Positions 1-64,000 of a DNA stretch of 64,000 nt are shown in pieces. The translations under genes and the position numbers were made by a program. Each line of letters opens with the position of its first letter. The stretch's first letter is position 1. The notes below the pieces were generated by a model. That model was given only the letters and a program-made list of their open reading frames with translations. It made no database searches and was not told where the DNA came from. The DNA is from Diphasiastrum complanatum (Eukaryota; Streptophyta; Lycopodiopsida; Lycopodiales; Lycopodiaceae): assembly GCA_029204225.1 (NCBI GenBank), contig CM055097.1, positions 4,601,059-4,665,058 on the forward strand, given 5' to 3'.

Positions 1-1989
1 ATTTGAGGAAATTACAGAGAGCATAGACAGTTCGCAAAATGGGTAAAACATATATTTTTCAAGGATGCATGGAAGTCATGAACAAATAGATAGGGTTTTT
101 GCACCCATACTTGGGAGTCATTGATTATATTTGGACCCTTAAATGCATTTTATCATTATTGCTTCCAAGGGAGCTTTATGGAAGAAGTTTTAGATGAAGA
201 GAGCTCCCAACTTGAATATGGAAGAGCCTATCACCACCTAGGACTAGAAATACCCCTGCATGGTCCTCATTTGGCAGTTGATTCTTTGAGCTTCCCTGTA
301 CTCAGGAGGTAGGTTGTAAGAGGGCCTGTAATGTAGTTCATTGTTGATTTTTTTTAACTGTAAGTGGAAATTGGTCATCAATTAATATTATTTTTTTCAG
401 ATGTTTATGCGTGATTCTTTATGGATGTAATCTTAATTTATCTCTTCTTTAGATGCAAAGAAGACTTTTTCTGATTTCAAAAGACACAAGGTATGATTGA
501 TAAACAGGGTCTTGAAATCATTTATATAGATTGATCTAGAGGGCACTAGACATCACCCTTTTTGCCTTTGGAGAAATCTAGTTCGAAAGAAGGGAGAGCT
601 TCTAGGGTTTAATTGCAATTTTGATCTCCATCAACTAGGGCACAGATTCTATTCTGTTAAAATATGACATCTATCTTGAGTTTGTGTGCAGAAGTTTTAC
701 TCTACTACATGGCATATAGGAATTTACTTTTTAAATTGCAGTTTGGATGCTTTGAATTGAGGGCATGATGTACATATTTTTTAACTGTTAGATCAAAAGT
801 GTTTTAAATGTTGTCTGATCCAAATATATCTTCAGATTCATGTATGTAGGGCACTAAAGAATCCACAATATAATTTAAATTGGATGCCCAAGAACTAAAT
901 TGCAACTCGAAAACTTAAAAAAGAGTTGTTGATGTTTTTGTTGATTGTTCAAATTTTTATCCACGAATAAGAAACTGTTACCCGACCACACAGTCTATAA
1001 CTCTGCTTAACTCACAGAAGATAGTATGCACATCATTATTAAGTTTATTGCAATTTCAAAAACTAAAAATGCAAACTTTGCGATGCATCGTGTAAGGATT
1101 GTTCTCTTTCTATCCCTATCATAATCACTTATGAGAGTTGCATTTAACACAATTAAGTCCTAAGCATCACACATTACACTCAATAATTTGAAAATTTTGA
1201 ATCTTAAGCTAATATTACATTGCAAATCTCTAAACCCTATTGTCTACAAACTGCTTCTTGTCGCAAAGGTACATGGACTTCAGACTTGTTTGTCCGTCCA
1301 TTGCTTTGAATTTTTTCTTTATATAGTAGAAATCACCCTAAGCAGCTTTAACCAGGACAATAATTCTCTAAACAGTTTTTGTTACAGCATTTTGATCCAC
1401 TCCCAAGAGTATTGAACCATTTTTTAAATGAGTGTTTCATTTGCTTTTCAGAACGACTATGGCGTAGAATATAGGGAGCCAAATGTTGGTTTGTTGAATC
1501 TTTGTTTTTTTGTAGATGTAGTTTTCTTAGAATTTAAAGTTGTGATTGCATTTTTCGGTTCTTTGCAATCTATCATCAATTTATGGTTAACAAATGGGGA
1601 AACCTTTTATCCTATTGCTTGCTTTTGCAACATTATCTTTGTTTCCAAGTTGATTGTGTTTTGTATACAACCAGTTGATTTCATAGACATCTTTGTTATG
1701 TTTTTTTGTTGGTCATTCTAAGAATATATCTACAAAATATCCAAGAGATATTATAATCAACAAAGCTTGGTCTCAAATAATAACTATGTTTGCAAATCAT
1801 TAAAAAAACAAGACTCTTTTAACTTTTCCAAAGGAATTTCATTCATGAAAAAAGATCACATCCATGATAAAACATACACTTCTTTTGCGTTTAGTTACTA
1901 GGCTATAGACATAGAAAATTACAATACTATCTAGAGGGAGAAACTAGACAACGTAGTCCAAGTGTAAAACACCTTCTCTTAGTTCTGAC
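1..1989. other. AT-rich DNA, no recognised feature
   Basis: I see no gene or repeat here. The few open frames (63-97 codons) have no family resemblance and look like chance openings in AT-rich DNA. The 3' LTR of the neighbouring copia element A may extend a little into the right end, because its distal boundary could not be fixed. Confidence 0.5.
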
Positions 1990-2658
1990 CATAGTAAATG
2001 AGGAGGGTTGTGTTTTATTTATAGTGTTATGAGTTAGTGTGTGGAATCTTCTGGATCAGGTTATCACTTGGCTAGATGCTCAATTTAGCCATCTATTTAC
2101 GTTAGTCTAGATGCATCTACAAATTTAGCCAATAGAATAGAGAATTTTCTAGACTAAGTGAATGTTAAAAATGCAACAAAATAATTCCATTTGATCTTAG
2201 AAATGATGGAGAAAGCACCTACTTAAGATCCAAACAAGATCTCGAAGCTAGATTACTAATCAATGCATTGATTCTTAGCTTATCTTGGCTTGAACTCCAT
2301 GAATTAGCTCCAAAACTCTTCACACATGTGAAAGTACGGTGGGCCTGCTGCTGCCTGTGTACTGTACCTACAAAAACAAACTCATTCAATCATTACAAAA
2401 AATCCTATGCCAATAGCATTCATCAATCAAATCATAGACTCAAACTAGTCAAGAAGGAAAATCTCGATTTTGCTCATTATTGGATGGAAATTTCATCATA
2501 TGTTTTCAAAAACAATGAAAAAAAATGCTATTTTTAGCTCCTCCTTTTTCTCTACTCCATCTATGCACTCTTTGGACATATCCCAAAAGTACAATTCTAA
2601 AACTAGGTTAACGATTTGACTTAGAATAAGGCATCCTATGCTTTTGGCACGTGTGACA
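1990..2658 (-). repeat. 3' LTR of copia element A (distal end uncertain)
   Basis: The LTR probably starts at 2658 on the minus strand, where TGTCACACG follows the purine-rich stretch downstream of the pol stop. It contains a near-palindromic CACATGTG at about 2323 flanked by GTAC-containing words, as in other LTRs of this window. A minus-strand TATA-like CTATAAATAAAA lies at 2024-2013, a sensible promoter position about 640 bp into the LTR. No matching 5' LTR exists, so the far end could not be mapped and may reach about 1830. Confidence 0.45.
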
Positions 2659-2679
2659 TCCCACAACATGGCCTCAAAG

Positions 2680-5055
2680 TCATCTACAAGTGGTAATTGT
2701 GCAAACTAGCTTGTGTAAATTTATGAACTTGCTTATCAATCCTAGGGCTGATCTTAATTTCACAAATGCAACTCTTTGAAGTGGTTTAGTGAGGATATCA
2801 GCAATACATTCACTACTTGCCACATGCTCCAAAGATATCTCCTTTGATTGCACCTTCTCTCTCACAAAATGATGAGAGATCTCAATGTGTTTTGACCTTG
2901 CATGGAAGATTGGATTGGTTGCAAGGTGTTGGGCTGAAATGTTGTCATTGTAGAGAGTTGGAACAACATCTAAATTCATGACTTTCAGCTCCATAAGTAG
3001 CCTCTTGATCCATAATAGCTCCTTTGTTGTAGTGGTGAGAGCTTTATACTTGGCTTCGGTTGAAAAAAGTGAGATGGTTTTTTGTTTCTTTGACAACCAA
3101 GAAACTACTCCTCCACCAATGAATGTTGCATAGGCACTTGTGGACTTCCTATCCCTTTTGTCACCTGCAAAATCCGAGTCACTAAAGGTATGCAAATCAA
3201 TGACATCTCTTCTATAGAGAATTCCATGATTTAGAGTACCCGAGATGTATCTCAAGATCCTTTTAGTATTTTTCCAATGTATCACTAATGGATCTTGCAT
3301 ATCTTGACTTAGCCTACACACACTAAAGCATAGATCAGGCCTAGTTATGGTGATCCACATTAAGGAGCCTATAAGTTGCCTATAAAGAGTGATGTCCATA
3401 AAGGATGCTTCATCACTTTTATTCAGCACTTTTACATCTTGCTCCGTTGGTGTTTCTACATGCTTGCAATCTTGCATCTTGAATCTATTGAGCAAACTTT
3501 GAGCATACTTAGTTTGACTAATGAAGATGAAATCTGAACCTCTAAGTATTTCTATGCCCAATATAAAGTGAAGTTGACCAAGATCTACCATCTTAAATTC
3601 TAGTGATAGATTTTTCTTGGTTTTCTCAATCCCATCAATGTTATCACCACTAAGGATGATGTCATCTACATAAATCAATAAAAGTACAATGCCATTTACA
3701 TCATACATTATGTACAAAGTTGGATCATATTCACTTTGAGTGAATCCAATAGAAACTAAGAAATCATGAAGTCTTGAATTCCAAGACCTTGATGCTTGCT
3801 TTAAACCATATAAGCTCCTTTGAAGATGACATACTTTACCTTCCATCCCGAGCTTGATGAAGCCTTGGGGCTGCTCCATGAAGATGTCTTCTTCCAAATA
3901 GCCATTTAAGAATGCATTAGAAACATCCATTTGAAAGAGCATCCAACCAAAATGTGCAAGAAGTAGGGTTTTGCCTTCAATAGAGCTACATAGAACTCTA
4001 TTCATCGAATGGTTAGCACAAGTGAGAGCTTCTCCCCAAAAAGCTTTTGGTAAACATGCATCAATCCTTAAGGCTTTAGAACATTCACACAATGTCCTAT
4101 TCCTCCTCTCGGCTACCCTATTTTGTTGAGGGGTGTAGGGACAAGATAGTACTTTTTTTATTCCTTCTTGATCACAAAATTCTTTAAAAGCATTGGAGAT
4201 ATATTCTCCACCATTATCACTTCTAAAAGTTTTGATCTTGTGATCAAGATACTTCTCAACAAATGCTTTGAACTCAAGAAAGCTTTCAAATACTTGTGCT
4301 TTAGATGAAAGTAAGAATACCCAACAAATCCTTGAGTAATCATCTATGAATGTAACAAACATGGTGGCACTTTCATTGGACATTGTACTTGCAAAGTGTA
4401 CATATGAGTGGATCAACTCAAGTTGATGAGTTGTCTTTGTGATTGAACTTGAGAAGGGCTTCTTATGTGCTTTTGAGAGAGCACATGCTTCACATACTTT
4501 CTCCTCGTTTGCCAAGGATCTTGGAAGTCCTAAGGCAAGCTCCTCCTTGCACATGACCTCCATGGACTTTGAGTTGATGTGACCAAGTCTTTTGTCCCAA
4601 AGACTATGGTTGGATAGTTTGGTCTCCTCGGCTAGCATCACAATATTAGCATCCACATAGGCATCTAATTTGAATAACCTTCCAAATCTTATGCCTCTAG
4701 CAATGATCTTGCCATCCTTCTTGATGTTACATGCATTTGTGGTGAACTCCACAATCAAACCATTGTCAAGCAATTGTCCAACACTAAGCAAGTTCTTAGT
4801 GATACTAGGAATGTAAGGTACTCCATCAATCTTGATCTTCCTTGAAGATCCCAAGCATAAAGGTATGGATCCTATGCCTTCTACCTTACAAGCATAATCA
4901 TTTGCTGTAAAAATTGACTTGATAGGTCCGTCATAGGTAGATAAGTTTGAGAAATACTCCCTCTTACTTGTCATGTGGGAGCTAGCCCCACTATCTATCC
5001 ACCAAGGGTCTTCACCTCTTATGCTTGAAGATGAGAAACTTGACATCATGAGTTA
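2680..5055 (-). pseudogene. Element A pol remnant: PR-IN fused to RT-RNase H
   Basis: The frame is open for 789 codons from 5049. It carries the aspartic protease motif DSGAS close to the start, the GAG-pre-integrase zinc region (RLGH, CEAC), and an integrase core with the second Asp (RSDNGGEY) and the Glu (VAERRNR). The first catalytic Asp, in the usual HSDVH context, is Tyr here (HSYVHF). After EGKT the frame jumps straight to LLLAHFGW of the RT finger/palm, so the integrase C-terminus and RT N-terminus (roughly 200 or more codons compared with elements C and D) are missing, in frame. RT retains YVDDIIL, and RNase H retains the DSDFAGD, EAKYKAL and HARSKHIE blocks. The product would be a non-functional chimeric polyprotein. 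An in-frame TAA at 5055-5053 separates it from the upstream gag frame. Confidence 0.85.
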
Positions 5056-6794
5056 ATCTTCATGAGACTTCTCATCTTCCTCTTAGCCTAGGTTTGCTTG
5101 ACTTTGAGATTGCTTCTTCTTGAAGCACTCTGAGGCATAGTGCCCCATCTTGCCACAAAAGTAACATTTGAACTTTGACTTATTCTTCTTTGGCTTGCTC
5201 GAACTTGGACTTGAAGATCCTGCTTGATCTTCACCTTTGACTTAATTATTCTTGAATGCAGCACCCTTGCCTTTGGATTTGCTCTTGCTCTTGGTGAAAA
5301 GAGCCTTGTCATCTCCATCATTGAGGGAGAGCTTTTCCATCCTTGACTTGATGTGAGTTCTCCTACTCTCCTCGGCCATGAGGACTCTTTGGAGATCTTC
5401 AAGTGAGGGAAACTTGCCCATAATTGCATAGCCTTGCACTAGGCTAGCAAAATCCACACTCAAACCATTCAAGATTAGTTGAGCAAGTTCACTTTCCTTA
5501 ATGGAATCTCCTATGTAAGCAAGCTCCTTGTTTAAGTCCTTAACTCTCAACACATATGAATGTCCACTCTCTCCTTTAGCTTGAAAACATTGAAGGATTT
5601 GATTCTTCAAGGATAGAAACCTTGAAGTATTCTTGGATTCATATATCTTCTGAAGATTTTTCCATGCTTCTTGAGCCGAGGTGCAAGCACCTACCTCCTT
5701 AAGAAGCTCATTAGCTACATTCATTTTTATACAATGGAGAGCAACCTTGCACCTCCTTTTGTATTTTGTAGTGATAAATTTTACAGTTTTTAGAACAATA
5801 ATGATTTTACTTTACAGTCATAGAGAGTTATTGGTTGCTTAATCAATGGATCTATCAAGTTCTACACATTAGATCTTGATCTAGATTCACTACACTTGGA
5901 TTTAAGCAAGAGCAATGGATCAACACATCATAAATTAGTGAGAGTGGCCTCACACGTGTGGAGTACTGTCCACAGTACGGCCTGCACCTGAAACAACAAG
6001 TACAGTAATCCTAGATAGCAATCATTCATAGAAATCACAAGACAAATGACTAGAAACCTCACAAAAGTGTAGAATGCAAAAGTCTCATCAATCTTCTTAG
6101 CAAAATGATGATCCTTTTATGGATCAAGTACATCCACGAGTCTAGTACAGTCAGCAGGTCTTCACACGTGTGAAGAGTGCCACATCACTCAGATCTATCC
6201 ATTTGGTCCATCCTTGATCCTTATCCAAAGTTGACCTTCTAGAATATGGCTAAAGTCCAAAAAGCTAGTCTCCTAGAATATAGGAATATTCTCTACAAAA
6301 TAGGATCTAAGGAAAATGGTCAACTCTTATCTTCCAGTACTCTATACACACGTGTGAACATCCACTTGCCATGTGGGAGCATTTACTCATGCACATGCAA
6401 GGAAAAGCTAATGTCTAGGTGACTAGTCAACTTGACTAAAAACTAGTCATATCATGTTCACACTAACTAGATTGATACAAAATCAATTTAGATATATACA
6501 AGTATGAAAAGTACATCCTTTCACGCGTGGGAACATGCTCCACATATGTGAAATCAGATCATCAACATTATTCTAATGTTTGATCAATATTTACAATAAC
6601 CAATGTCAAGTGAGAAGTGCTAATTTTCAACATGTAGCTTCTTGAGAGTGAATGGGCTCATCCTCTTCACCACTCACTATATCCATTAGATCTTGTAAAA
6701 TAAGAATTGATTCCATTCTTAGCTTCCAAATTGAATAATTAGAAGCATTCAATCTATCATGTGAATCCAAAAGATATGCATTCATTGAAGCCAT
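5056..6794 (-). pseudogene. Element A gag, split by a solo LTR
   Basis: Gag would package the element RNA in cytoplasmic virus-like particles. It begins with ATG at 6794-6792 and shows the copia gag N-terminus (NASNYSIWKLRMES). It is cut at 6633 by an inserted solo LTR and resumes at 5766 in the same frame once that LTR and one copy of its target duplication are removed (162 nt before, 42 nt to the next internal Met, both multiples of three). It continues through the UBN2-like region, then a CX2CX4HX4C zinc knuckle (CYFCGKMGHYASEC) near 5160-5115. In-frame TAA codons lie at 5244-5242 and 5085-5083 (CAA-to-TAA type), with another at 5055-5053. Confidence 0.8.
5772..6632 (-). repeat. Solo LTR inserted in element A gag
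   Basis: An 861-bp block begins TGTTGAAAAT (minus strand, from 6632) and ends TTTATCA (at 5772). It is flanked on both sides by the 5-bp duplication TGTAG (5767-5771 and 6633-6637). There is no internal coding sequence or primer-binding site, so it is most simply a solo LTR left by LTR-LTR recombination, though a small non-autonomous LTR element is possible. It contains three perfect CACACGTGTG palindromes (5951-5960, 6163-6172, 6347-6356) and a TATA-like TATATA near 6490. Excising it restores the gag frame exactly, which confirms its borders. Confidence 0.8.
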
Positions 6795-7111
6795 CCATCT
6801 TTAAACAAGATCTTGATCACAAGAATAGATGCAAAATAGAAATGATTGAAAGACTAGCTATCCCACTACCTAGGGACTTGAGAAAGCTCAAAACTTGACC
6901 TCTCAATAAGATCCTACCTGATCTTAAGCCAAATCAAATCTATGAATGTCAACAAGAATGGAAACTAGCCTGAATTTGCATAAAAAAATGGATCTAGAAT
7001 TGCCTCCTCCTTGATCTCGACTTCACAAGGATATAAGATTCACCTAACCTGAACCAAAAGGAATCATATGCACATAAATGCCTCTTCAAATCATTCCTAC
7101 AAGATCAAGCA

Positions 7112-7331
7112 GATGGAAGGTGTTCCATATAGGAATTCAGTAATTTGGATTCTTTTTGTGAAATTATAGAATGTTTCTTTATAATGATTGAGACAACCAA
7201 GAGAACTTCTAATCTGTAAAAAAATTAAGTTCTTTTTACTGATTCTGAAATATATATTGAATATCTATGACAATATTGTTTTCTGTTAGATTGAGATTCT
7301 AAAGGTTCATTTTGGTTCAGTGAATACACTT
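7112..7331 (+). repeat. LINE 5'-end fragment
   Basis: About 220 bp matches, in inverse orientation, the 5' end of the LINE at 41.7-45.75 kb (45753 down to about 45540). The match begins at the same base, GATGGAAGGTG. It carries only the 5' leader and the first codons of ORF1. LINE copies normally lose the 5' end, not the 3' end, so this piece is a rearrangement product and not an ordinary truncated insertion. Confidence 0.75.
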
Positions 7332-7454
7332 GTGACATTTCAACAGTACTTGAACGATACATTTCGTCCATGCCTACGTCAATGCGGAATGATATTCTTA
7401 GATGATGTATTCATCTACAGAGGAACGATTAAGGATCATGAGAGAATTCAATGA
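7332..7454 (+). pseudogene. Ty3/gypsy reverse transcriptase fragment
   Basis: About 40 codons encode the heart of a gypsy RT palm: TFQQYLNDTFRPCL, then the catalytic block IFLDDVFIY, then KDHERIQ before a TGA. Nothing of the element remains on either side. It is fused directly to the LINE 5' fragment on its left. The family assignment rests on the FLDD motif and its spacing from the TFQ block. Confidence 0.75.
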
Positions 7455-7980
7455 CTAGAAGTATCTCCTAGAATTAAGTGCTGATAAAAATCACCAAAAC
7501 TAGAAATATCATATATGAGTGTATAATACCATGATTTTAACAATATTTTTTTGGTTTGTCTACTTTAAAAGTATTATATGATCATAGAAACATGTCTCTC
7601 AAATTTTTTCCAATTTGGAGTTATGTAGAGATAGTTATGTGCATCTAAAGTTACCCATGTCAAGTGCTGAAAAGTATTGACATTTATTGAAAGGTGCTAG
7701 AAACTTTCAGCTTTTTTGGAGGTGTTTTTTACAACCCTTTATTTGGATGTCTATTCTCAAAAATCCGTTATGACCATAGAAACATGTTTATAGAAAAAAG
7801 TTTAAATTTTGAATCCTATAGAGATATATGTTTCTATAAAGTTTAAATTTAAACAATTATCAACCCAATGCATTTGCCAAATCGTCTATACTAGGCAGTA
7901 AACCACTGAAAGGACTGCTATAAGATTTCAAAAACTAATTCAAAACGTTGCATGCTCAATTTAATAAATGTTTGTGTGGG
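7455..7980. other. AT-rich spacer, no recognised feature
   Basis: No coding frame or repeat structure is recognised here. The phrases about membrane-like poly-T and repeated CATAGAAACATGT words (about 7586 and 7767) suggest old repeat DNA, but I cannot assign it. Confidence 0.4.
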
Positions 7981-9386
7981 TTAACACAAATGATGGCCAC
8001 CTTCCATTACTGCAAGGAAGTTTGTGTATAACTCTTCATCCCATTCCACACATATGCAATGCAGATTCATCTGGATGGCTGCTCGTGCCATGTTGCCTGT
8101 ACCGCCAAAGAGGTCAATGACTACATTCTCTTCCTCTGTCAACATTTCCAACATGAACCTGCAAAAAACCTAGTTTGTTGAGGAATGGTATAAAAAACTA
8201 AACTTAGCATGGAGAGACATGTTCAACCCATCCAATTTGTGCTGCTTTGCTCTGTGACATTGAATACATCGTTGTCTATCCCTAACACATTGTACGCCTC
8301 CATGTTTCAAATATTTTTAAGTTATTTCATCTGGGAGTTATTTACTATCTGCAAAACATAGGGGATCTCTCAGCGGCACCATGGAAAACCGTATCGCCTA
8401 CTTCACTCCATTCCATTTTAGGATCAAACAACCAATTTCCTGTTGGTCTAGGATAAAGGGTTTTGCATTTTTTTGTCGTCGTCTGTCGTGCCAAGAAGGA
8501 GATCGGATAACCCCTACGGTAAAACAAACCCTTGAGCAGAACAATGACCTGCAGTTATAAGAGTGAACAATTTATCCATATCTCATAATGCGTCTACTCT
8601 GTCAAGTAGGATAAAAACATGACTAACCTCCTCTTGTGGCTCAATCATGACATAACCGATGTCAAGAATGACTGATAGGTACCTATGAAGACTGAATCTA
8701 GCTACTCTGGTGTGCACGTCTATGTTCAGAAAGTGATCTGCAATAGATGGTGTCACATACCACCCTTGGTCAGCCACATACTTGCTTGCAATCTTTGTTG
8801 TGGCTTCTGGCAATTCATTAGTAAAAATGTTCCAAAATGGCACTGAGGCCTCGTCGACAATGCCACGGACACAAAGTGACATTGGAAAGTCGTCCCATAC
8901 CAACTGTCCATACCAACTATCCAGCAATGTCACTAGCTTCACCATTCAAGAATCGGTCGACGGAAAAATGCCTCTGCAAAAAATCTTGAATGATGTTGTT
9001 TGGCCTATTTTTTTTTTGCAATTCTCGTGACATCTCATGTATTGCAGATACATGACCATTAACCAATCCACAATCATTTGCCATGCATCAATGAATTGGT
9101 GTGAGCAATCATTTTTAGTGTTAAGCCCAGCAGTGGTGCTAAAATGACATGATCAAAATAAAGAAAATACATACCTTCGTTTGACAAATTTTGTGTGATA
9201 ATTATCTAATGGAAGGTGGTCCTCGCCAATGTCATTGTCATCCTCATCATGGCGATGTGATGGGCAGTCATCGGAATCGCTATGTGCTTCACTATGCCCA
9301 GCGGCATAGTCCAACTTCTTTTTGCTTCTCGTCTTTTTTTTTAACTTGTCTTCTTCGGTTTTATCATATTCATCAGATGTCATCAC
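7981..9386 (-). pseudogene. Decayed multi-exon gene with DNA-methylase-like SAM motif
   Basis: Four exon-like blocks on the minus strand fit canonical splice sites. Exon 9386-9175 is acidic/basic and low-complexity, with donor GTATGT at 9174. Exon about 8971-8628 follows a TTTTTTGCAG acceptor and ends at donor GTTAGT at 8627. Exon 8548 to about 8347 follows an ACTGCAG acceptor. Exon 8158-7981 follows a TTTTTTGCAG acceptor and ends at TAA. Introns would be about 200, 79 and 190 nt. The last exon reads VIDLFGGTGNMARAA followed by ICVEWDEELY. This is the DxFxGxGN...E-x-D SAM-binding arrangement seen near the C-terminus of N4/N6 DNA methylases of the PF01555 type (inference from motif form only). 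Decay signs are a 13-bp tandem duplication at 8893-8918 that shifts the frame, and a stop where exons 3 and 4 join. No DPPY-type catalytic motif is visible in what remains. Confidence 0.45.
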
Positions 9387-10022
9387 ACATCATCCAAGAT
9401 CAACCATGTCGCACCAATGAGTGCTCCAAGCCTCATCCCTGATGTATCTCCCAAACAAAGCCATGCTCCAAGCCGCTTTGCCCTGACATCCTGTTTGAAA
9501 GCTGATTCCCATCCATTCCCCATGCTCCAAGCACAAGAGTCTACCAAGGACTCAATGAATGAATGTACACAAACCTTACCAAAGGCTACACCTAAGTAGC
9601 TCACCCATCTCCTAGAGATACTGATGATGATTTGCCTCTCCTACATCCCGTGTAGGCTCAGCTTTCCCATGCTTGACATTGCCAACTCTGATTTGACCAG
9701 CTTGTAGGCCTCCCACCAAGGAGCCTGTCTCACCACCACATCCATCATAGCATCCAAACCAAAGAAAATGTAAGCTAGATCCATGATCCATAACATATCA
9801 GGTAGAATAGCTCCATCAAAACCTTGTACCCTATACTATCTGATCACCATGTATCCATTACCTATTGATAGCTTTCAAGAATGTATCCACCTATAGTACA
9901 ACTAGATTTCAACAGGATCTAACCAAATAATTGCATCATTCTTAGAAAATAATGATGGATAACAAACAACACAAGTGATGCCAACCTGGAGATCACTATG
10001 CATATAACCATACGGCTCACCT
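9387..10022. other. Unassigned sequence left of the tandem duplication
   Basis: Moderately GC-richer sequence with short overlapping open frames on both strands (60-73 codons) that mirror each other and match no family I recognise. It contains the repeated words CATGCTCCAAGC. It may be the older repeat that also forms the flanks of element B. Confidence 0.35.
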
Positions 10023-10189
10023 GATCACTCGTCAAAGTATCAGCTTTCACTCCCTGAGCAACCATCTCTAGCCTTGTCGACTTATAACCATAGGCATGCT
10101 AAATCCACATCACTCTTAATGCACTCCATGCCCTCAAGATATGTACCACCTCTTGGTACACTCCATGCCACCTACCTCCAAGTAAGTAT
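10023..10189. repeat. Tandem duplication, left copy, part 1 (split by element B)
   Basis: The sequence starting GATCACTCGTCAAAG matches the block starting at 16478, including the words GGCATGCTAAATCCACATCAC and CACTCCATGCCACCTACC. Element B inserted at its end, duplicating AGTAT (10185-10189). The copy continues at 16213 beyond element B. Confidence 0.75.
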
Positions 10190-10829
10190 TGTGAAAGATT
10201 CAACTAGTTTCATCACATTCTGCAATATTTTCATATTTGGCATATTGAGGCCAAAACTTGTTTTAGACTTAGAGATTGACTTTTCAAAGTTCATTAGTCT
10301 AAGTTTCATCTGAATAAACACTTTTTGAAAGTGTGGCAAAGATAGAATGCGAGTTTGAGTAGATTCAATATGAATAAGTTGGGTACATTGAATCTAGACC
10401 CAAAATTGGTAGGGTTAGCATTTTGGTGGGAAAGCCAAGTGGCCAAATAGGGTCTGGACCTGTTATAAAAGGATGTGACTCGTGGAGAGAGTCATCTTCT
10501 CTCTTCTCTATCTCATTTCATGCTTATACATGGTTCTCTTGGGTTCTACTATCCATTGGTGCACTATCTTGGTGATTGCTTGCAATTCTATGTGTAGAAT
10601 GATCTATATTTGTTATTTTTGGATCCACACGTGTGAAATACAGTAGCTTGCTGGTTTTGTACGGACAACAACAGTACATAATCATTTCATCCAAGTTTGA
10701 TCAAGTTCTATTAGTGTTTGCATCTCAAATTGTGTGTAGATGCTGATTTTTCTACATTGGTGTGTATTTCTCTTTCTAACCAAAGATCATTCAAGTAGAT
10801 TGGATCTTAAGGATCTGAAATCTTTCACA
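10190..10829 (+). repeat. 5' LTR of element B
   Basis: This 640-bp LTR has a perfect 10-bp terminal inverted repeat (TGTGAAAGAT ... ATCTTTCACA). It contains a TATAAAA promoter element at 10464-10470 and a CACACGTGTG palindrome at 10626-10635, followed by two GTAC-containing words. The matching 3' LTR is at 15563-16212. Confidence 0.92.
10464..10470 (+). promoter_or_regulatory. TATA box of element B LTR
   Basis: TATAAAA sits about 275 bp into the LTR, with the expected transcription start some 30 bp downstream near 10495-10500. The same word recurs in the 3' LTR at 15837-15843. Confidence 0.7.
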
Positions 10830-10841
10830 TGGTATCAGAGC
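10830..10841 (+). other. Primer-binding site of element B
   Basis: TGGTATCAGAGC begins immediately after the LTR. This is the standard plant copia site complementary to the 3' end of initiator methionyl-tRNA, which primes minus-strand DNA synthesis. Confidence 0.92.
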
Positions 10842-11428
10842 TTGTGTTTCAGGTTATGAAGGAGGAAATCAGATCTATCAATGATTTGGTGAAGATATCA
10901 AGTCTAGAGCATGCTAGAGAGGATTCTACACCAAAATAGGATTTTTTGCTTTTGTAGATTGGATCTTTTGTAGATCAAAACACTAAATAGTCAATATACT
11001 TGTTCAATTCCGTTTTTTGAATTCACATGCTGGATTTGGCCAATTTTTGAATCATTGGTTCAGCCTAACTGGTGGCTTATAGATGGCATATTAAATTTTC
11101 AGCATTTGCATGTAGATTTGGAATAGTCAATTTTTTGTGATTTTGTCAAAATCCTAATTTTGATTGGATCTCTAGATAGTGAGGTTGCTGGACTTCATTT
11201 GAGTGTATTTCAATCTTAGGAAGTGGCGAAAGTCATTAGATTGAGGATAGATCATAGGTTGATCAAGATTCCATGATTCTATGTGTTGATTTGCTTGGAT
11301 AAGTGCTAGAAGAGAATTTGTGAGATAGTTTTAAATCTTGGTGATTTCTTTTGAAAGCATTTGTTGTTGTTCAAAGGAGTGCTTTGTGCATTGAAACAGG
11401 TTGAAAGAGAAGATCAGGTCATTGCTAC

Positions 11429-13909
11429 ATGGCAACCTCAATTGGAGTCATGTTGGAAGCCAATGATAGGCTTACCTCAAGTAACTATTCATTATGAAAA
11501 GTGAGGATGGAGTCACTTCTTGAGATGAATGATGTTTTGGATATTGTTGTAGGTTTGGAGGAGAGACCAGCAACACAACAAGATCAGTTGAGGTATGATA
11601 AGAGGGCCAAGAAGGCTCTACACATGATAAAGATGAATGTTACCAATGAACTTCTCAAGGAAGTTGGTAAGTGCACATCATCTTTGGAAGCTTGGAATTC
11701 ATTGAAGAAGCTTTATGAATCCAAGTCTACTTCTAGAGTGTTGACTCTAAGAAGGCAAATCTTTTCTTGTTTGCAAAAGAATGAAGAAAGTCTAAGTACT
11801 TTTGTTTTGAGAATGAAAGCATTGAATGATGAGTTAGCTTGCATAGATGAAAGCATTAAGGAAGGAGAGCTTATTCAAGTGATTCTTAATGGCTTGTTGG
11901 ATGCTCATGCTAACATTGTTCAAAGTATTGCTATTCAAAAGACTTTGCCAAGTTTGATGGATCTTCAAGAGATCTTGATCAATGAGGAATATAGGCTTCA
12001 AGCAAGAGGTGGATCTACATCGACATTTCAAGAGGATGCTATGTTCACAAAGGGCAAATTCAAGGGCAAAACCAAAAGCAAGTGGTCTAAAGGGCAAGAT
12101 CAAGTGGATGCTTCTTCAAGTGGCAAAAAGAAGGATAGATCAAAGCTCAAGTGCTTCTATTGTGGCATCAAAGGACACTTTGCAAGTGAGTGCTACAAGA
12201 AGAAGAGAGATCAAGGAGACAAGCAAGGTAATCTTACTCTTGATGAGGATGGTTTGGATGTGCAAGATGCAAATGATGATGCTTTTGTGATGTCTTCATG
12301 TATGCTTGCTAATGATGGAGATCTAGATCCTTGGTGGATTGATAGTGGAGCAAGTTCACACATGACCTTTCACAAAGAGTACTTCACTTCTTTGTTGGCA
12401 TATGGAGATGACAAGAGGGTGATCTACATGGCCAATGATGGTGAGTGTGCAATTAAAGGGATTGGCACAATTCCTATTTCTCTCTCTACAAATAGGAATG
12501 TTCATTTGGAGGATGTCTTGTTTATTCCATCCATTACCAAGAATTTGCTTAGTGTGAGTCAAATGCTAAGTAAGGGCCTCAAGGTGGAGTTTGATGGAGA
12601 TGCTTGTTTGATCAAAAGGAAGGATGTCTTGATTGGAAAAGGTAAAAGACAAGGGAAGTTGTTCAAACTTGATGCTTGCGTTATTGCTAACCAAGTTGGA
12701 TGTGTTGCAAGGGAGCAAATTTCTATTCAAGAGGTTTGGCACAAAAGGATGGGACACCTCAACTTCAAGTCATTGGAGGTAATGGCAAGGAAGAAGGTTG
12801 TGATTGGTCTTCCAAGTTCCTTAAGTAATGACAAGCATGTTTGTGAGTCTTGTGCTTTGTCTAAGTCATATAGACTACCTTATACAAGATCTATTTCTAG
12901 ATCTACAAAGCCTTTTCAACTTGTACATTCGGATATTCATGGATTTACTACAATTAGCAATAGTGGAGCTAAGATGTATGTAACATTCATTGATGATTTT
13001 AGTAGATTTTGTTGGATCTATCTACTAAAGAGCAATGATGAAGTGTATGATGTCTCTGTCAAGTTCAAGAATGCAAGGGAGAACCAATTCTCCACAAAGA
13101 TCAAGTGCTTGAGAGGTAACAATGGTGGTGAGTACATATCTAACAAGTTCAAGGCCTTTTGTGATGAGCATGGGATCAAGAGGGAGTATACAACATCAAA
13201 GACCCCACAACAAAATGGAGTGGTTGAAAGGAAGAATAGAACTTTATGTGAAAGTGCTAAAGATATGAGGTTAAGTGCTAATCTTGACAAACCATTTTGG
13301 GATCAAGCTTTGTTGTGTGCCAATTTCCTGTGCAATAGGTGGCCGAGTGCTATTTTGGATGGAAGGACACCTTCTGAGATGCTATTCAAGAGGAGGCCGA
13401 GTGTCAACTTTCTAAGAACCTTTGGATGCACATGCTATGTCAACATTACTCTTGATGATAGGACCAAGGAGGATCCATCTTCAAGAAGAGGTATTTTTGT
13501 TGGATATAGTGAGGTGAGTAAAGCCTACAAGGTTTACATTCCTTCTACTAACAAAGTGATTGTTGGTAGAGATGTCATTTTTGATGAGGGAAACATTCCA
13601 AAGGTGTCTTCAAGCATGATTGATGGTAAAGTAGATGGTTCTAACATTCTTGATGTTGATGAGAAGGATCCTACTTTGTATGGTGGTGATGATGGACCTT
13701 CATCAAGTCAAAAGCCAAGGAGAACACCAAGAGAAAGACAAGTACCTTCAAGGCTCACATATGATCCAAAAGGTAAGCAAGTAGTTTCTGGAAATTATGT
13801 TGCTTTTCTAACCTCTTTGGATGAGCCTACAATTGTAGATCAAGCAAGGAAAGAAGAGGAGTGGATCCAACCAATGGATCTTGAGTATCGATCTCTTATG
13901 AAGAGTGGA
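11429..13909 (+). pseudogene. Element B gag-protease-integrase
   Basis: ATG at 11429 starts a copia gag (MATSIGVMLEAN). An in-frame TGA at 11495-11497 replaces the Trp of the conserved SNYSxWKVRMES block, and the same frame is then open from 11498. The domains are gag UBN2-like (about 11501-12130), CCHC knuckle CFYCGIKGHFASEC (about 12152-12193), protease WWIDSGASSHMT (about 12334-12369), GAG-pre-integrase (RMGHLNF, CESC), and integrase core. The integrase keeps the first Asp (HSDIHG) and the Glu (VVERKNR), but the second Asp, in the usual RSDNGGEY, is Asn (RGNNGGEY). The polyprotein would process itself, form particles and insert cDNA. With these changes it cannot do so. At about 13910 the copia homology stops just before the start of RT. 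Confidence 0.85.
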
Positions 13910-14982
13910 ACATCTTTTGGAGGATCTTCTTGTGTACATGGAGCTATGCAAGTGGATGGATGTTATCTTGCTGTAAAATCAAGTAATGGATCTGGAAAAC
14001 AAAGTTTGTTCAATGACTTTGATGGTCAAGTTGAAGATCAAGAGGTTGATCTCAAAGCGCTTCAACTAGTCAAAAGGGAAGTTGGCAATTTGGAAATAGT
14101 CAAGAGCATCAAAGGAGAGGTAATTGGCAAAGGTGTTATGGATCTGTTTTTGCAGCATATTGAAGACTCAAGTAAGGTCAAAGGAGCAGCAAGGAAGTGT
14201 TGTTCAAGTTTACTTTACTTTTTCTATCTCATGTTTGAGCAATTTCATGTGGATGTGTGCAAATTGTCAAGATATGGTAAAACTAGCTACATTGGTGAGC
14301 ATTGTTTTGATGTTGGATTTGTACTAGCATTCTTGGCTGATTTTGCTGATGGAAATGAAGCTATTGGAGGTTCATTATTTCACTCATCCATGGCTAAGTT
14401 CTCAAGTGTTGAACTACTTGGTGCCAATACTTGGAGATTGTCAATTTTTGGTGAATTCATGGTCATTTTCTTGTGTCAAGTAGATCTTGAAGATGGACTA
14501 GTGCAAACTACTTGGTTTATGGAGTCATGTGGTGCTAGATTTGCATCATTAATGTACTCACCTACTCATGGATTTCCAAGGTTTGATGGTTTCTTGTGGC
14601 AAGATGAAGATGGAGGCTCATTCATGGAGTATCATGGTGGATACAAGGCAACAAAGGACAAAGGAGGAGGAGACATGCAAGCAAAAGTTGATCACTCACA
14701 TTTATTGTTTGTTTGCTGTATTTTTCCAGAGAGTTCAGAGTTGGAAGCATGATGGAATCATTTCATTTACATTCTATTTGATTCTTCATATTCTAGTCAC
14801 ATTTTTACATGTAAAATTGATATAAGAAATAGTGAAGCATCCCAAGGGGACACTATTCTCTATATCAATTATGGTTGTTTCTATTTTGAGCATTACATGA
14901 TCATTGAAAGGAGATCTATTCTTAGGAAGAAGATCATTCTTATGATGGATCAAAGTTCTATTGGCAAAAACTATGCTAAGAG
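13910..14982 (+). other. Unidentified segment replacing RT in element B
   Basis: Copia homology ends after GTxxx at about 13910 and resumes exactly at CATTGG (14983), the block just before RNase H. Between them, where RT should be, lie about 1,073 bp with no YVDD or other RT motif. The frame of gag-PR-IN runs on through 848 bp of it to TGA at 14752, adding about 280 residues with Cys/Phe-rich stretches (SSLLYFFYLMFEQFHVDVC) that I do not recognise. The remainder (14753-14982) is non-coding and holds a hairpin. It could be a captured transcript, part of another repeat, or a structured non-coding cargo. No intron-like or host-gene hallmark is visible. Confidence 0.7.
14818..14867 (+). other. 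Imperfect hairpin in the element B cargo segment
   Basis: The 17-nt arms 14818-14834 and 14851-14867 pair at 14 of 17 positions (TGATATA...ATAGTG against CACTAT...TATATCA). They enclose a 16-nt loop that itself contains TCCCAAGGGGA, able to form a small inner stem. It lies just downstream of the fused ORF stop. Confidence 0.6.
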
Positions 14983-15567
14983 CATTGGAAGCTAGGAAAG
15001 CGAGTTTTGAGGTACATCATTGGAACTCAAGATTTTGGCATATTGTATGAGGGATCATCACCTAATCTTTTTGGATTTTCAGATTCGGACTATGCTGGAG
15101 ATATAATGGATAGGAAATCCATTAGTTCTTATTGTATTTTCATAGGTGATGGAGCTATATCATGGATGTCAAAGAAACAAGCCACTATCTCATTGTCATC
15201 TAGTGAGGCCGAGTACAAAGCTCTTACATATTGCACAAAGGAGATGGTATGGATCAAGAGGATGATCAAGGATCTTCACTTGCTGGATTTTTCAGAGAGC
15301 CCAATCATCTTTTGTGACAATCAATCAGCCCAAAGAATGGCATCCAATCCTATCTTTCATGCTAGGAGCCAGCATATTGAGATACAATATCATTTTGTGA
15401 GGGAGCGAGTCATTGCAAAGGAGGTGGAGCTTCAACATGTGTCTTCAAGGGAATGCGTAGCTAATATCTTCACCAAAGCATTGGGAAAAGACTTGTTCAT
15501 GAAGCATAGGACCTCACTTGGAGTATTATCAAAGTCTATGCTAAAACTAGTTGAAGAGGGAGTGTGA
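14983..15567 (+). pseudogene. Element B RNase H region
   Basis: An open frame from 14983 (HWKLGKRVLRYI) gives a full copia RNase H. It has SDSDYAGD with the first acidic residues, SSSEAEYKAL, CDNQSAQ, then NPIFHARSQHIE and the C-terminal tail. It degrades RNA in RNA:DNA hybrids during reverse transcription. No start codon or upstream RT frame remains; the stop at 14752 and the non-coding stretch separate it from gag-PR-IN. The terminal TGA (15565-15567) overlaps the first bases of the 3' LTR. The domain itself looks intact. Confidence 0.85.
15550..15562 (+). other. Polypurine tract of element B
   Basis: The purine-rich GTTGAAGAGGGAG directly precedes the 3' LTR start TGTGAAAG. This is the expected primer for plus-strand DNA synthesis. 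Confidence 0.8.
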
Positions 15568-16212
15568 AAGATTCAACTAGTTTCATCACATTCTACAATA
15601 TTTCCATATTTGGCATATTGAGGCCAAAACTTGTTTTAGACTTAGAGGTTGACTTTTCAAAGTTCATTAGTCTAAGTTTCATCTAAATAAACACTTTTTG
15701 AAAGTGTGGCAAAGATAGAATGCGAGTTTGAGTAGATTCAATCTGAATAAGTTGGGTACATTGAATCTAGACCCAAAATTGGTAGGGTTAGCATTTTGGT
15801 GGGAAAGCCAAGTGGCCAAATAGGGTCTGGACCTGTTATAAAAGGATGTGACTCGTGGAGAGAGTCATCTTCTCTCTTCTCTATCTCATTTCATGCTTAT
15901 ACATGGTTCTCTTGGGTTCTACTATCCATTGGTGCACTATCTTGGTGATTGCTTGCAATTCTATGTGTAGAATGATCTATATTTGTTATTTTTGGATCCA
16001 CACGTGTGAAATACAGTAGCTTGCTGGTTTTGTACGGACAGCAACAGTACATAATCATTTCATTCAAGTTTGATCAAGTTCTATTAGTGTTTGCATCTCA
16101 AATTGTGTGTAGATGCTAATTTTTCTACATTGGTGAAATTGGTAGTGTATTTATCTTTCTAACCAAAGATCATTCAAGTAGATTGGATCTTAAGAATCTG
16201 AAATCTTTCACA
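15563..16212 (+). repeat. 3' LTR of element B
   Basis: This 650-bp copy of the 5' LTR differs by about ten substitutions and one 10-bp insertion near 16135 (GTGAAATTGG type). It carries CACACGTGTG at 15999-16008. It is followed by AGTAT, completing the target-site duplication. Confidence 0.92.
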
Positions 16213-16477
16213 AGTATGACCCACCACACATGATGTACCAGCTGAAGAACATCCACTATGCATACAATGATGTATCATACTTGAGTAACTATAGCATGTA
16301 ACTATAGCATCTCCTGAGTGCCACCCTAATGGACTCGTCATCCACATACTATCCTCACCTAACATCTTCCATCATGGTCACCATCTTGATAGACAAGCCA
16401 AACACCAAAGCACTACCTGATCCTCCTGGCTCCTAGCAATGTCACTCGCTCTTCCTATGTAAGGGAAACTTCTCAAG
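16213..16477. repeat. Tandem duplication, left copy, part 2
   Basis: This continues the unit begun at 10023. It contains GACCCACCACACATGATG and ends AACTTCTCAAG, all repeated in the next unit. Compared with the right copy it holds about 86 bp extra (around 16260-16345). Confidence 0.75.
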
Positions 16478-16818
16478 ATCACTCGTCAAAGTATCAGCTT
16501 TCACTCCCTGAGCAACCATCCTTGTCAACTCACAACCATAGGCATGCTAAATCCACATCACCCCTAGTGCACTCCAAGCCCTCAAGATATGTATCACTTC
16601 CAGGTACACTCCATGCCACCTACCTCCAAGTAGGCATGACCCACCACACATGATGTACCAGTTGAAGAACATCCACTAAGTATCCACACACTATCCTCAC
16701 CTGACATCTTCCATCTTGGTCACCATCCTAATAGACAAGCCAAACACCAAAGCACTACCTACTCCTCCTGGCTCCTAGCAATGTCGCTTGCTCTCCCTGT
16801 GTAAGGGAACTTCTCAAG
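16478..16818. repeat. Tandem duplication, right copy (uninterrupted)
   Basis: A 341-bp direct repeat of the split left unit, beginning GATCACTCGTC and ending AACTTCTCAAG. It shows the pre-insertion target site of element B (CCAAGTAGGCATGACCC), confirming that B is an insertion. What the unit originally was is unknown. Confidence 0.75.
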
Positions 16819-17114
16819 TTCCTGCTTACAAGACAAAACAATAGAGAACACACTATTGGACAAAACCACCCAACCAAGTAGAAGCAACCAATCAATCTCT
16901 AGAAGCTTCACCCCCAAGCCAAAGATTAGGAAGCATGAGAGTAGAGAGAGATCCTGGTAATGAATCCACAAAACCATCATGGAGTAAAAGAAGTTTGGCC
17001 TCCTTATATAAGGCTAAGAACCCCCTGTGCAAATAGTGTGACAAGGGTGGACTCGGTTATCTCAATCTTCAATTTGGGGATTTTAGGTGTGAAGGCCTTT
17101 CAATAGTATCTTTT
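16819..17114. other. Unassigned spacer with a TATA-containing palindrome
   Basis: No recognisable gene. It contains the perfect 12-bp palindrome CCTTATATAAGG (about 17001-17012), which could act as a TATA element on either strand, but nothing downstream supports a promoter. A 73-codon minus-strand frame looks fortuitous. Confidence 0.35.
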
Positions 17115-18214
17115 CAATTTGATCTTGTCCTTTAGGCCACTTGCCCTTGATGATCATGGCCTCCTCATCTTGAGATGTCGATGTAGATCTACCTCTTGCT
17201 TGAAGCATATATTCCTCATTGATCAAGATCTCTTGAAGATCCACCAAACTTGGCAAAGTTTTTTGAATAGTAAGATTTTGTACAATGTCAGTAATGATCA
17301 TCCAACAAACCATTAAGAATACTTGAACAATCTCTCCTTCCTTAATATTCTCATCAATGCAAGCTAACTCATCACTTAAAGACTTCACTCTCAAAACAAA
17401 AAGTATTAGGACTCTCTTCTTTCTTTTGTATGCTTTGAAAGATTTGTCTTCTTAGACTCAACACTCTAGAATGGTAACATTCATCTTGATCATGTGTAGA
17501 GCTTTCTTAGCTCTATTGTCATACCTCAATTGCTCTTGTTGAACCAAGGGTCTCACCTCCAACCATACAACAATATCCCTCAACTCATGCATTTCAAGAA
17601 TTGATTCCATCCTCACCTTCCATGTAGACTAGTTGGATGAGGTAAGCTTGTCATTGCCTTCCAACATGAATCCACTCATTGTAGCCATGTTACAATGACA
17701 TGATACTTCTCTTTCAACCTGTTCCAATGCACAAAGCACTCTTTTGAAATACAACAAATGTTTCCAAAACAAAATCACAAAGATATGGAACCTCTCAATT
17801 CTCTTCTTGCACTTATATCTAGCAAATCAATAGAGAAAATGTAAAAATCTTGATCAACCTATGATCTACCAACAATCTAATGAATTCTGCCACTTCTTAA
17901 GATTGAAACACACTCTATTGAATTCCAAGAACCTCACAAAATAGAGATCCAATCAAAATTAGGATTTTGACAAAATCACAAAAAAATGAATATCATTCTA
18001 CATGCAATTGCCTAAAACTTGATATAGAATCTCGTAGCCTCCAATGAAGCCTTCCAAATGCATAAAAACTTGGCCAATTCCAGTAAGCCAAGTGTGAAAT
18101 TGGAATTCCTTGAGTTCATAAACCTAAATTGAGTTTTGATCTACAAAAGATCAATTCTATATATGCAAAATTCTTGATTTTTGAGTAGAAACTCTTTCAG
18201 CATGCTCTAGAGAT
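17115..18214 (-). mobile_element. Element B relative: gag and leader fragment
   Basis: On the minus strand, gag codons resembling element B (ELACIDENIKEGEIVQ, QKTLPSLVDLQEILINEEY) run from 17394 to about 17118. They are preceded (17395-17700) by frameshifted gag N-terminal sequence and then the B-type leader up to CATGCTCTAG at 18210. The piece ends where element C is inserted. It has no LTR, protease or pol, and multiple indels. Confidence 0.8.
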
Positions 18215-18800
18215 TGTTGAAATATTGGAAAAATCTATCTAATGTTGTAAGTAGGGGTCCTAAAAATGCCAAAGATGAATTGAGCTCTTTTGGCTTAGTA
18301 AAGACTCATCTTAGAATAAAATATTCAAGGTAGGTTGAAGTAGAAACTCGAGCTACCATAGGAATTGCCATTTGTACTTTGCATGCCACATTTAATGCAT
18401 GAAAATACTAGGTGGCACAATTAGACATATTGAGGTGGCTTGAATAAGTCTAGATAGCTTGAGAGGTGGATTCATAACTCCAATTCAACTCAAAGTAGGA
18501 GGAGAGTCCATGGATCTATATATATGTGATGTACTCTCATTGAGAAGATGATGATTGTTGTGTGTAATGCCCTCTCTCTCTACTCAAGTTTTACATTCAT
18601 ATTCTCTCTCTAGCCGAGTTGAGGCATTTATTGTACTTAGTTTCATATTTTGTTGATAGACCTTGCTTGTAACACAATAATATTTCTTGTATGATCAGCT
18701 TTCCTATTGTCAATCAATGATAGTTTGATCTTTATGGTATTATTGGGCTTAGGAGATCAAAAGTATATGTGTAGGGCATCCCACACGTGTGAATTTAACA
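18215..18800 (+). repeat. 5' LTR of element C
   Basis: The LTR starts TGTTGAAATATTGG and ends GAATTTAACA. A TATA element (CTATATATATG, 18516-18526) lies about 300 bp in, and CACACGTGTG at 18782-18791 abuts the LTR end. The 3' partner (23551-24163) has an extra block of about 28 bp near 23908-23935 and a few substitutions. Confidence 0.92.
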
Positions 18801-18812
18801 TAGTATCAGAGC
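18801..18812 (+). other. Mutated primer-binding site of element C
   Basis: TAGTATCAGAGC differs from the usual TGGTATCAGAGC only by a G-to-A change at the second base, immediately after the LTR. Confidence 0.88.
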
Positions 18813-19556
18813 CTACCTAAGATTTACAAGCAAATCTAGTCAAAAAGTTTGCAAATTTGATCAGATTTCAAGCTAGAAATTGTCTAGATTCTACTTCCTA
18901 GCTAGTTTGCAGTTTTTTGGTGATTTAGACCTTCAAACCACTTTGAATGGTTCAGATCAGGTATTGTACGGAATTTCAGGTGCAGGCACGTGTGAAATCT
19001 GCCCATTTTCAGTTTGGTGGTTCTCTCTCATCTTAGATCCAAATTTCATGCAATTTGGCTCACTAGAAAGCTAGAAATGTGTAGAATTTGACACAAGTTG
19101 AATCATGACAGTTGGAAAGCCAATCAAAAGTTATAAGCTTTTGAATAGGTGTAGGTAGGGCCCCTAGACCTGTGGCAAATCTTGAGTACATGTCATTTAT
19201 TGCGTGAATGATCACAAAAATCATCCTGAAGTTGACCAATCTCATCTATATGTGATTTAGGCAAAAGTTAGAGGATCTAGGCAAATTGTTTAATACAAAT
19301 AGATTGTATTTGAGTCAATTTGACATTTTTGGAGTATTTCACACGTGTGAAATTCAGAGAACCATAACTTTTTCCATACTTCATCTTTTTTGATGATTCA
19401 AATCTTGTTTTAGAGAGATTGTCAAAACTAGTGAGACCTATCTCACAGTTTTTTGGTTAGTCTTACATAGGATTTGGTTTTTTGCCCTTGATTGGTTCCT
19501 ATAATGAGAAGATTAGCAATTTTTTCATCCATCTTTTTTGATTTCCAACATTCTTT

Positions 19557-21758
19557 ATGGCTTCAGTAGGTGCCTTTCTATTAGAAGCAAGCGAAAGATT
19601 GTCAACCTCCAATTACTCAATTTGGAAGGTTAGGATGGAATCTGTCTTAATTCTTCAAGATGTGATGGATATTGTACTTGGTATTGAAGAAGAACCACAA
19701 ATTCCTCAAGAAATTCCAAAGTATAAAAAGAGAGCTAGGATGGATCTACATTATATTAAAATGAATGTCTCAAATGACATCTTAAGAGAAATTGGTGCTT
19801 GTACTAATGCCAAAGATGCTTGAGATACTCTCAAGTCCATCTATGAGGCAAAGAATACTTCTAGACTTCTAACACTAAGAAACCAAAATTTTCAAAGTGT
19901 ACAGAGAAGTGATGAAAGTGCTTCAGCTTATGTAATGAGAGTTAAAGACCTCCATAGAGAATTGTCATGCATAGGAGACTCCATCAACCAAAATGAGCTT
20001 GGTCAAGTCATACTTAATGGGTTAAAGGAGGAATATGACAACCTTGTTCAGAGTTATGCCATTAAGGAGGAGCTACCAAGTTTGGAAGCACTCCAAAGTG
20101 TGCTCATTTCTGAAGAATCAAGACAAGAGTATAAACTCTTGAAAATGGAAAGACTGTCTCTCAACATTGATGGTAAAGCCCTCTTCACCAAAGACAAGCA
20201 TAAGTCAAGAAATAAGAATCAACACCAACTCTCTTCAAGCAAGAACAATCTTATTTCCAAGGAGAAAGGAGAAGAGGATGAGTTCTCTCAAGCTTTCACA
20301 TCCAAGAAGAAGAATAAAAACATCAAGTGTTTCTTTTGTGGCAAGAAGGGGCATTATGCCACCAATTGCTTCAAGAAGAAGAGTCAATTTAAGCAAGCCA
20401 ACATTTCCAATGAAGAGAAGAAAGATGCTCATGCAAGTGATGGAGAGGAATCTCTTATGGTCTCGAGTTTTTCTTCATCACCTTTCAAAAAGGATGGTTC
20501 GTGGTACATCGACAGTGGAGCTTCCTCACATATGTGTAGCTCCAAGCATTCTTTTTCATCCATGACACCTTATGAAGGAGCCAAGAAGTCCATCTACACA
20601 ACAAATGATCATGAGTGTGCTATTGAAGGCATAGGGACCATTCCCTTAAAGCTTTCATCATCAAAAGTTCTTTCTCTGTCTAAAGTACTTTTTGTTCCTA
20701 AGTTAACAAAAAATCTTATTAGTGTCAGGCAATTGCTTGATAGTGGACTAGATGTGAATTTCAATGTTGATACATGTACAATCAAGAAGCATGATAAGAT
20801 CCTTGCATTTGGGTCTAGATATGGTGGAATCTACAAGCTTGATCCCAAAGAGTATGCTAACTCTTGTGATGGTGCTTTTGCTTCTCATATTTCTTTGGAG
20901 GAACTATGGCATAGAAGGTTGGGGCATCCTAACTATAGTTCTATGGTGTCCATGGTCAAGAAAGCCAAAGCTACTGGCTTGCCTAATCTTATCTCCAAGA
21001 ATTTCAAGCCATGTGAGGCTTGTGCCATATCTAAATCTCATAAGAAGCCTTTTTCAAAGTCATCTATTAAGACTACACATCCATTGGAGCTCATACACTC
21101 AGATGTGCACTTCTCATCTTCAAAGAGCAAGGGTGGTGCTACTTGCTTTGTAACTTTCACTGATGATTTCACAAGATTTACTTGGTTATATCTTCTAGCT
21201 TCAAAGTCTATGGTGTTTGACTATTTCCTAAAGTTCAAAGCTCTAGTTGAAAAGCAATTTTCATACAAAATCAAGATTCTTAGAAGTGATGGAGGTGGTG
21301 AGTACACTTCCAATAAATTTCATGATTATTGTGAGCTTGAAGGCATTAAAAGGGAGTTTTCTTATGCATATACACCATCTCAAAATGGGGTGGCTGAAAG
21401 AAAGAATAGAACCTTGTGTGAACGTGCCAAAACCATTAGAATTGAGGCATCCTTGCCAAAAGACTTTTGGGGTGAGGCCATCAATTGTTCAAACTATTTT
21501 TGCAATCGACTCCCTTATGTTGCACTTGGAGGAAAGTCACCATATGAAGCACTTTATTTGGAGAAACCTAAGGTTGATCACCTTAGAGTATTTGGATGCA
21601 TATGCTTTGACCATATTCCCTTGGAAACGAGAAAGAAGGATGATCCTTGTGCAAGCAAAGGAGCAATGGTTGGATATTCGTCCAACAAGAAAGCCTATCA
21701 AATCTACATGCTCTCTACTTCTAAAGTAATTAGAGAAGATGTAGTTTTTGATGAATAA
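19557..21758 (+). pseudogene. Element C gag-protease-integrase
   Basis: Gag starts at ATG 19557 (MASVGAFLLEAS). TGA at 19821-19823 replaces the Trp of the KDAWDTL block, and the same frame continues (internal Met at 19935). There is a CCHC knuckle CFFCGKKGHYATNC near 20329-20370, protease WYIDSGASSHMC near 20503, and a GAG-pre-integrase region with RRLGHPNY and CEAC. The integrase has all three acidic positions: HSDVHF, RSDGGGEY and VAERKNR. The frame ends in tandem TAA codons at 21756-21761. Apart from the stops the protein is well preserved and closely similar to element D, so it is a recently killed copy. Confidence 0.9.
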
Positions 21759-23532
21759 TAAAAGTCCAATCTGGGAGAGGCCGAGATCAAGCAACCTCAA
21801 AATCTATCACCTTTTGTTATTGAAGACAATCAACATATGGAGGGGTCGAGATTTGAAGATGGAAGTCCTCAAATTTTCACTCCTAGAAGATCCATGAGGG
21901 AGAGATCTGAGCCTAAGAGGCTCACTTATGATGACAAAGGAAAACAAGTGGATCTTGATTCCACTTATGCTTATTTTGTTTCTCATGAGGAGCCCAAAGA
22001 TGTCCAAGAAACCTTGAATACCAAGGAGTGGTATGAGGACATGAAGATTGAATATGATGCCTTGATCACCAACCACACATGAGAGCTAGTGGATCCACCA
22101 CCTAACATGCACATCATTGGATGCAAGTGGGTGTTCAAGATCAAGTACAATCATGATGGCTCCATCAACAAGTAGAAGACAAGATTATGTGCTAAAGGCT
22201 TTGCACAAATATATGGCCTTGACTATGAAGAAAGCTTTGCTCCTGTAGCAAAGATGGTGACAATAAGAATCATAATCTCTCTTGCCTTATTTTTTAAGTG
22301 GAAATTGTATCAGCTTGATGTCTCCAACGCTTTTTTGAATGGCTATCTTGAGGAGGAGATATACATGGAACAACCTCAAGGATTCATCAAGGATAAATCT
22401 AAGGTGTGTTTGCTATTTAGAAGTCTTTATCACTTGAAGCAAGCACCTAGATCATGGTATTCAAGACTCAACAACTTTCTACTTTCATTAAGATTTGTGC
22501 TTAGTGACTATGATCCTTCTATGTACTTTAAAGTTTGATGGTAGTAATATTGTCATTCTTCTAATCTATGTAGATGACATTATTCTTAGTGGAAGTTGTT
22601 TGATGCTAGTTCAAGAAACTAAGGATGCATTAGGAGGAGAATTTAAAATGCAAGATCTAGGAGAGATCCATTACATTCTAGGCCTTGAGATTGATTTTCA
22701 TGAAGAGTATGCTTTTATTTGTCAATCTAGATATGTCTTTTCTATGTTGAGAAAATTCAATATGCAAAATTGTAAAGGCATAGATACTCCCATGGAGTAA
22801 CATGTAAAAGACCCTATTAAAGGTGATGAAAGATCCTTCGAGGACATCACACTTTATAGGAGTCTTATAGGCTCCTTAATTTGGCTTACTATCACTAGAC
22901 CCGATTTGAGCTATTGTGTGCACAAATTGAGTCAATTTATGCAAGATCCTAAGATCCAACATTGGAAGATGGCCAAGAGAGTTCTAAGATATGTATCTTC
23001 TACTCAAGATTATGGTTTATTGTACAAGAATGAAGATCTAATCATTGTTGGCTATTCGGATTCCGATTTCGCAAGTGATAAAATGGATCGAAAGTCCATT
23101 AATGCATATACTATTTTTCTTGGAGGCAATCTTGTGTCTTGGCTTTCAAAGAAGCAAGATACCATATCCCTATCTTCTTGTGAGGCCGAGTACAAAGCAC
23201 TCACTACAACAACTAAAGAGGTGCTTTGGATCAAGAGGTTAATCATGGAGCTAAAGTGTATCAAAGAGGATGATCTTCCCTTGATCAAGTGTGACAACAT
23301 ATCGGCCCAAGCTCTTGCAAACAATCCTATTTTTCATGCAAGAAGCAAGCATATAGAAGTGGCACACCATTTTGTAAGGGAAAAGCTCATTGGAGGTGAA
23401 ATCAACTTGGAACATGTCAATACATCTTCATGTATTGCTAATCTTTTCACAAAGCCACTTTGTAAAAGTACCTTCTCAAAGCATAGATCTAATCTTGGTC
23501 TTATCTCAAAATCGATGCTTGATCCACATTAG
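21759..23532 (+). pseudogene. Element C reverse transcriptase-RNase H
   Basis: The polyprotein frame continues through the integrase tail (TPRRSMRERSEPKRLTY) into RT. TGA at 22080-22082 and TAG at 22173-22175 replace Trp codons. One extra G near 22534 shifts the frame, after which the new frame carries the catalytic LLIYVDDIIL. TAA at 22798-22800 replaces Gln. RNase H follows with SDSDFASD, SSCEAEYKAL, CDNISAQ and HARSKHIE, ending at TAG 23530-23532. It would have copied element RNA into cDNA. Confidence 0.9.
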
Positions 23533-23550
23533 ATACATTTTTAGGAGGAG

Positions 23551-24163
23551 TGTCGAAATATTGGAAAAATCTATCTAATGTTGTAAGTAGGAGTCCTAAG
23601 AATGCCAAAGATGAATTGAGCTCTTTTGGCTTAGTAAAGAATCATCTTAGAATAAAATATTCAAGGTAGGTAGAAGTAGAAACTCGAGCTACCATAGGAA
23701 TTGCCATTTGTACTTTGCATGCCACATTAAATGCATGAAAATACTAGGTGGCACAATTAGACATATTGAGGTGGCTTGAAGAAGTCTAGATAGCTTGATA
23801 GGTGGATTCATAACTCCAATTCAACTCAAAGTAGGAGGAGAGTCCATGGATCTATATATATGTGATGTACTCTCATTGAGAAGATGATGATTTTTGTGTG
23901 TAATGCAAATTTGGAGACTAAGCTCTTTGTGCCCTCTCTCTCTACTTGAGTTTGTACATTCATATTCTCTCTATAGCCGAGTTGAGGAATTTATTGTACT
24001 TAGTTTCATATTTTGTTGATAGATCTTGGTTGTAACACAATAATATTTCTTGTATGATCAGCTTTCCTATTGTCAATCAATGCTAGTTTGATCTTTATGG
24101 TATTATTGGGCTTAGGAGATCAAAAGTACATGTGTAGGGCATCCCACACGTGTGAATTTAACA
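23551..24163 (+). repeat. 3' LTR of element C
   Basis: It begins TGTCGAAATATTGG (one T-to-C change from the 5' LTR) and ends GAATTTAACA followed by the GAGAT target duplication. It contains the TATATATATG element near 23853 and CACACGTGTG at 24145-24154. Confidence 0.92.
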
Positions 24164-24168
24164 GAGAT

Positions 24169-24946
24169 GGAGTTACCAATTGGTGTTGAATCCACTATGA
24201 TTCGTGAAGATGCATTTTTTGTGCCTAATCTCACTATGATTCTCATTAGTGTTGGCAAGGTGCTAGATGGTCATTTCCAAGTTGATTTTGGAAAAGATGT
24301 TTGCTTGGTTAAGAGGGATGGTGGTGTGGTAGCAAGTGGGACTAGATGTAGTTATGTTTTCAAGATTGATAGTAATCCTTGTGGAAGTGTGGCCAAGAGG
24401 AGATTGGATCATCTCAAGGAGGATAAGGCAAGTGATCTACCTCAATCTATGTTCCAAGATGGTAAGGCTCATGAAGATGGTGCTTTGGAAAAAGCACATG
24501 GGGAGTTATTGCCAAGGAGGTCTACTTCTCATCAATTCTCTTATCTTGTTCATTTGGATGATCTCATTTCTTCATGTAGAAGCAAAGATGGTGCCATTTC
24601 ATGTGACGTCTTATTTGAAGACTTCAATTGGAGGTATCTCTTGTCAATTCTGCTTGATATGAAGATTGCAATAGTTGATACTTTGGGGATCTTTAGATCC
24701 ATATGTTTTTTCAAAATTCCTTTGCATATAAGGAATAAGGAGGATCTCATTTAAATCAAGAGGATGGTGGTGGAATCCACAAATCTACCGAAAATCCAAG
24801 TGCATGATGGAGATTTGCCAAGGCTTGAGGAGGAGGCTTCTCAACACATGCTTCCAAGGAGATCTTCAAGAGGCAAGGCCGAGTCTTTGTGGCTCACAAT
24901 ACATGGCAAAGATGGGCAATTTTATATTGTCAAAGACCCCATATAG
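24169..24946 (+). pseudogene. Compressed copia PR/IN fragment, frame largely open
   Basis: An open frame (to TAA 24752-24754) carries diverged copia protease-to-integrase sequence: FFVPNLTMILISVGKVL, VDFGKDVCLVKRDGGVVASG, KASDLPQSM and HGELLPRRSTSHQFSYLVH. A second piece after 24764 has the integrase-RT linker RRSSRGKAESLWLT. The GAG-pre-IN zinc region and most of the integrase core are shortened by in-frame losses, and none of the catalytic triad is recognisable. The family differs from A to D. It was already decayed before element C inserted next to it. Confidence 0.65.
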
Positions 24947-26971
24947 GCACTTCAAAATATAAATCCTACCATGCTATATATTGTGGTACAATATACACAT
25001 CTATTTGGACATATAATTACATGGATCCAAGGATGATAATTCTCATTATTCAGCCTTTGATCACATTTGACGTTCTTCAAATTGAACTAGATATAACTCT
25101 TTTTTTAAATGCCATTATGGAGCTCATCAAAAGTTCAAGCACATACAATTCCAATAAAATGCTGTGTCATGTATTGATTTCAATAAAATTGATCAATCAA
25201 AACTAAGTCATGAATGGTTTTAACGTGTCACATTGTTGATGCTTGTGATGATTGTATCGGGTACATCTACGAAGTAAGGTTTTTCAATTGGCAATGCACA
25301 AATTGTCATGTATTGCTTGTGATGATTGTATTGGATACATCTACAAAGTAAGGTTTTTCAATTGGCAATGCACAAATGGTCGTGTATTGCATTTTATAGT
25401 GCAAATAACATGAAAACAAGGATATAATATCCACCACAAACAGCACATTTTAAATAATTCTAGAAATCAAAACTGATCATTGCCTTATCAAGCTTGCAAT
25501 CCTTCCAATCACCATGGAGGCTGGCCTATGCAAATTGGGAGGAGACTACCAAGGAAGATGTGCGATGTTGCACGCCTTAATAGACTCTTTTGTTTCATTC
25601 ATTCAATTGACAATGAATAAAAAGATTCGAACCTTTTTTTACAAATCTATTTTTTTTGTGTCAAGTGAGGAGGTCGATTCCAAACAAAGATAGATAAATG
25701 ATTGGGCAATTTGCCAATTTTGAATTTAAAAAAAAAACTTAGTAGCAATAATTCCAAGAAAAACAAGGCTACACATTAGGTCCTAATCAAGATGCACTAA
25801 GACTAATGCTAATTCTACAAGAAAAAATCGAGTTCTAAGTGGATCAAATATAGAAAAGAGAATTGCAAGTTCTTACTTGGGCCCATTTCATAATCACATC
25901 TCTTATGAAGAACCACACAGCCCACCCTTTCGGACACCTCTACATATTTATTGTCTCTTCATTGTAACTCAATATTCTTCCTGATTCTTAGCCTAGATCT
26001 TATACATGAATTTTTCTTTTGAAATGTTTTGTTGTTTTCACTTTTGGAGGTCCAAATCCAATCCCAAATCATGAATGATTCAACGATCTCATGGAAAAGG
26101 CTTTTCCTTTGTTGTTTTGTACTTGGGCACACACAACTGTCACAGTAATGAATATACGACTAACTGAGCAAAATTTTGTAGTAACACTTCATCCTTACCT
26201 CCCTCTCTATCTACTTGCTAATTTGTATGGACAACACCAAAAGTGTCAAGTTCCAAATGTAAATGAAGCTCTAACATAGATTGTACAATTGGTTCACATG
26301 GCAATAAATTAAGTCATTAAAGATAGAAACTTGACCCAAAAGTACAATGTCTCATTTGCACACAGACACAATAGACCTTGATAGCCAAGTAGAAATGACA
26401 AGATAGAAAAATCAAGAAACAATAAGATAAAAGTATCATTGAAAGAGCTTCAACGATAAATCCTTAAATTGGTGAGTATCTCATGTAAAAAAATTCATGG
26501 TCTTTTAGCTATGAATAATGATTCTGAATGTCAGCATCTAATATGATCCAACTATAAACATATCAAGCAACAAGATCTTGTTCTCTATCTAGAATCCAAA
26601 ACACTTGTGAAAGCAACTTGAGGTTTGGATGAACAACAATAGCGTTTACCGTCAAAATATATGTACTCCAAATATGATGTATGCACATATATGTAGCTCA
26701 TCGTCATGTAGGTGTCATTATTGTTATTTTCAAAATATTTGTTTGCGACAAGTGCTCCTTGAATTTTCTAAAAAGTGGAATGTTTTCTATGAGCACCTTT
26801 GAATAGAAAATTGAAACTTATTGGTATTTTCTAGATAAAAATTTCCACGTAGCTTCTTTTAACAAGATGTAAATAACTCAAACCTGCATCCATGAAATAT
26901 TTCACATTAAGGAGGTCAAAATCTAAACTAGCCACATTCTTAACTTGATTAAATTTACAAGTATGCACCCC

Positions 26972-26976
<5 letters not shown>
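24947..26976. other. AT-rich DNA, no gene recognised
   Basis: Apart from the tandem repeat at 25241-25388 I see no coding sequence. Short open frames (60-105 codons) lack any motif. Confidence 0.45.
25241..25388. repeat. Two-copy 74-bp tandem repeat
   Basis: Units 25241-25314 and 25315-25388 start GCTTGTGATGATTGTAT and are nearly identical (about five differences by eye). Confidence 0.9.

Positions 26977-27062
<86 letters not shown>
26977..27062. repeat. Compound microsatellite (TC)17(AC)26
   Basis: Uninterrupted TC from 26977 to 27010, then AC from 27011 to 27062. Confidence 0.98.
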
Positions 27063-27069
<7 letters not shown>

Positions 27070-29387
27070 TCATGGCTTGCTTAGTTTGTTGCTTATATAG
27101 TTAGCTAGTCTTCGTTGCTTTGACTATTTTAGTTTTGGTTTAAGTTGTGATGGAAAGAAGCAATTGATTAGAGTAAACATTTGTCATGGATTAATGCCAT
27201 GTATAGCCCTACATGGTCAAGTATGGCCATTTATTAAGTGGTTCTAGTTAGAGTACATCTACGTGTTCGTTTTACAGTTACATTACAATCTAAAGATGAT
27301 GGTAGAACTTTCTGATGGCTCCAATATTGAGGTGTAGGCTTGGAATTATAGGTAGCATGTGTAAGATGAATCCCAAAAGCATTGTGCAGGTTTGTACTAT
27401 CTCAAACAAGGTATATAAATGCCATTTATTGTAGTTGGAAAGGCTTGTTGGATTTCCTATGCTAAGTACTTATATCATGTAGTTTATGGTCACAATTGCA
27501 AGTTCAACGAAGTCATTTGTGTTGACAATGTGTGTACTATATCTTTTCTATGATTTTTTGTAGCATCTCCTAATAGTTAAGAGTAGTGAGGTGTTTGTAA
27601 AACAGTTTGAAATTTCTACGTTGTCTAGACGAGCATTTGGATCCATCATCTCTATAGCATTTCTAGCATGCTATGAAAGCATATGGTTGCTTGAAAGTCC
27701 AACATGGTACTATATCTCATGGTTAGATACACTTTCATGGGTTTCTAGTGAGCATTTAGGAGAAATTAGAGTCAAACTCGTTATTGGATTAGGGTGCCAA
27801 AAACATGTGTTGTACAATATTTATCCGGTATTTGTGTTTTTCCAAATACCTTGTGTGACGGTCTACCCTATCAACATGGTAGAACAATGTGTCTATCTCT
27901 CATGCTTTTCACTTGTCTGCAACAACTACCAAAGATGTTAAATGGAAGCTTGTGCCTAATTTGCTTGAAATTTGTGCATGTCTTACTCTTAATCATATGA
28001 TTTTGTTGGTTATCTATTATTGTGTAAGTGATTTTGGGAGAAGCCATGACTTACTACTTTTCTTTCCTTTTTGGAGGGCGAGGTGGGTTTGGCATTTGAA
28101 TTATAACAAAATTCCAAGCTAATTGCATGCATGTAATATCCTTTTCCATAATAATTCACCTTACAAAATGTTTTGATCAAACATAGTCCTATACTACTAC
28201 AATTTGACTTGATAAGAGATTTATTGGCTCCTTTTGTTAATACTACACCTATCTATGCCATGAATATGCTAAGTCTATTAGATAGGAGCTCCCGACAATA
28301 AGTTTTTATTTCAGAGTAAAAAAACATCATCCACCAATGCTAATGCCTATTTTCTATCAAGTTGAGGCAAATAGAGGTTGGAATGATGAGAGAAATTTTA
28401 ACAAGTTTTTTTCATTCTCACTCACTTGGCAAAGGACATTGATGGAGTCCATATCATTCATGACTATAATCACTTGAAACATAACGATAGAAGAATGAGA
28501 TTAATTGACATGATTAGGAAACAACATTGTTGGATTACAAGAGTAAATGAGTAAGTGATCCTTTGGTCTTAGCTTCAAAATGGACTTCCAATCCAGTTGC
28601 AGATTTTGCTTGGAAATATCTGGAGGGATCTGTACATTACGATAACAAACACCAGGCTCTCAACTATATTGGATAAGCATGTAGAACTAATAGATAAGAA
28701 TTCAAAGCTCTCCACATTATTTGTAAGTTGGATGACGTGAATTACGAATCCATAGTGGCGACTGGATAGAAGATTATGGCCATGGGCTTATCATCTCTTA
28801 ACATATGGAGGCTAATACTTTCCAATGAGAAGACTTTCAACTAAGGTTTATTTGGGTCACATGATAGGATTACCATAGTTGCATAGTAACATAGCCATAT
28901 ATAAAAAATTGACCATTCTTTAACTAGTGTTCAAAGCTTTACCTTTAACAATTAAAGTTTAGAACTCAAAACACATCTTATTTATAGGTAGAAAAGACCT
29001 ACTCCTCAAGTTTTAGCGCTACGTAAACTATTTTTTTATGGTTAGAACATCTACCTTCAATAATTGATTTCTAAGATTCTAATGGCATTGAAAATTGGAA
29101 TCAAATTGAAACATAGTGTAAAGTACTAGCAAAAAATTGTTAAGAAACATGAATTGCTCACAAATTTTAACCACTATGTTTGTCAATAGCAAGTTAACCA
29201 CTCAGATATTGGGGTTAGTAGTGTCAGCCCACGCTTCCCCACTAATACAGGTTGGAGATGGGCCAATATCTGCCAAGATCACACACAAAGAAGCATATTG
29301 TTGTTACAAAATTTTACAAAGGCTTCATAGATTTTACAAAATGATTTGTGTGCATGAGAAGTTGGAAAAAACACAACATATACTCAC
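27063..29387. other. Unassigned sequence, no gene recognised
   Basis: Several moderate open frames (for example 27591-27941, 116 codons) have no recognisable domain. The stretch 28560-28870 reads in part like decayed coding sequence (SNPVADFAWKYLEG) interrupted by stops, but I cannot assign a family. Confidence 0.4.
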
Positions 29388-29585
29388 ATTAAAACCCTCT
29401 GCACGCAAGCAACGTAAGTGAGCATCTATCAAGCTTTTGCAAGCATCAAGACCATGCTCTATAATGCACACATCTCGCAATCTCTTGATTTGTGGGCATG
29501 TACTGCATATATTTTTCTTTTTCTTTGATGTTGCTGCCACATCCTCTTGCTCCCTTGTAACTATGACAACTCTATCCATCGTCAT
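29388..29585 (-). CDS. COX17: COX17-like copper chaperone exon (partial)
   Basis: Cox17 delivers copper to the cytochrome c oxidase assembly factors in the mitochondrial intermembrane space. The frame from ATG 29585 has a Lys-rich segment (SKKKK). It then has a twin CX9C fold, CPQIKRLRDVC and CKSLIDAHLRC, with exact 9-residue spacing, and the plant-type C-terminus LRAEGFN. The copper-binding CCxC motif reads CSTC, so one of the paired cysteines is Ser. Directly after GFN comes GTGAGT, a consensus splice donor at 29387, so an intron and a tiny last exon are likely; reading through gives about 17 extra residues. The N-terminal sequence is unlike the usual short Pro-rich leader. It may be a diverged paralogue, a gene fragment, or a young pseudogene; neighbours give no help. 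Confidence 0.7.
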
Positions 29586-30999
29586 CCCTACATGAAGTCA
29601 ATATTAACCCTAATTAAAAAAGGCCTCACTCTAATACACTTTTGCATTGAACAATAACAAGTGTTCGACAAAGATGCAAAGTTGTTGAACTTTTTTTCTT
29701 CTTTAGGGACACCATGCGACAAGGAGGCCAAAATTACTAACTAAAAACCATTCATGATAAATTTACAAGGAAAAAAAACCAGACTCACAGTTACAGTTAG
29801 AAGTATAAAAACCAAGTAAGTAACAACCAAAGTTGATAAACCATGTAGCAGACATTAACATTTAGAACATCAAGCTCTCTAGAAGCCAACATGAACTGGG
29901 GATTAATTACAAAAACAAACATTATAAAATTTTATAATAATGTCATTTTTCTTGTCATAGACAATAGAAGATGAGGTTGTTTTGGACTAATGATGAGTTG
30001 CAAGTTTTTTTGCTAGACACAAAAAAGATTGATCATATAGGTACAAGTCCCCCCTCCCAAACAACGTGAACAATTGTGATGACCTCTCTCATAATATATG
30101 TTTCATTGCCCTTGAGAGCATTCGCAAGGACAAAAGGTGAAGGCACTAAAGAGCTCATCAAGCTTATACCCAATGATACTCCCCTCGCCAGTGTCAAGGA
30201 TGTTGAACATCTTATCATATAACATACCTCCTACTGTATAATGTATCTCTTACAATATCTTTCCTAAAGATTTAGCCAACATGTTTGTCCTATACTTCAC
30301 ACTATCGTACATGTGTGAGTTGTCATGTGTTATGCTCATTAACATAATAGCATATTAGCTATGAATCAAATTGATCGTTAAAAAGTCTTTGGGCACATTA
30401 GTTGGAACTATAAATTTTCCATGCAACTTAAGTACCTCCTTGTTTCCAAGAGTTATGGAAGCTTTCCTTTTGTCTACAAATTCTGGGAATCATTTAGAGG
30501 GTATATGATCTAGCATGTTCAAAGTCAACAATAGTATATGCTCTAACACATGTTTAACATCAATGGTGGTATCCATCAAAGTCGTCCCCTTTTGCCTTAG
30601 ATATTTTACTGTAGTAACAATATCACTTTTTGTTTAATCGAGAAAAAAGAAGAGATTTGCATTCCACTATTGAGTCAAGTATTGTCAATGTTTTGAGTCA
30701 AGTATTTGTTAATTACTTGCAAATTTCTCTATTTTTTATACTACAAAAGATAATACTATCACTAAAAGTTAAGATATCATATGGGTTCAAACAGAAAGCT
30801 TTGAAATCCAATGTGCTAATAATGGAACAATTATCTCCCCACTTTAGATTATCATCTTCGAGATAATATCCTTCATCTAGGGGGTCCTCCTCTTCACTGT
30901 AGAGAGAGAAAACCAATTTGACTCAAAATAGTGTAGAAATCTCAAACTCCAAAAACTCTTACTACAAATGGATTGACGCTCCTATATGTAGCTACTCGA
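29586..30999. other. Unassigned sequence, no gene recognised
   Basis: There are short open frames on both strands around 30030-30230 and 30630-30920. The acidic minus-strand frame near 30916-30840 (EEEDPLDEGYYLEDDN) could be a protein remnant, but no domain is recognised. Confidence 0.4.
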
Positions 31000-31420
31000 G
31001 GTAGAGGGGAGTGAAACATCATTGGACCCCTTCTTTTCCTCCTCAAAACCCTATTGGTTGAGTGACATATGAGCTCTTAATCTTAATTGGACCATTTTGA
31101 TAGATTCTAGCTTTTTGATTGGTCACTAACTCTCATGCCAACACACGTCACACACCAAATCTAAACTTAACAAATGTCATAAGCCTAACTTGGCTCGAGC
31201 TACATCACAACCTACTTTTGGCCTAATTACAACTTGCCATGTGTATTTGCCTATTTTGCCTCCAATGCAAAAAATGTCCTAATCAACATCAAACACTTGG
31301 CTAGATCTCTACTAAAAGCCTTGAGTATCCCTAACTCAACATAACTAAGATATTTTTGTCTATTTTCATGCTCCACAAGTGTGAGTTTTTCTCACAAACA
31401 AGAATTGCAAAATAAAAAAG
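31000..31420 (-). repeat. LTR-like fragment resembling 57.7-57.9 kb
   Basis: The minus strand carries words shared with the LTR-like block at 57.5-58.5 kb and the element D LTR (GTGATGTAGCTCGAG, then a GGTTAGGCTT-type word, then GGTCCAAT). The order is conserved but divergence is high, and boundaries are not determinable. Confidence 0.35.
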
Positions 31421-31946
31421 CTAGATTTTGCCAATTTTTCACAAGAAAAACAACTTCATGTTATAAATGTGAATTGTGATCTTGGCAACAAATTAGTGGG
31501 AATATAGATTTTTAACGAGCATAGAAAACAAGTGGATTGCCATAAAAGTGAGTGAGCATTTATGTGGTTTTATCATGTGATCATTTTCAAATTAGTTTTC
31601 ATGGAAAGGATTGAGCAATTAAGTAGCCAAAATACTAAATAAATTAAATAAATAGCCACTACAAATAGTAATTGTGATTTGAAAAGGCTGTCAATAAAAT
31701 GCATTTCCAAAATTTGAAACTGAAATAATATAGCATAATCAATACAAATAATTCTCATCCCATGTGTCTCTAATTTGCATAGTCGTCTTTGTGTAATACA
31801 AAAAGGAAAATAAAAATGTGAAAGCATTCCATATAGGTGGACACGTGGATTGAAATGAAATGATAATGGCAATGAATATTCATAAAGAGTCACATGCATG
31901 ATAGCACTTTGAAGACTTCAACAAGTAAAAGAGAGGCACGGTGAAT

Positions 31947-34433
31947 TGTTACAATTCCCATGAATCCCCGATTGCCTTGAAGGTTCCGCACACCCCATAC
32001 TAGTGATGACGCACGTTTCTAGGTGATCCGTAGACGATAGACTTAAAGTAGTTTCCAATCTTTCAAAGACTGCCTGCCAGAACTTGCTAGTGAACTTGGA
32101 ATCACGATCACTAACAATATCCTTCAGCAAACCATACAACATGAACAACTTTTCAACGAAGAGTTGAGCAAGTTCTGAAAGTTTGACAATGGTTTTTGTT
32201 AAAATACATTGTGCCAATTTGGTTAGCCTGTCAACTACTACCCAAATGGCATCGTGATCTTTCCCAGACTGGGGAGTCCGACCACAAAATCCATGGGAAT
32301 ATTCTTCCACTTCTTGCTAGGAATTTCCAACAGATGTAATAGACCAGCTGCTTTGAGTCTTTCCGCTTTATTTACTTGGCACTATTCACACTTTTGAACA
32401 TATGCCTCCGACATGACCTTTCATTTTTGGCCAATAAAATTATCTCTTAACAAGGTCAGGTGTCCCCTCTGTATACCAAAGTGTCCCGCACTGGGGCTAT
32501 CATGGCACTCATGCATTATTTGGGCCCTACTGTCCGTGATATCTGGCACACAAACTTTTCCTCTACAGAAAAGTAAACCATTCCTAATGGAGTAATAATC
32601 AAATATCTTCTCTTCGCGAGACTTCTTGGAATCTTGCTTTCTAAGTTTATTATTCACAATAGAGCTTCCTGCCATTACTTCTTGTCAAATATGGCTGAAA
32701 AACTCATCGATCCGACAAAGATCTCGTTGAGAAAGATACAACTCAGATTGGAACTCAGCAAAGCATAACTGATTAACCTCTCCAATCTGGCTCAGCGACA
32801 CAATTCGATGTACCTCAATGGTAGTTAATGTCGAATTCAAACTCCTGAATGAGTTTCGACCAACGGACCTTACGACCACTAAGGTCCGAGACATCATAGA
32901 TATACTTAAGAGACTCGTGATCTATCCTAACCATGAATTTAGATCCGTACAAATAATGTCTCCAGATCTTTAATGCATGGATGACAGCAAAAAGTTCCTT
33001 CTCATAAGTAGAATACCTACTTTCAGGTGGGTCCAACTTCTTGCTTTCGAAAGCCACAGGTCTACCATCTTGGTAAAGGACCGCACCCATCACATAATCA
33101 CTAGCATCTGTTTCCACCAGGAAAGGATTGCTAGGGTCCACTATGTGTAAGAGGGGATGTAGACACCAACATCTTCAAAGCTTCAAAGCTTTGATTAAGT
33201 TCATCGGTCCAGACAACAGGTGGACTAATTTTTTAATGCCTTTCGGCCTTCTTCTTATTACTCTTCTTAGTTTTCCATTTGGCTTTCTTCAGTCCCTTAA
33301 GAAGATTCGTTAGAGGCAATGCAACTAAGGCATAGTCTTTAATGAATTTATGGAAAAACCCTGTGAATCCCAAAAATTTGTGGAAAAACCCTGTGAATCC
33401 CAAAAAAGATTTAACTTCCCTAATGGTTTTTAGGATAGGCCAATCAGGAACTTTTTGGACCTTATCGTAATCAATCTCAAGACCTCGATCGGAAACGATA
33501 TGTTCCAAGTACTTGAGTCTTGTTTGAAAGAACTCCCACTTAGACTCCTTAGCGTAAAGCTTTGTCTACCTTAGATTATCTAAGATTGTACGCAAATGTG
33601 CCTCATGCTCCTCAAGAGTCTTACTATAGATCAATATGTCATCCAGAAATACCACGAGAAACTTCCCTAGATATGGATGAAGAATATCGTTCATCATCTG
33701 TTGGAAGGTTGCCGGGGCATTAGTTAGACCAAAAAATAAAACTAAAAATTCGTAATGGCCATACCTAGAACGAAAACCAGTTTTGGAAACATCTCATCGT
33801 GAATTCTTATTTGATGGTACCCTAACCTAAGGTCCAATTTGGTGAAATACCTAGCACCATTCAATCAGTCCATTAAATTGTCCATCCGAGGTAAGGGATA
33901 ATGGTTCTTTATAGTCATCTTATTAAGCATTTTGTAATCAACACAAAGACGAATACCACCGTCTTTGTTGTCGGTTAACAAAACAGGAGCTCCCTAAGGA
34001 GACTTACTAGGTCTAATATGACCCTTACGTAACAACTCCTTAAGTTGACTAGCGACCTCATATTCTTTTTTCGGGCTCATCCTGTAAGGAAAAAGCGATA
34101 CAGGAGAGTTGTCGGGGAGAAGAAATGTGATGGTCTACTCCCCGTGACGGGGGAAGACCCTCAGGCAACTGCTCATGTCGCTATATTCCTCCCTAAGTCT
34201 TTTAAAGATTTTGCCCTCAGGCGTTGATTCTAAATTAACATAAAAAAAAGACAATTCTTTAGGGAAAGACGATACATCAACATTGAAATTATGTGTAACA
34301 AAAGCATCCATGTACGATTCATCTTTTAGATAACATAAATACGAATAATACTCGGAATTCAAAATACATTGATTAGCCTCATGAGCAGTTACAAAAGGTA
34401 GATCAGGCTCATCACCTTTAAGACACTTCCTCT
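31947..34433 (-). mobile_element. Ty3/gypsy element 1, internally deleted
   Basis: This minus-strand gypsy piece runs right to left from the protease-RT linker (34433) through RT, RNase H and integrase. The integrase stops at about 32025, and the sequence then jumps to the last 67 bp of an LTR (32013-31947, ending GTAACA). The same LTR end is found complete at 36716-37132. The integrase C-terminus, chromodomain and most of the 3' LTR have therefore been deleted. The upstream end abuts a copia E LTR fragment. Confidence 0.85.
31990..34433 (-). pseudogene. Gypsy element 1 pol remnant (RT-RNase H-IN)
   Basis: The RT region (about 34080-33233) has [17 protein letters not shown], a TKLDLRLGYHQI-type block and catalytic [10 protein letters not shown], with several frameshifts and stops. 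The thumb region (33508-33233) contains a 30-bp in-frame duplication giving FLGFTGFFHK twice. RNase H (33141-32815) is open with LVETDASDYVMGAVL, STYEKELFAVIHAL and HESLKYI. The integrase zinc region lies at 32675-32421 (HECHDSPSAGHFG) and the core at 32310-32025, with the first Asp in VVVDRLTKLA and the second in SDRDSKF; the catalytic Glu is lost in the deletion. Order and motifs are those of gypsy (RT-RH-IN). Confidence 0.85.
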
Positions 34434-35049
34434 CTAAAGTTAGGTGAATTTTCAGCATGTAATAAGGAAGTTGATTTGGCTTTCTTGTCCTAATTTGCCA
34501 TTCTAGCCTCATTCTTAGAGTCTTGCCAAGTAGGTGGCTAGTTGGTGAATTTTCTCCATAAATCTAGGATTTAGATCCTATAAAGTAGGAATCACTACCA
34601 AATTGACTTGATCCACTTTTTAGATTTGATCTAACCTACTCTAGAATAGGTTTCCCACATGGCTCCATGGCCTCACACATGTGGGACCCACTTATGGACA
34701 TAATTTACATTATTTGACATAGCTAGATTTGCCAACATAGGCAATTTTTCACACTCCTCCTCAAATCTAGCTTTGAAAATTATGATACATTTATCAATTA
34801 CTCCAAGTGCAGATCTTAGCTTAACAAATAAATCCTTAGGCAAGGATTTAGTGAACAAATCAGCCAAGCAATTTGATGAAGACACATATTGGAGCTTGAT
34901 TGGCTTGCACCTTCTCCATCACAAAATGACGAGCAATCTCTATGTATTTGTTTCTTGCACGGAATGTAGAATTAGTTGCAAGTGATTGGGCTGATTGTCT
35001 AACAACAGATGGTACGCACCTCCACCTTTATGACATGAAGTTCCACCTA
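34434..35049 (-). mobile_element. Copia element E fragment (RNase H tail plus 3' LTR half)
   Basis: On the minus strand, a decayed RNase H C-terminus (ARHFVMEKVQ near 34930; SSNCLADLFTKSLPKDL at 34885-34830) runs into a polypurine stretch. A 3' LTR then starts TGTGAAAAATTGCC at about 34753 and continues to 34434, where it is cut by the gypsy fragment. The LTR half is homologous, in opposite orientation, to 35050-35347 and, in the same orientation, to 52990-53291. Confidence 0.8.
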
Positions 35050-35714
35050 TGAAAATTTGCCAATATTCGCAAATCTAGCCATGTAGAGTGGGTCCCACAT
35101 GTGTGAGGCTATGATGCCATGTAGGAAACCTATCCTAGTGCAAGTTAGATCGATTCTAAAGAGTTGGTCAAGTCAATTTGGTAGTGATTCCTACATTATA
35201 GGACCTACGCCTAAATTTATGATGAAAAATTGACCAACTAGCCACCTACTTGGTATGACTCTAGGAATGAGGCTAGGGTTGCAAATTAGGGCAAGAAAAC
35301 CAAGTTAACTTCCTTATTACATGCTGGAAATTCACCTAACTTTCCAAAGGAAGTGACTTTTACTATGTATTCCATTCTCCCATAGTCAAGACTTAGATTA
35401 TTTTTCAGAGCTCATTGGCAATCTCAAGCTACTCCACATTTGTATTGAGTGCTTGTGATCTAAATGCAACCAAAGTGATTCAGCCTTCATTCTCTGTTTG
35501 CAGGCCATGCAACAGGCTTTATTTCACACGTGTAAAGTCAGATTTCATCAATGATCAATGATATTTGATGGTTCTTGCTTGTTGATTGTCAGATTGCCAA
35601 TCTAGATCAATTTTTTGTGTCTAGTTTTTGTGATAGATTGTTTAGCAAGCATCCAATCACTCTTGTGGATCTTGTGTAGATCCATTTATGGTCCAAAAGT
35701 ATAGTACTTTCACA
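35050..35714 (+). repeat. 5' LTR of plus-strand element E
   Basis: It starts TGAAAATTTGCC (the TG follows directly on the minus-strand RNase H fragment) and ends CTTTCACA before the primer-binding site. It contains a near-match CACATGTGTG at about 35096 and CACACGTGTA at about 35525. It matches the E LTR at 52691-53291. Confidence 0.8.
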
Positions 35715-35726
35715 TGGTATCAGAGC
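35715..35726 (+). other. Primer-binding site of element E
   Basis: Perfect TGGTATCAGAGC follows the LTR end CTTTCACA. Confidence 0.88.
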
Positions 35727-35835
35727 CGAGTACAACTAGTAAGATGGGATAAACTAGTGCTTTCTTTCTACAATCTAGTGAGAGATTAAATTCTACAAAT
35801 TATGCCATTTGGAAGGTTAGGATGGAGTCACTAGA

Positions 35836-36060
35836 CTAGCCGACGATTGATAAATCAATAAGTTGTGAGTGTGAGTCTGCCAAACAAAGGCCCATACATG
35901 CAGCTGTTCTTTTATCATTCAATTCCGATTTAAGTAATGGAAGTTTGTTCACACTGACTATGATCCATAACTTCTTTTCAGTTAAGAAAAGTTGCATCTT
36001 GACTTGCCCATTGTGAATGTTATCAACCCCAAACTTGTCAATAGTGAACTTATCCATCAT
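35836..36060 (-). pseudogene. Foreign copia gag N-terminus inside element E
   Basis: A 74-codon minus-strand frame begins MMDKFTIDKFGVDN and has KMQLFLTEKKLW. This is the N-terminal signature of a different copia gag lineage. It sits within plus-strand E gag codons, so it arrived by a later insertion or rearrangement; no LTRs of its own are visible. Confidence 0.65.
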
Positions 36061-36306
36061 AAAAGAATAAACAGTGCTTCTTTAAAAAAGACATAACTAC
36101 AGAGGTTGCTCCCCCTCAATTGAAAGCATATTGAAGATGTGTTATGAATTCTTGATTGAAGAAGAAGATGAACCTCTTAGTGCACAAGAGTTGATTAGTT
36201 CCAGAAAAAATCTAGACTAGCACTTCATTGTATAAAGATGAATATTAGTAATGATCTTTTGAGAGAAGTATCTTCTTGTACTAGTGCTAAAGAGGCTTGG
36301 GATTCT

Positions 36307-36398
36307 TATGTGGCTTGCCACATGACAAGTCCCAAGCTTGCGTGGTTTGGTCTCATGACAGGCCTACGTGGCTTGCCACGTGACAACTTGCGAGCCCC

Positions 36399-36456
<58 letters not shown>

Positions 36457-36715
36457 CCACTCAGGCCTACATGACAAAGCTTGGTTGGCTTGCCACACAA
36501 GCCTATAGCAAGCCTATGTGGTAGTTTGCAACATGCTTGCATGGCAAACATAAAACCTATGACATGCCTATGTGGCCTGCCACGCAAGCCTATGGTAGGC
36601 TTGCATGGCTTGCTACATGGCAACTTTCAAGCACACCTATATCTCTCTCTCTAGGTCCACTAAAGCCTACATGGCAGAACCCGGTTTGCTTGCCAATAAT
36701 CCTATGGTAGGCCTA
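36307..36715. repeat. GC-richer repeat block with duplicated unit
   Basis: Degenerate copies of the word TGGCTTGCCACGTGACA recur. Two longer copies (about 36368-36496 and 36604-36690) share the order GGCTTGC, CT tract, GGTCCACT, GCCTACATG, GGCTTGCC or GCTTGCC. This supports a tandem duplication. Confidence 0.65.
36401..36453. repeat. (CT)26 microsatellite
   Basis: Uninterrupted CT from 36401 to 36453. The paired unit at about 36643-36653 holds only about five or six repeats. Confidence 0.97.
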
Positions 36716-37132
36716 TGTTACAACTCCCTAGGATCATCGACTGCCTTGAAGGTTCCGCACACCCCATACAAGTGATGACGCATCGTAACCGCCCAATCGT
36801 AGAGTCACAACCGACCCACCCCCATGCTCTGGAGCAATCGACATTATCATGCCCGGTCAAGCCTCCTACGATAACTGGCATCCCATACCACCAGCCATCG
36901 CACTCGGCTCTCCCTAGCACACATCTACACGTGCTCTCCATCCACCAACTCTCGGGTAGACTGAGTGAATGGCAAGAGGGAAACCCCACCACTATATAGG
37001 CATCACACAATGGGTCCCATCAAGCATGGTCCTGCCGTGACGCATGGCACCCAAACATGTCGCAAACTCCAGTACTGTCTCATGCCCCTTGCGAGGCCGT
37101 CACTGAAGGGCGTACCGTTATGGTACATAACA
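36716..37132 (-). repeat. 3' LTR of gypsy element 2
   Basis: The 417-bp LTR starts TGTTATGTACC (37132) and ends GTTGTAACA (36716), with a short inverted terminal repeat TGTTA/TAACA. Its last 67 bp match the truncated LTR at 31947-32013, so gypsy elements 1 and 2 belong to the same or a sister family. Confidence 0.8.
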
Positions 37133-37156
37133 TCCCCCCCCCATAGAAACTTCCTT

Positions 37157-37893
37157 CTATGGGAAGAAACTAGGGAATCTAAGTCTTAAATCATCTTCCT
37201 TCTCCCAGGTGTCCTCATCATCTGACTTACCTTTCCAACGAATCATATGTTCAGAAATTAAACGATTTCTCAACTGATGTCGTCGAGTATCCATGATCAT
37301 TTCCGGTTCATGGGATACGAAAGCAGTCAAATCCTCCAATAGCACTAGATCATCTGTGGGAATTAAATCACCTTTTCCACCAAGTTGTTCCTTTAAATGA
37401 CTAACATGGAATACATGATGAACCTTAGTTCCAATAGGGAGTTCTAGTCTATAAGAAACCCTACCAATCTTGTTAAGAACTTATAAAGGACCGCTAAAAC
37501 GTGGAGATAACTTCGAACATTTCCTCGTTCGAAGTGTCTTAGAGTCTTTTGGGATTCTAAGATACACCCAATCACCAATCTCAAATTCTCGAGGAGCGTG
37601 GCTTCGGTTAACATAAAATTGGGCTCAATCTTGAGCCAATTTAATGCTTTCCCTAGCCACCTGCAACATTTCTTGCATATCATGCAAGAAATCCGCTGCA
37701 GCCTGAACCTTGAGACCTGTGAGTCCAACGAAGATAGGGGAACGAGGTTGAATGTCGTACAAGAGCATAAAACGACTCAAACCAGTGGCAGAATGCTTCA
37801 TACTATTGTATGCAAACTCAACCATTGGGAGATACTTTTCCCAATCTGATTGTCGCTTGGAAACATATGCACGAAGCATATCTTCCATCGACT
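37157..37893 (-). pseudogene. Gypsy element 2 integrase C-terminus with chromodomain
   Basis: Three frames on the minus strand together give the end of a chromovirus integrase. The first, 37888-37625, has MEDMLRAYVSKRQSDW and FAYNSMKHSATGLSRF. The second, 37728-37444, is the GPY/F-type region. The third, 37345-37157, has DTRRHQLRNRLISEHMI and RWKGKSDDEDTWEKEDD, the aromatic/acidic pattern of a chromodomain. In the family this domain directs integration to marked chromatin. Frameshifts separate the parts. Confidence 0.8.
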
Positions 37894-38198
37894 GGTTGCA
37901 TTAGAGGAGTTCTAAAGCCAAAAAAGACCCTTTGTAAAAATACTTTTTATATTTTTTTTTCAAATTTTGCTTACACATGGACCAATCAAAACACTCAAAT
38001 TTGAAATCTACGTAACGTAGCTCATTGGAATTGAAAAAGAAAAAAGTTTTCTTAATAATGCTATAATTCGGCGTTGGGGGCAGCCCGCAAGCATGACATG
38101 TTATTCATAGTATAATATGCAATTATCATTAAAAATAGCATAACTTTTTAACCGTGGCTCTGATTGAGACGAAAATTATACCATTGGAAAGCGCTCGA
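37894..38198. other. Spacer, no recognised gene
   Basis: AT-rich sequence with CTACGTAACGTAG (partly palindromic, about 38010). No coding sequence recognised. Confidence 0.4.
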
Positions 38199-39349
38199 CT
38201 AGAGCTTTTCAACGGTAGCAGCCTGTAATTCAAAATTGATAATTTTTGTAGCTTCTGCAGAAATATCCTTCAAAAATAGTTTTGCTGCATCACGATCATA
38301 ATCAGGGTTATCTTTAAGATCTTCTTTTGTTATAGATTTGTTCAATGATTTCTTCTTCGAGGAATTTCTTCGCTTCTTCGAAGAAACATTCGAGTCAGGT
38401 TTCGTAGAGCTTTTGCTTCTCGTGGTTACTTTGAATAACTTCTCGACATTGCTCAACCAAGATTGATCAATTGTCTTCATCAGTCTGTCTTCAATAACAT
38501 CAATCCGTAATACAACAACATCTGCCGAAGCTTTTCCTTTCGAATCTGCAACAGCAACAAGTGTAGCAACATACTGGTACTTTGGACGTGGCTTTTGCGG
38601 TTGTGAACATTCAGGATATTTGTGGTCTGGTTCTTTATAGTTCGAACAAAAAAGTACATATCCAATTGGCTTCCATGGTTGCAGACAGTCAGGCGAAAAA
38701 TGACCTGATTCTCCACAGTTATAACAATTGCCCGAAACTAGCTTTGTCAAATTGGTAGACTTCGTTGCTAGGCCAACAAACTTTGATGGATTGTGTATTT
38801 TTGGTGCGAACTTTGGTTTACCTTGTTGAGCAGATGGTGCTATGGTACCTTGAACATAGTTTGTTGTCGCATCATCATCTTGAAATATAAACAACACCTT
38901 CTGAGTAGGATCTTCAATGAACTTAACATTCACAAAGTTGCAATCTACTTTCGAATGTCTAGATGTACCGCCGTACACCAAATCTCTGAGTTAGAAGAAG
39001 AAGCCTTCGGTCTTTTATCTGCAACTTTTGAAATATGGACTTTCAGATCGTTAAACTTTTTGTTGAGATCTGCCATGTCTCGCTTCTAGATCTTCTCGAC
39101 TTTGGATGTTGCAGGCTTAAGATTCAGGTTTTGGATCTGGATCAAGATCTTGATTTTCAGCAACAGAACCTGGTTCAACTGCCGTAGAAGCTTCAGAACA
39201 AAATATTTTAGGTAAATTATCAAGATTAACAAGAAGATTATCAAAGTAGAATTCAGCTTCGTTATAAGTCCGAAAAGGTGGATTTTCTCTTTGAAAAGAT
39301 TCCTGAAAACTTTTGAAAAAATCTTCTCAAAGTTTTCAATATCTTTCAA
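38199..39349 (-). pseudogene. Retroelement gag-like ORF with CCHC knuckles
   Basis: The frame 38981-38199 (260 codons) contains a perfect zinc knuckle CYNCGESGHFSPDC (about 38725-38684). About 20 residues later it has a degenerate knuckle (CSNYKEPDHKYPEC) and, near its start, another degenerate knuckle-like stretch (YGGTSRHSKVDC). The C-terminal third is Lys/Ser-rich (SKKRRNSSKKKS). Upstream, 39076-38985 reads MADLNKKFNDLKVHISK in another frame, so a frameshift near 38985 separates it. This is the organisation of a retroelement nucleocapsid, distinct from the copia gags here. The exact family is uncertain, and no pol follows. Confidence 0.6.
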
Positions 39350-39359
39350 GTCTGCAATT

Positions 39360-39540
39360 AAAATCGGTCAAATCCAGTAAGGCACGTGTAAATCAATCTA
39401 CTTCAAATTCATAAATCTAAATTGAGTTTTGACCTACAAAAGATCAATTCTACATATGCAAAATGCTTGATTTTTGAGTAGAAATCAATCTACCACACTT
39501 TAAAATTGGTAACTCCAAATTTTTGCTAAATATGGTTGAT
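39360..39540 (-). repeat. Element B-family leader fragment
   Basis: On the minus strand this matches the untranslated leader of element B and its relatives (shared with 18080-18200 and 48270-48400), for example AATTGAGTTTTGACCTAC on the plus strand. No LTR or gag is attached. Confidence 0.65.
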
Positions 39541-40640
39541 CCTTCAATAACCCAAGAATTGGTCGGATTTAGTAAAAAATAATTAAAACCTCGGTCGGTA
39601 GGTGTTCAGAGGTTTGTGGGCTCAACACGAACCCACTGGACCAGTTGTTGCTCAATTCTGACGTCGTATGCTTGAAAACGCCCTTCGTGCCGAGAGGAAC
39701 GTCACTAGGGCACAATAAATGGACTAAAGTTCTTGGCATTTTCGAGATGTGGTCCAGTATCACCCGAACGGGCTCCGTCTTGCATGTCGTCTGTTCCATC
39801 CAGTGTTGCACGTCGAGACGAACCCACATCAACAAACCGAGCTCCAAGCAGTTCAGTATGCACAAAGAAACATGCGTTCAAGCCAAGAACCCTAAAAGTA
39901 GTCCAGGGAATTGTAAAGATATCGAGTTCTTGAGAAATCAATGCATGCAGATGCACACTGATAAACACACACACACACACACACACACACCATCGGCTAC
40001 ATAAATCACACACACCATTGGACACAAATCGTACACACACAGATACACGCACACACTCATACACACAAATCCATACACACACACATCATCGGCCGCCCGC
40101 CCGCCATCGACGGCGGGCACACTATGCTAGACTACCCACACGCATGCATATGTATATACGCACTCTCAGGAATACACCCACATACATTGGCCACCCGTCA
40201 ACGACCATCGGCTTTCATCCTAAATCATCGGCCGTCATCCAAATCATCGGCCGTCACCCAAATCGCCGGTCATTCTATGTCCTACATTTGGGTCAGCTTT
40301 ATTCAAGCGTCATCACGAGGATGTCTCACAAGACCAGCAGGGTACACAGTTAACATTAACAGATGCATGCACATTTCTGACGATGCATGAGATTGACTCA
40401 GAGCTACAATTTCAGAATTTTCTGGATTCTAGGGTTAGGGCAACGCTGCAAAAACTCCAGACAGACAGACGGACGGACGTTGCCAGCAACTAATCGGGGC
40501 CGCCCACATCTGAAACGACTAGTTGGCTATCGGCTCAAGCCTACTTCATTGAAAAGAGCAACGATTTGTTCTGAACTATCTAGATTTACTGAAAAAAAAT
40601 TTCCAACCAGCAGAACATTATATGAGTAAAACGTTGGAAT
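39541..40640. repeat. GC-richer, CA-rich satellite-like block
   Basis: It contains (AC)13 at 39965-39990, imperfect CA runs to about 40085, the palindromic GCCCGCCATCGACGGCGGGC near 40096-40115, and three to four copies of the word AAATCATCGGCCGTCA around 40195-40270. It also has a GACA/GACG run at about 40461-40480. No gene is recognised. Open frames here (up to 125 codons) are products of the repeats. Confidence 0.6.
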
Positions 40641-41223
40641 ATGTTTCCAGTTAATTCTAAAACAAAGATGAATCATAATCAAGGTAAAATTTAGGTGTAG
40701 ATCAGTCGGGATAAAATTAATTTAAAGCAACGAAGGATCCTCTATTTGTTTGATCGCAAACCTTCTTTTGGAATTCGTACTGATTTATAAAGCCAGAACA
40801 GCTTAAAACTTAGAAACAGACAAATTTTCATCATTTCTATGATAGGCACGCAGCTATAAACAACAATTGAGCTCGTCCAAGTTCAGTATCAACAAAAGAA
40901 TTCTATATTTTCCCTCAACGAAATTTGCTTCATGAATATTCATGGTTTTTCTCTTGTTCACAGAAAAACTAACAAGCTTACCTGAAAATGCTTCACAAGG
41001 CAGTCAGAAGTAAAGTCTTCGTGCTTCCAAACCACAAAAGTTTTCGGCTGCACTGAGCAAAGTGGTCCAAACCAAACGTTACGCTGAATTGGCATGCAAC
41101 TAATTCAAGCCCGGATCAGCCAAAAATTACATAGTGGCAGGTTGATCCATAGTTGGTGTGATACCATCAACTTTATGTACTAGACCAGCATTTATCTCAC
41201 GTTCACCTCAAATGGTAGTGAAG
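40641..41223. other. Spacer, no recognised feature
   Basis: AT-rich sequence without motifs I can assign. Confidence 0.4.
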
Positions 41224-41697
41224 TAGCACTTTCCACAACCCAAAAAAAAGTGGAAGAACAAAGAAAAAGGAGACAAGCATGCATCAAATTCCCCTACATC
41301 AATTGATGAAGACACATCTTCATCAAATGGAGGCAAAAAAGACATTTCTAAAGTTCAATGCTTTTAGTGTGGCAAGTATGGCCATTATGCATCCAAGTGT
41401 TTCAAGGAAAAGAGAGAGCACATCTCTCCATCTTATACATCACCATCCTACACATTGGCTTCATCAAAGGTAACATGTGTGCTATTCCAAGTGCTTCTTT
41501 GTCAAAAGGTCAAACCACTTGTAGTCTTGTACTCTATCATCATCACCTAGCACTATACACTTGATTGATATTGCATCATATTAGTCCTTTCTTCCTTAGG
41601 TATGTGAACAAAACTTTAAAGCCAAAACCCCTATATGATTACCTTCAATTTTAATCAGATAATGGCCCCTATAGATGTCACCTTTGGTAGGCCACTA
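41224..41697 (+). pseudogene. Copia gag zinc-knuckle fragment
   Basis: In frame, an acidic/Ser-rich stretch (SIDEDTSSSNGGKKD) leads to a CCHC knuckle CF*CGKYGHYASKC in which the residue after the Phe is a TAG stop. The frame continues PSYTSPSYTLASS before running out. It is a plus-strand copia gag remnant cut on the right by the LINE 3' end. Confidence 0.65.
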
Positions 41698-41887
41698 TTT
41701 TTTTTTTGAAAGCTTAATTTCACTATTAGATATTCACAAATGTACAAAAAATTAGACAACGGCTTCCATGGCCGAAAACTACTGTAGCTTATAGAACTGT
41801 CAGAAGCCCAAAAGGCAGACACTCTAGCATACCACGCAAGGTAGCAGTCTGAAAAACAACTTTAAGTAGAATGAAAAAAGTACATAG

Positions 41888-44009
41888 CTAGCCGAATACA
41901 AGTTGCCACAAGGAGGGGGCTTCCCCCTCAAAAACCTGAAGATTCCTGGTTGTCCAAATCCTCCACAAAGCCGCTAGCCTGCACACATGCCAAAGGGTAA
42001 GAGCAGAAGAATCAGTCAGAACGGAATCCCCCAGCAAGATAGTAGCCGTGTCCAGAGAAAAAGTGAGGCCCCCCCCCCCGGCGAGAAAATGTGGCTCAAC
42101 TCCAACCAAATATGTCGATGACAATGAAGGAATAAGTGCTCCATCGTTTCTTCAATCAGCTGGCAGAGTGAACAAAGGCGATCATCAAGGAAGGCCACTT
42201 GGACAACAAAGGAAGGGATTTGGTAAGGATGCGATAGGCGAGGTACCGTCGCTTCCCTACCAACAGAGATTGAGCAGTATGGAGGCGGGAGCGCAGGGCA
42301 AGCGAAGAGTAAGAGGTCGACCAAAGGTGGTTCAGGTAATCCGGGAAAAGAGAGGGAAACTGACAACGATGCAGGGAAGAATAAGAGAAGAGGGAGGGGG
42401 AAGGGGGCGGGTTCCAACCAGAAAGGTCCGCGAGTGGGACACGAGAAATGTGAAGCGGGATGGCACAAAAAGAAGCCAAGAAAAGCAACCTGCTCTCCGA
42501 TACAGAGAGGGTAGAGGAGGGAAGGACTTGGCAAGGAGGTATATGGACCAACTGAGCAAGGGAAGAAAGGCCTTTAGTGGCTAAGGAAACAGAGAGGCGA
42601 GGGTGAGAGCGAAAAAGGGGCTGTGCATTTGGAGGAAAAAGAGAAGAGGTCCAGATAGATTCAGAGGAAGGGAGAGTGGAGGCGTCTCTCCAGGAGAGGA
42701 AGGATCGAAGGAGAAGCAAAAGACGAGCCAGGTTAGTCAAAACAAAAGAACCTTTGAGCTTGAAGGAACAGCCAAAGGCCAGTATACCCGCAAGACTGGG
42801 GGATAGTAGAGCCATAACTGCCGTCGAAGAAGCCACAAAAGAAAGGAGGAGAGCATGCCAATGTTGAGAAAGGAGAGCAAGGGCCGAGAGTATATGGAGG
42901 ACCGAAGAATGGTTCTTGACAGTAGGGTCAGGAATGCCAAGGCCACCATCGCCAGTAGGGACCGTGCACATAGACCAGGGAAGAAGATGATGCTTTTTCG
43001 CCCAGAGAAAGCGGCGAAGGGCCTTAGCAAGAGAAGCCAAACGTTCATAGACGGCGGGCCATGGCCTTGGCCAAGATCTTCTAGGAGGTATTTAACATGG
43101 TGAGTGGACGAAAATCCGAGATCAGCAGAGGCGAGAAAACTTTGGGGATGAATTTGATCAGGCCTTCAGACATGAACGCAGGCAGGACCGAAGTAGAGCA
43201 CGTGAGGTTGGCAACGTGAAGCAGCCCTGGACCCAACGACTCCCAGAACTGGAGGAAAAATCCAGGAAAGACTCCATCTGGTCCAGGAGTTTTGCCAAGA
43301 GGTAAAGAGAACAGGGCAGCATGCAGCTCAGTCAAAGAAAGGGGGCCTTTATCAAGGAAACCTGATGAGAGGAGAGGCAACGCTCAGTGTAGCAAAAAGA
43401 ATGAAGACGTAGAGGGTCCGGAGGCGACGTGAGCTCAAAAGATCGAAACAAGGAAAGAAACGCTTGAACCATTGAAGCGGAGTCAGAGAGGATAGTCCCA
43501 AAAACGGAAAGAGAGTGAATGAAGGAGGAAGAATGCTTCCAACGTAAGGCACGAAAGAAAAAGGAAGAAGGAAAATCCCCCTGGCGAAGCCAGTTGAGCT
43601 TCGAACGAAGCATGAGGCCAGTGGCAAGGTGATAATCATGGCGACGCAGAATGACCTGGCAACGCAGCTGAAGATCCAAGTAAAGTGTGGAGTCCCTAGC
43701 AGAAGTTTGGGCCACAGGAATGCCTTGAAGGAGGGTGACCGCTAGGGAGCGGAGCCAAGAATGAGAGGGAGAGAGTGATTGGCCAGCATGGCAAAGAAAG
43801 GCAGAGCCGTTAGTGAGCATGGCAGCAAAGGAGGAGGAAGAGACAAGGGTAGCCTGCAGCGTGTCTCGAATGGCAAGAGAGGACAAGAGAGTGGAGTTCA
43901 TGATGTAGGGAGAATAAAAAGAGTTAGCCGGAAGGGCGAGAAACGAGCAACGAAGCAGAACAGGACTATGATAAAAGAGGGTGGTAAATTGATGAGTCTC
44001 AACGTCCAA
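41888..44009 (-). pseudogene. LINE ORF2 RT remnant and C-terminal region
   Basis: Frame 44009-43332 is the linker before RT. Frame 43380-43081 has the RT fingers (GKTPGPDGVFPGFFLQFW, LIKFIPK, DFRPLTMLN). Then, within about 40 bp, the sequence jumps to KALRRFLWAKKHHLLPW (43040), a post-RT block. The whole palm with the catalytic FADD/YADD motif is gone. Frame 42534-41888 gives the C-terminal zinc-type region (HLFLHC, LWRIWTTRN). Reverse transcription by this copy is impossible. Confidence 0.8.
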
Positions 44010-44018
44010 GAGCCGAAG

Positions 44019-44643
44019 CTAGTTAGCACAAGAGGAAAGGTAAAAACGGTCTAACCTTGCCGAACGGAAAGACGGTCCCAGCCTACAATTAGTCCAGGTG
44101 TGGTGTGGGAACTGTTGCAAGGCATGAGAGGCATCAATAAGAGAGTGAGAGGACTGAAATGAAGACCAAACAACATATTCAGAGGGTAGAATAGCATGCG
44201 GCCCATCAGAATAGTCAAGGTACATGTTAAAATCCCCTAACACAACCAAATGATTGTTCAAAATGGGCGACAAGGACCACCAGAAGTCAATGCGTTCAGA
44301 AGTAAGGCAGGGAGCATAAAGGTTAAGGAAAGAGAAGGTGAAACCTAGCTTGTGAAGGCGAAGAAGGACCCACCTGCTAGTTGAGTCAGAAGAAGTGGAG
44401 AGCACTTGCCAATCATGGGAAACAAGCATTAGAACTCCCCCCGAGTGCCTTGGGCACGAGAAACACCATAGTGAAAGGTGGCCGCAAATATCTTGATGAT
44501 GCAATGCTGATTGAATTCCCACAGTTTTGTCTCTTGCAAAGCAATGAGGACATTCTTTGAAGGATAAGAGCCAGGACTTGAGCCATACAGGTGCCACGCA
44601 CCAGATCATTCAAGCCACGGACATTCCAAGAATACAGATTCAT
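44019..44643 (-). pseudogene. LINE ORF2 endonuclease domain
   Basis: The domain starts MNLYSWNVRGLND, the usual APE-type endonuclease N-terminus, and in the next frame has SGGVLMLVSHDW, LNLYAP, LVVLGDFNMYLD and a terminal SARLDRFYL block. The GDFN and SxxDR motifs that nick target DNA are present. One or two frameshifts near 44600-44430 break the frame, and the catalytic QETK motif is only recoverable out of frame. Confidence 0.8.
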
Positions 44644-44649
44644 GTCGAA

Positions 44650-45603
44650 AACATCGAAAGAGGAGAAGCAGGCAAAGGCTGATGCGACAAGAGAGTCTCC
44701 CGTGCCACCAACTCGGGTAGGAGCTTGGCCCTTAGGTCCCGCTTCACTGTAGTAAGCTTGTTAGAGGCTTCATCACCGTAGAGCGCTTCTTAGTGATGGT
44801 TGCAGCCGCAGGCACCCCGACAGGCAAAACCGCTAAGGGGAACGCCCGCGAACACTGACTAGTACGGGCTGCCCATGGACAAAGAGGGCGCTTTTTCAGA
44901 GGGAGGTGTCAGCCCATGCACCAAGGGAAAGGATGTCCACAGTTGAGCATGAGGTTGATCCTCAGGGTAATCTGCCCATTGGGCCGACTTAGTAGTCTGT
45001 AGATCAGAACTGAGAGACACGAGCGAGGGAGGCTGCGTGCCGGTGAGGGCCACTGAAACCACAGCCTCTTCAGCAGCAGAGAAGGATCTCACGGACAAAG
45101 GAATAAGAGTCTGCTGCTCGCTTGGCAAGACAGTCGCCAATCCAATGGCAGGAGGCACTGTTGGAGGCGAAACAGAGGGGCCGAGCAAATGCCGAGAGGG
45201 CCGGCACAACAATGCAGGTGCATCCAGGGGAGTAGGCAGCAGAGGAGGCAAGGATGACATTGCCGGAGCAACCTTGAAGGTCGGCTCGGGTGGATGGGCC
45301 TTCCCAGTCCCTGGCAAGAAAGAATCACCAAGCATTGAGGAATTAAGCGCCGAGCAAGAAGGGGGCAGTTTGCCACCACATGCCCAAGGCGATGACATCT
45401 GTGATAGGAATCCGGGAGTCCTATAAAGATGTGTGGCTACACATATGACTGATCAGCAGAGAAGAAGAGAGCCTGCTCCACCAAAGGCTGAGATAGCTTC
45501 CAAAGGACACAAGCCCGGACATGAGGCGAAATGCCGCAAGTGTATTCACTGAACTAAAAGGAAGATTTAGAATCTCAATCTCAACCGAAAACAATACTGT
45601 CAT
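44650..45603 (-). pseudogene. LINE ORF1 remnant
   Basis: Two frames remain. 45603-45421 has FSVEIEILNLPFSSVNT, resembling the nucleic-acid-binding N-terminal region of plant L1 ORF1. 45398-44859 is a Pro/Ser-rich tail of 179 codons. ORF1 protein would coat the LINE RNA. The zinc knuckle expected in some families is not visible. Confidence 0.6.
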
Positions 45604-45753
45604 AGATATCCAATATCTATTTCAAAATCGGTTTAAAGAACCTAAGTTTTTTACAGATTAGAAGTGCTCGGTCTCAGTCATTATAAAGAAACATTCTATA
45701 ATGCCACAAAAAGAATCCAAATTATTGAATTCTTGTATGGAACACCTTCCATC

Positions 45754-47560
45754 TTCTTTCATTTGCAATTCCTAGGGATTTGATCCAAATCCAATTGCAA
45801 AACAAAGATGGTTCCAAAAATGGATTATCTAACTACCAAAAGCTAAAATCCCAATTGTATTCTCACTTGCTATCACTAATACTTCAGGAATTGAAACTAA
45901 ATTTAATAATTGGATCACTTGGTCAACCAAGCCTCACACAACCAAATTGGATGCATGATGGCTCAAATTAGAGGCAAATTATCATATCTTTCATCTTGTA
46001 ACAAAATCCAACAGGTTCAAACCACCATTTGAGAGTTATTCATGCTAAAAAATCCTCAAAAATACACTATTTTCTGACTTTTTGAGACCCTTAATGGTGT
46101 CCAATCCTAACCAAACTTCATGAAAGCCTTAGGACATCATCATTACACCTCTGAAAACGTGCATGCAAAGTATTGGCCATGAATTTTATAAAAAATCCCA
46201 AAGTTATTTCAAAACCCATGTTTTTTTGACCAATTTTGACCAAAATTTGTGGATCAAATCCACAATTAAGTGCAGTCAGACCCAAATCCCTGTAAATATA
46301 TTACATGCAAGCACTACAAGTTTTGATTTCAATCAATTATGGCAAGTTTCCACTAGTATACATTCTCTCCCATGAGGAGAGAATATTCCTCTTAGGATTC
46401 CCATGCAACCTAAATAAGCGATTGAATTCCTATTTTTGCATTATATCAGTCAAACACCATGCAAGTGCTCCTATGTACAATTATAGGTCTGGATCCTCAT
46501 ATGATTATTAATTACATTACTGGCCAAGCCCGGAATGACGAGGCATAACTAATAACCATATACATTGGAGTGACCAGCTATCCATGTCAGGAATTATTTT
46601 GAATCCCTCATACTGGACATGGACGTAATATCAACACACTCAAGATTTATCTCTTTCTAGAGTATCACCTTTTCTATTGAGCACTTCACATGAATATTGA
46701 GCACTTAAGCACTTCATAGTACTAGCATAGACATTTATATGGAACAAACCCATACCATAATCATGCTACTTGTTAGTCAAATGAGCATTCCATAGCTTAT
46801 AGTGAAACAACAAGACCTGCAATAATACTACCAACACTCGAAGATGATAGAAAGTATACCACAGTGCTCGGTGTCGGGTCGAGCTCAATGGGGAGAGAGG
46901 CTCAGTTCCTTTGTACTCCCACGACTACCTTCACAAGTAGAGAGTGACAGGCATGCTGGTTGAACAGATAGTTCCATGGCCATTACTCCATAGTTGGAGG
47001 TGAGAACTTGCTGGCCTGTGAGAAGAGGAGAAGTGTCAAAAGCCCATAAGTAGCTTGGACCGGTACATGAAGTGCAAGACAAATCACAGCAAGAGTGATA
47101 AAGCATCAAAGAAAACAACAAGAATCGCTGAATGTAAGGTAATGCTCATAGACACCTAATATGTGTTCTAATGAGCAGTCTGAAAAGACATGTAGGTATG
47201 AACAAGGATTTAATATATTCTGTATTTTCCTCAATTTTAAACTCATCAAGGAATTTTGACAGTAAAATTTCCTTGTCAAAATAGAAAGAAGAAGCCATAG
47301 CAGGTACCTAATATCGCTTCTGTGTGACGAGAGACAACAAGCAGTAAAGAGGGCAACAGTCGACACGCACAGAATCGATATTCGGCTACAACACCAAATA
47401 TTGCTTCTGTGCAACAGGGCGTATTCCAATCGAAATGGAATGAATAGGCTATGCATAGAACCGATATTACAACAATCAAGGAAAAGAATACAAAAAACAT
47501 GAAAAATGACCGACTTTTATACTCTTCCATTTGCATGTGCAATGTTCGTGACATGTGTCA
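45754..47560. other. Unassigned sequence, no gene recognised
   Basis: AT-rich sequence with short open frames only. Around 47308-47460 the words AATATCGCTTCTGTG and AATATTGCTTCTGTGC recur and are echoed at 47900-48080, suggesting one old repeat. Confidence 0.4.
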
Positions 47561-47582
47561 TGATTCTATCTTTTGGGCAATC

Positions 47583-47768
47583 CACACGTGCTAGTCAAAC
47601 AGTCAATGGCACGTGGAAAACTCCTATTGGCTAGCCTTGCACACATGTGAGTCAATGACACATGGCAATATGTTATTGGTCAAATTTTTCCATATGTGTG
47701 AGTCAATGGTCAATGACACATGGTGTAATGCGATTGGCTAAAAAATTTCTTTGCATGTGTGAGCCAAA
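47583..47768. repeat. Degenerate tandem repeats with E-box-like palindromes
   Basis: About three and a half units of roughly 60 bp occur. Each starts with a CACACGTG, CACACATGTG or CATATGTGTG word, then GAGTCAATG, GACACATGG and ATTGGCTA or ATTGGTCAA. The units drift in sequence but keep this order. Confidence 0.7.
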
Positions 47769-47899
47769 TTTTCTTCGTGTGCAAGAGAGAAAATATTGAA
47801 AACACCATTCTAAAGTCAATTTTCTCTTTCTTTCTCCCATTTCATGCAATATCACTTATGTGCACTCCCTATATACCCCATCGACCTCTCCCTCATAAC

Positions 47900-48080
47900 A
47901 CCATGCATAGAAGCAATATTTGACCATACATATCGATTTTGTGCGCGTCTAGTATTGTTAATTTCTCTCCTCAATCACTAGCTATGCATAGAAGTGATAT
48001 TGGATCCCTCTTATCGATTTTGTGCATGTTTTCTTTTTTCACTTCCCACCTCCATAGATAGAGTTGCATAGATCCGATAT
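47900..48080. repeat. Degenerate direct repeats (GCATAGAAG ... TATCGATTTTGTGC)
   Basis: Copies of GCATAGAAGCAATATT or GCATAGAAGTGATATT, followed by TATCGATTTTGTGC, occur at about 47905 and 47993. A third, partial copy (GCATAGATCCGATATGG) is near 48066. Confidence 0.6.
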
Positions 48081-48249
48081 GGAGCGTGTGAAGCAGACAC
48101 GTATATATTTTTTCTTGAGGCCTTTCAGATCCGGACCCATGCCATCTCTATGACCCCCAAAATAGATAGAAGAGGGCTAGGAGGAGCCAATGGATTTATG
48201 AGATTAAGAAGTATCAAAGATCCATTGAGTTTCTCATTTAAACAATGGC

Positions 48250-48688
48250 CTCCACGTGTGAAATCAGAATTCCTCAAGTTCATAAACCTAAATTGAGTTT
48301 TGACCTACAAAAGATCCAATTTACATATGCAAAGGACTCGATTTATGAGTGAAATCAATCAAGCATGCTCTAGCATTGGTATCTCTTCCAAATCTTTGAT
48401 AAATGTGGTTGCTCCTTTCATAATTTGAAACACAAGAGCTCTGATACCATGTGAAGAATTTTAGACCATTAAGATCCAAAATGTCTCCCTTAATCTTTGG
48501 GTAGAAAGTTAACACATCTAGAACATTGCCAATGTAGAAAAAATCAACATCTACTCAATGAAAGAGATGTAAACTCAATAAGAACTTGATCAAACATCAA
48601 ATATATAGTAAAATAAAGTTGTTGTCTGTACAATAACAGTACCCTTCTGTATTTTTCATGTGTGGATCCAAAAATAACAAAATATGGG
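48250..48688 (-). mobile_element. Element B-family LTR end, PBS and leader
   Basis: On the minus strand, the 3' part of a B-type LTR (48688-48450, matching GGATCCAAAAATAACAAA and TAGAACTTGATCAAAC) is followed by a primer-binding site (48449-48438, TGGTATCAGAGC on the minus strand) and the B-type leader down to about 48250. The LTR is truncated on the right and gag is absent. Confidence 0.8.
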
Positions 48689-49324
48689 AACAAAGCAAGA
48701 GAGAAGATGGATAAAATGTTTCCTAGCAGAGAAAATTTTTGGTGTGTAATTTGTGTTGTAAATCATATCATGAATGAATTTCCAACAATGAACGGATGTG
48801 TGGTGGATACCTATTGTCATTTGTGCAATTCAAATGGACACGAGACTACTTTTTGTTTGTTTAATTCACGGATTATCCAGCAAAGGTATTCTAAGTTTGG
48901 TTATCAAGAAAATCCCAAATGGAAAGCACCATATGGAAAGGTCCATGGCCTTGGATTTTTAGAACCACTAGCTTTACCTCCTCCTCGAGTACAACAAGCT
49001 CCTCATGCCTATATGATGGAGTCAGAAGCCTCAAGTAGCCATGAGCATTGGAATTATAATAGAGGACCAAGACATTGTTCCTCTAGAGCAACATGCTATC
49101 TATGCCGCTTGATTACAATCAAACCATGTCAAGCAATAAGTTCTGTTCTAAAAAAATCCATTAATCCTTCTGTACCAGTTATGGTTGTCACAATAGCTCA
49201 AAAATATAAAAAAGTTGTTGTTGAAACAACACTTACAAAATCTGTACCAGTTACTGATCTACCTATCATATCTGGAGTCTATCCAAATCTCAACTCTGAG
49301 AAGAAGAAATACCACAATATGTGA
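48689..49324 (+). pseudogene. Unassigned gag-like ORF with CCHC motifs
   Basis: The open frame runs from 48662, but its first nine codons are antisense B-type LTR, so the true fragment starts at about 48689 (a Met at 48706). It has WCVICVVNHIMNEFP (a knuckle-like C2 plus H), then CHLCNSNGHETTFC, a perfect CX2CX4HX4C knuckle at about 48813-48854, then a Pro-rich stretch and a third Cys pair (CYLC). This is nucleocapsid-like. I cannot place the family. It ends at TGA 49322-49324, next to the E fragment. Confidence 0.5.
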
Positions 49325-49344
49325 TAATGGATTAAAATCTTACA

Positions 49345-50120
49345 AGAAGAAGAAGCCTTGGAAGATACCTTCTTTCCACAAAAGAAGCATTTTTTCTTTG
49401 ACTTGTCCTTTGTCTTTGAACTTGATGCTTGATCTTCCTCCTTGTCCTCCTTTGCTTGATCCTTCTTAGATCCCTTGGTCTTCTTCTTGCCTTTGAATGA
49501 TAAATTTGCCTTCTCATCTCCATCTTTTAATGATAAGAAACTCGTCCTAGATTTTGCATGGAGCATCCTACACTCTTCAACCACTAGCGCAATACTATGG
49601 AGCTTATCAATTGATGGAAAAGTGTCTTGGATGGTAAAAATTTGAACCAAATTGGAAAATTCATCTCCCTAAGCCATTGAGTATCAATTGTACAAGCTCG
49701 CCATCTAGAATCTTCTCTCCAATAGAAACTAATTCTTTGTTGAGAGACTTGATCCTAAGCACATATTCTTGTGCACTTTCATCACTTCTTCTCATACTTT
49801 GTAAGATTTGGTTTTTTATCATAAGTACTCTTGAAGTGTTGTTGGATTCATATATAGCTTTAAGAGAATCCCAAGCTTCCTTGGCTGATGTGCAAGAGGT
49901 CATCACTAACATTCATTTTGATCTTATGAAGTGCTAGCCTTGTCTTCTTCTTGTATCTAACCAAATCTTGTCCTTCGAGAGGCTCATCCTCTTCTTCTAG
50001 GACATTATCAAAGAAGTCTTGGAGCACTAAGAGTGACTCCATCCTCATTTTACATATTAAGTAGTTTGTAGAATTTAACCTCTCACTAGATCCAAGAAGG
50101 AAGTCACAAATGGTTCCCAT
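49345..50120 (-). pseudogene. Element E gag
   Basis: Gag begins MGTICDFLLGSSERLNSTNY at 50120 and reads to 49912. It shifts frame there (DDLLHIS against TSCTSAKEAWDSL) and continues to 49661 (NKELVSIGEKILDGELVQLI). After another frame change (49650-49345) it covers the Lys-rich region (KGKKKTKGSKKDQ) up to KCFFCGK, the first half of the knuckle. The function would be RNA packaging. Two frameshifts and truncation make it inactive. Confidence 0.85.
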
Positions 50121-50507
50121 CTCCTAATGATTTGTACTAATGATTTACTTGTTGGCCCTCCCTAAGATCTTTTCCAAAATTTGCCTCACTAGCAACTCAC
50201 TTGATGTTCACAAAGACACAATCCCCTTGATCTTGATTCACAAGAACTTTTTAAGGAGGATTCTACAAAACAATGCTCAAGAAAATTGGTTTTGATTTGA
50301 ACCTAGAAACTCACAAAATTTTCACTTGTCCTGATTACCTCAAATTTGACTTCTAGCCCACTCAATGGACTTCTAGCCAAAGTTCTTACACTCCCTCTCA
50401 AAGATGAAATGGAGATTAGATGAGAATTCATCAAAGACTTATTGAATCCCATCAATTTTCACCATTTTTGGACAAAAAACATGATAAATCTCTCTCACAC
50501 TTCTTGA

Positions 50508-52374
50508 TGTCGAAAAGAGAAATGTGGTTTTTGGTGAGCAGTGGAAGTGAAACGAGTGGTAATGGATAAAAAATGTGTCAGTTACCAACAAGCATTCAAG
50601 ATGAATCGAAAAACAATACTCAATAGAACAACAATAGTGTGGACAAAAATTGCATTCTGATTAACACAAAAAGTGATTTCAAAGACGTGAAGCTGGCCGT
50701 GAGACAGTAGTGTGCACAAATGTTTTAGTTGAGTTTTTTATAGCAAAAACTAACTGAATGAAACTACAGAATAATGCCTGCAAGATGATAACCTGATCAG
50801 GACGCTGACTCCATAGTAGGCCTTCATTGATGGATGTTAGTTAATCAGTACATTGAACGCTTAGCATTAACCTACTTAATTAACTAGATCCATCCTATAG
50901 TAGGTAGCCGCCATTTAACAATAATAACATCGATATATGTAGGCCTCATTCTTTTAGTCTTGTTGTTGAATGTTCAAATAAGATTTGCTCACTGACATGG
51001 ACCATGGCATTGGGTTCCTCCTCTACTATAGAATTTTGTTCCCAGAGTGTAGCTTTTCACGATCATAATCTATGGTTTCAAAAGTGCCCTTACTTGTAGT
51101 TGTGACAAAGTGGCCCTCGACTCAATGCTCATGCTTCTTGCGGTGGGACTCGATTCGGCTTTCGCAAAGGAAAATGCCAAAAGCTTCTCATCTAGGTTTG
51201 ATCAAGACTGCAACCTTGTTGCCTTATAAAATGCTTGACAACTATGGACAAAGCTCTAGAAATAATGTAATTAAGTTCTCATGTGAAGAGCTCAAAGCAA
51301 ATCAATCTTCTAGTATTGATGTCTCCTTCCCTGAGGATCCGATCCTGAGCCTAAGGAGGATGCATTTCTTCTGATCTCCTCTTGTAGTAGCATCAAAATG
51401 ACTCTTGATCAAGTGAGATGCTGATGGGTCAAAATAACTATGACCCATGTTTCATGGGCATCAAGCAGACTCAATAAAAGAGTAATTACTGCATCAGAAT
51501 CTTCAATGATTGAGCCAGTTGTAGTCATCTGCTCCATAAGGTTTTTGAAAGTGTTGAGATGGCTCGAAATACTATCTTTTTTCAGACATTCTCAAAGTGA
51601 AGAATTTCTTCCTCAGATGGAGTTTGGATGTGACATCTCTGATGTCATAGAAAGTTGCCAGGATGTCCCAAGCATCCTTAGCAGTCTGAGCAGATCGAAT
51701 GTGACTGATCTGGAAATCTTTGATGTTTAGTGTGATTAAGACAAACACCTTGCCATCTTGTTGTTTTCATTTGGTGATGCTGGCTGCATCGACCTCTGGC
51801 TTGACATCAGTACCATCAACTATGTCCCACAGTTCTTTGTAGAACGACTCTCATCTTGAACTTCCAGAGATGGTTGTTCTCTTCGTTGAGTTTGTCAATC
51901 AAAGATGAACTAGATGATGGATACATTCCAGTATAGTAGCGAGATCATTGGTAGAAACAACAATATCGAAATACTATTGGCCGCACACTTGTTGAAATGA
52001 GGTCTTGGTAAAAACAAGACTGATTATCTGCAATAAAAATGCAGACTACTGAACCACCCGCTCTAATACCATGTCGAAAATGAGAGAAATGTGATTTTTG
52101 GTGAGCAGCAAAAGTGAAACGACTGGTTAATGGATTAGAAATGCGTCAGTTACCAGCAAACAATCAAGATGAATCGAAAAACAATACTCAATAGAACAAC
52201 TAACTGAATGAAACTACAGAATAATGCTTGTAGGATGATAACCTGATCAGGGTGCTGACTCCATAGTAGATCTTCATTGATAATTGAATGTCAGTTGATC
52301 AGTACATTGAAAGCTTGACATTAACCTACTTAATTAACTAGATACATCCTACAATAGGTAGTCGTCATTTAACA
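50508..52374 (-). mobile_element. Element F: short LTR-gag-LTR element
   Basis: Two direct repeats, 50508-50920 (413 bp) and 52072-52374 (303 bp, with about 110 bp deleted), both read TGTTAAATG ... CGACA on the minus strand. A primer-binding site TGGTATTAGAG (52071-52061) follows the right-hand (5') LTR. The internal 1.15 kb encodes only gag-like sequence. The layout resembles the non-autonomous TR-GAG class of plants. The flanks (50503-50507 and 52375-52379) show no target duplication, so age or rearrangement has obscured it. It lies within the leader of element E. Confidence 0.75.
51400..52000 (-). pseudogene. Element F gag remnant
   Basis: The minus strand encodes, across several frames, a UBN2-type copia gag. 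It has YKELWDIVDGTDVKPEVDA (about 51845-51790), IKDFQISHIRSAQTAKDAWD (about 51727-51668), and a KLHLRKKFF block (about 51635-51600). Stops and frame changes occur throughout. No zinc knuckle, protease or RT follows before the 3' LTR. Confidence 0.65.
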
Positions 52375-52690
52375 GTAAATGTATGTACAAAGTAGGTGGA
52401 TTGTCAATGTTGCAACATGGGTTGGATTTTTTAGTTGGCAGTATCGAAAATATATACTATATCAAAAAATAACATTGACTCACAAAATATATAATGACTC
52501 AAAAGTTCAGAAGTGCCCACACATGTGGACAATATGGATTTTGATCCCTACCAAGTTTGGAATCAAATCTCCTCACCAAAGTTGAGATTCTAGCTCACCC
52601 TCTCAATACTAGTTTTTAGCACCAATACTTGTTAAAAATGGATTTGCTTTTTATTGATGGTTCATGCTCTTGTACTTGGCTCTAATACCA

Positions 52691-53291
52691 TGTGAGAGAA
52701 CTGTACTTTAGGACCATAAATGGATCTTAGAAAGATCTACAAGAGTGATTGGTTGCTTGCTTAGCAATCGAATTGATCATAAACTGAAATCCGAATCCAC
52801 ACATGTGAACCACAGCCTGTTGTATGGCCTATAGACAGAGAATGAAGTAGAAATCAACTTGTTTGCATTTGGATCACAAAATCACAATGTACATAGTGGA
52901 ATAGCTCGAGATTGCCAATGAGCTCCAAAAATAATCTATCTTCTCACTATGGAGAGTGGAACTACATAGTGAAAGTCACTTCCTTTTTAAAGTCCAGCAT
53001 GTAAGGAAGTTAACTTGGCTTTCTTGCCCTAATTTGCAACCCTAGCCTCATTCTTAGAGTCATGTCAAGTAGGTGGCTAGTTGGTCAATTTTCACCTCAA
53101 ATCTAGGATTTAGGTCCTATAATCTAGAAATTACTACCAACTTGACCTGACCTACTCTATAGACTTGATCTAGCCTACACAAGGACAGGTTTCCCACGTG
53201 GTTCCATGGCCTCACACGTGTGGGACCCACTTATGTACATTTTACATGATTTTTGATCAAGCTAGATTTGCCAATTTTTGGCAATTCTTCA
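52691..53291 (-). repeat. 5' LTR of minus-strand element E
   Basis: The LTR starts about TGAAGAATTGCC (53291) and ends TCTCTCACA (52691). It has CACACGTGTG at 53213-53222. The primer-binding site 52690-52679 reads TGGTATTAGAGC (one C-to-T change). Confidence 0.8.
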
Positions 53292-54417
53292 ATATTTTAA
53301 TCTATAGGATATAAAACTGAAGATAGACCAAGACACTGATCAATCCAACACAAGTTTTGGAATTCGTAGTAGATGGGTGATTCTACACCCTCTTTTGAAA
53401 TTTCAAAGGCATGACCTTCTAGTGACTTCAGATTGCACTACTTCATTCATCGCTAGCTTTTTGTTGTAAACATTGCTTGAAAAGCTCATAATAGCAAAGT
53501 AAGGTGTGGATGTAGCTCACCTAGTTTTGTTTGTGGCTTGTCACCTAATTTTGTTTGTTGGCCTACCATTTGTGAATCTTGTGCCCACAAACCACCCATA
53601 AGTTACTGAGATTTTGCATTTTCCGAGTATATTTGTGAGAGTTTTGAGAGTTTTTTGTGATGAATATTGGATTGTTGTATTTGTTTATTTACATATGAAA
53701 TAATACAAAAAATTTAGTGAATATTCTCTCAATACAATGATTAATACATTGATCAGTGTTGTAGTGTGTTTTTTCTCCTCTACTTGTGTTGGTGTTCATG
53801 CTAATGATATTGTGATTTTGACAAAGCGATCGAGGGGTGTATATTTAAAAAAACCACTTACTAATATGCAATTTTTATAGTATCTTAAAGACGATCTATG
53901 TCACTTCTTTAATGATATTGATTGATGTAGTGGGTTTCTTTCCTTGCCTAACCTCAATCCAAGATTTATTCAATCTAGCATCAAAGAGATGAAGTTAGTT
54001 GTCACGCATAGTATAGTTCAGATTTCAGCATGAATGGAAGATTCACATCTAACTCTAACATCCATTGACCCTAAGAATTAACACTACATCCATTAACACT
54101 AGATCCACAACAAGATAGCTTACTCTTTCTCTCTCTCCCTTTCTCCCTCATAGAAAGTATAATCACATGCAATCCCAATAACAATCAAATCCAACAATTA
54201 GCAAAACACAAATAAGCATGAGATATGGAGGAAAAGTGATAGAGAGCAAGGATATTCATCAATCCATTTCACAAGAGAACCAATGTGCTTTATTGGCAAT
54301 CCATTTTGAAGTTGTCCAAGATGTGAAGCAAGATTCCCAGGAGCCTCCCATCATTGCTGCACGGAACATAGTCTGGCCATCGGCAGCTGATCCTTGATAT
54401 TCTCTGAGGCCATTGGC
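53292..54417. other. AT-rich spacer, no gene recognised
   Basis: There is repeated text around 53510-53560 (CACCTAGTTTTGTTTGTGG and CACCTAATTTTGTTTGTTGG, a short local duplication). No coding sequence is recognised. Confidence 0.4.
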
Positions 54418-55310
54418 TTATTCGGATCGAATGCCAAAGGAAGAAGGCAACCATCCCATCTCGTTGCCACGGATGCCAACAGAGTCAAGTCTTTCGCAAA
54501 AAGTGCCGATTGTCTCACTGTTGGATCGGGAGAGTGTATCTATTCCCGCTGGTACGCCTGTAATGCCCGGTGGAAATCCACTGATATCTTGATGCCATCC
54601 ATCCATGGGGACTTCAAATGGTTCCACATCACACAACAGTACTATTGTATGACCCAAGATCAATATAGTATGATGTAACGTTTGATAAAAGGCTGCTTTA
54701 TGACTCATAGATACAAAACAGACCACCCACCCACTATCGTCCAATAGGAAGCTAGCTAGAAGACTTGCGTCTATCAATCCATCACAACAAACATTCCATA
54801 CATGAACCTCACCCAAAATGTCATTTGGCACAAAATGTAGGAAAATTAGATACTATCATGTCAACACTATATGCAACAAACTCATCTCTCTCTTTTTTTT
54901 CTTTTTTTCTTTTTTAAAATAAATGCTCAATCAGTTATCCCATCTCTTTTGTAATCATTTTTTTTAACACCCTTTTGAAATCCTCAAGAAACATCCTTGT
55001 ACCATATGAACCTACAATGTAAAAATAATAATAAATTGATATAAGCAAAGTAGAACATTGATAAAAATAGATACAGGTTGGAGAACTATGTTGAATTTCA
55101 CATTGAAAATTACTTGTGAGTTATTTCCTCCGATAGTGGTTTTTGGAACTCGATAGTCAAATTCTTGATGTCTTCTCTTGTGTGGGACCACTAGTTCTAG
55201 CGATGTGATTATTTCTTGTATATATTCATTATCAACACAAGCAATGTCACTCCCTATACTACCACTCTCACTCTTTGCCAAAACTCTTACCTTGGAAAAG
55301 ACAAAATCCC
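54418..55310 (-). pseudogene. Intron-containing gene remnant, unassigned
   Basis: Two exon-like minus-strand blocks of normal protein composition stand out from the repeat DNA. Block one (about 55310-55110) is acidic, then basic, ending FDYRVPKTTIGGNNSQ before a GTAATT that could be a donor. Block two (54831-54418) reads WVVCFVSMSHKAAFYQ, then VLLCDVEPFEVPMDGWHQD and a Gly/Pro-rich ISGFPPGITGVPAG, to a TAA. After that TAA the same frame continues with plausible protein. I do not recognise the family. Style and hydrophobic pattern resemble the methylase-like remnant at 7.98-9.39 kb, so they may be parts of related genes, but no direct overlap is visible. Confidence 0.4.
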
Positions 55311-57474
55311 CACCATCATTGTCTCATTTGTGTTTAAAACCAAATTGAAATTTACTTGTAATATAACAACACAAGTAACTTAGACATCGGTGTTTAACTT
55401 TTTAAGAACTTTGTAGTGACATACATGTTGACAAACCTAGAATCAAAGCAATTATACCTCAATGTATTTATGATGAAAGATTTATTACCATAATCCAACT
55501 CTTTTCATTGAAGTTTTTGCCTAATCTAGATTACTATAATGTACATTATCAATAATAGCTATCTAGTGTATGGTGTTAGGTTGTCAAAGATGATTTTATG
55601 ACCAAATAACTTTCTTATGAGAGAGCATGTGCTAGCCTAAAATATATATAAAAGGGCAAGCTATCACATTAGTGAAATGGCATATTTGTTGTATAATGGT
55701 TTTTTTGGGTGTGCAACTAGGGTCAAATCATAACATTAATAAGCTTGATTTCATGCTTGAGTACAAATCATCATGGTTAGTCATTATAGAGTAAATTTTG
55801 ATTTCGCGGCTTGAACGTGCATGATTTGCTACCCAATAAGTGGAACCTTATCTCATCTTATCTTGGAAGGAAAAATGCCAAGCTATCTATCCCAACATTC
55901 TTAATAGAACAAAGATTTTTTTGACACCTATGATAAATAAGTCTAAGGTGTGATTCTCATATATAGTGTGCTCTACAAGATTGGGAGCTTAAGATTTGTC
56001 ATCAAATTTCATGCTAAGGATATAGAACAAATATGACCACATAAAATTGAACTTGACATATAATAGAATGAGAAGGATATAGTTGGTGCCATTTCTGTCT
56101 ACAAATTATGCACATTCAAATATATATACTTTACAAAGATAACTATATACAAAGTGGAATTACTCCTCAATTTCATAAAAAAGGACTGTTGCTTAAATGT
56201 TACTATGGACTTCTTTCCATGTTATGTTCAAGTACTAGTTTGACATACATTTTTACCAATTTTAGAGAATCCACTTTAGTCAAGCTATTTACAAAAACAC
56301 TGTACAATACTATGACTACTTTCACTTGATTTATTATTAGGATAGAAAACATAAGTGCAATAAATAACATTTAAGTGTGACGCATTATATAATATAAGAT
56401 CTTGTTCTCCACATAGGAACGTATAGTTGTGAGTTAGAAAAATGCAAAATAGGTTTTTTTCTCTCTCTACTCATTAATATAAGTTTTTATATTAAAAGTC
56501 ATTTGGAAGCAATAAAAAAAATCAATAATGAAAAAGTATTGAAATCTCTCTTAGCGTCACTTTTTTTTTCCAATAAAGAAAACACTATCCTAGATCATCT
56601 TACATGAAATAGTAAAGGCCCAAGAATGTGATAACTAAGTAGATATAGTTTACAATCTAGAATATAAACGCTCTTTAGGCGTGCGTAGTTATGATAAAAT
56701 CTTAAAAGTAAAGGAAAATCTTTTGAAACAAAATCGAAAGTAGGTTACAGTTTTACAATGGAATTTCATATTTATAAAAAAATCCATTCACACTTATGAG
56801 GCAATGGTGAGTTCTAATGGAAGAGATAAATGAAATATAAAATTAATAATAAAAGTCAAGAAAAAATTCAAAAGTTTTAGAGATTGAAAATGGAGTCTAG
56901 ACAACTGACAAGGAATGAAATGAGATTTTTGCAAGTTCATTTTTTCACTAAACATATATCATGCCCATTTCCAAATGCTACATAAATTCACAACGCACCA
57001 TACCAAATTGTTAAAGCATAGCATAATGATTAATGATACATGCATATCATTTGCAACAATGTATAAACACTATCCAAAATCGATGGAAAAACTTAAATAA
57101 AAAAGTCTAATGTTTGAGGGTGGATCTATACACAATCAAATTATGTAAATGTCTACAAACTTGATTAAATCCTTTTAGAGCTACGTCCACCCTCATGAAG
57201 TACAATGCATCTTGCAGAAGTGAGATGTCTCCTACCATGCTGTTAGAGATATTTTTGGTTGAGATTGGTCCAACCAACAAGTCCAAGCGACTAAAGGCCC
57301 CTAGGGTCCGTCTTAATTATCTTATATCCCCCAATCATTGCTTTCAACCCTAGGGTCCGTCTTAATTATCTCATATCCCCCAATTATTGAGAATTTCCCA
57401 AGCTCTTAAAAGTTTGACTACTTGGGGATGACACTAATCTTCACTTACATAGATATTCAATTTTGGCTTATGCT
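55311..57474. other. AT-rich DNA, no gene recognised
   Basis: Poly-A/T-rich sequence with only short chance frames. It contains the tandem repeat at 57300-57390. Confidence 0.45.
57300..57390. repeat. Two-copy tandem repeat, 49-bp period
   Basis: CCTAGGGTCCGTCTTAATTA at 57300 and again at 57349. About 41 bp is shared per unit, ending in CCCCCAATTATTG or CCCCCAATCATTG. Confidence 0.9.
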
Positions 57475-58470
57475 TGTTGGAGAAGCACTCCTAACATTAA
57501 TTGTGAAAAATAGGCAAAATCTAGTTTGAACTTTTGCAATATCATATACATAGTGAAATCTCACATGTGTGGAGCATGTTCCCACATGTAGCCAAATCTT
57601 TTTAGATCATTTATGATGAGTTTGAATAGTCAATAGGCCTTAATCTTGATTTTGGGGGGTACTTTGACTTTTCTACCCCATGCACACATGTTTGGGGGTG
57701 ATTAGGCCAATTTTGGTGTGTGATGTAGCTCGAGGTAGGTTAGGCTTCTTACACGTGGCATGATAGTAGAGGGCTAGTGACACTTTCCGATTGTTGTCAT
57801 GAAGTCATGTGATCAATCAAAGGTGAAAGATCCATGAAATTGGTCCAATCATAATCAAGGGTCCTTATTTCACTAGATCAATCAAAGTTAGAGGAGCTAT
57901 GTAAGAGATCCAATCATTTTACTCATATTGGATCTCCAATCACTATATAGAGGAGCTCACTCTTTGTACAAATAATAAAGTTGAGAGTTAAAGCAATTTT
58001 GGTTCACATACATTTTTGGTCTATTCTCTCTCTACCCAATGTGAGTATATTTTCTCTCTCTACCCAAGAGCAACATGCTTGTTTTTGTCTCTCATAGTGA
58101 ATTTCACTTTGTTTTTTCATGTGAATGTGAAAAAGTAGCTTCTCTTTGGATGATCATAATTTTTGTTGTAGATGAGCTCTTGCCTTTATTGAAAGCTTGA
58201 TAGATAGCCCTTGAAAATACGTCTTGATCTATCATAGATGCATCTTGTGAAACCTTACATGCATGGAGGTAGTTCAATTCATATCCAAAATGTGCTCAAT
58301 GGATGACTTGGATCTAGATTTAAATTTGGTTGCACATCTAGTTCATTAACAATGTAGAAAATGCCTTTTACATGCTAGAACATGGAAATACATAAAAAAA
58401 AACTCATTAGAATCACCATGAATCAATATACAAAAGCAGTAGTACATCAGCCTTCACATGTGTGAACTCA
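57475..58470 (+). repeat. LTR-like block related to element D LTR
   Basis: A block starting TGTTGGAGAAGC and ending near GTGTGAACTCA carries elements in the order of the element D LTR: GTAGCTCGAGG, GGTCCAATCAT, a TATATAG at 57944-57950, two TTCTCTCTCTACCC words (58024, 58051), and a CACATGTGTG palindrome near the end. No primer-binding site follows and no clear target duplication was found, so it is probably an old solo LTR with approximate borders. Confidence 0.45.
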
Positions 58471-58929
58471 AGAACAAAAAGAAAATTAGCATTCTACACA
58501 TTAGAAATCAATATATCAAGAGGAGAAGGGCTAGAAGAAGACAATAGCATTGAAGATGAATGTTCTCCAAGTAAAGAGAAAACTCTTGAATGCATTCTCC
58601 ATGTTGGAATATCTATTTATAGAAGTAAATGTGTCATTTGGTCACTTGCCAAATTTTTTTCTAAAATAGTAGTTTCTAGGTACTTCACCAAAAACCTAGA
58701 TGTTCATGACTAGATGCAATGTATCTCATCTAACCAATAGAAATGTGTCCAAATCCGACCTTATCAACTTGTCTACTTGTTAAAAATAGTAAGTAAACTA
58801 TTCTTAGGCCTTATTGACATAAAAAGACCTATCTTTAAGTTGAAAATTCACTTTGGCCTCAAAATTGCCAAATTAGATCAACTTAACTAGTTGACATTTT
58901 TCACATGTATCTCATAACTCGAAGATAGT
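58471..58929. other. Spacer, no recognised gene
   Basis: AT-rich. An 83-codon frame at 58462-58713 has no recognisable motif. Confidence 0.35.
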
Positions 58930-60174
58930 GGTCCTTCGACAATTTGAGTATTGGGTCCATTGGTGAGTGAGATAACTTACAATTCATCAGATTATATCTA
59001 ATTGACATACCTTTGTTGAGTGATATAAATCAGCCTTTGCTCTCTATCTATGTGGATTTGAATATCGAGATAGTAATGAACTTCGCCCAGATCTGTCATG
59101 TCGAATTTTGAGGAGGACATCTCCTTTTCTTCTTTTATTAGTTCAACGCTATCACTAAATAGCAATTTGTCATCCACATACAAGGTAATAATAATAAAAG
59201 AATGTTGTACTGACTTGAAGTAAACATTTTGAATTTGAGATGCTTGGGTTATAACCATATCCAATAAGAAAAGTATTGATTCTTTGGGACCAAGCTCTAG
59301 CAGATTGTTCTGTAAAGTGCCCTAAGGAGTTTGCATACATGATTCTCTTTGTCATTGAGTACATAACCTTTGGGTTGGATCATATAGATAATTTCTTCAA
59401 TAACTCCATTAAGATAGGCTATCTATACATCCATTTGATGCTACTCCAGATTAACTACGACCAACATATGATAGAAGTGTCTTGATTGAAGAATGATGTT
59501 GATTGATAATAGATCTGTAAAAAATTTAGGTATATAAAAAACATTAGACAGTAATTTGTATCGATCACTCGGAAGGCTTACTCTTACACTGCCTTCACCT
59601 TCGATAGTGTGTGTACTATCATTGCCAAGATGAATGAACTTCTTTGTATTGTAAGGCGTACAGGACTGAAAAAATTCTCGATGACTGGTCATGTGTTGAG
59701 TAGCTCCAATATTGAGAAACCAAACATTGTCAACTTGCGCTTTTGATGGTTGATTATGAATGCTTGTTCATCCATGCCTTAAATAGGGGATTGTGATGTC
59801 TCTACAACTACATTCAATTGTTGACCTAAATGTTTCTTGTTGGCATTCTTCGCTTTCAATATTATGCAATCTTGAATCTCATGTGCATTTGCAATATTTA
59901 TAAAACATCTACTTCTTCAACAATGGACTCAATAAGTGCTCTTGATTATGTATCGGCTTCCAATTTGATACGAATTGTTTAGGACTTTTCTTCTTCTAAC
60001 GTTTCGAACATTTGTTTTAATAAAGAGCATGCAATAATGAATTTGAAGAACCGCCTCCACTTCTTCGATTGTCTTCTTGTAGCAACATACAATCTTTTTA
60101 TGACTTAGTTGTTCAATGACGGATTGGTGCTTACGTTTTTATTTGCTCTTTGTAAGATGTGTATGCTTTGGCTT
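58930..60174 (-). pseudogene. Copia element G remnant (minus), IN deleted
   Basis: Right to left it has a decayed gag zinc region (about 59960-59870), a protease-region frame 59692-59441 (MTSHREFFQSC, GEGSVRVSLPS, NVFYIPKFFTDLLS), then directly RT. The RT pieces are QSARAWSQRINTFLIGYGY near 59310 and, in another frame, IITLYVDDKLLFSDS and KFDMTDLGEVHYYLDI at 59264-58998. Integrase is missing and frames shift repeatedly. The YVDD motif survives. The lineage differs from A to F. Element D inserted at 60174/60175. Confidence 0.75.
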
Positions 60175-60902
60175 TGTTGAAATCCCAACCTTTTGGAATA
60201 TAGAGGGAGGGTTAAGGGCACCCGGAAAGGTGGAATATCCTTCTAGGCCTAGGCATCAACTCTACACTTGTAGGATGTTGATAGGAATAAATTTGGCATA
60301 GATGGCAAATTATGCATTTCCACTTGTAATGCCACTATTGAGCCAAAATAGAGTAAGAGGCTAAACACTTGCTAATTAGAGTGTAGACAAGTGTAAAGTT
60401 TTTGTTTGATGAATTCCAAGAGGTCCAATAGGAAATTGAGGTGTGCTTGAATATAGTCCAATAGAATTAAGAGGTGCATAGATCAATGATCCAATAGGAT
60501 CAAGAGGTGACAAAATGTGGTCCAATCATAGTTAAGCATAGTGGTAGCTCGTGGACCTACTAGTATCATTGTACTCCTCATTTTGAAGTCAATTGATTTG
60601 GTGATTTCATGGATTTTGTGAGTTATTGGATTTCTAGCTTTCTCTCTCTACCCGAGAGCTCTTGATGCATTTTCTCTCTCTACCTGAGGAGAGCAGCTTG
60701 TTTTTACTTAGATTTTTTTTTGAATACTTCCCACACGTGTGAGTGAGAGTTGGAAGTGATTGAATGCATGTAGTAGTGTGTTTTTGCCATAGGATTCAAG
60801 ATTGATCTTGAATCTCAATCTAGTCTTGATCTTGGTGCATCTACACACTTTAGGAGATCACAAGTACATGTACTGGACAGTCCACACGTGTGAAATTCAA
60901 CA
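60175..60902 (+). repeat. 5' LTR of element D
   Basis: The LTR starts TGTTGAAATCCC and ends GAAATTCAACA (728 bp). It holds two TCTCTCTCTACC words (about 60643 and 60672), CACACGTGTG at 60732-60741 and again at 60882-60891 abutting the end, and the palindrome GTACATGTAC at about 60863. The LTR borders are set by the TG start, similarity to the element C LTR ends and the adjacent primer-binding site. Confidence 0.85.
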
Positions 60903-60914
60903 TGGTATCAGAGT
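60903..60914 (+). other. Primer-binding site of element D
   Basis: TGGTATCAGAGT directly after the LTR matches the usual methionyl-tRNA site except for the last base. Confidence 0.88.
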
Positions 60915-61724
60915 CTACCTAAGGTTACCATGCATTTTGATCCATCTAAGTGAAAAAAATTTCATCAATCTTGAGCTAGAAGTTGTCAAGGCCCATTTTC
61001 CTAGCTATCTTGTTCAATCTTGGATCAAAAGAGATCAAAAGGACATTGATTGGGTCTGACCTGGTACTGTACGGAATCAGGTGCTCAGACACGTGTGAGG
61101 AACATCCAATTTCAGTTTGAAAGTTCTCTCTCATGTTTGATCCATTTATCTTGCTTGATAGCTTGTTTTGAAGCTATTTTTGTCTAGTTTCTGTTGCGAT
61201 CAGTTTCATTCCATTTGGTTGAGCCAATCAAAAGTTATAAGCTTTTGAAGAGGGTTAGGTAGGGCACCTAGACCTGGGTGGACACATTTGGTTTGGTCAA
61301 GAGATTGCTTGGTTGATCCAAAATCACAGTTGTATGCTTGTCAATCTCATCTATATGTGATCTAGGGACTGTTTTGAGATCTTAGCCATTTTGTTTCATG
61401 CAATATCATTGTATTTGAGTCAAATTTGGTTTCTTAGTGTATTTCACACGTGCTAAGAGTGTTAGATCCTAACTTTGCCTATACTCCATCATTTGATGTG
61501 AAATAGATCTTGTTTTAGAGAGATTTGAGTAGCTAGTGAGAATCAATTCACAAATTGTTGTAAGATCTTTCATAGGAGGAGATAGTACTCAATTATTGGA
61601 TCCTATTGAAAGTGTGTAACAACATTTATTGTTCATCATTTGAGTTTTCTTCACTTCAAATGTCTTCAATGGGTTCATCCTTGTTGGAACCAAGTGAAAG
61701 ATTGGCCACTTCAAATTATTCAAA

Positions 61725-64000
61725 ATGAGGATGGAGTCCATCTTCATCCTTCAAGACGTGATGGACATAGTTCTTGGCCTTGAAGAAGAACCACAAGTTC
61801 TTCAAGAGGTTCAAAAATACAAAAAGAGAGCTAGGATGGCTCTCCACTACATTAAGATGAATGTCTCTAATGAGATATTGAGGGAGATAGGTACTTGTAC
61901 AACAGCCAAAGAAGCTTGGGATTGTCTCAAGACTATCTATGAGGCTAAGAATACCTCTAGGCTTCTCACTCTTAGGAATCAAATCTTTCAAAGTAGCCAA
62001 AAGAGTGATGAGAGTGCATCTAGTTATGTTTTGAGAGTAAAGGGCTTGAGAAGTGAATTTGATAATCTTGTCCAATCCTATGCCATTAAGGAGGAGCTAC
62101 CAAGTTTGGAGGCTCTCCAAAGTGTGCTAATTTCAGAAGAATCAAGACAAGAGTACAAGCTCTTGAGGATGGACAAACTTTCTCTCACTCATAATGATGG
62201 CAAAGCTCTCTTTGCCAAGGATAAGCGCAAAGAGAGGAGCAAAAACCAACATCAACAATCCTCAAGCAAGGACAAAGTCAAATCCAAAGACAAAGATGAG
62301 GAGGAAGATGATTCCTCTAATGCTTCATCATCCAAGCTCAAGAAGAAGAAGAAGATCAAGTGCTTTTATTGTGGCAAGAAAGGTCATTATGCCACCAATT
62401 GCTTCAAAAAGAAGAATCAACTCAAGCAAGCCAATATTACCAATGAGAAGGAAGACACTATTGCAAGTGATGGAGAGGGATCTCTTATGGTCTCTAGTTT
62501 CTCATCTACTCCTTTCAAGAAGGACGGCCTATGGTATATTGATAGTGGAGCCTCTTCACATATGTGTAGCTCCAAGGACTCTTTCTCTTCTATTGCACCT
62601 TATGATGGAGTGAAGAAATCAATATACACTGCAAATGATTTTGAATGTCCTATTGAAGGCATAGGGAACATTCCCTTGAAGCTTGCATCCTCTAAAGTTC
62701 TTTCTCTCTCTAGAGTTCTTTATGTACCTAAGCTTACCAAGAATCTTATTAGTGTTGGCCAATTGCTTGATAATGGCCTTGATGTAAAATTCAATGTTGA
62801 TACTTGCACTATCAAGAAGAATGATGAGATACTTGCATTAGGATCTAGATTTGGTGGCATCTATAAACTAGATCCAAATGAGTATGTGAATGCTTGTAAT
62901 GTTGCTCTTGTGAACAAGCTCTCTATGGAGGAATTATGGCATAGGAGGTTGGGACATCCCAACTACAAATCCATGCTCTCTATGATCAAAGAATCCAAAG
63001 CTATTGGCTTGCCAAAGTCATTCTCCAAGAAGATCAAGCCTTGTGAGGCTTGTGCTATTGCTAAATCTCACAAAAATCCATTTACAAGATCTTCTATCAA
63101 AAGCAAGCATCCTTTGGAGTTAATCCACTCAGATGTGCATTTCTCATCAACTACAAGCAAGGGAGGAGCCACTTGTTTTGTTACTTTCATTGATGATTAC
63201 ACAAGATTCACTTGGATATATCTTCTTGCTTCAAAATCTATGGTGTTTGATCATTTCCTTATTTTCAAAGCTTATGTAGAGAAGCAATTCTCATTCAAGA
63301 TTAAAGCTCTTGGAAGTGATGGAGGTGGTGAATATATCTCCAATAAATTTCAAGACTTTTGTGAGCTTGAAGGCATTAAAAGAGAGTTTTCTTGTGCCTA
63401 TTCTCCATCTCAAAATGGAGTAGCCGAGAGAAAGAATAGATCTCTATGTGAATGTGCAAAATCTATGAGAATTGAGGCATCTTTGCCCAAAGATTTTTGG
63501 GGAGAAGCCATTAATTGTGCAAATTATCTTTGCAATAGGCTCCCACATATAGCTCTTGGAGGAAAGTCACCATATGAAATCTTATTTTTGAAGAAGCCTA
63601 AGGTTGATCACCTTAGAGTTTTTGGATGCTTATGCTTTGTCCATATTCCCTTGGAAACAAGGAAGAAGGAAGATCCTAGTGCATGCAAAGGGATCATGGT
63701 TGGATACTCATCCACCAAGAAGGCCTATAGAGTCTTTATACTCTCTACTTCTCAAGTTATTGAAAGTAGAGATGTTGTCTTTCATGAAGATCAACACTCA
63801 TCATTTGAAGAGGCCGAGATCAAGAAATCTATGGATGCATCTTCAATTATTGATTTTGAAGACAATCATGATGTGATGGGGTCGAGATTTGAAGAAGACT
63901 CTCCTCGGATTTTTTCACCAAGAAGATCCATGAGAGATAGATCCGAGCCTAAGAGGCTCTCATATGTTGACAAAGGCAAACAAGTGGATCTTGATTCCAC
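61725..64000 (+). CDS. Element D gag-protease-integrase, partial
   Basis: The frame is open from ATG 61725 (MRMESIFILQD) to the window end, about 758 codons. The ancestral gag start (ATG 61660) is out of frame because about 7 bp is missing in the SNYSxWKVRM block. Another in-frame shortening in gag (near 62045) removes the segment between VLRVKGL and DNLVQSY. Domains are CCHC knuckle CFYCGKKGHYATNC (about 62361-62402), protease WYIDSGASSHMC (about 62533), GAG-pre-integrase RRLGHPNY with CEAC, and integrase with all three acidic positions (HSDVHF, GSDGGGEY, VAERKNR). The integrase-RT linker PRRSMRDRSEPKRL is near the end. No nonsense codon was found in this frame. Confidence 0.85.
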   Translation, partial: MRMESIFILQDVMDIVLGLEEEPQVLQEVQKYKKRARMALHYIKMNVSNEILREIGTCTTAKEAWDCLKTIYEAKNTSRLLTLRNQIFQSSQKSDESASSYVLRVKGLRSEFDNLVQSYAIKEELPSLEALQSVLISEESRQEYKLLRMDKLSLTHNDGKALFAKDKRKERSKNQHQQSSSKDKVKSKDKDEEEDDSSNASSSKLKKKKKIKCFYCGKKGHYATNCFKKKNQLKQANITNEKEDTIASDGEGSLMVSSFSSTPFKKDGLWYIDSGASSHMCSSKDSFSSIAPYDGVKKSIYTANDFECPIEGIGNIPLKLASSKVLSLSRVLYVPKLTKNLISVGQLLDNGLDVKFNVDTCTIKKNDEILALGSRFGGIYKLDPNEYVNACNVALVNKLSMEELWHRRLGHPNYKSMLSMIKESKAIGLPKSFSKKIKPCEACAIAKSHKNPFTRSSIKSKHPLELIHSDVHFSSTTSKGGATCFVTFIDDYTRFTWIYLLASKSMVFDHFLIFKAYVEKQFSFKIKALGSDGGGEYISNKFQDFCELEGIKREFSCAYSPSQNGVAERKNRSLCECAKSMRIEASLPKDFWGEAINCANYLCNRLPHIALGGKSPYEILFLKKPKVDHLRVFGCLCFVHIPLETRKKEDPSACKGIMVGYSSTKKAYRVFILSTSQVIESRDVVFHEDQHSSFEEAEIKKSMDASSIIDFEDNHDVMGSRFEEDSPRIFSPRRSMRDRSEPKRLSYVDKGKQVDLDS

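Follow-up and report, generated by a model that had tools for sequence, protein, structure and literature searches.

How does a retrotransposon come to carry a foreign-looking stretch of DNA where its reverse transcriptase (RT) should be, and what is that stretch? The question is raised by an LTR retrotransposon at positions 10190 to 16212 of a 64-kb window of Diphasiastrum complanatum DNA (the window is the whole stretch analyzed, and all coordinates refer to it). The 5' LTR (10190 to 10829) and the 3' LTR (15563 to 16212) match each other in blastn at 97% identity; both start with TGTGAAAG and end with CTTTCACA. Of 640 aligned sites, 10 are substituted between them, and a single 10-nt indel also sets them apart (K2P distance, 0.0158). 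Copies of AGTAT adjoin their outer ends at 10185 to 10189 and 16213 to 16217 (no strand assigned; all other features of the element lie on the plus strand). The near-identical LTRs and perfect target duplication reported in an earlier note on this DNA are thus both present. Immediately after the 5' LTR stands TGGTATCAGAGC (10830 to 10841), which we take to be a primer-binding site of the initiator tRNA-Met type, and before the 3' LTR stands GAAGAGGGAG (15553 to 15562), presumably the polypurine tract.

Pfam searches and comparison with other copies delimited a gag-protease-integrase (gag-PR-IN) reading frame at 11429 to 13912. The Pfam matches in the element were copia gag, zinc knuckle (20.7 bits, 0.1 bit under the cutoff of 20.8), Pol_BBD, gag_pre-integrs, rve, and an SH3 domain, and we take a DSG motif in the polyprotein to mark the protease. 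The RNase H region (14983 to 15567) had no Pfam match and was recognized by alignment to two neighboring copia elements, to which it is 59% and 56% identical. The TG..CA LTRs, the short target duplication, the copia-type gag, and the domain order gag-PR-IN-(RT)-RNase H place the element among the Ty1/copia retrotransposons, with another segment filling the RT slot. Direct repeats of 44 to 128 nt flank the element at 10023 to 10189 and 16216 to 16809, some of them on both sides, and at about 16600 to 16680 a further copy of the flank, with slight differences, shows what the unoccupied insertion site looks like.

Homology to other copia elements ends at about 13912 and resumes at 14983 with the HWK of the RNase H region; therefore, RT and the connection domain have been replaced by about 1.07 kb (segment X, 13913 to 14982), which is in frame with the integrase. 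This agrees with the claim of the earlier note that copia homology brackets the RT slot. So does the lack of an RT motif: RVT_2 was absent from the element (Pfam, E values up to 1), and a neighboring copia element in the same window, used as a control, matched it at 2.8e-48. Having no RT of its own, the element is classed as a nonautonomous derivative. We rejected the idea that X inserted, making a target duplication of its own, into an element with an otherwise intact RT, as RT is absent and the repeats near the edges of X are weak (27 nt direct at 70% and 21 nt inverted at 76%) and were taken as chance.

Segment X looks like coding DNA. It has about 356 codons joined in frame to gag-PR-IN, and the polyprotein frame does stay open into it, as the earlier note had stated: no stop occurs from 13910 to 14749, and none of 20,000 Markov-1 sequences was open likewise. 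The codon periodicity of X was above that of all 1,000 stop-free simulations, and its halves alone were reached by 3 and 6 of 1,000. Two integrase/pol stretches of equal length, included as controls, were reached by 1 and 0 of 1,000 simulations; the real RNase H frame was reached by 344 of 1,000 and hence not picked out, so some real frames escape the test. A codon score trained on copia elements was not counted as evidence on X. It gave X 0.19, less than the pol (0.33) and RNase H (0.26) of this element, without singling X out, and an antisense X frame with 13 stops scored 0.29. Compared with this element's gag-PR-IN, X differed in two-fold purine codon choice (P = 0.007) and did not differ in four-fold codon choice (P = 0.11). 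Going by sequence, the frame would specify a putative protein.

The 3' part of X had been described as a structured noncoding tail. We reject the noncoding reading: 14753 to 14992 contains no stop in the X frame (9 of 5,000 shuffles do as well), and the TGA at 14750 to 14752, beyond which the frame is open, is found in only 2 of 30 aligned copies (those most similar to the window's X). Folding of the whole tail was not unusual compared with shuffles (z = -1.6), though an inverted repeat within it (14815 to 14870; 20 nt with a 16-nt loop) folded better than shuffles (z = -3.6). Apart from this one hairpin, nothing supports X as a selected RNA. In 29 of 30 copies, the joint frame ends at a TAG (14993 to 14995) that lies 10 bases beyond the right junction; the remaining copy is gapped there. 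A stop at 14977 to 14979 lies ahead of the RNase H frame in all 30; the RNase H remnant, in a different frame from X, is probably not translated.

Searches for relatives of X gave nothing reaching the cutoff in Pfam (best subthreshold matches, DUF4315 at an E value of 0.037 and MxiC_C at 0.24) or NCBIfam (best E value, 0.13) and no significant match among PDB sequences (best E value, 2.6). No relative was found at an E value of 1e-3 in viral contigs or in prokaryote genome contigs, and an integrase query had no match in the viral contigs. Elsewhere in the window, X had no other DNA match at 1e-3, and the best other translated match had an E value of 0.14. The single subthreshold Rfam match was located outside X. 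A structure prediction (280 amino acids, single sequence) was uninformative (pLDDT, 34) and was left unused.

Scored against background, the sense-strand trinucleotide makeup of X fits this element better than does any of 382 combinations of piece and strand taken from the rest of the window; scored relative to other copia elements, 2 of the 382 fit equally well. The best-scoring background pieces overlap copia-like fragments. A composition so close to the element's own would be more expected of a domain with a long history in it than of one captured recently, but with no host coding sequence as a control, the comparison does not tell such residence apart from a host gene with a similar makeup.

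Next, we looked for X at the genome level by searching the host assembly (1,744,706,496 bases in 5,176 contigs) with positions 13880 to 14990, which comprise X and both junctions. The query matched over its full length, at 98 to 100% identity, at all 40 best-scored places taken from 4,083 first-look candidates (window included); the copy number is therefore at least 40. These places are spread over many contigs, and all carry the copia junctions. The earlier note had found no second copy in the window, which is correct for the window, and had considered that the segment might occur only there, which is not the case. Among the 30 aligned copies, X differs by 1.8% on average, and the junction letters are identical or nearly so in every row (one has a 4-nt gap).

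The outer ends of both LTRs were visible in 9 of 20 longer stretches that we fetched; seven of these have both LTRs whole, and two have an incomplete 5' LTR. Perfect 5-bp target duplications flank seven of the nine copies (AGTAT, ATATA, TTTAG, GACAA, TCCGT, GAGGG, and GTCCT), two of which are those with an incomplete 5' LTR. In the other two copies, one duplication is only 4 bp long and one is lacking. The flank of the fetched AGTAT copy is that of the window copy, and the two represent a single, duplicated insertion, so the perfect duplications number seven distinct ones with the window copy included. The fetched copy (L031; G000:C6:22060313-22066823) matches the window element at about 99% identity and lies 17 Mb from it on one contig; it seems that the whole region, beyond the element itself, was duplicated. 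The same defect is thus present in many copies at independent insertion sites, as defines a nonautonomous family. Identical junctions in many copies with distinct target duplications were the pattern that the earlier note had proposed to look for, and they support its view that the chimera existed before it inserted and was mobilized in trans. K2P distances between the LTRs were 0.016 to 0.032 in the seven fetched copies with whole LTRs. At a substitution rate of 1.3e-8, given as typical for plants in PMC9744471, this corresponds to insertion ages of roughly 0.6 to 1.2 million years; the host's own rate may differ.

Other elements were noticed as well. A copia element on the minus strand of the window (2680 to 5811) has a 790-amino-acid frame open from integrase into mid-RT, with an RVT_2 match starting at profile position 68; it has no SH3 domain, and the C terminus of its integrase and the N terminus of its RT are missing without a break in the frame. 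Two near-identical X-family copies (L044 and L045) end abruptly within the integrase side of the frame. Just upstream of the break lies an RT-bearing copia element, likely a nested insertion, whose RT protein is about 79% identical to that of the element at 2680 to 5811. Within the window, 17141 to 18211 (minus strand) holds the leader and a gag fragment of a related copia element in the opposite orientation (78 to 85% identity). Broken, C-rich frames at 42156 to 45452 (minus strand), three of which were scanned without a Pfam match, are by eye what we take to be LINE-like.

We then examined the state of the copies. In the window copy, gag codon 23 is TGA; of the other 11 rows that include the gag start, 10 have no stop at this codon and 1 is out of frame. 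The residue at 13118, presumably the second catalytic Asp of the integrase, is Asp in 26 of 30 rows, Ser in 1, gapped in 2, and Asn in the window copy. The frame is open for 1,182 codons, from gag through X, in 1 of the 12 copies that include the gag start (window copy among them). X itself contains stops in 12 of 30 rows; the other 18 have none, and 15 of those are also ungapped.

Selection was assessed from nonsynonymous-to-synonymous (N:S) counts of single-base codon variants under a local-identity filter in 26 copies, four of the 30 rows (L002, L009, L016, and L029) having been dropped as duplicates of others. Counts were near neutral for X (131:37; expected ratio, 3.09) and RNase H (78:26; expected ratio, 2.71) and lower for PR-IN (182:89; expected ratio, 2.85). 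The difference between X and PR-IN had an uncorrected P value of 0.017, or 0.20 with shared variants alone, and shifted frames of X gave much the same ratio as the X frame. Without the filter, PR-IN also came out near neutral (417:135 for singletons and 98:38 for shared variants); the mutation spectrum behind that count had been taken from poorly aligned LTR rows, and the filtered count supersedes it. Purifying selection on X was therefore not detectable by N:S among the 26 copies, a test of low power because the copies are so alike.

The explanation that we consider likely is a high-copy nonautonomous Ty1/copia family in which X has been a passenger since one founding replacement, with RT supplied by a related copia element. 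Because the junctions are common to the copies, one founding event preceded amplification, and shared junctions together with distinct target duplications indicate that the chimera formed before insertion and then multiplied. X would have taken the place of RT and the connection domain in a single event, most likely as the enzyme switched templates twice while copying a co-packaged RNA. Switching of this kind is known to join RNAs that were packaged together (PMC13317346; PMC1950507) and would fit the sense orientation of the replacement. The family would then have spread with a borrowed RT, having retained its LTRs, primer-binding site, and polypurine tract; with RT missing and copies at independent sites, the enzyme must come in trans. 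We propose that X persists as a passenger because copies are made in trans, and it may be a piece of another coding RNA. The RNase H region, largely intact although out of frame, suggests that the chimera is young. Several observations count against this explanation: among the nine fetched copies with both LTR ends, one lacks a target duplication, one has only 4 bp of it, and two of the seven with perfect duplications have incomplete 5' LTRs; the composition of X resembles that of the element; and the contrast in N:S between X and PR-IN is weakened by the unfiltered count, the shared variants, and the shifted frames.

The earlier note suggested that X may be a cargo, either a captured transcript or a selected RNA; for a captured cargo, we lean neither toward nor against. 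One candidate source, plausible without being favored, is a host-gene mRNA of which a fragment was captured by template switching, as in maize Bs1. The sense orientation, the unbroken coding-like frame, and the lack of a match to known transposable-element proteins agree with such a capture. It is countered by the lack of any relative reaching the cutoff in Pfam, NCBIfam, or PDB, by the copia-like composition (with the limit on host coding sequence given above), and by the failure of the genome search to yield a parental locus, the best 40 of the 4,083 candidate places all having copia junctions. X may instead stem from a virus or another retroelement that shares the host; recombination, or a template switch between RNAs packaged together, would have joined it to the copia element. 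This, too, is a possibility that we hold short of an even chance. A composition within the copia range is consistent with it, as is the overlap of the next best of the 382 pieces with copia-like fragments, but nothing related to X turned up in viral contigs or in the window's other elements. That X is a strongly diverged RT, a reading that the earlier note had raised, is very improbable despite its exact RT position, and we rejected it: in addition to the Pfam result, RVT_2 had no match in full-length X from four copies at E values up to 10 (HMMER's filters drop many weak matches in such a search), and tblastn of X against the window's RT regions gave no match of note. Beyond its odd structure, nothing suggests that the element is an assembly artifact or a single damaged element; this scarcely credible reading is refuted by at least 40 places with the same structure (all of the 40 best scored) on many contigs and by the differing target duplications.

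A further alternative concerns what X does. It could be a functional accessory domain, long resident and under selection, that for example favors packaging or use of the partner's RT. The frame continuous with integrase and open to the right edge without a gap in half of the 30 copies argues for this, as do a codon periodicity that no simulation reached and a sense-strand composition matching the element's own. We nevertheless regard such a domain as unlikely, given the near-neutral N:S among the 26 copies, the stops in 12 of 30, and a probably untranslated RNase H region whose largely intact state suggests a young chimera. The fuller version, in which a copia lineage exchanged its RT for a working orphan domain and the gag-PR-IN-X polyprotein assembles particles, integrates, and recruits a foreign RT, is slightly more doubtful still. 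If true, the family would be a specialized parasite, more than a defective copy.

Under the passenger explanation that we prefer, the element probably borrows its copying enzyme from other elements, as its own loss of RT combined with its spread requires. Nonautonomous LTR families are ordinary, and such parasites of other elements' enzymes are already known. Here, a copia family has lost exactly RT and gained an orphan, coding-like, in-frame segment and yet has amplified. Its many young copies with common junctions offer a datable system for RT sharing between copia elements and allow one to ask whether such segments serve a function or ride along as passengers. A literature search covering titles and abstracts, with little subscription literature, turned up no copia family in which an orphan segment stands in for RT.

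Several known systems share part of this pattern. BARE-2 is a copia element. The X family resembles it (PMC9744471) and Tos17 (PMC3977881) as a copia lineage that misses one needed function and presumably relies on others for it; these two are without a working gag, whereas the X family is without RT, and the passages on them in those sources mention no replacement segment. Like maize Bs1, the X family is an LTR element bearing foreign coding sequence, but the source genes of Bs1 are known (PMC13317346), whereas the searches above gave no source for X. Plant LTR elements with additional open reading frames likewise carry added coding sequences that most or all members of a family share and that often resemble nothing known; as described in PMC7264820, these mostly lie between pol and the 3' LTR, whereas X replaces RT. 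The closest precedent that we have met is the RLG_Sabrina_NA elements of wheat. In RLG_Sabrina_NA2 to NA8, which are nonautonomous and present in several hundred copies per variant, unrelated segments that encode short proteins stand in place of gag-pro; four of the RLG_Sabrina_NA segments have no relatives among wheat proteins, and two resemble viral capsid proteins in 3D (PMC9744471). In both cases, a canonical coding region of a multicopy LTR family has been swapped for an unrelated coding-like segment. Sabrina is a gypsy element that had gag-pro replaced, and section 2.7 of that source does not describe its segments as in-frame fusions such as that of X with gag-PR-IN. The X family thus extends the Sabrina pattern to copia elements and to the RT slot.
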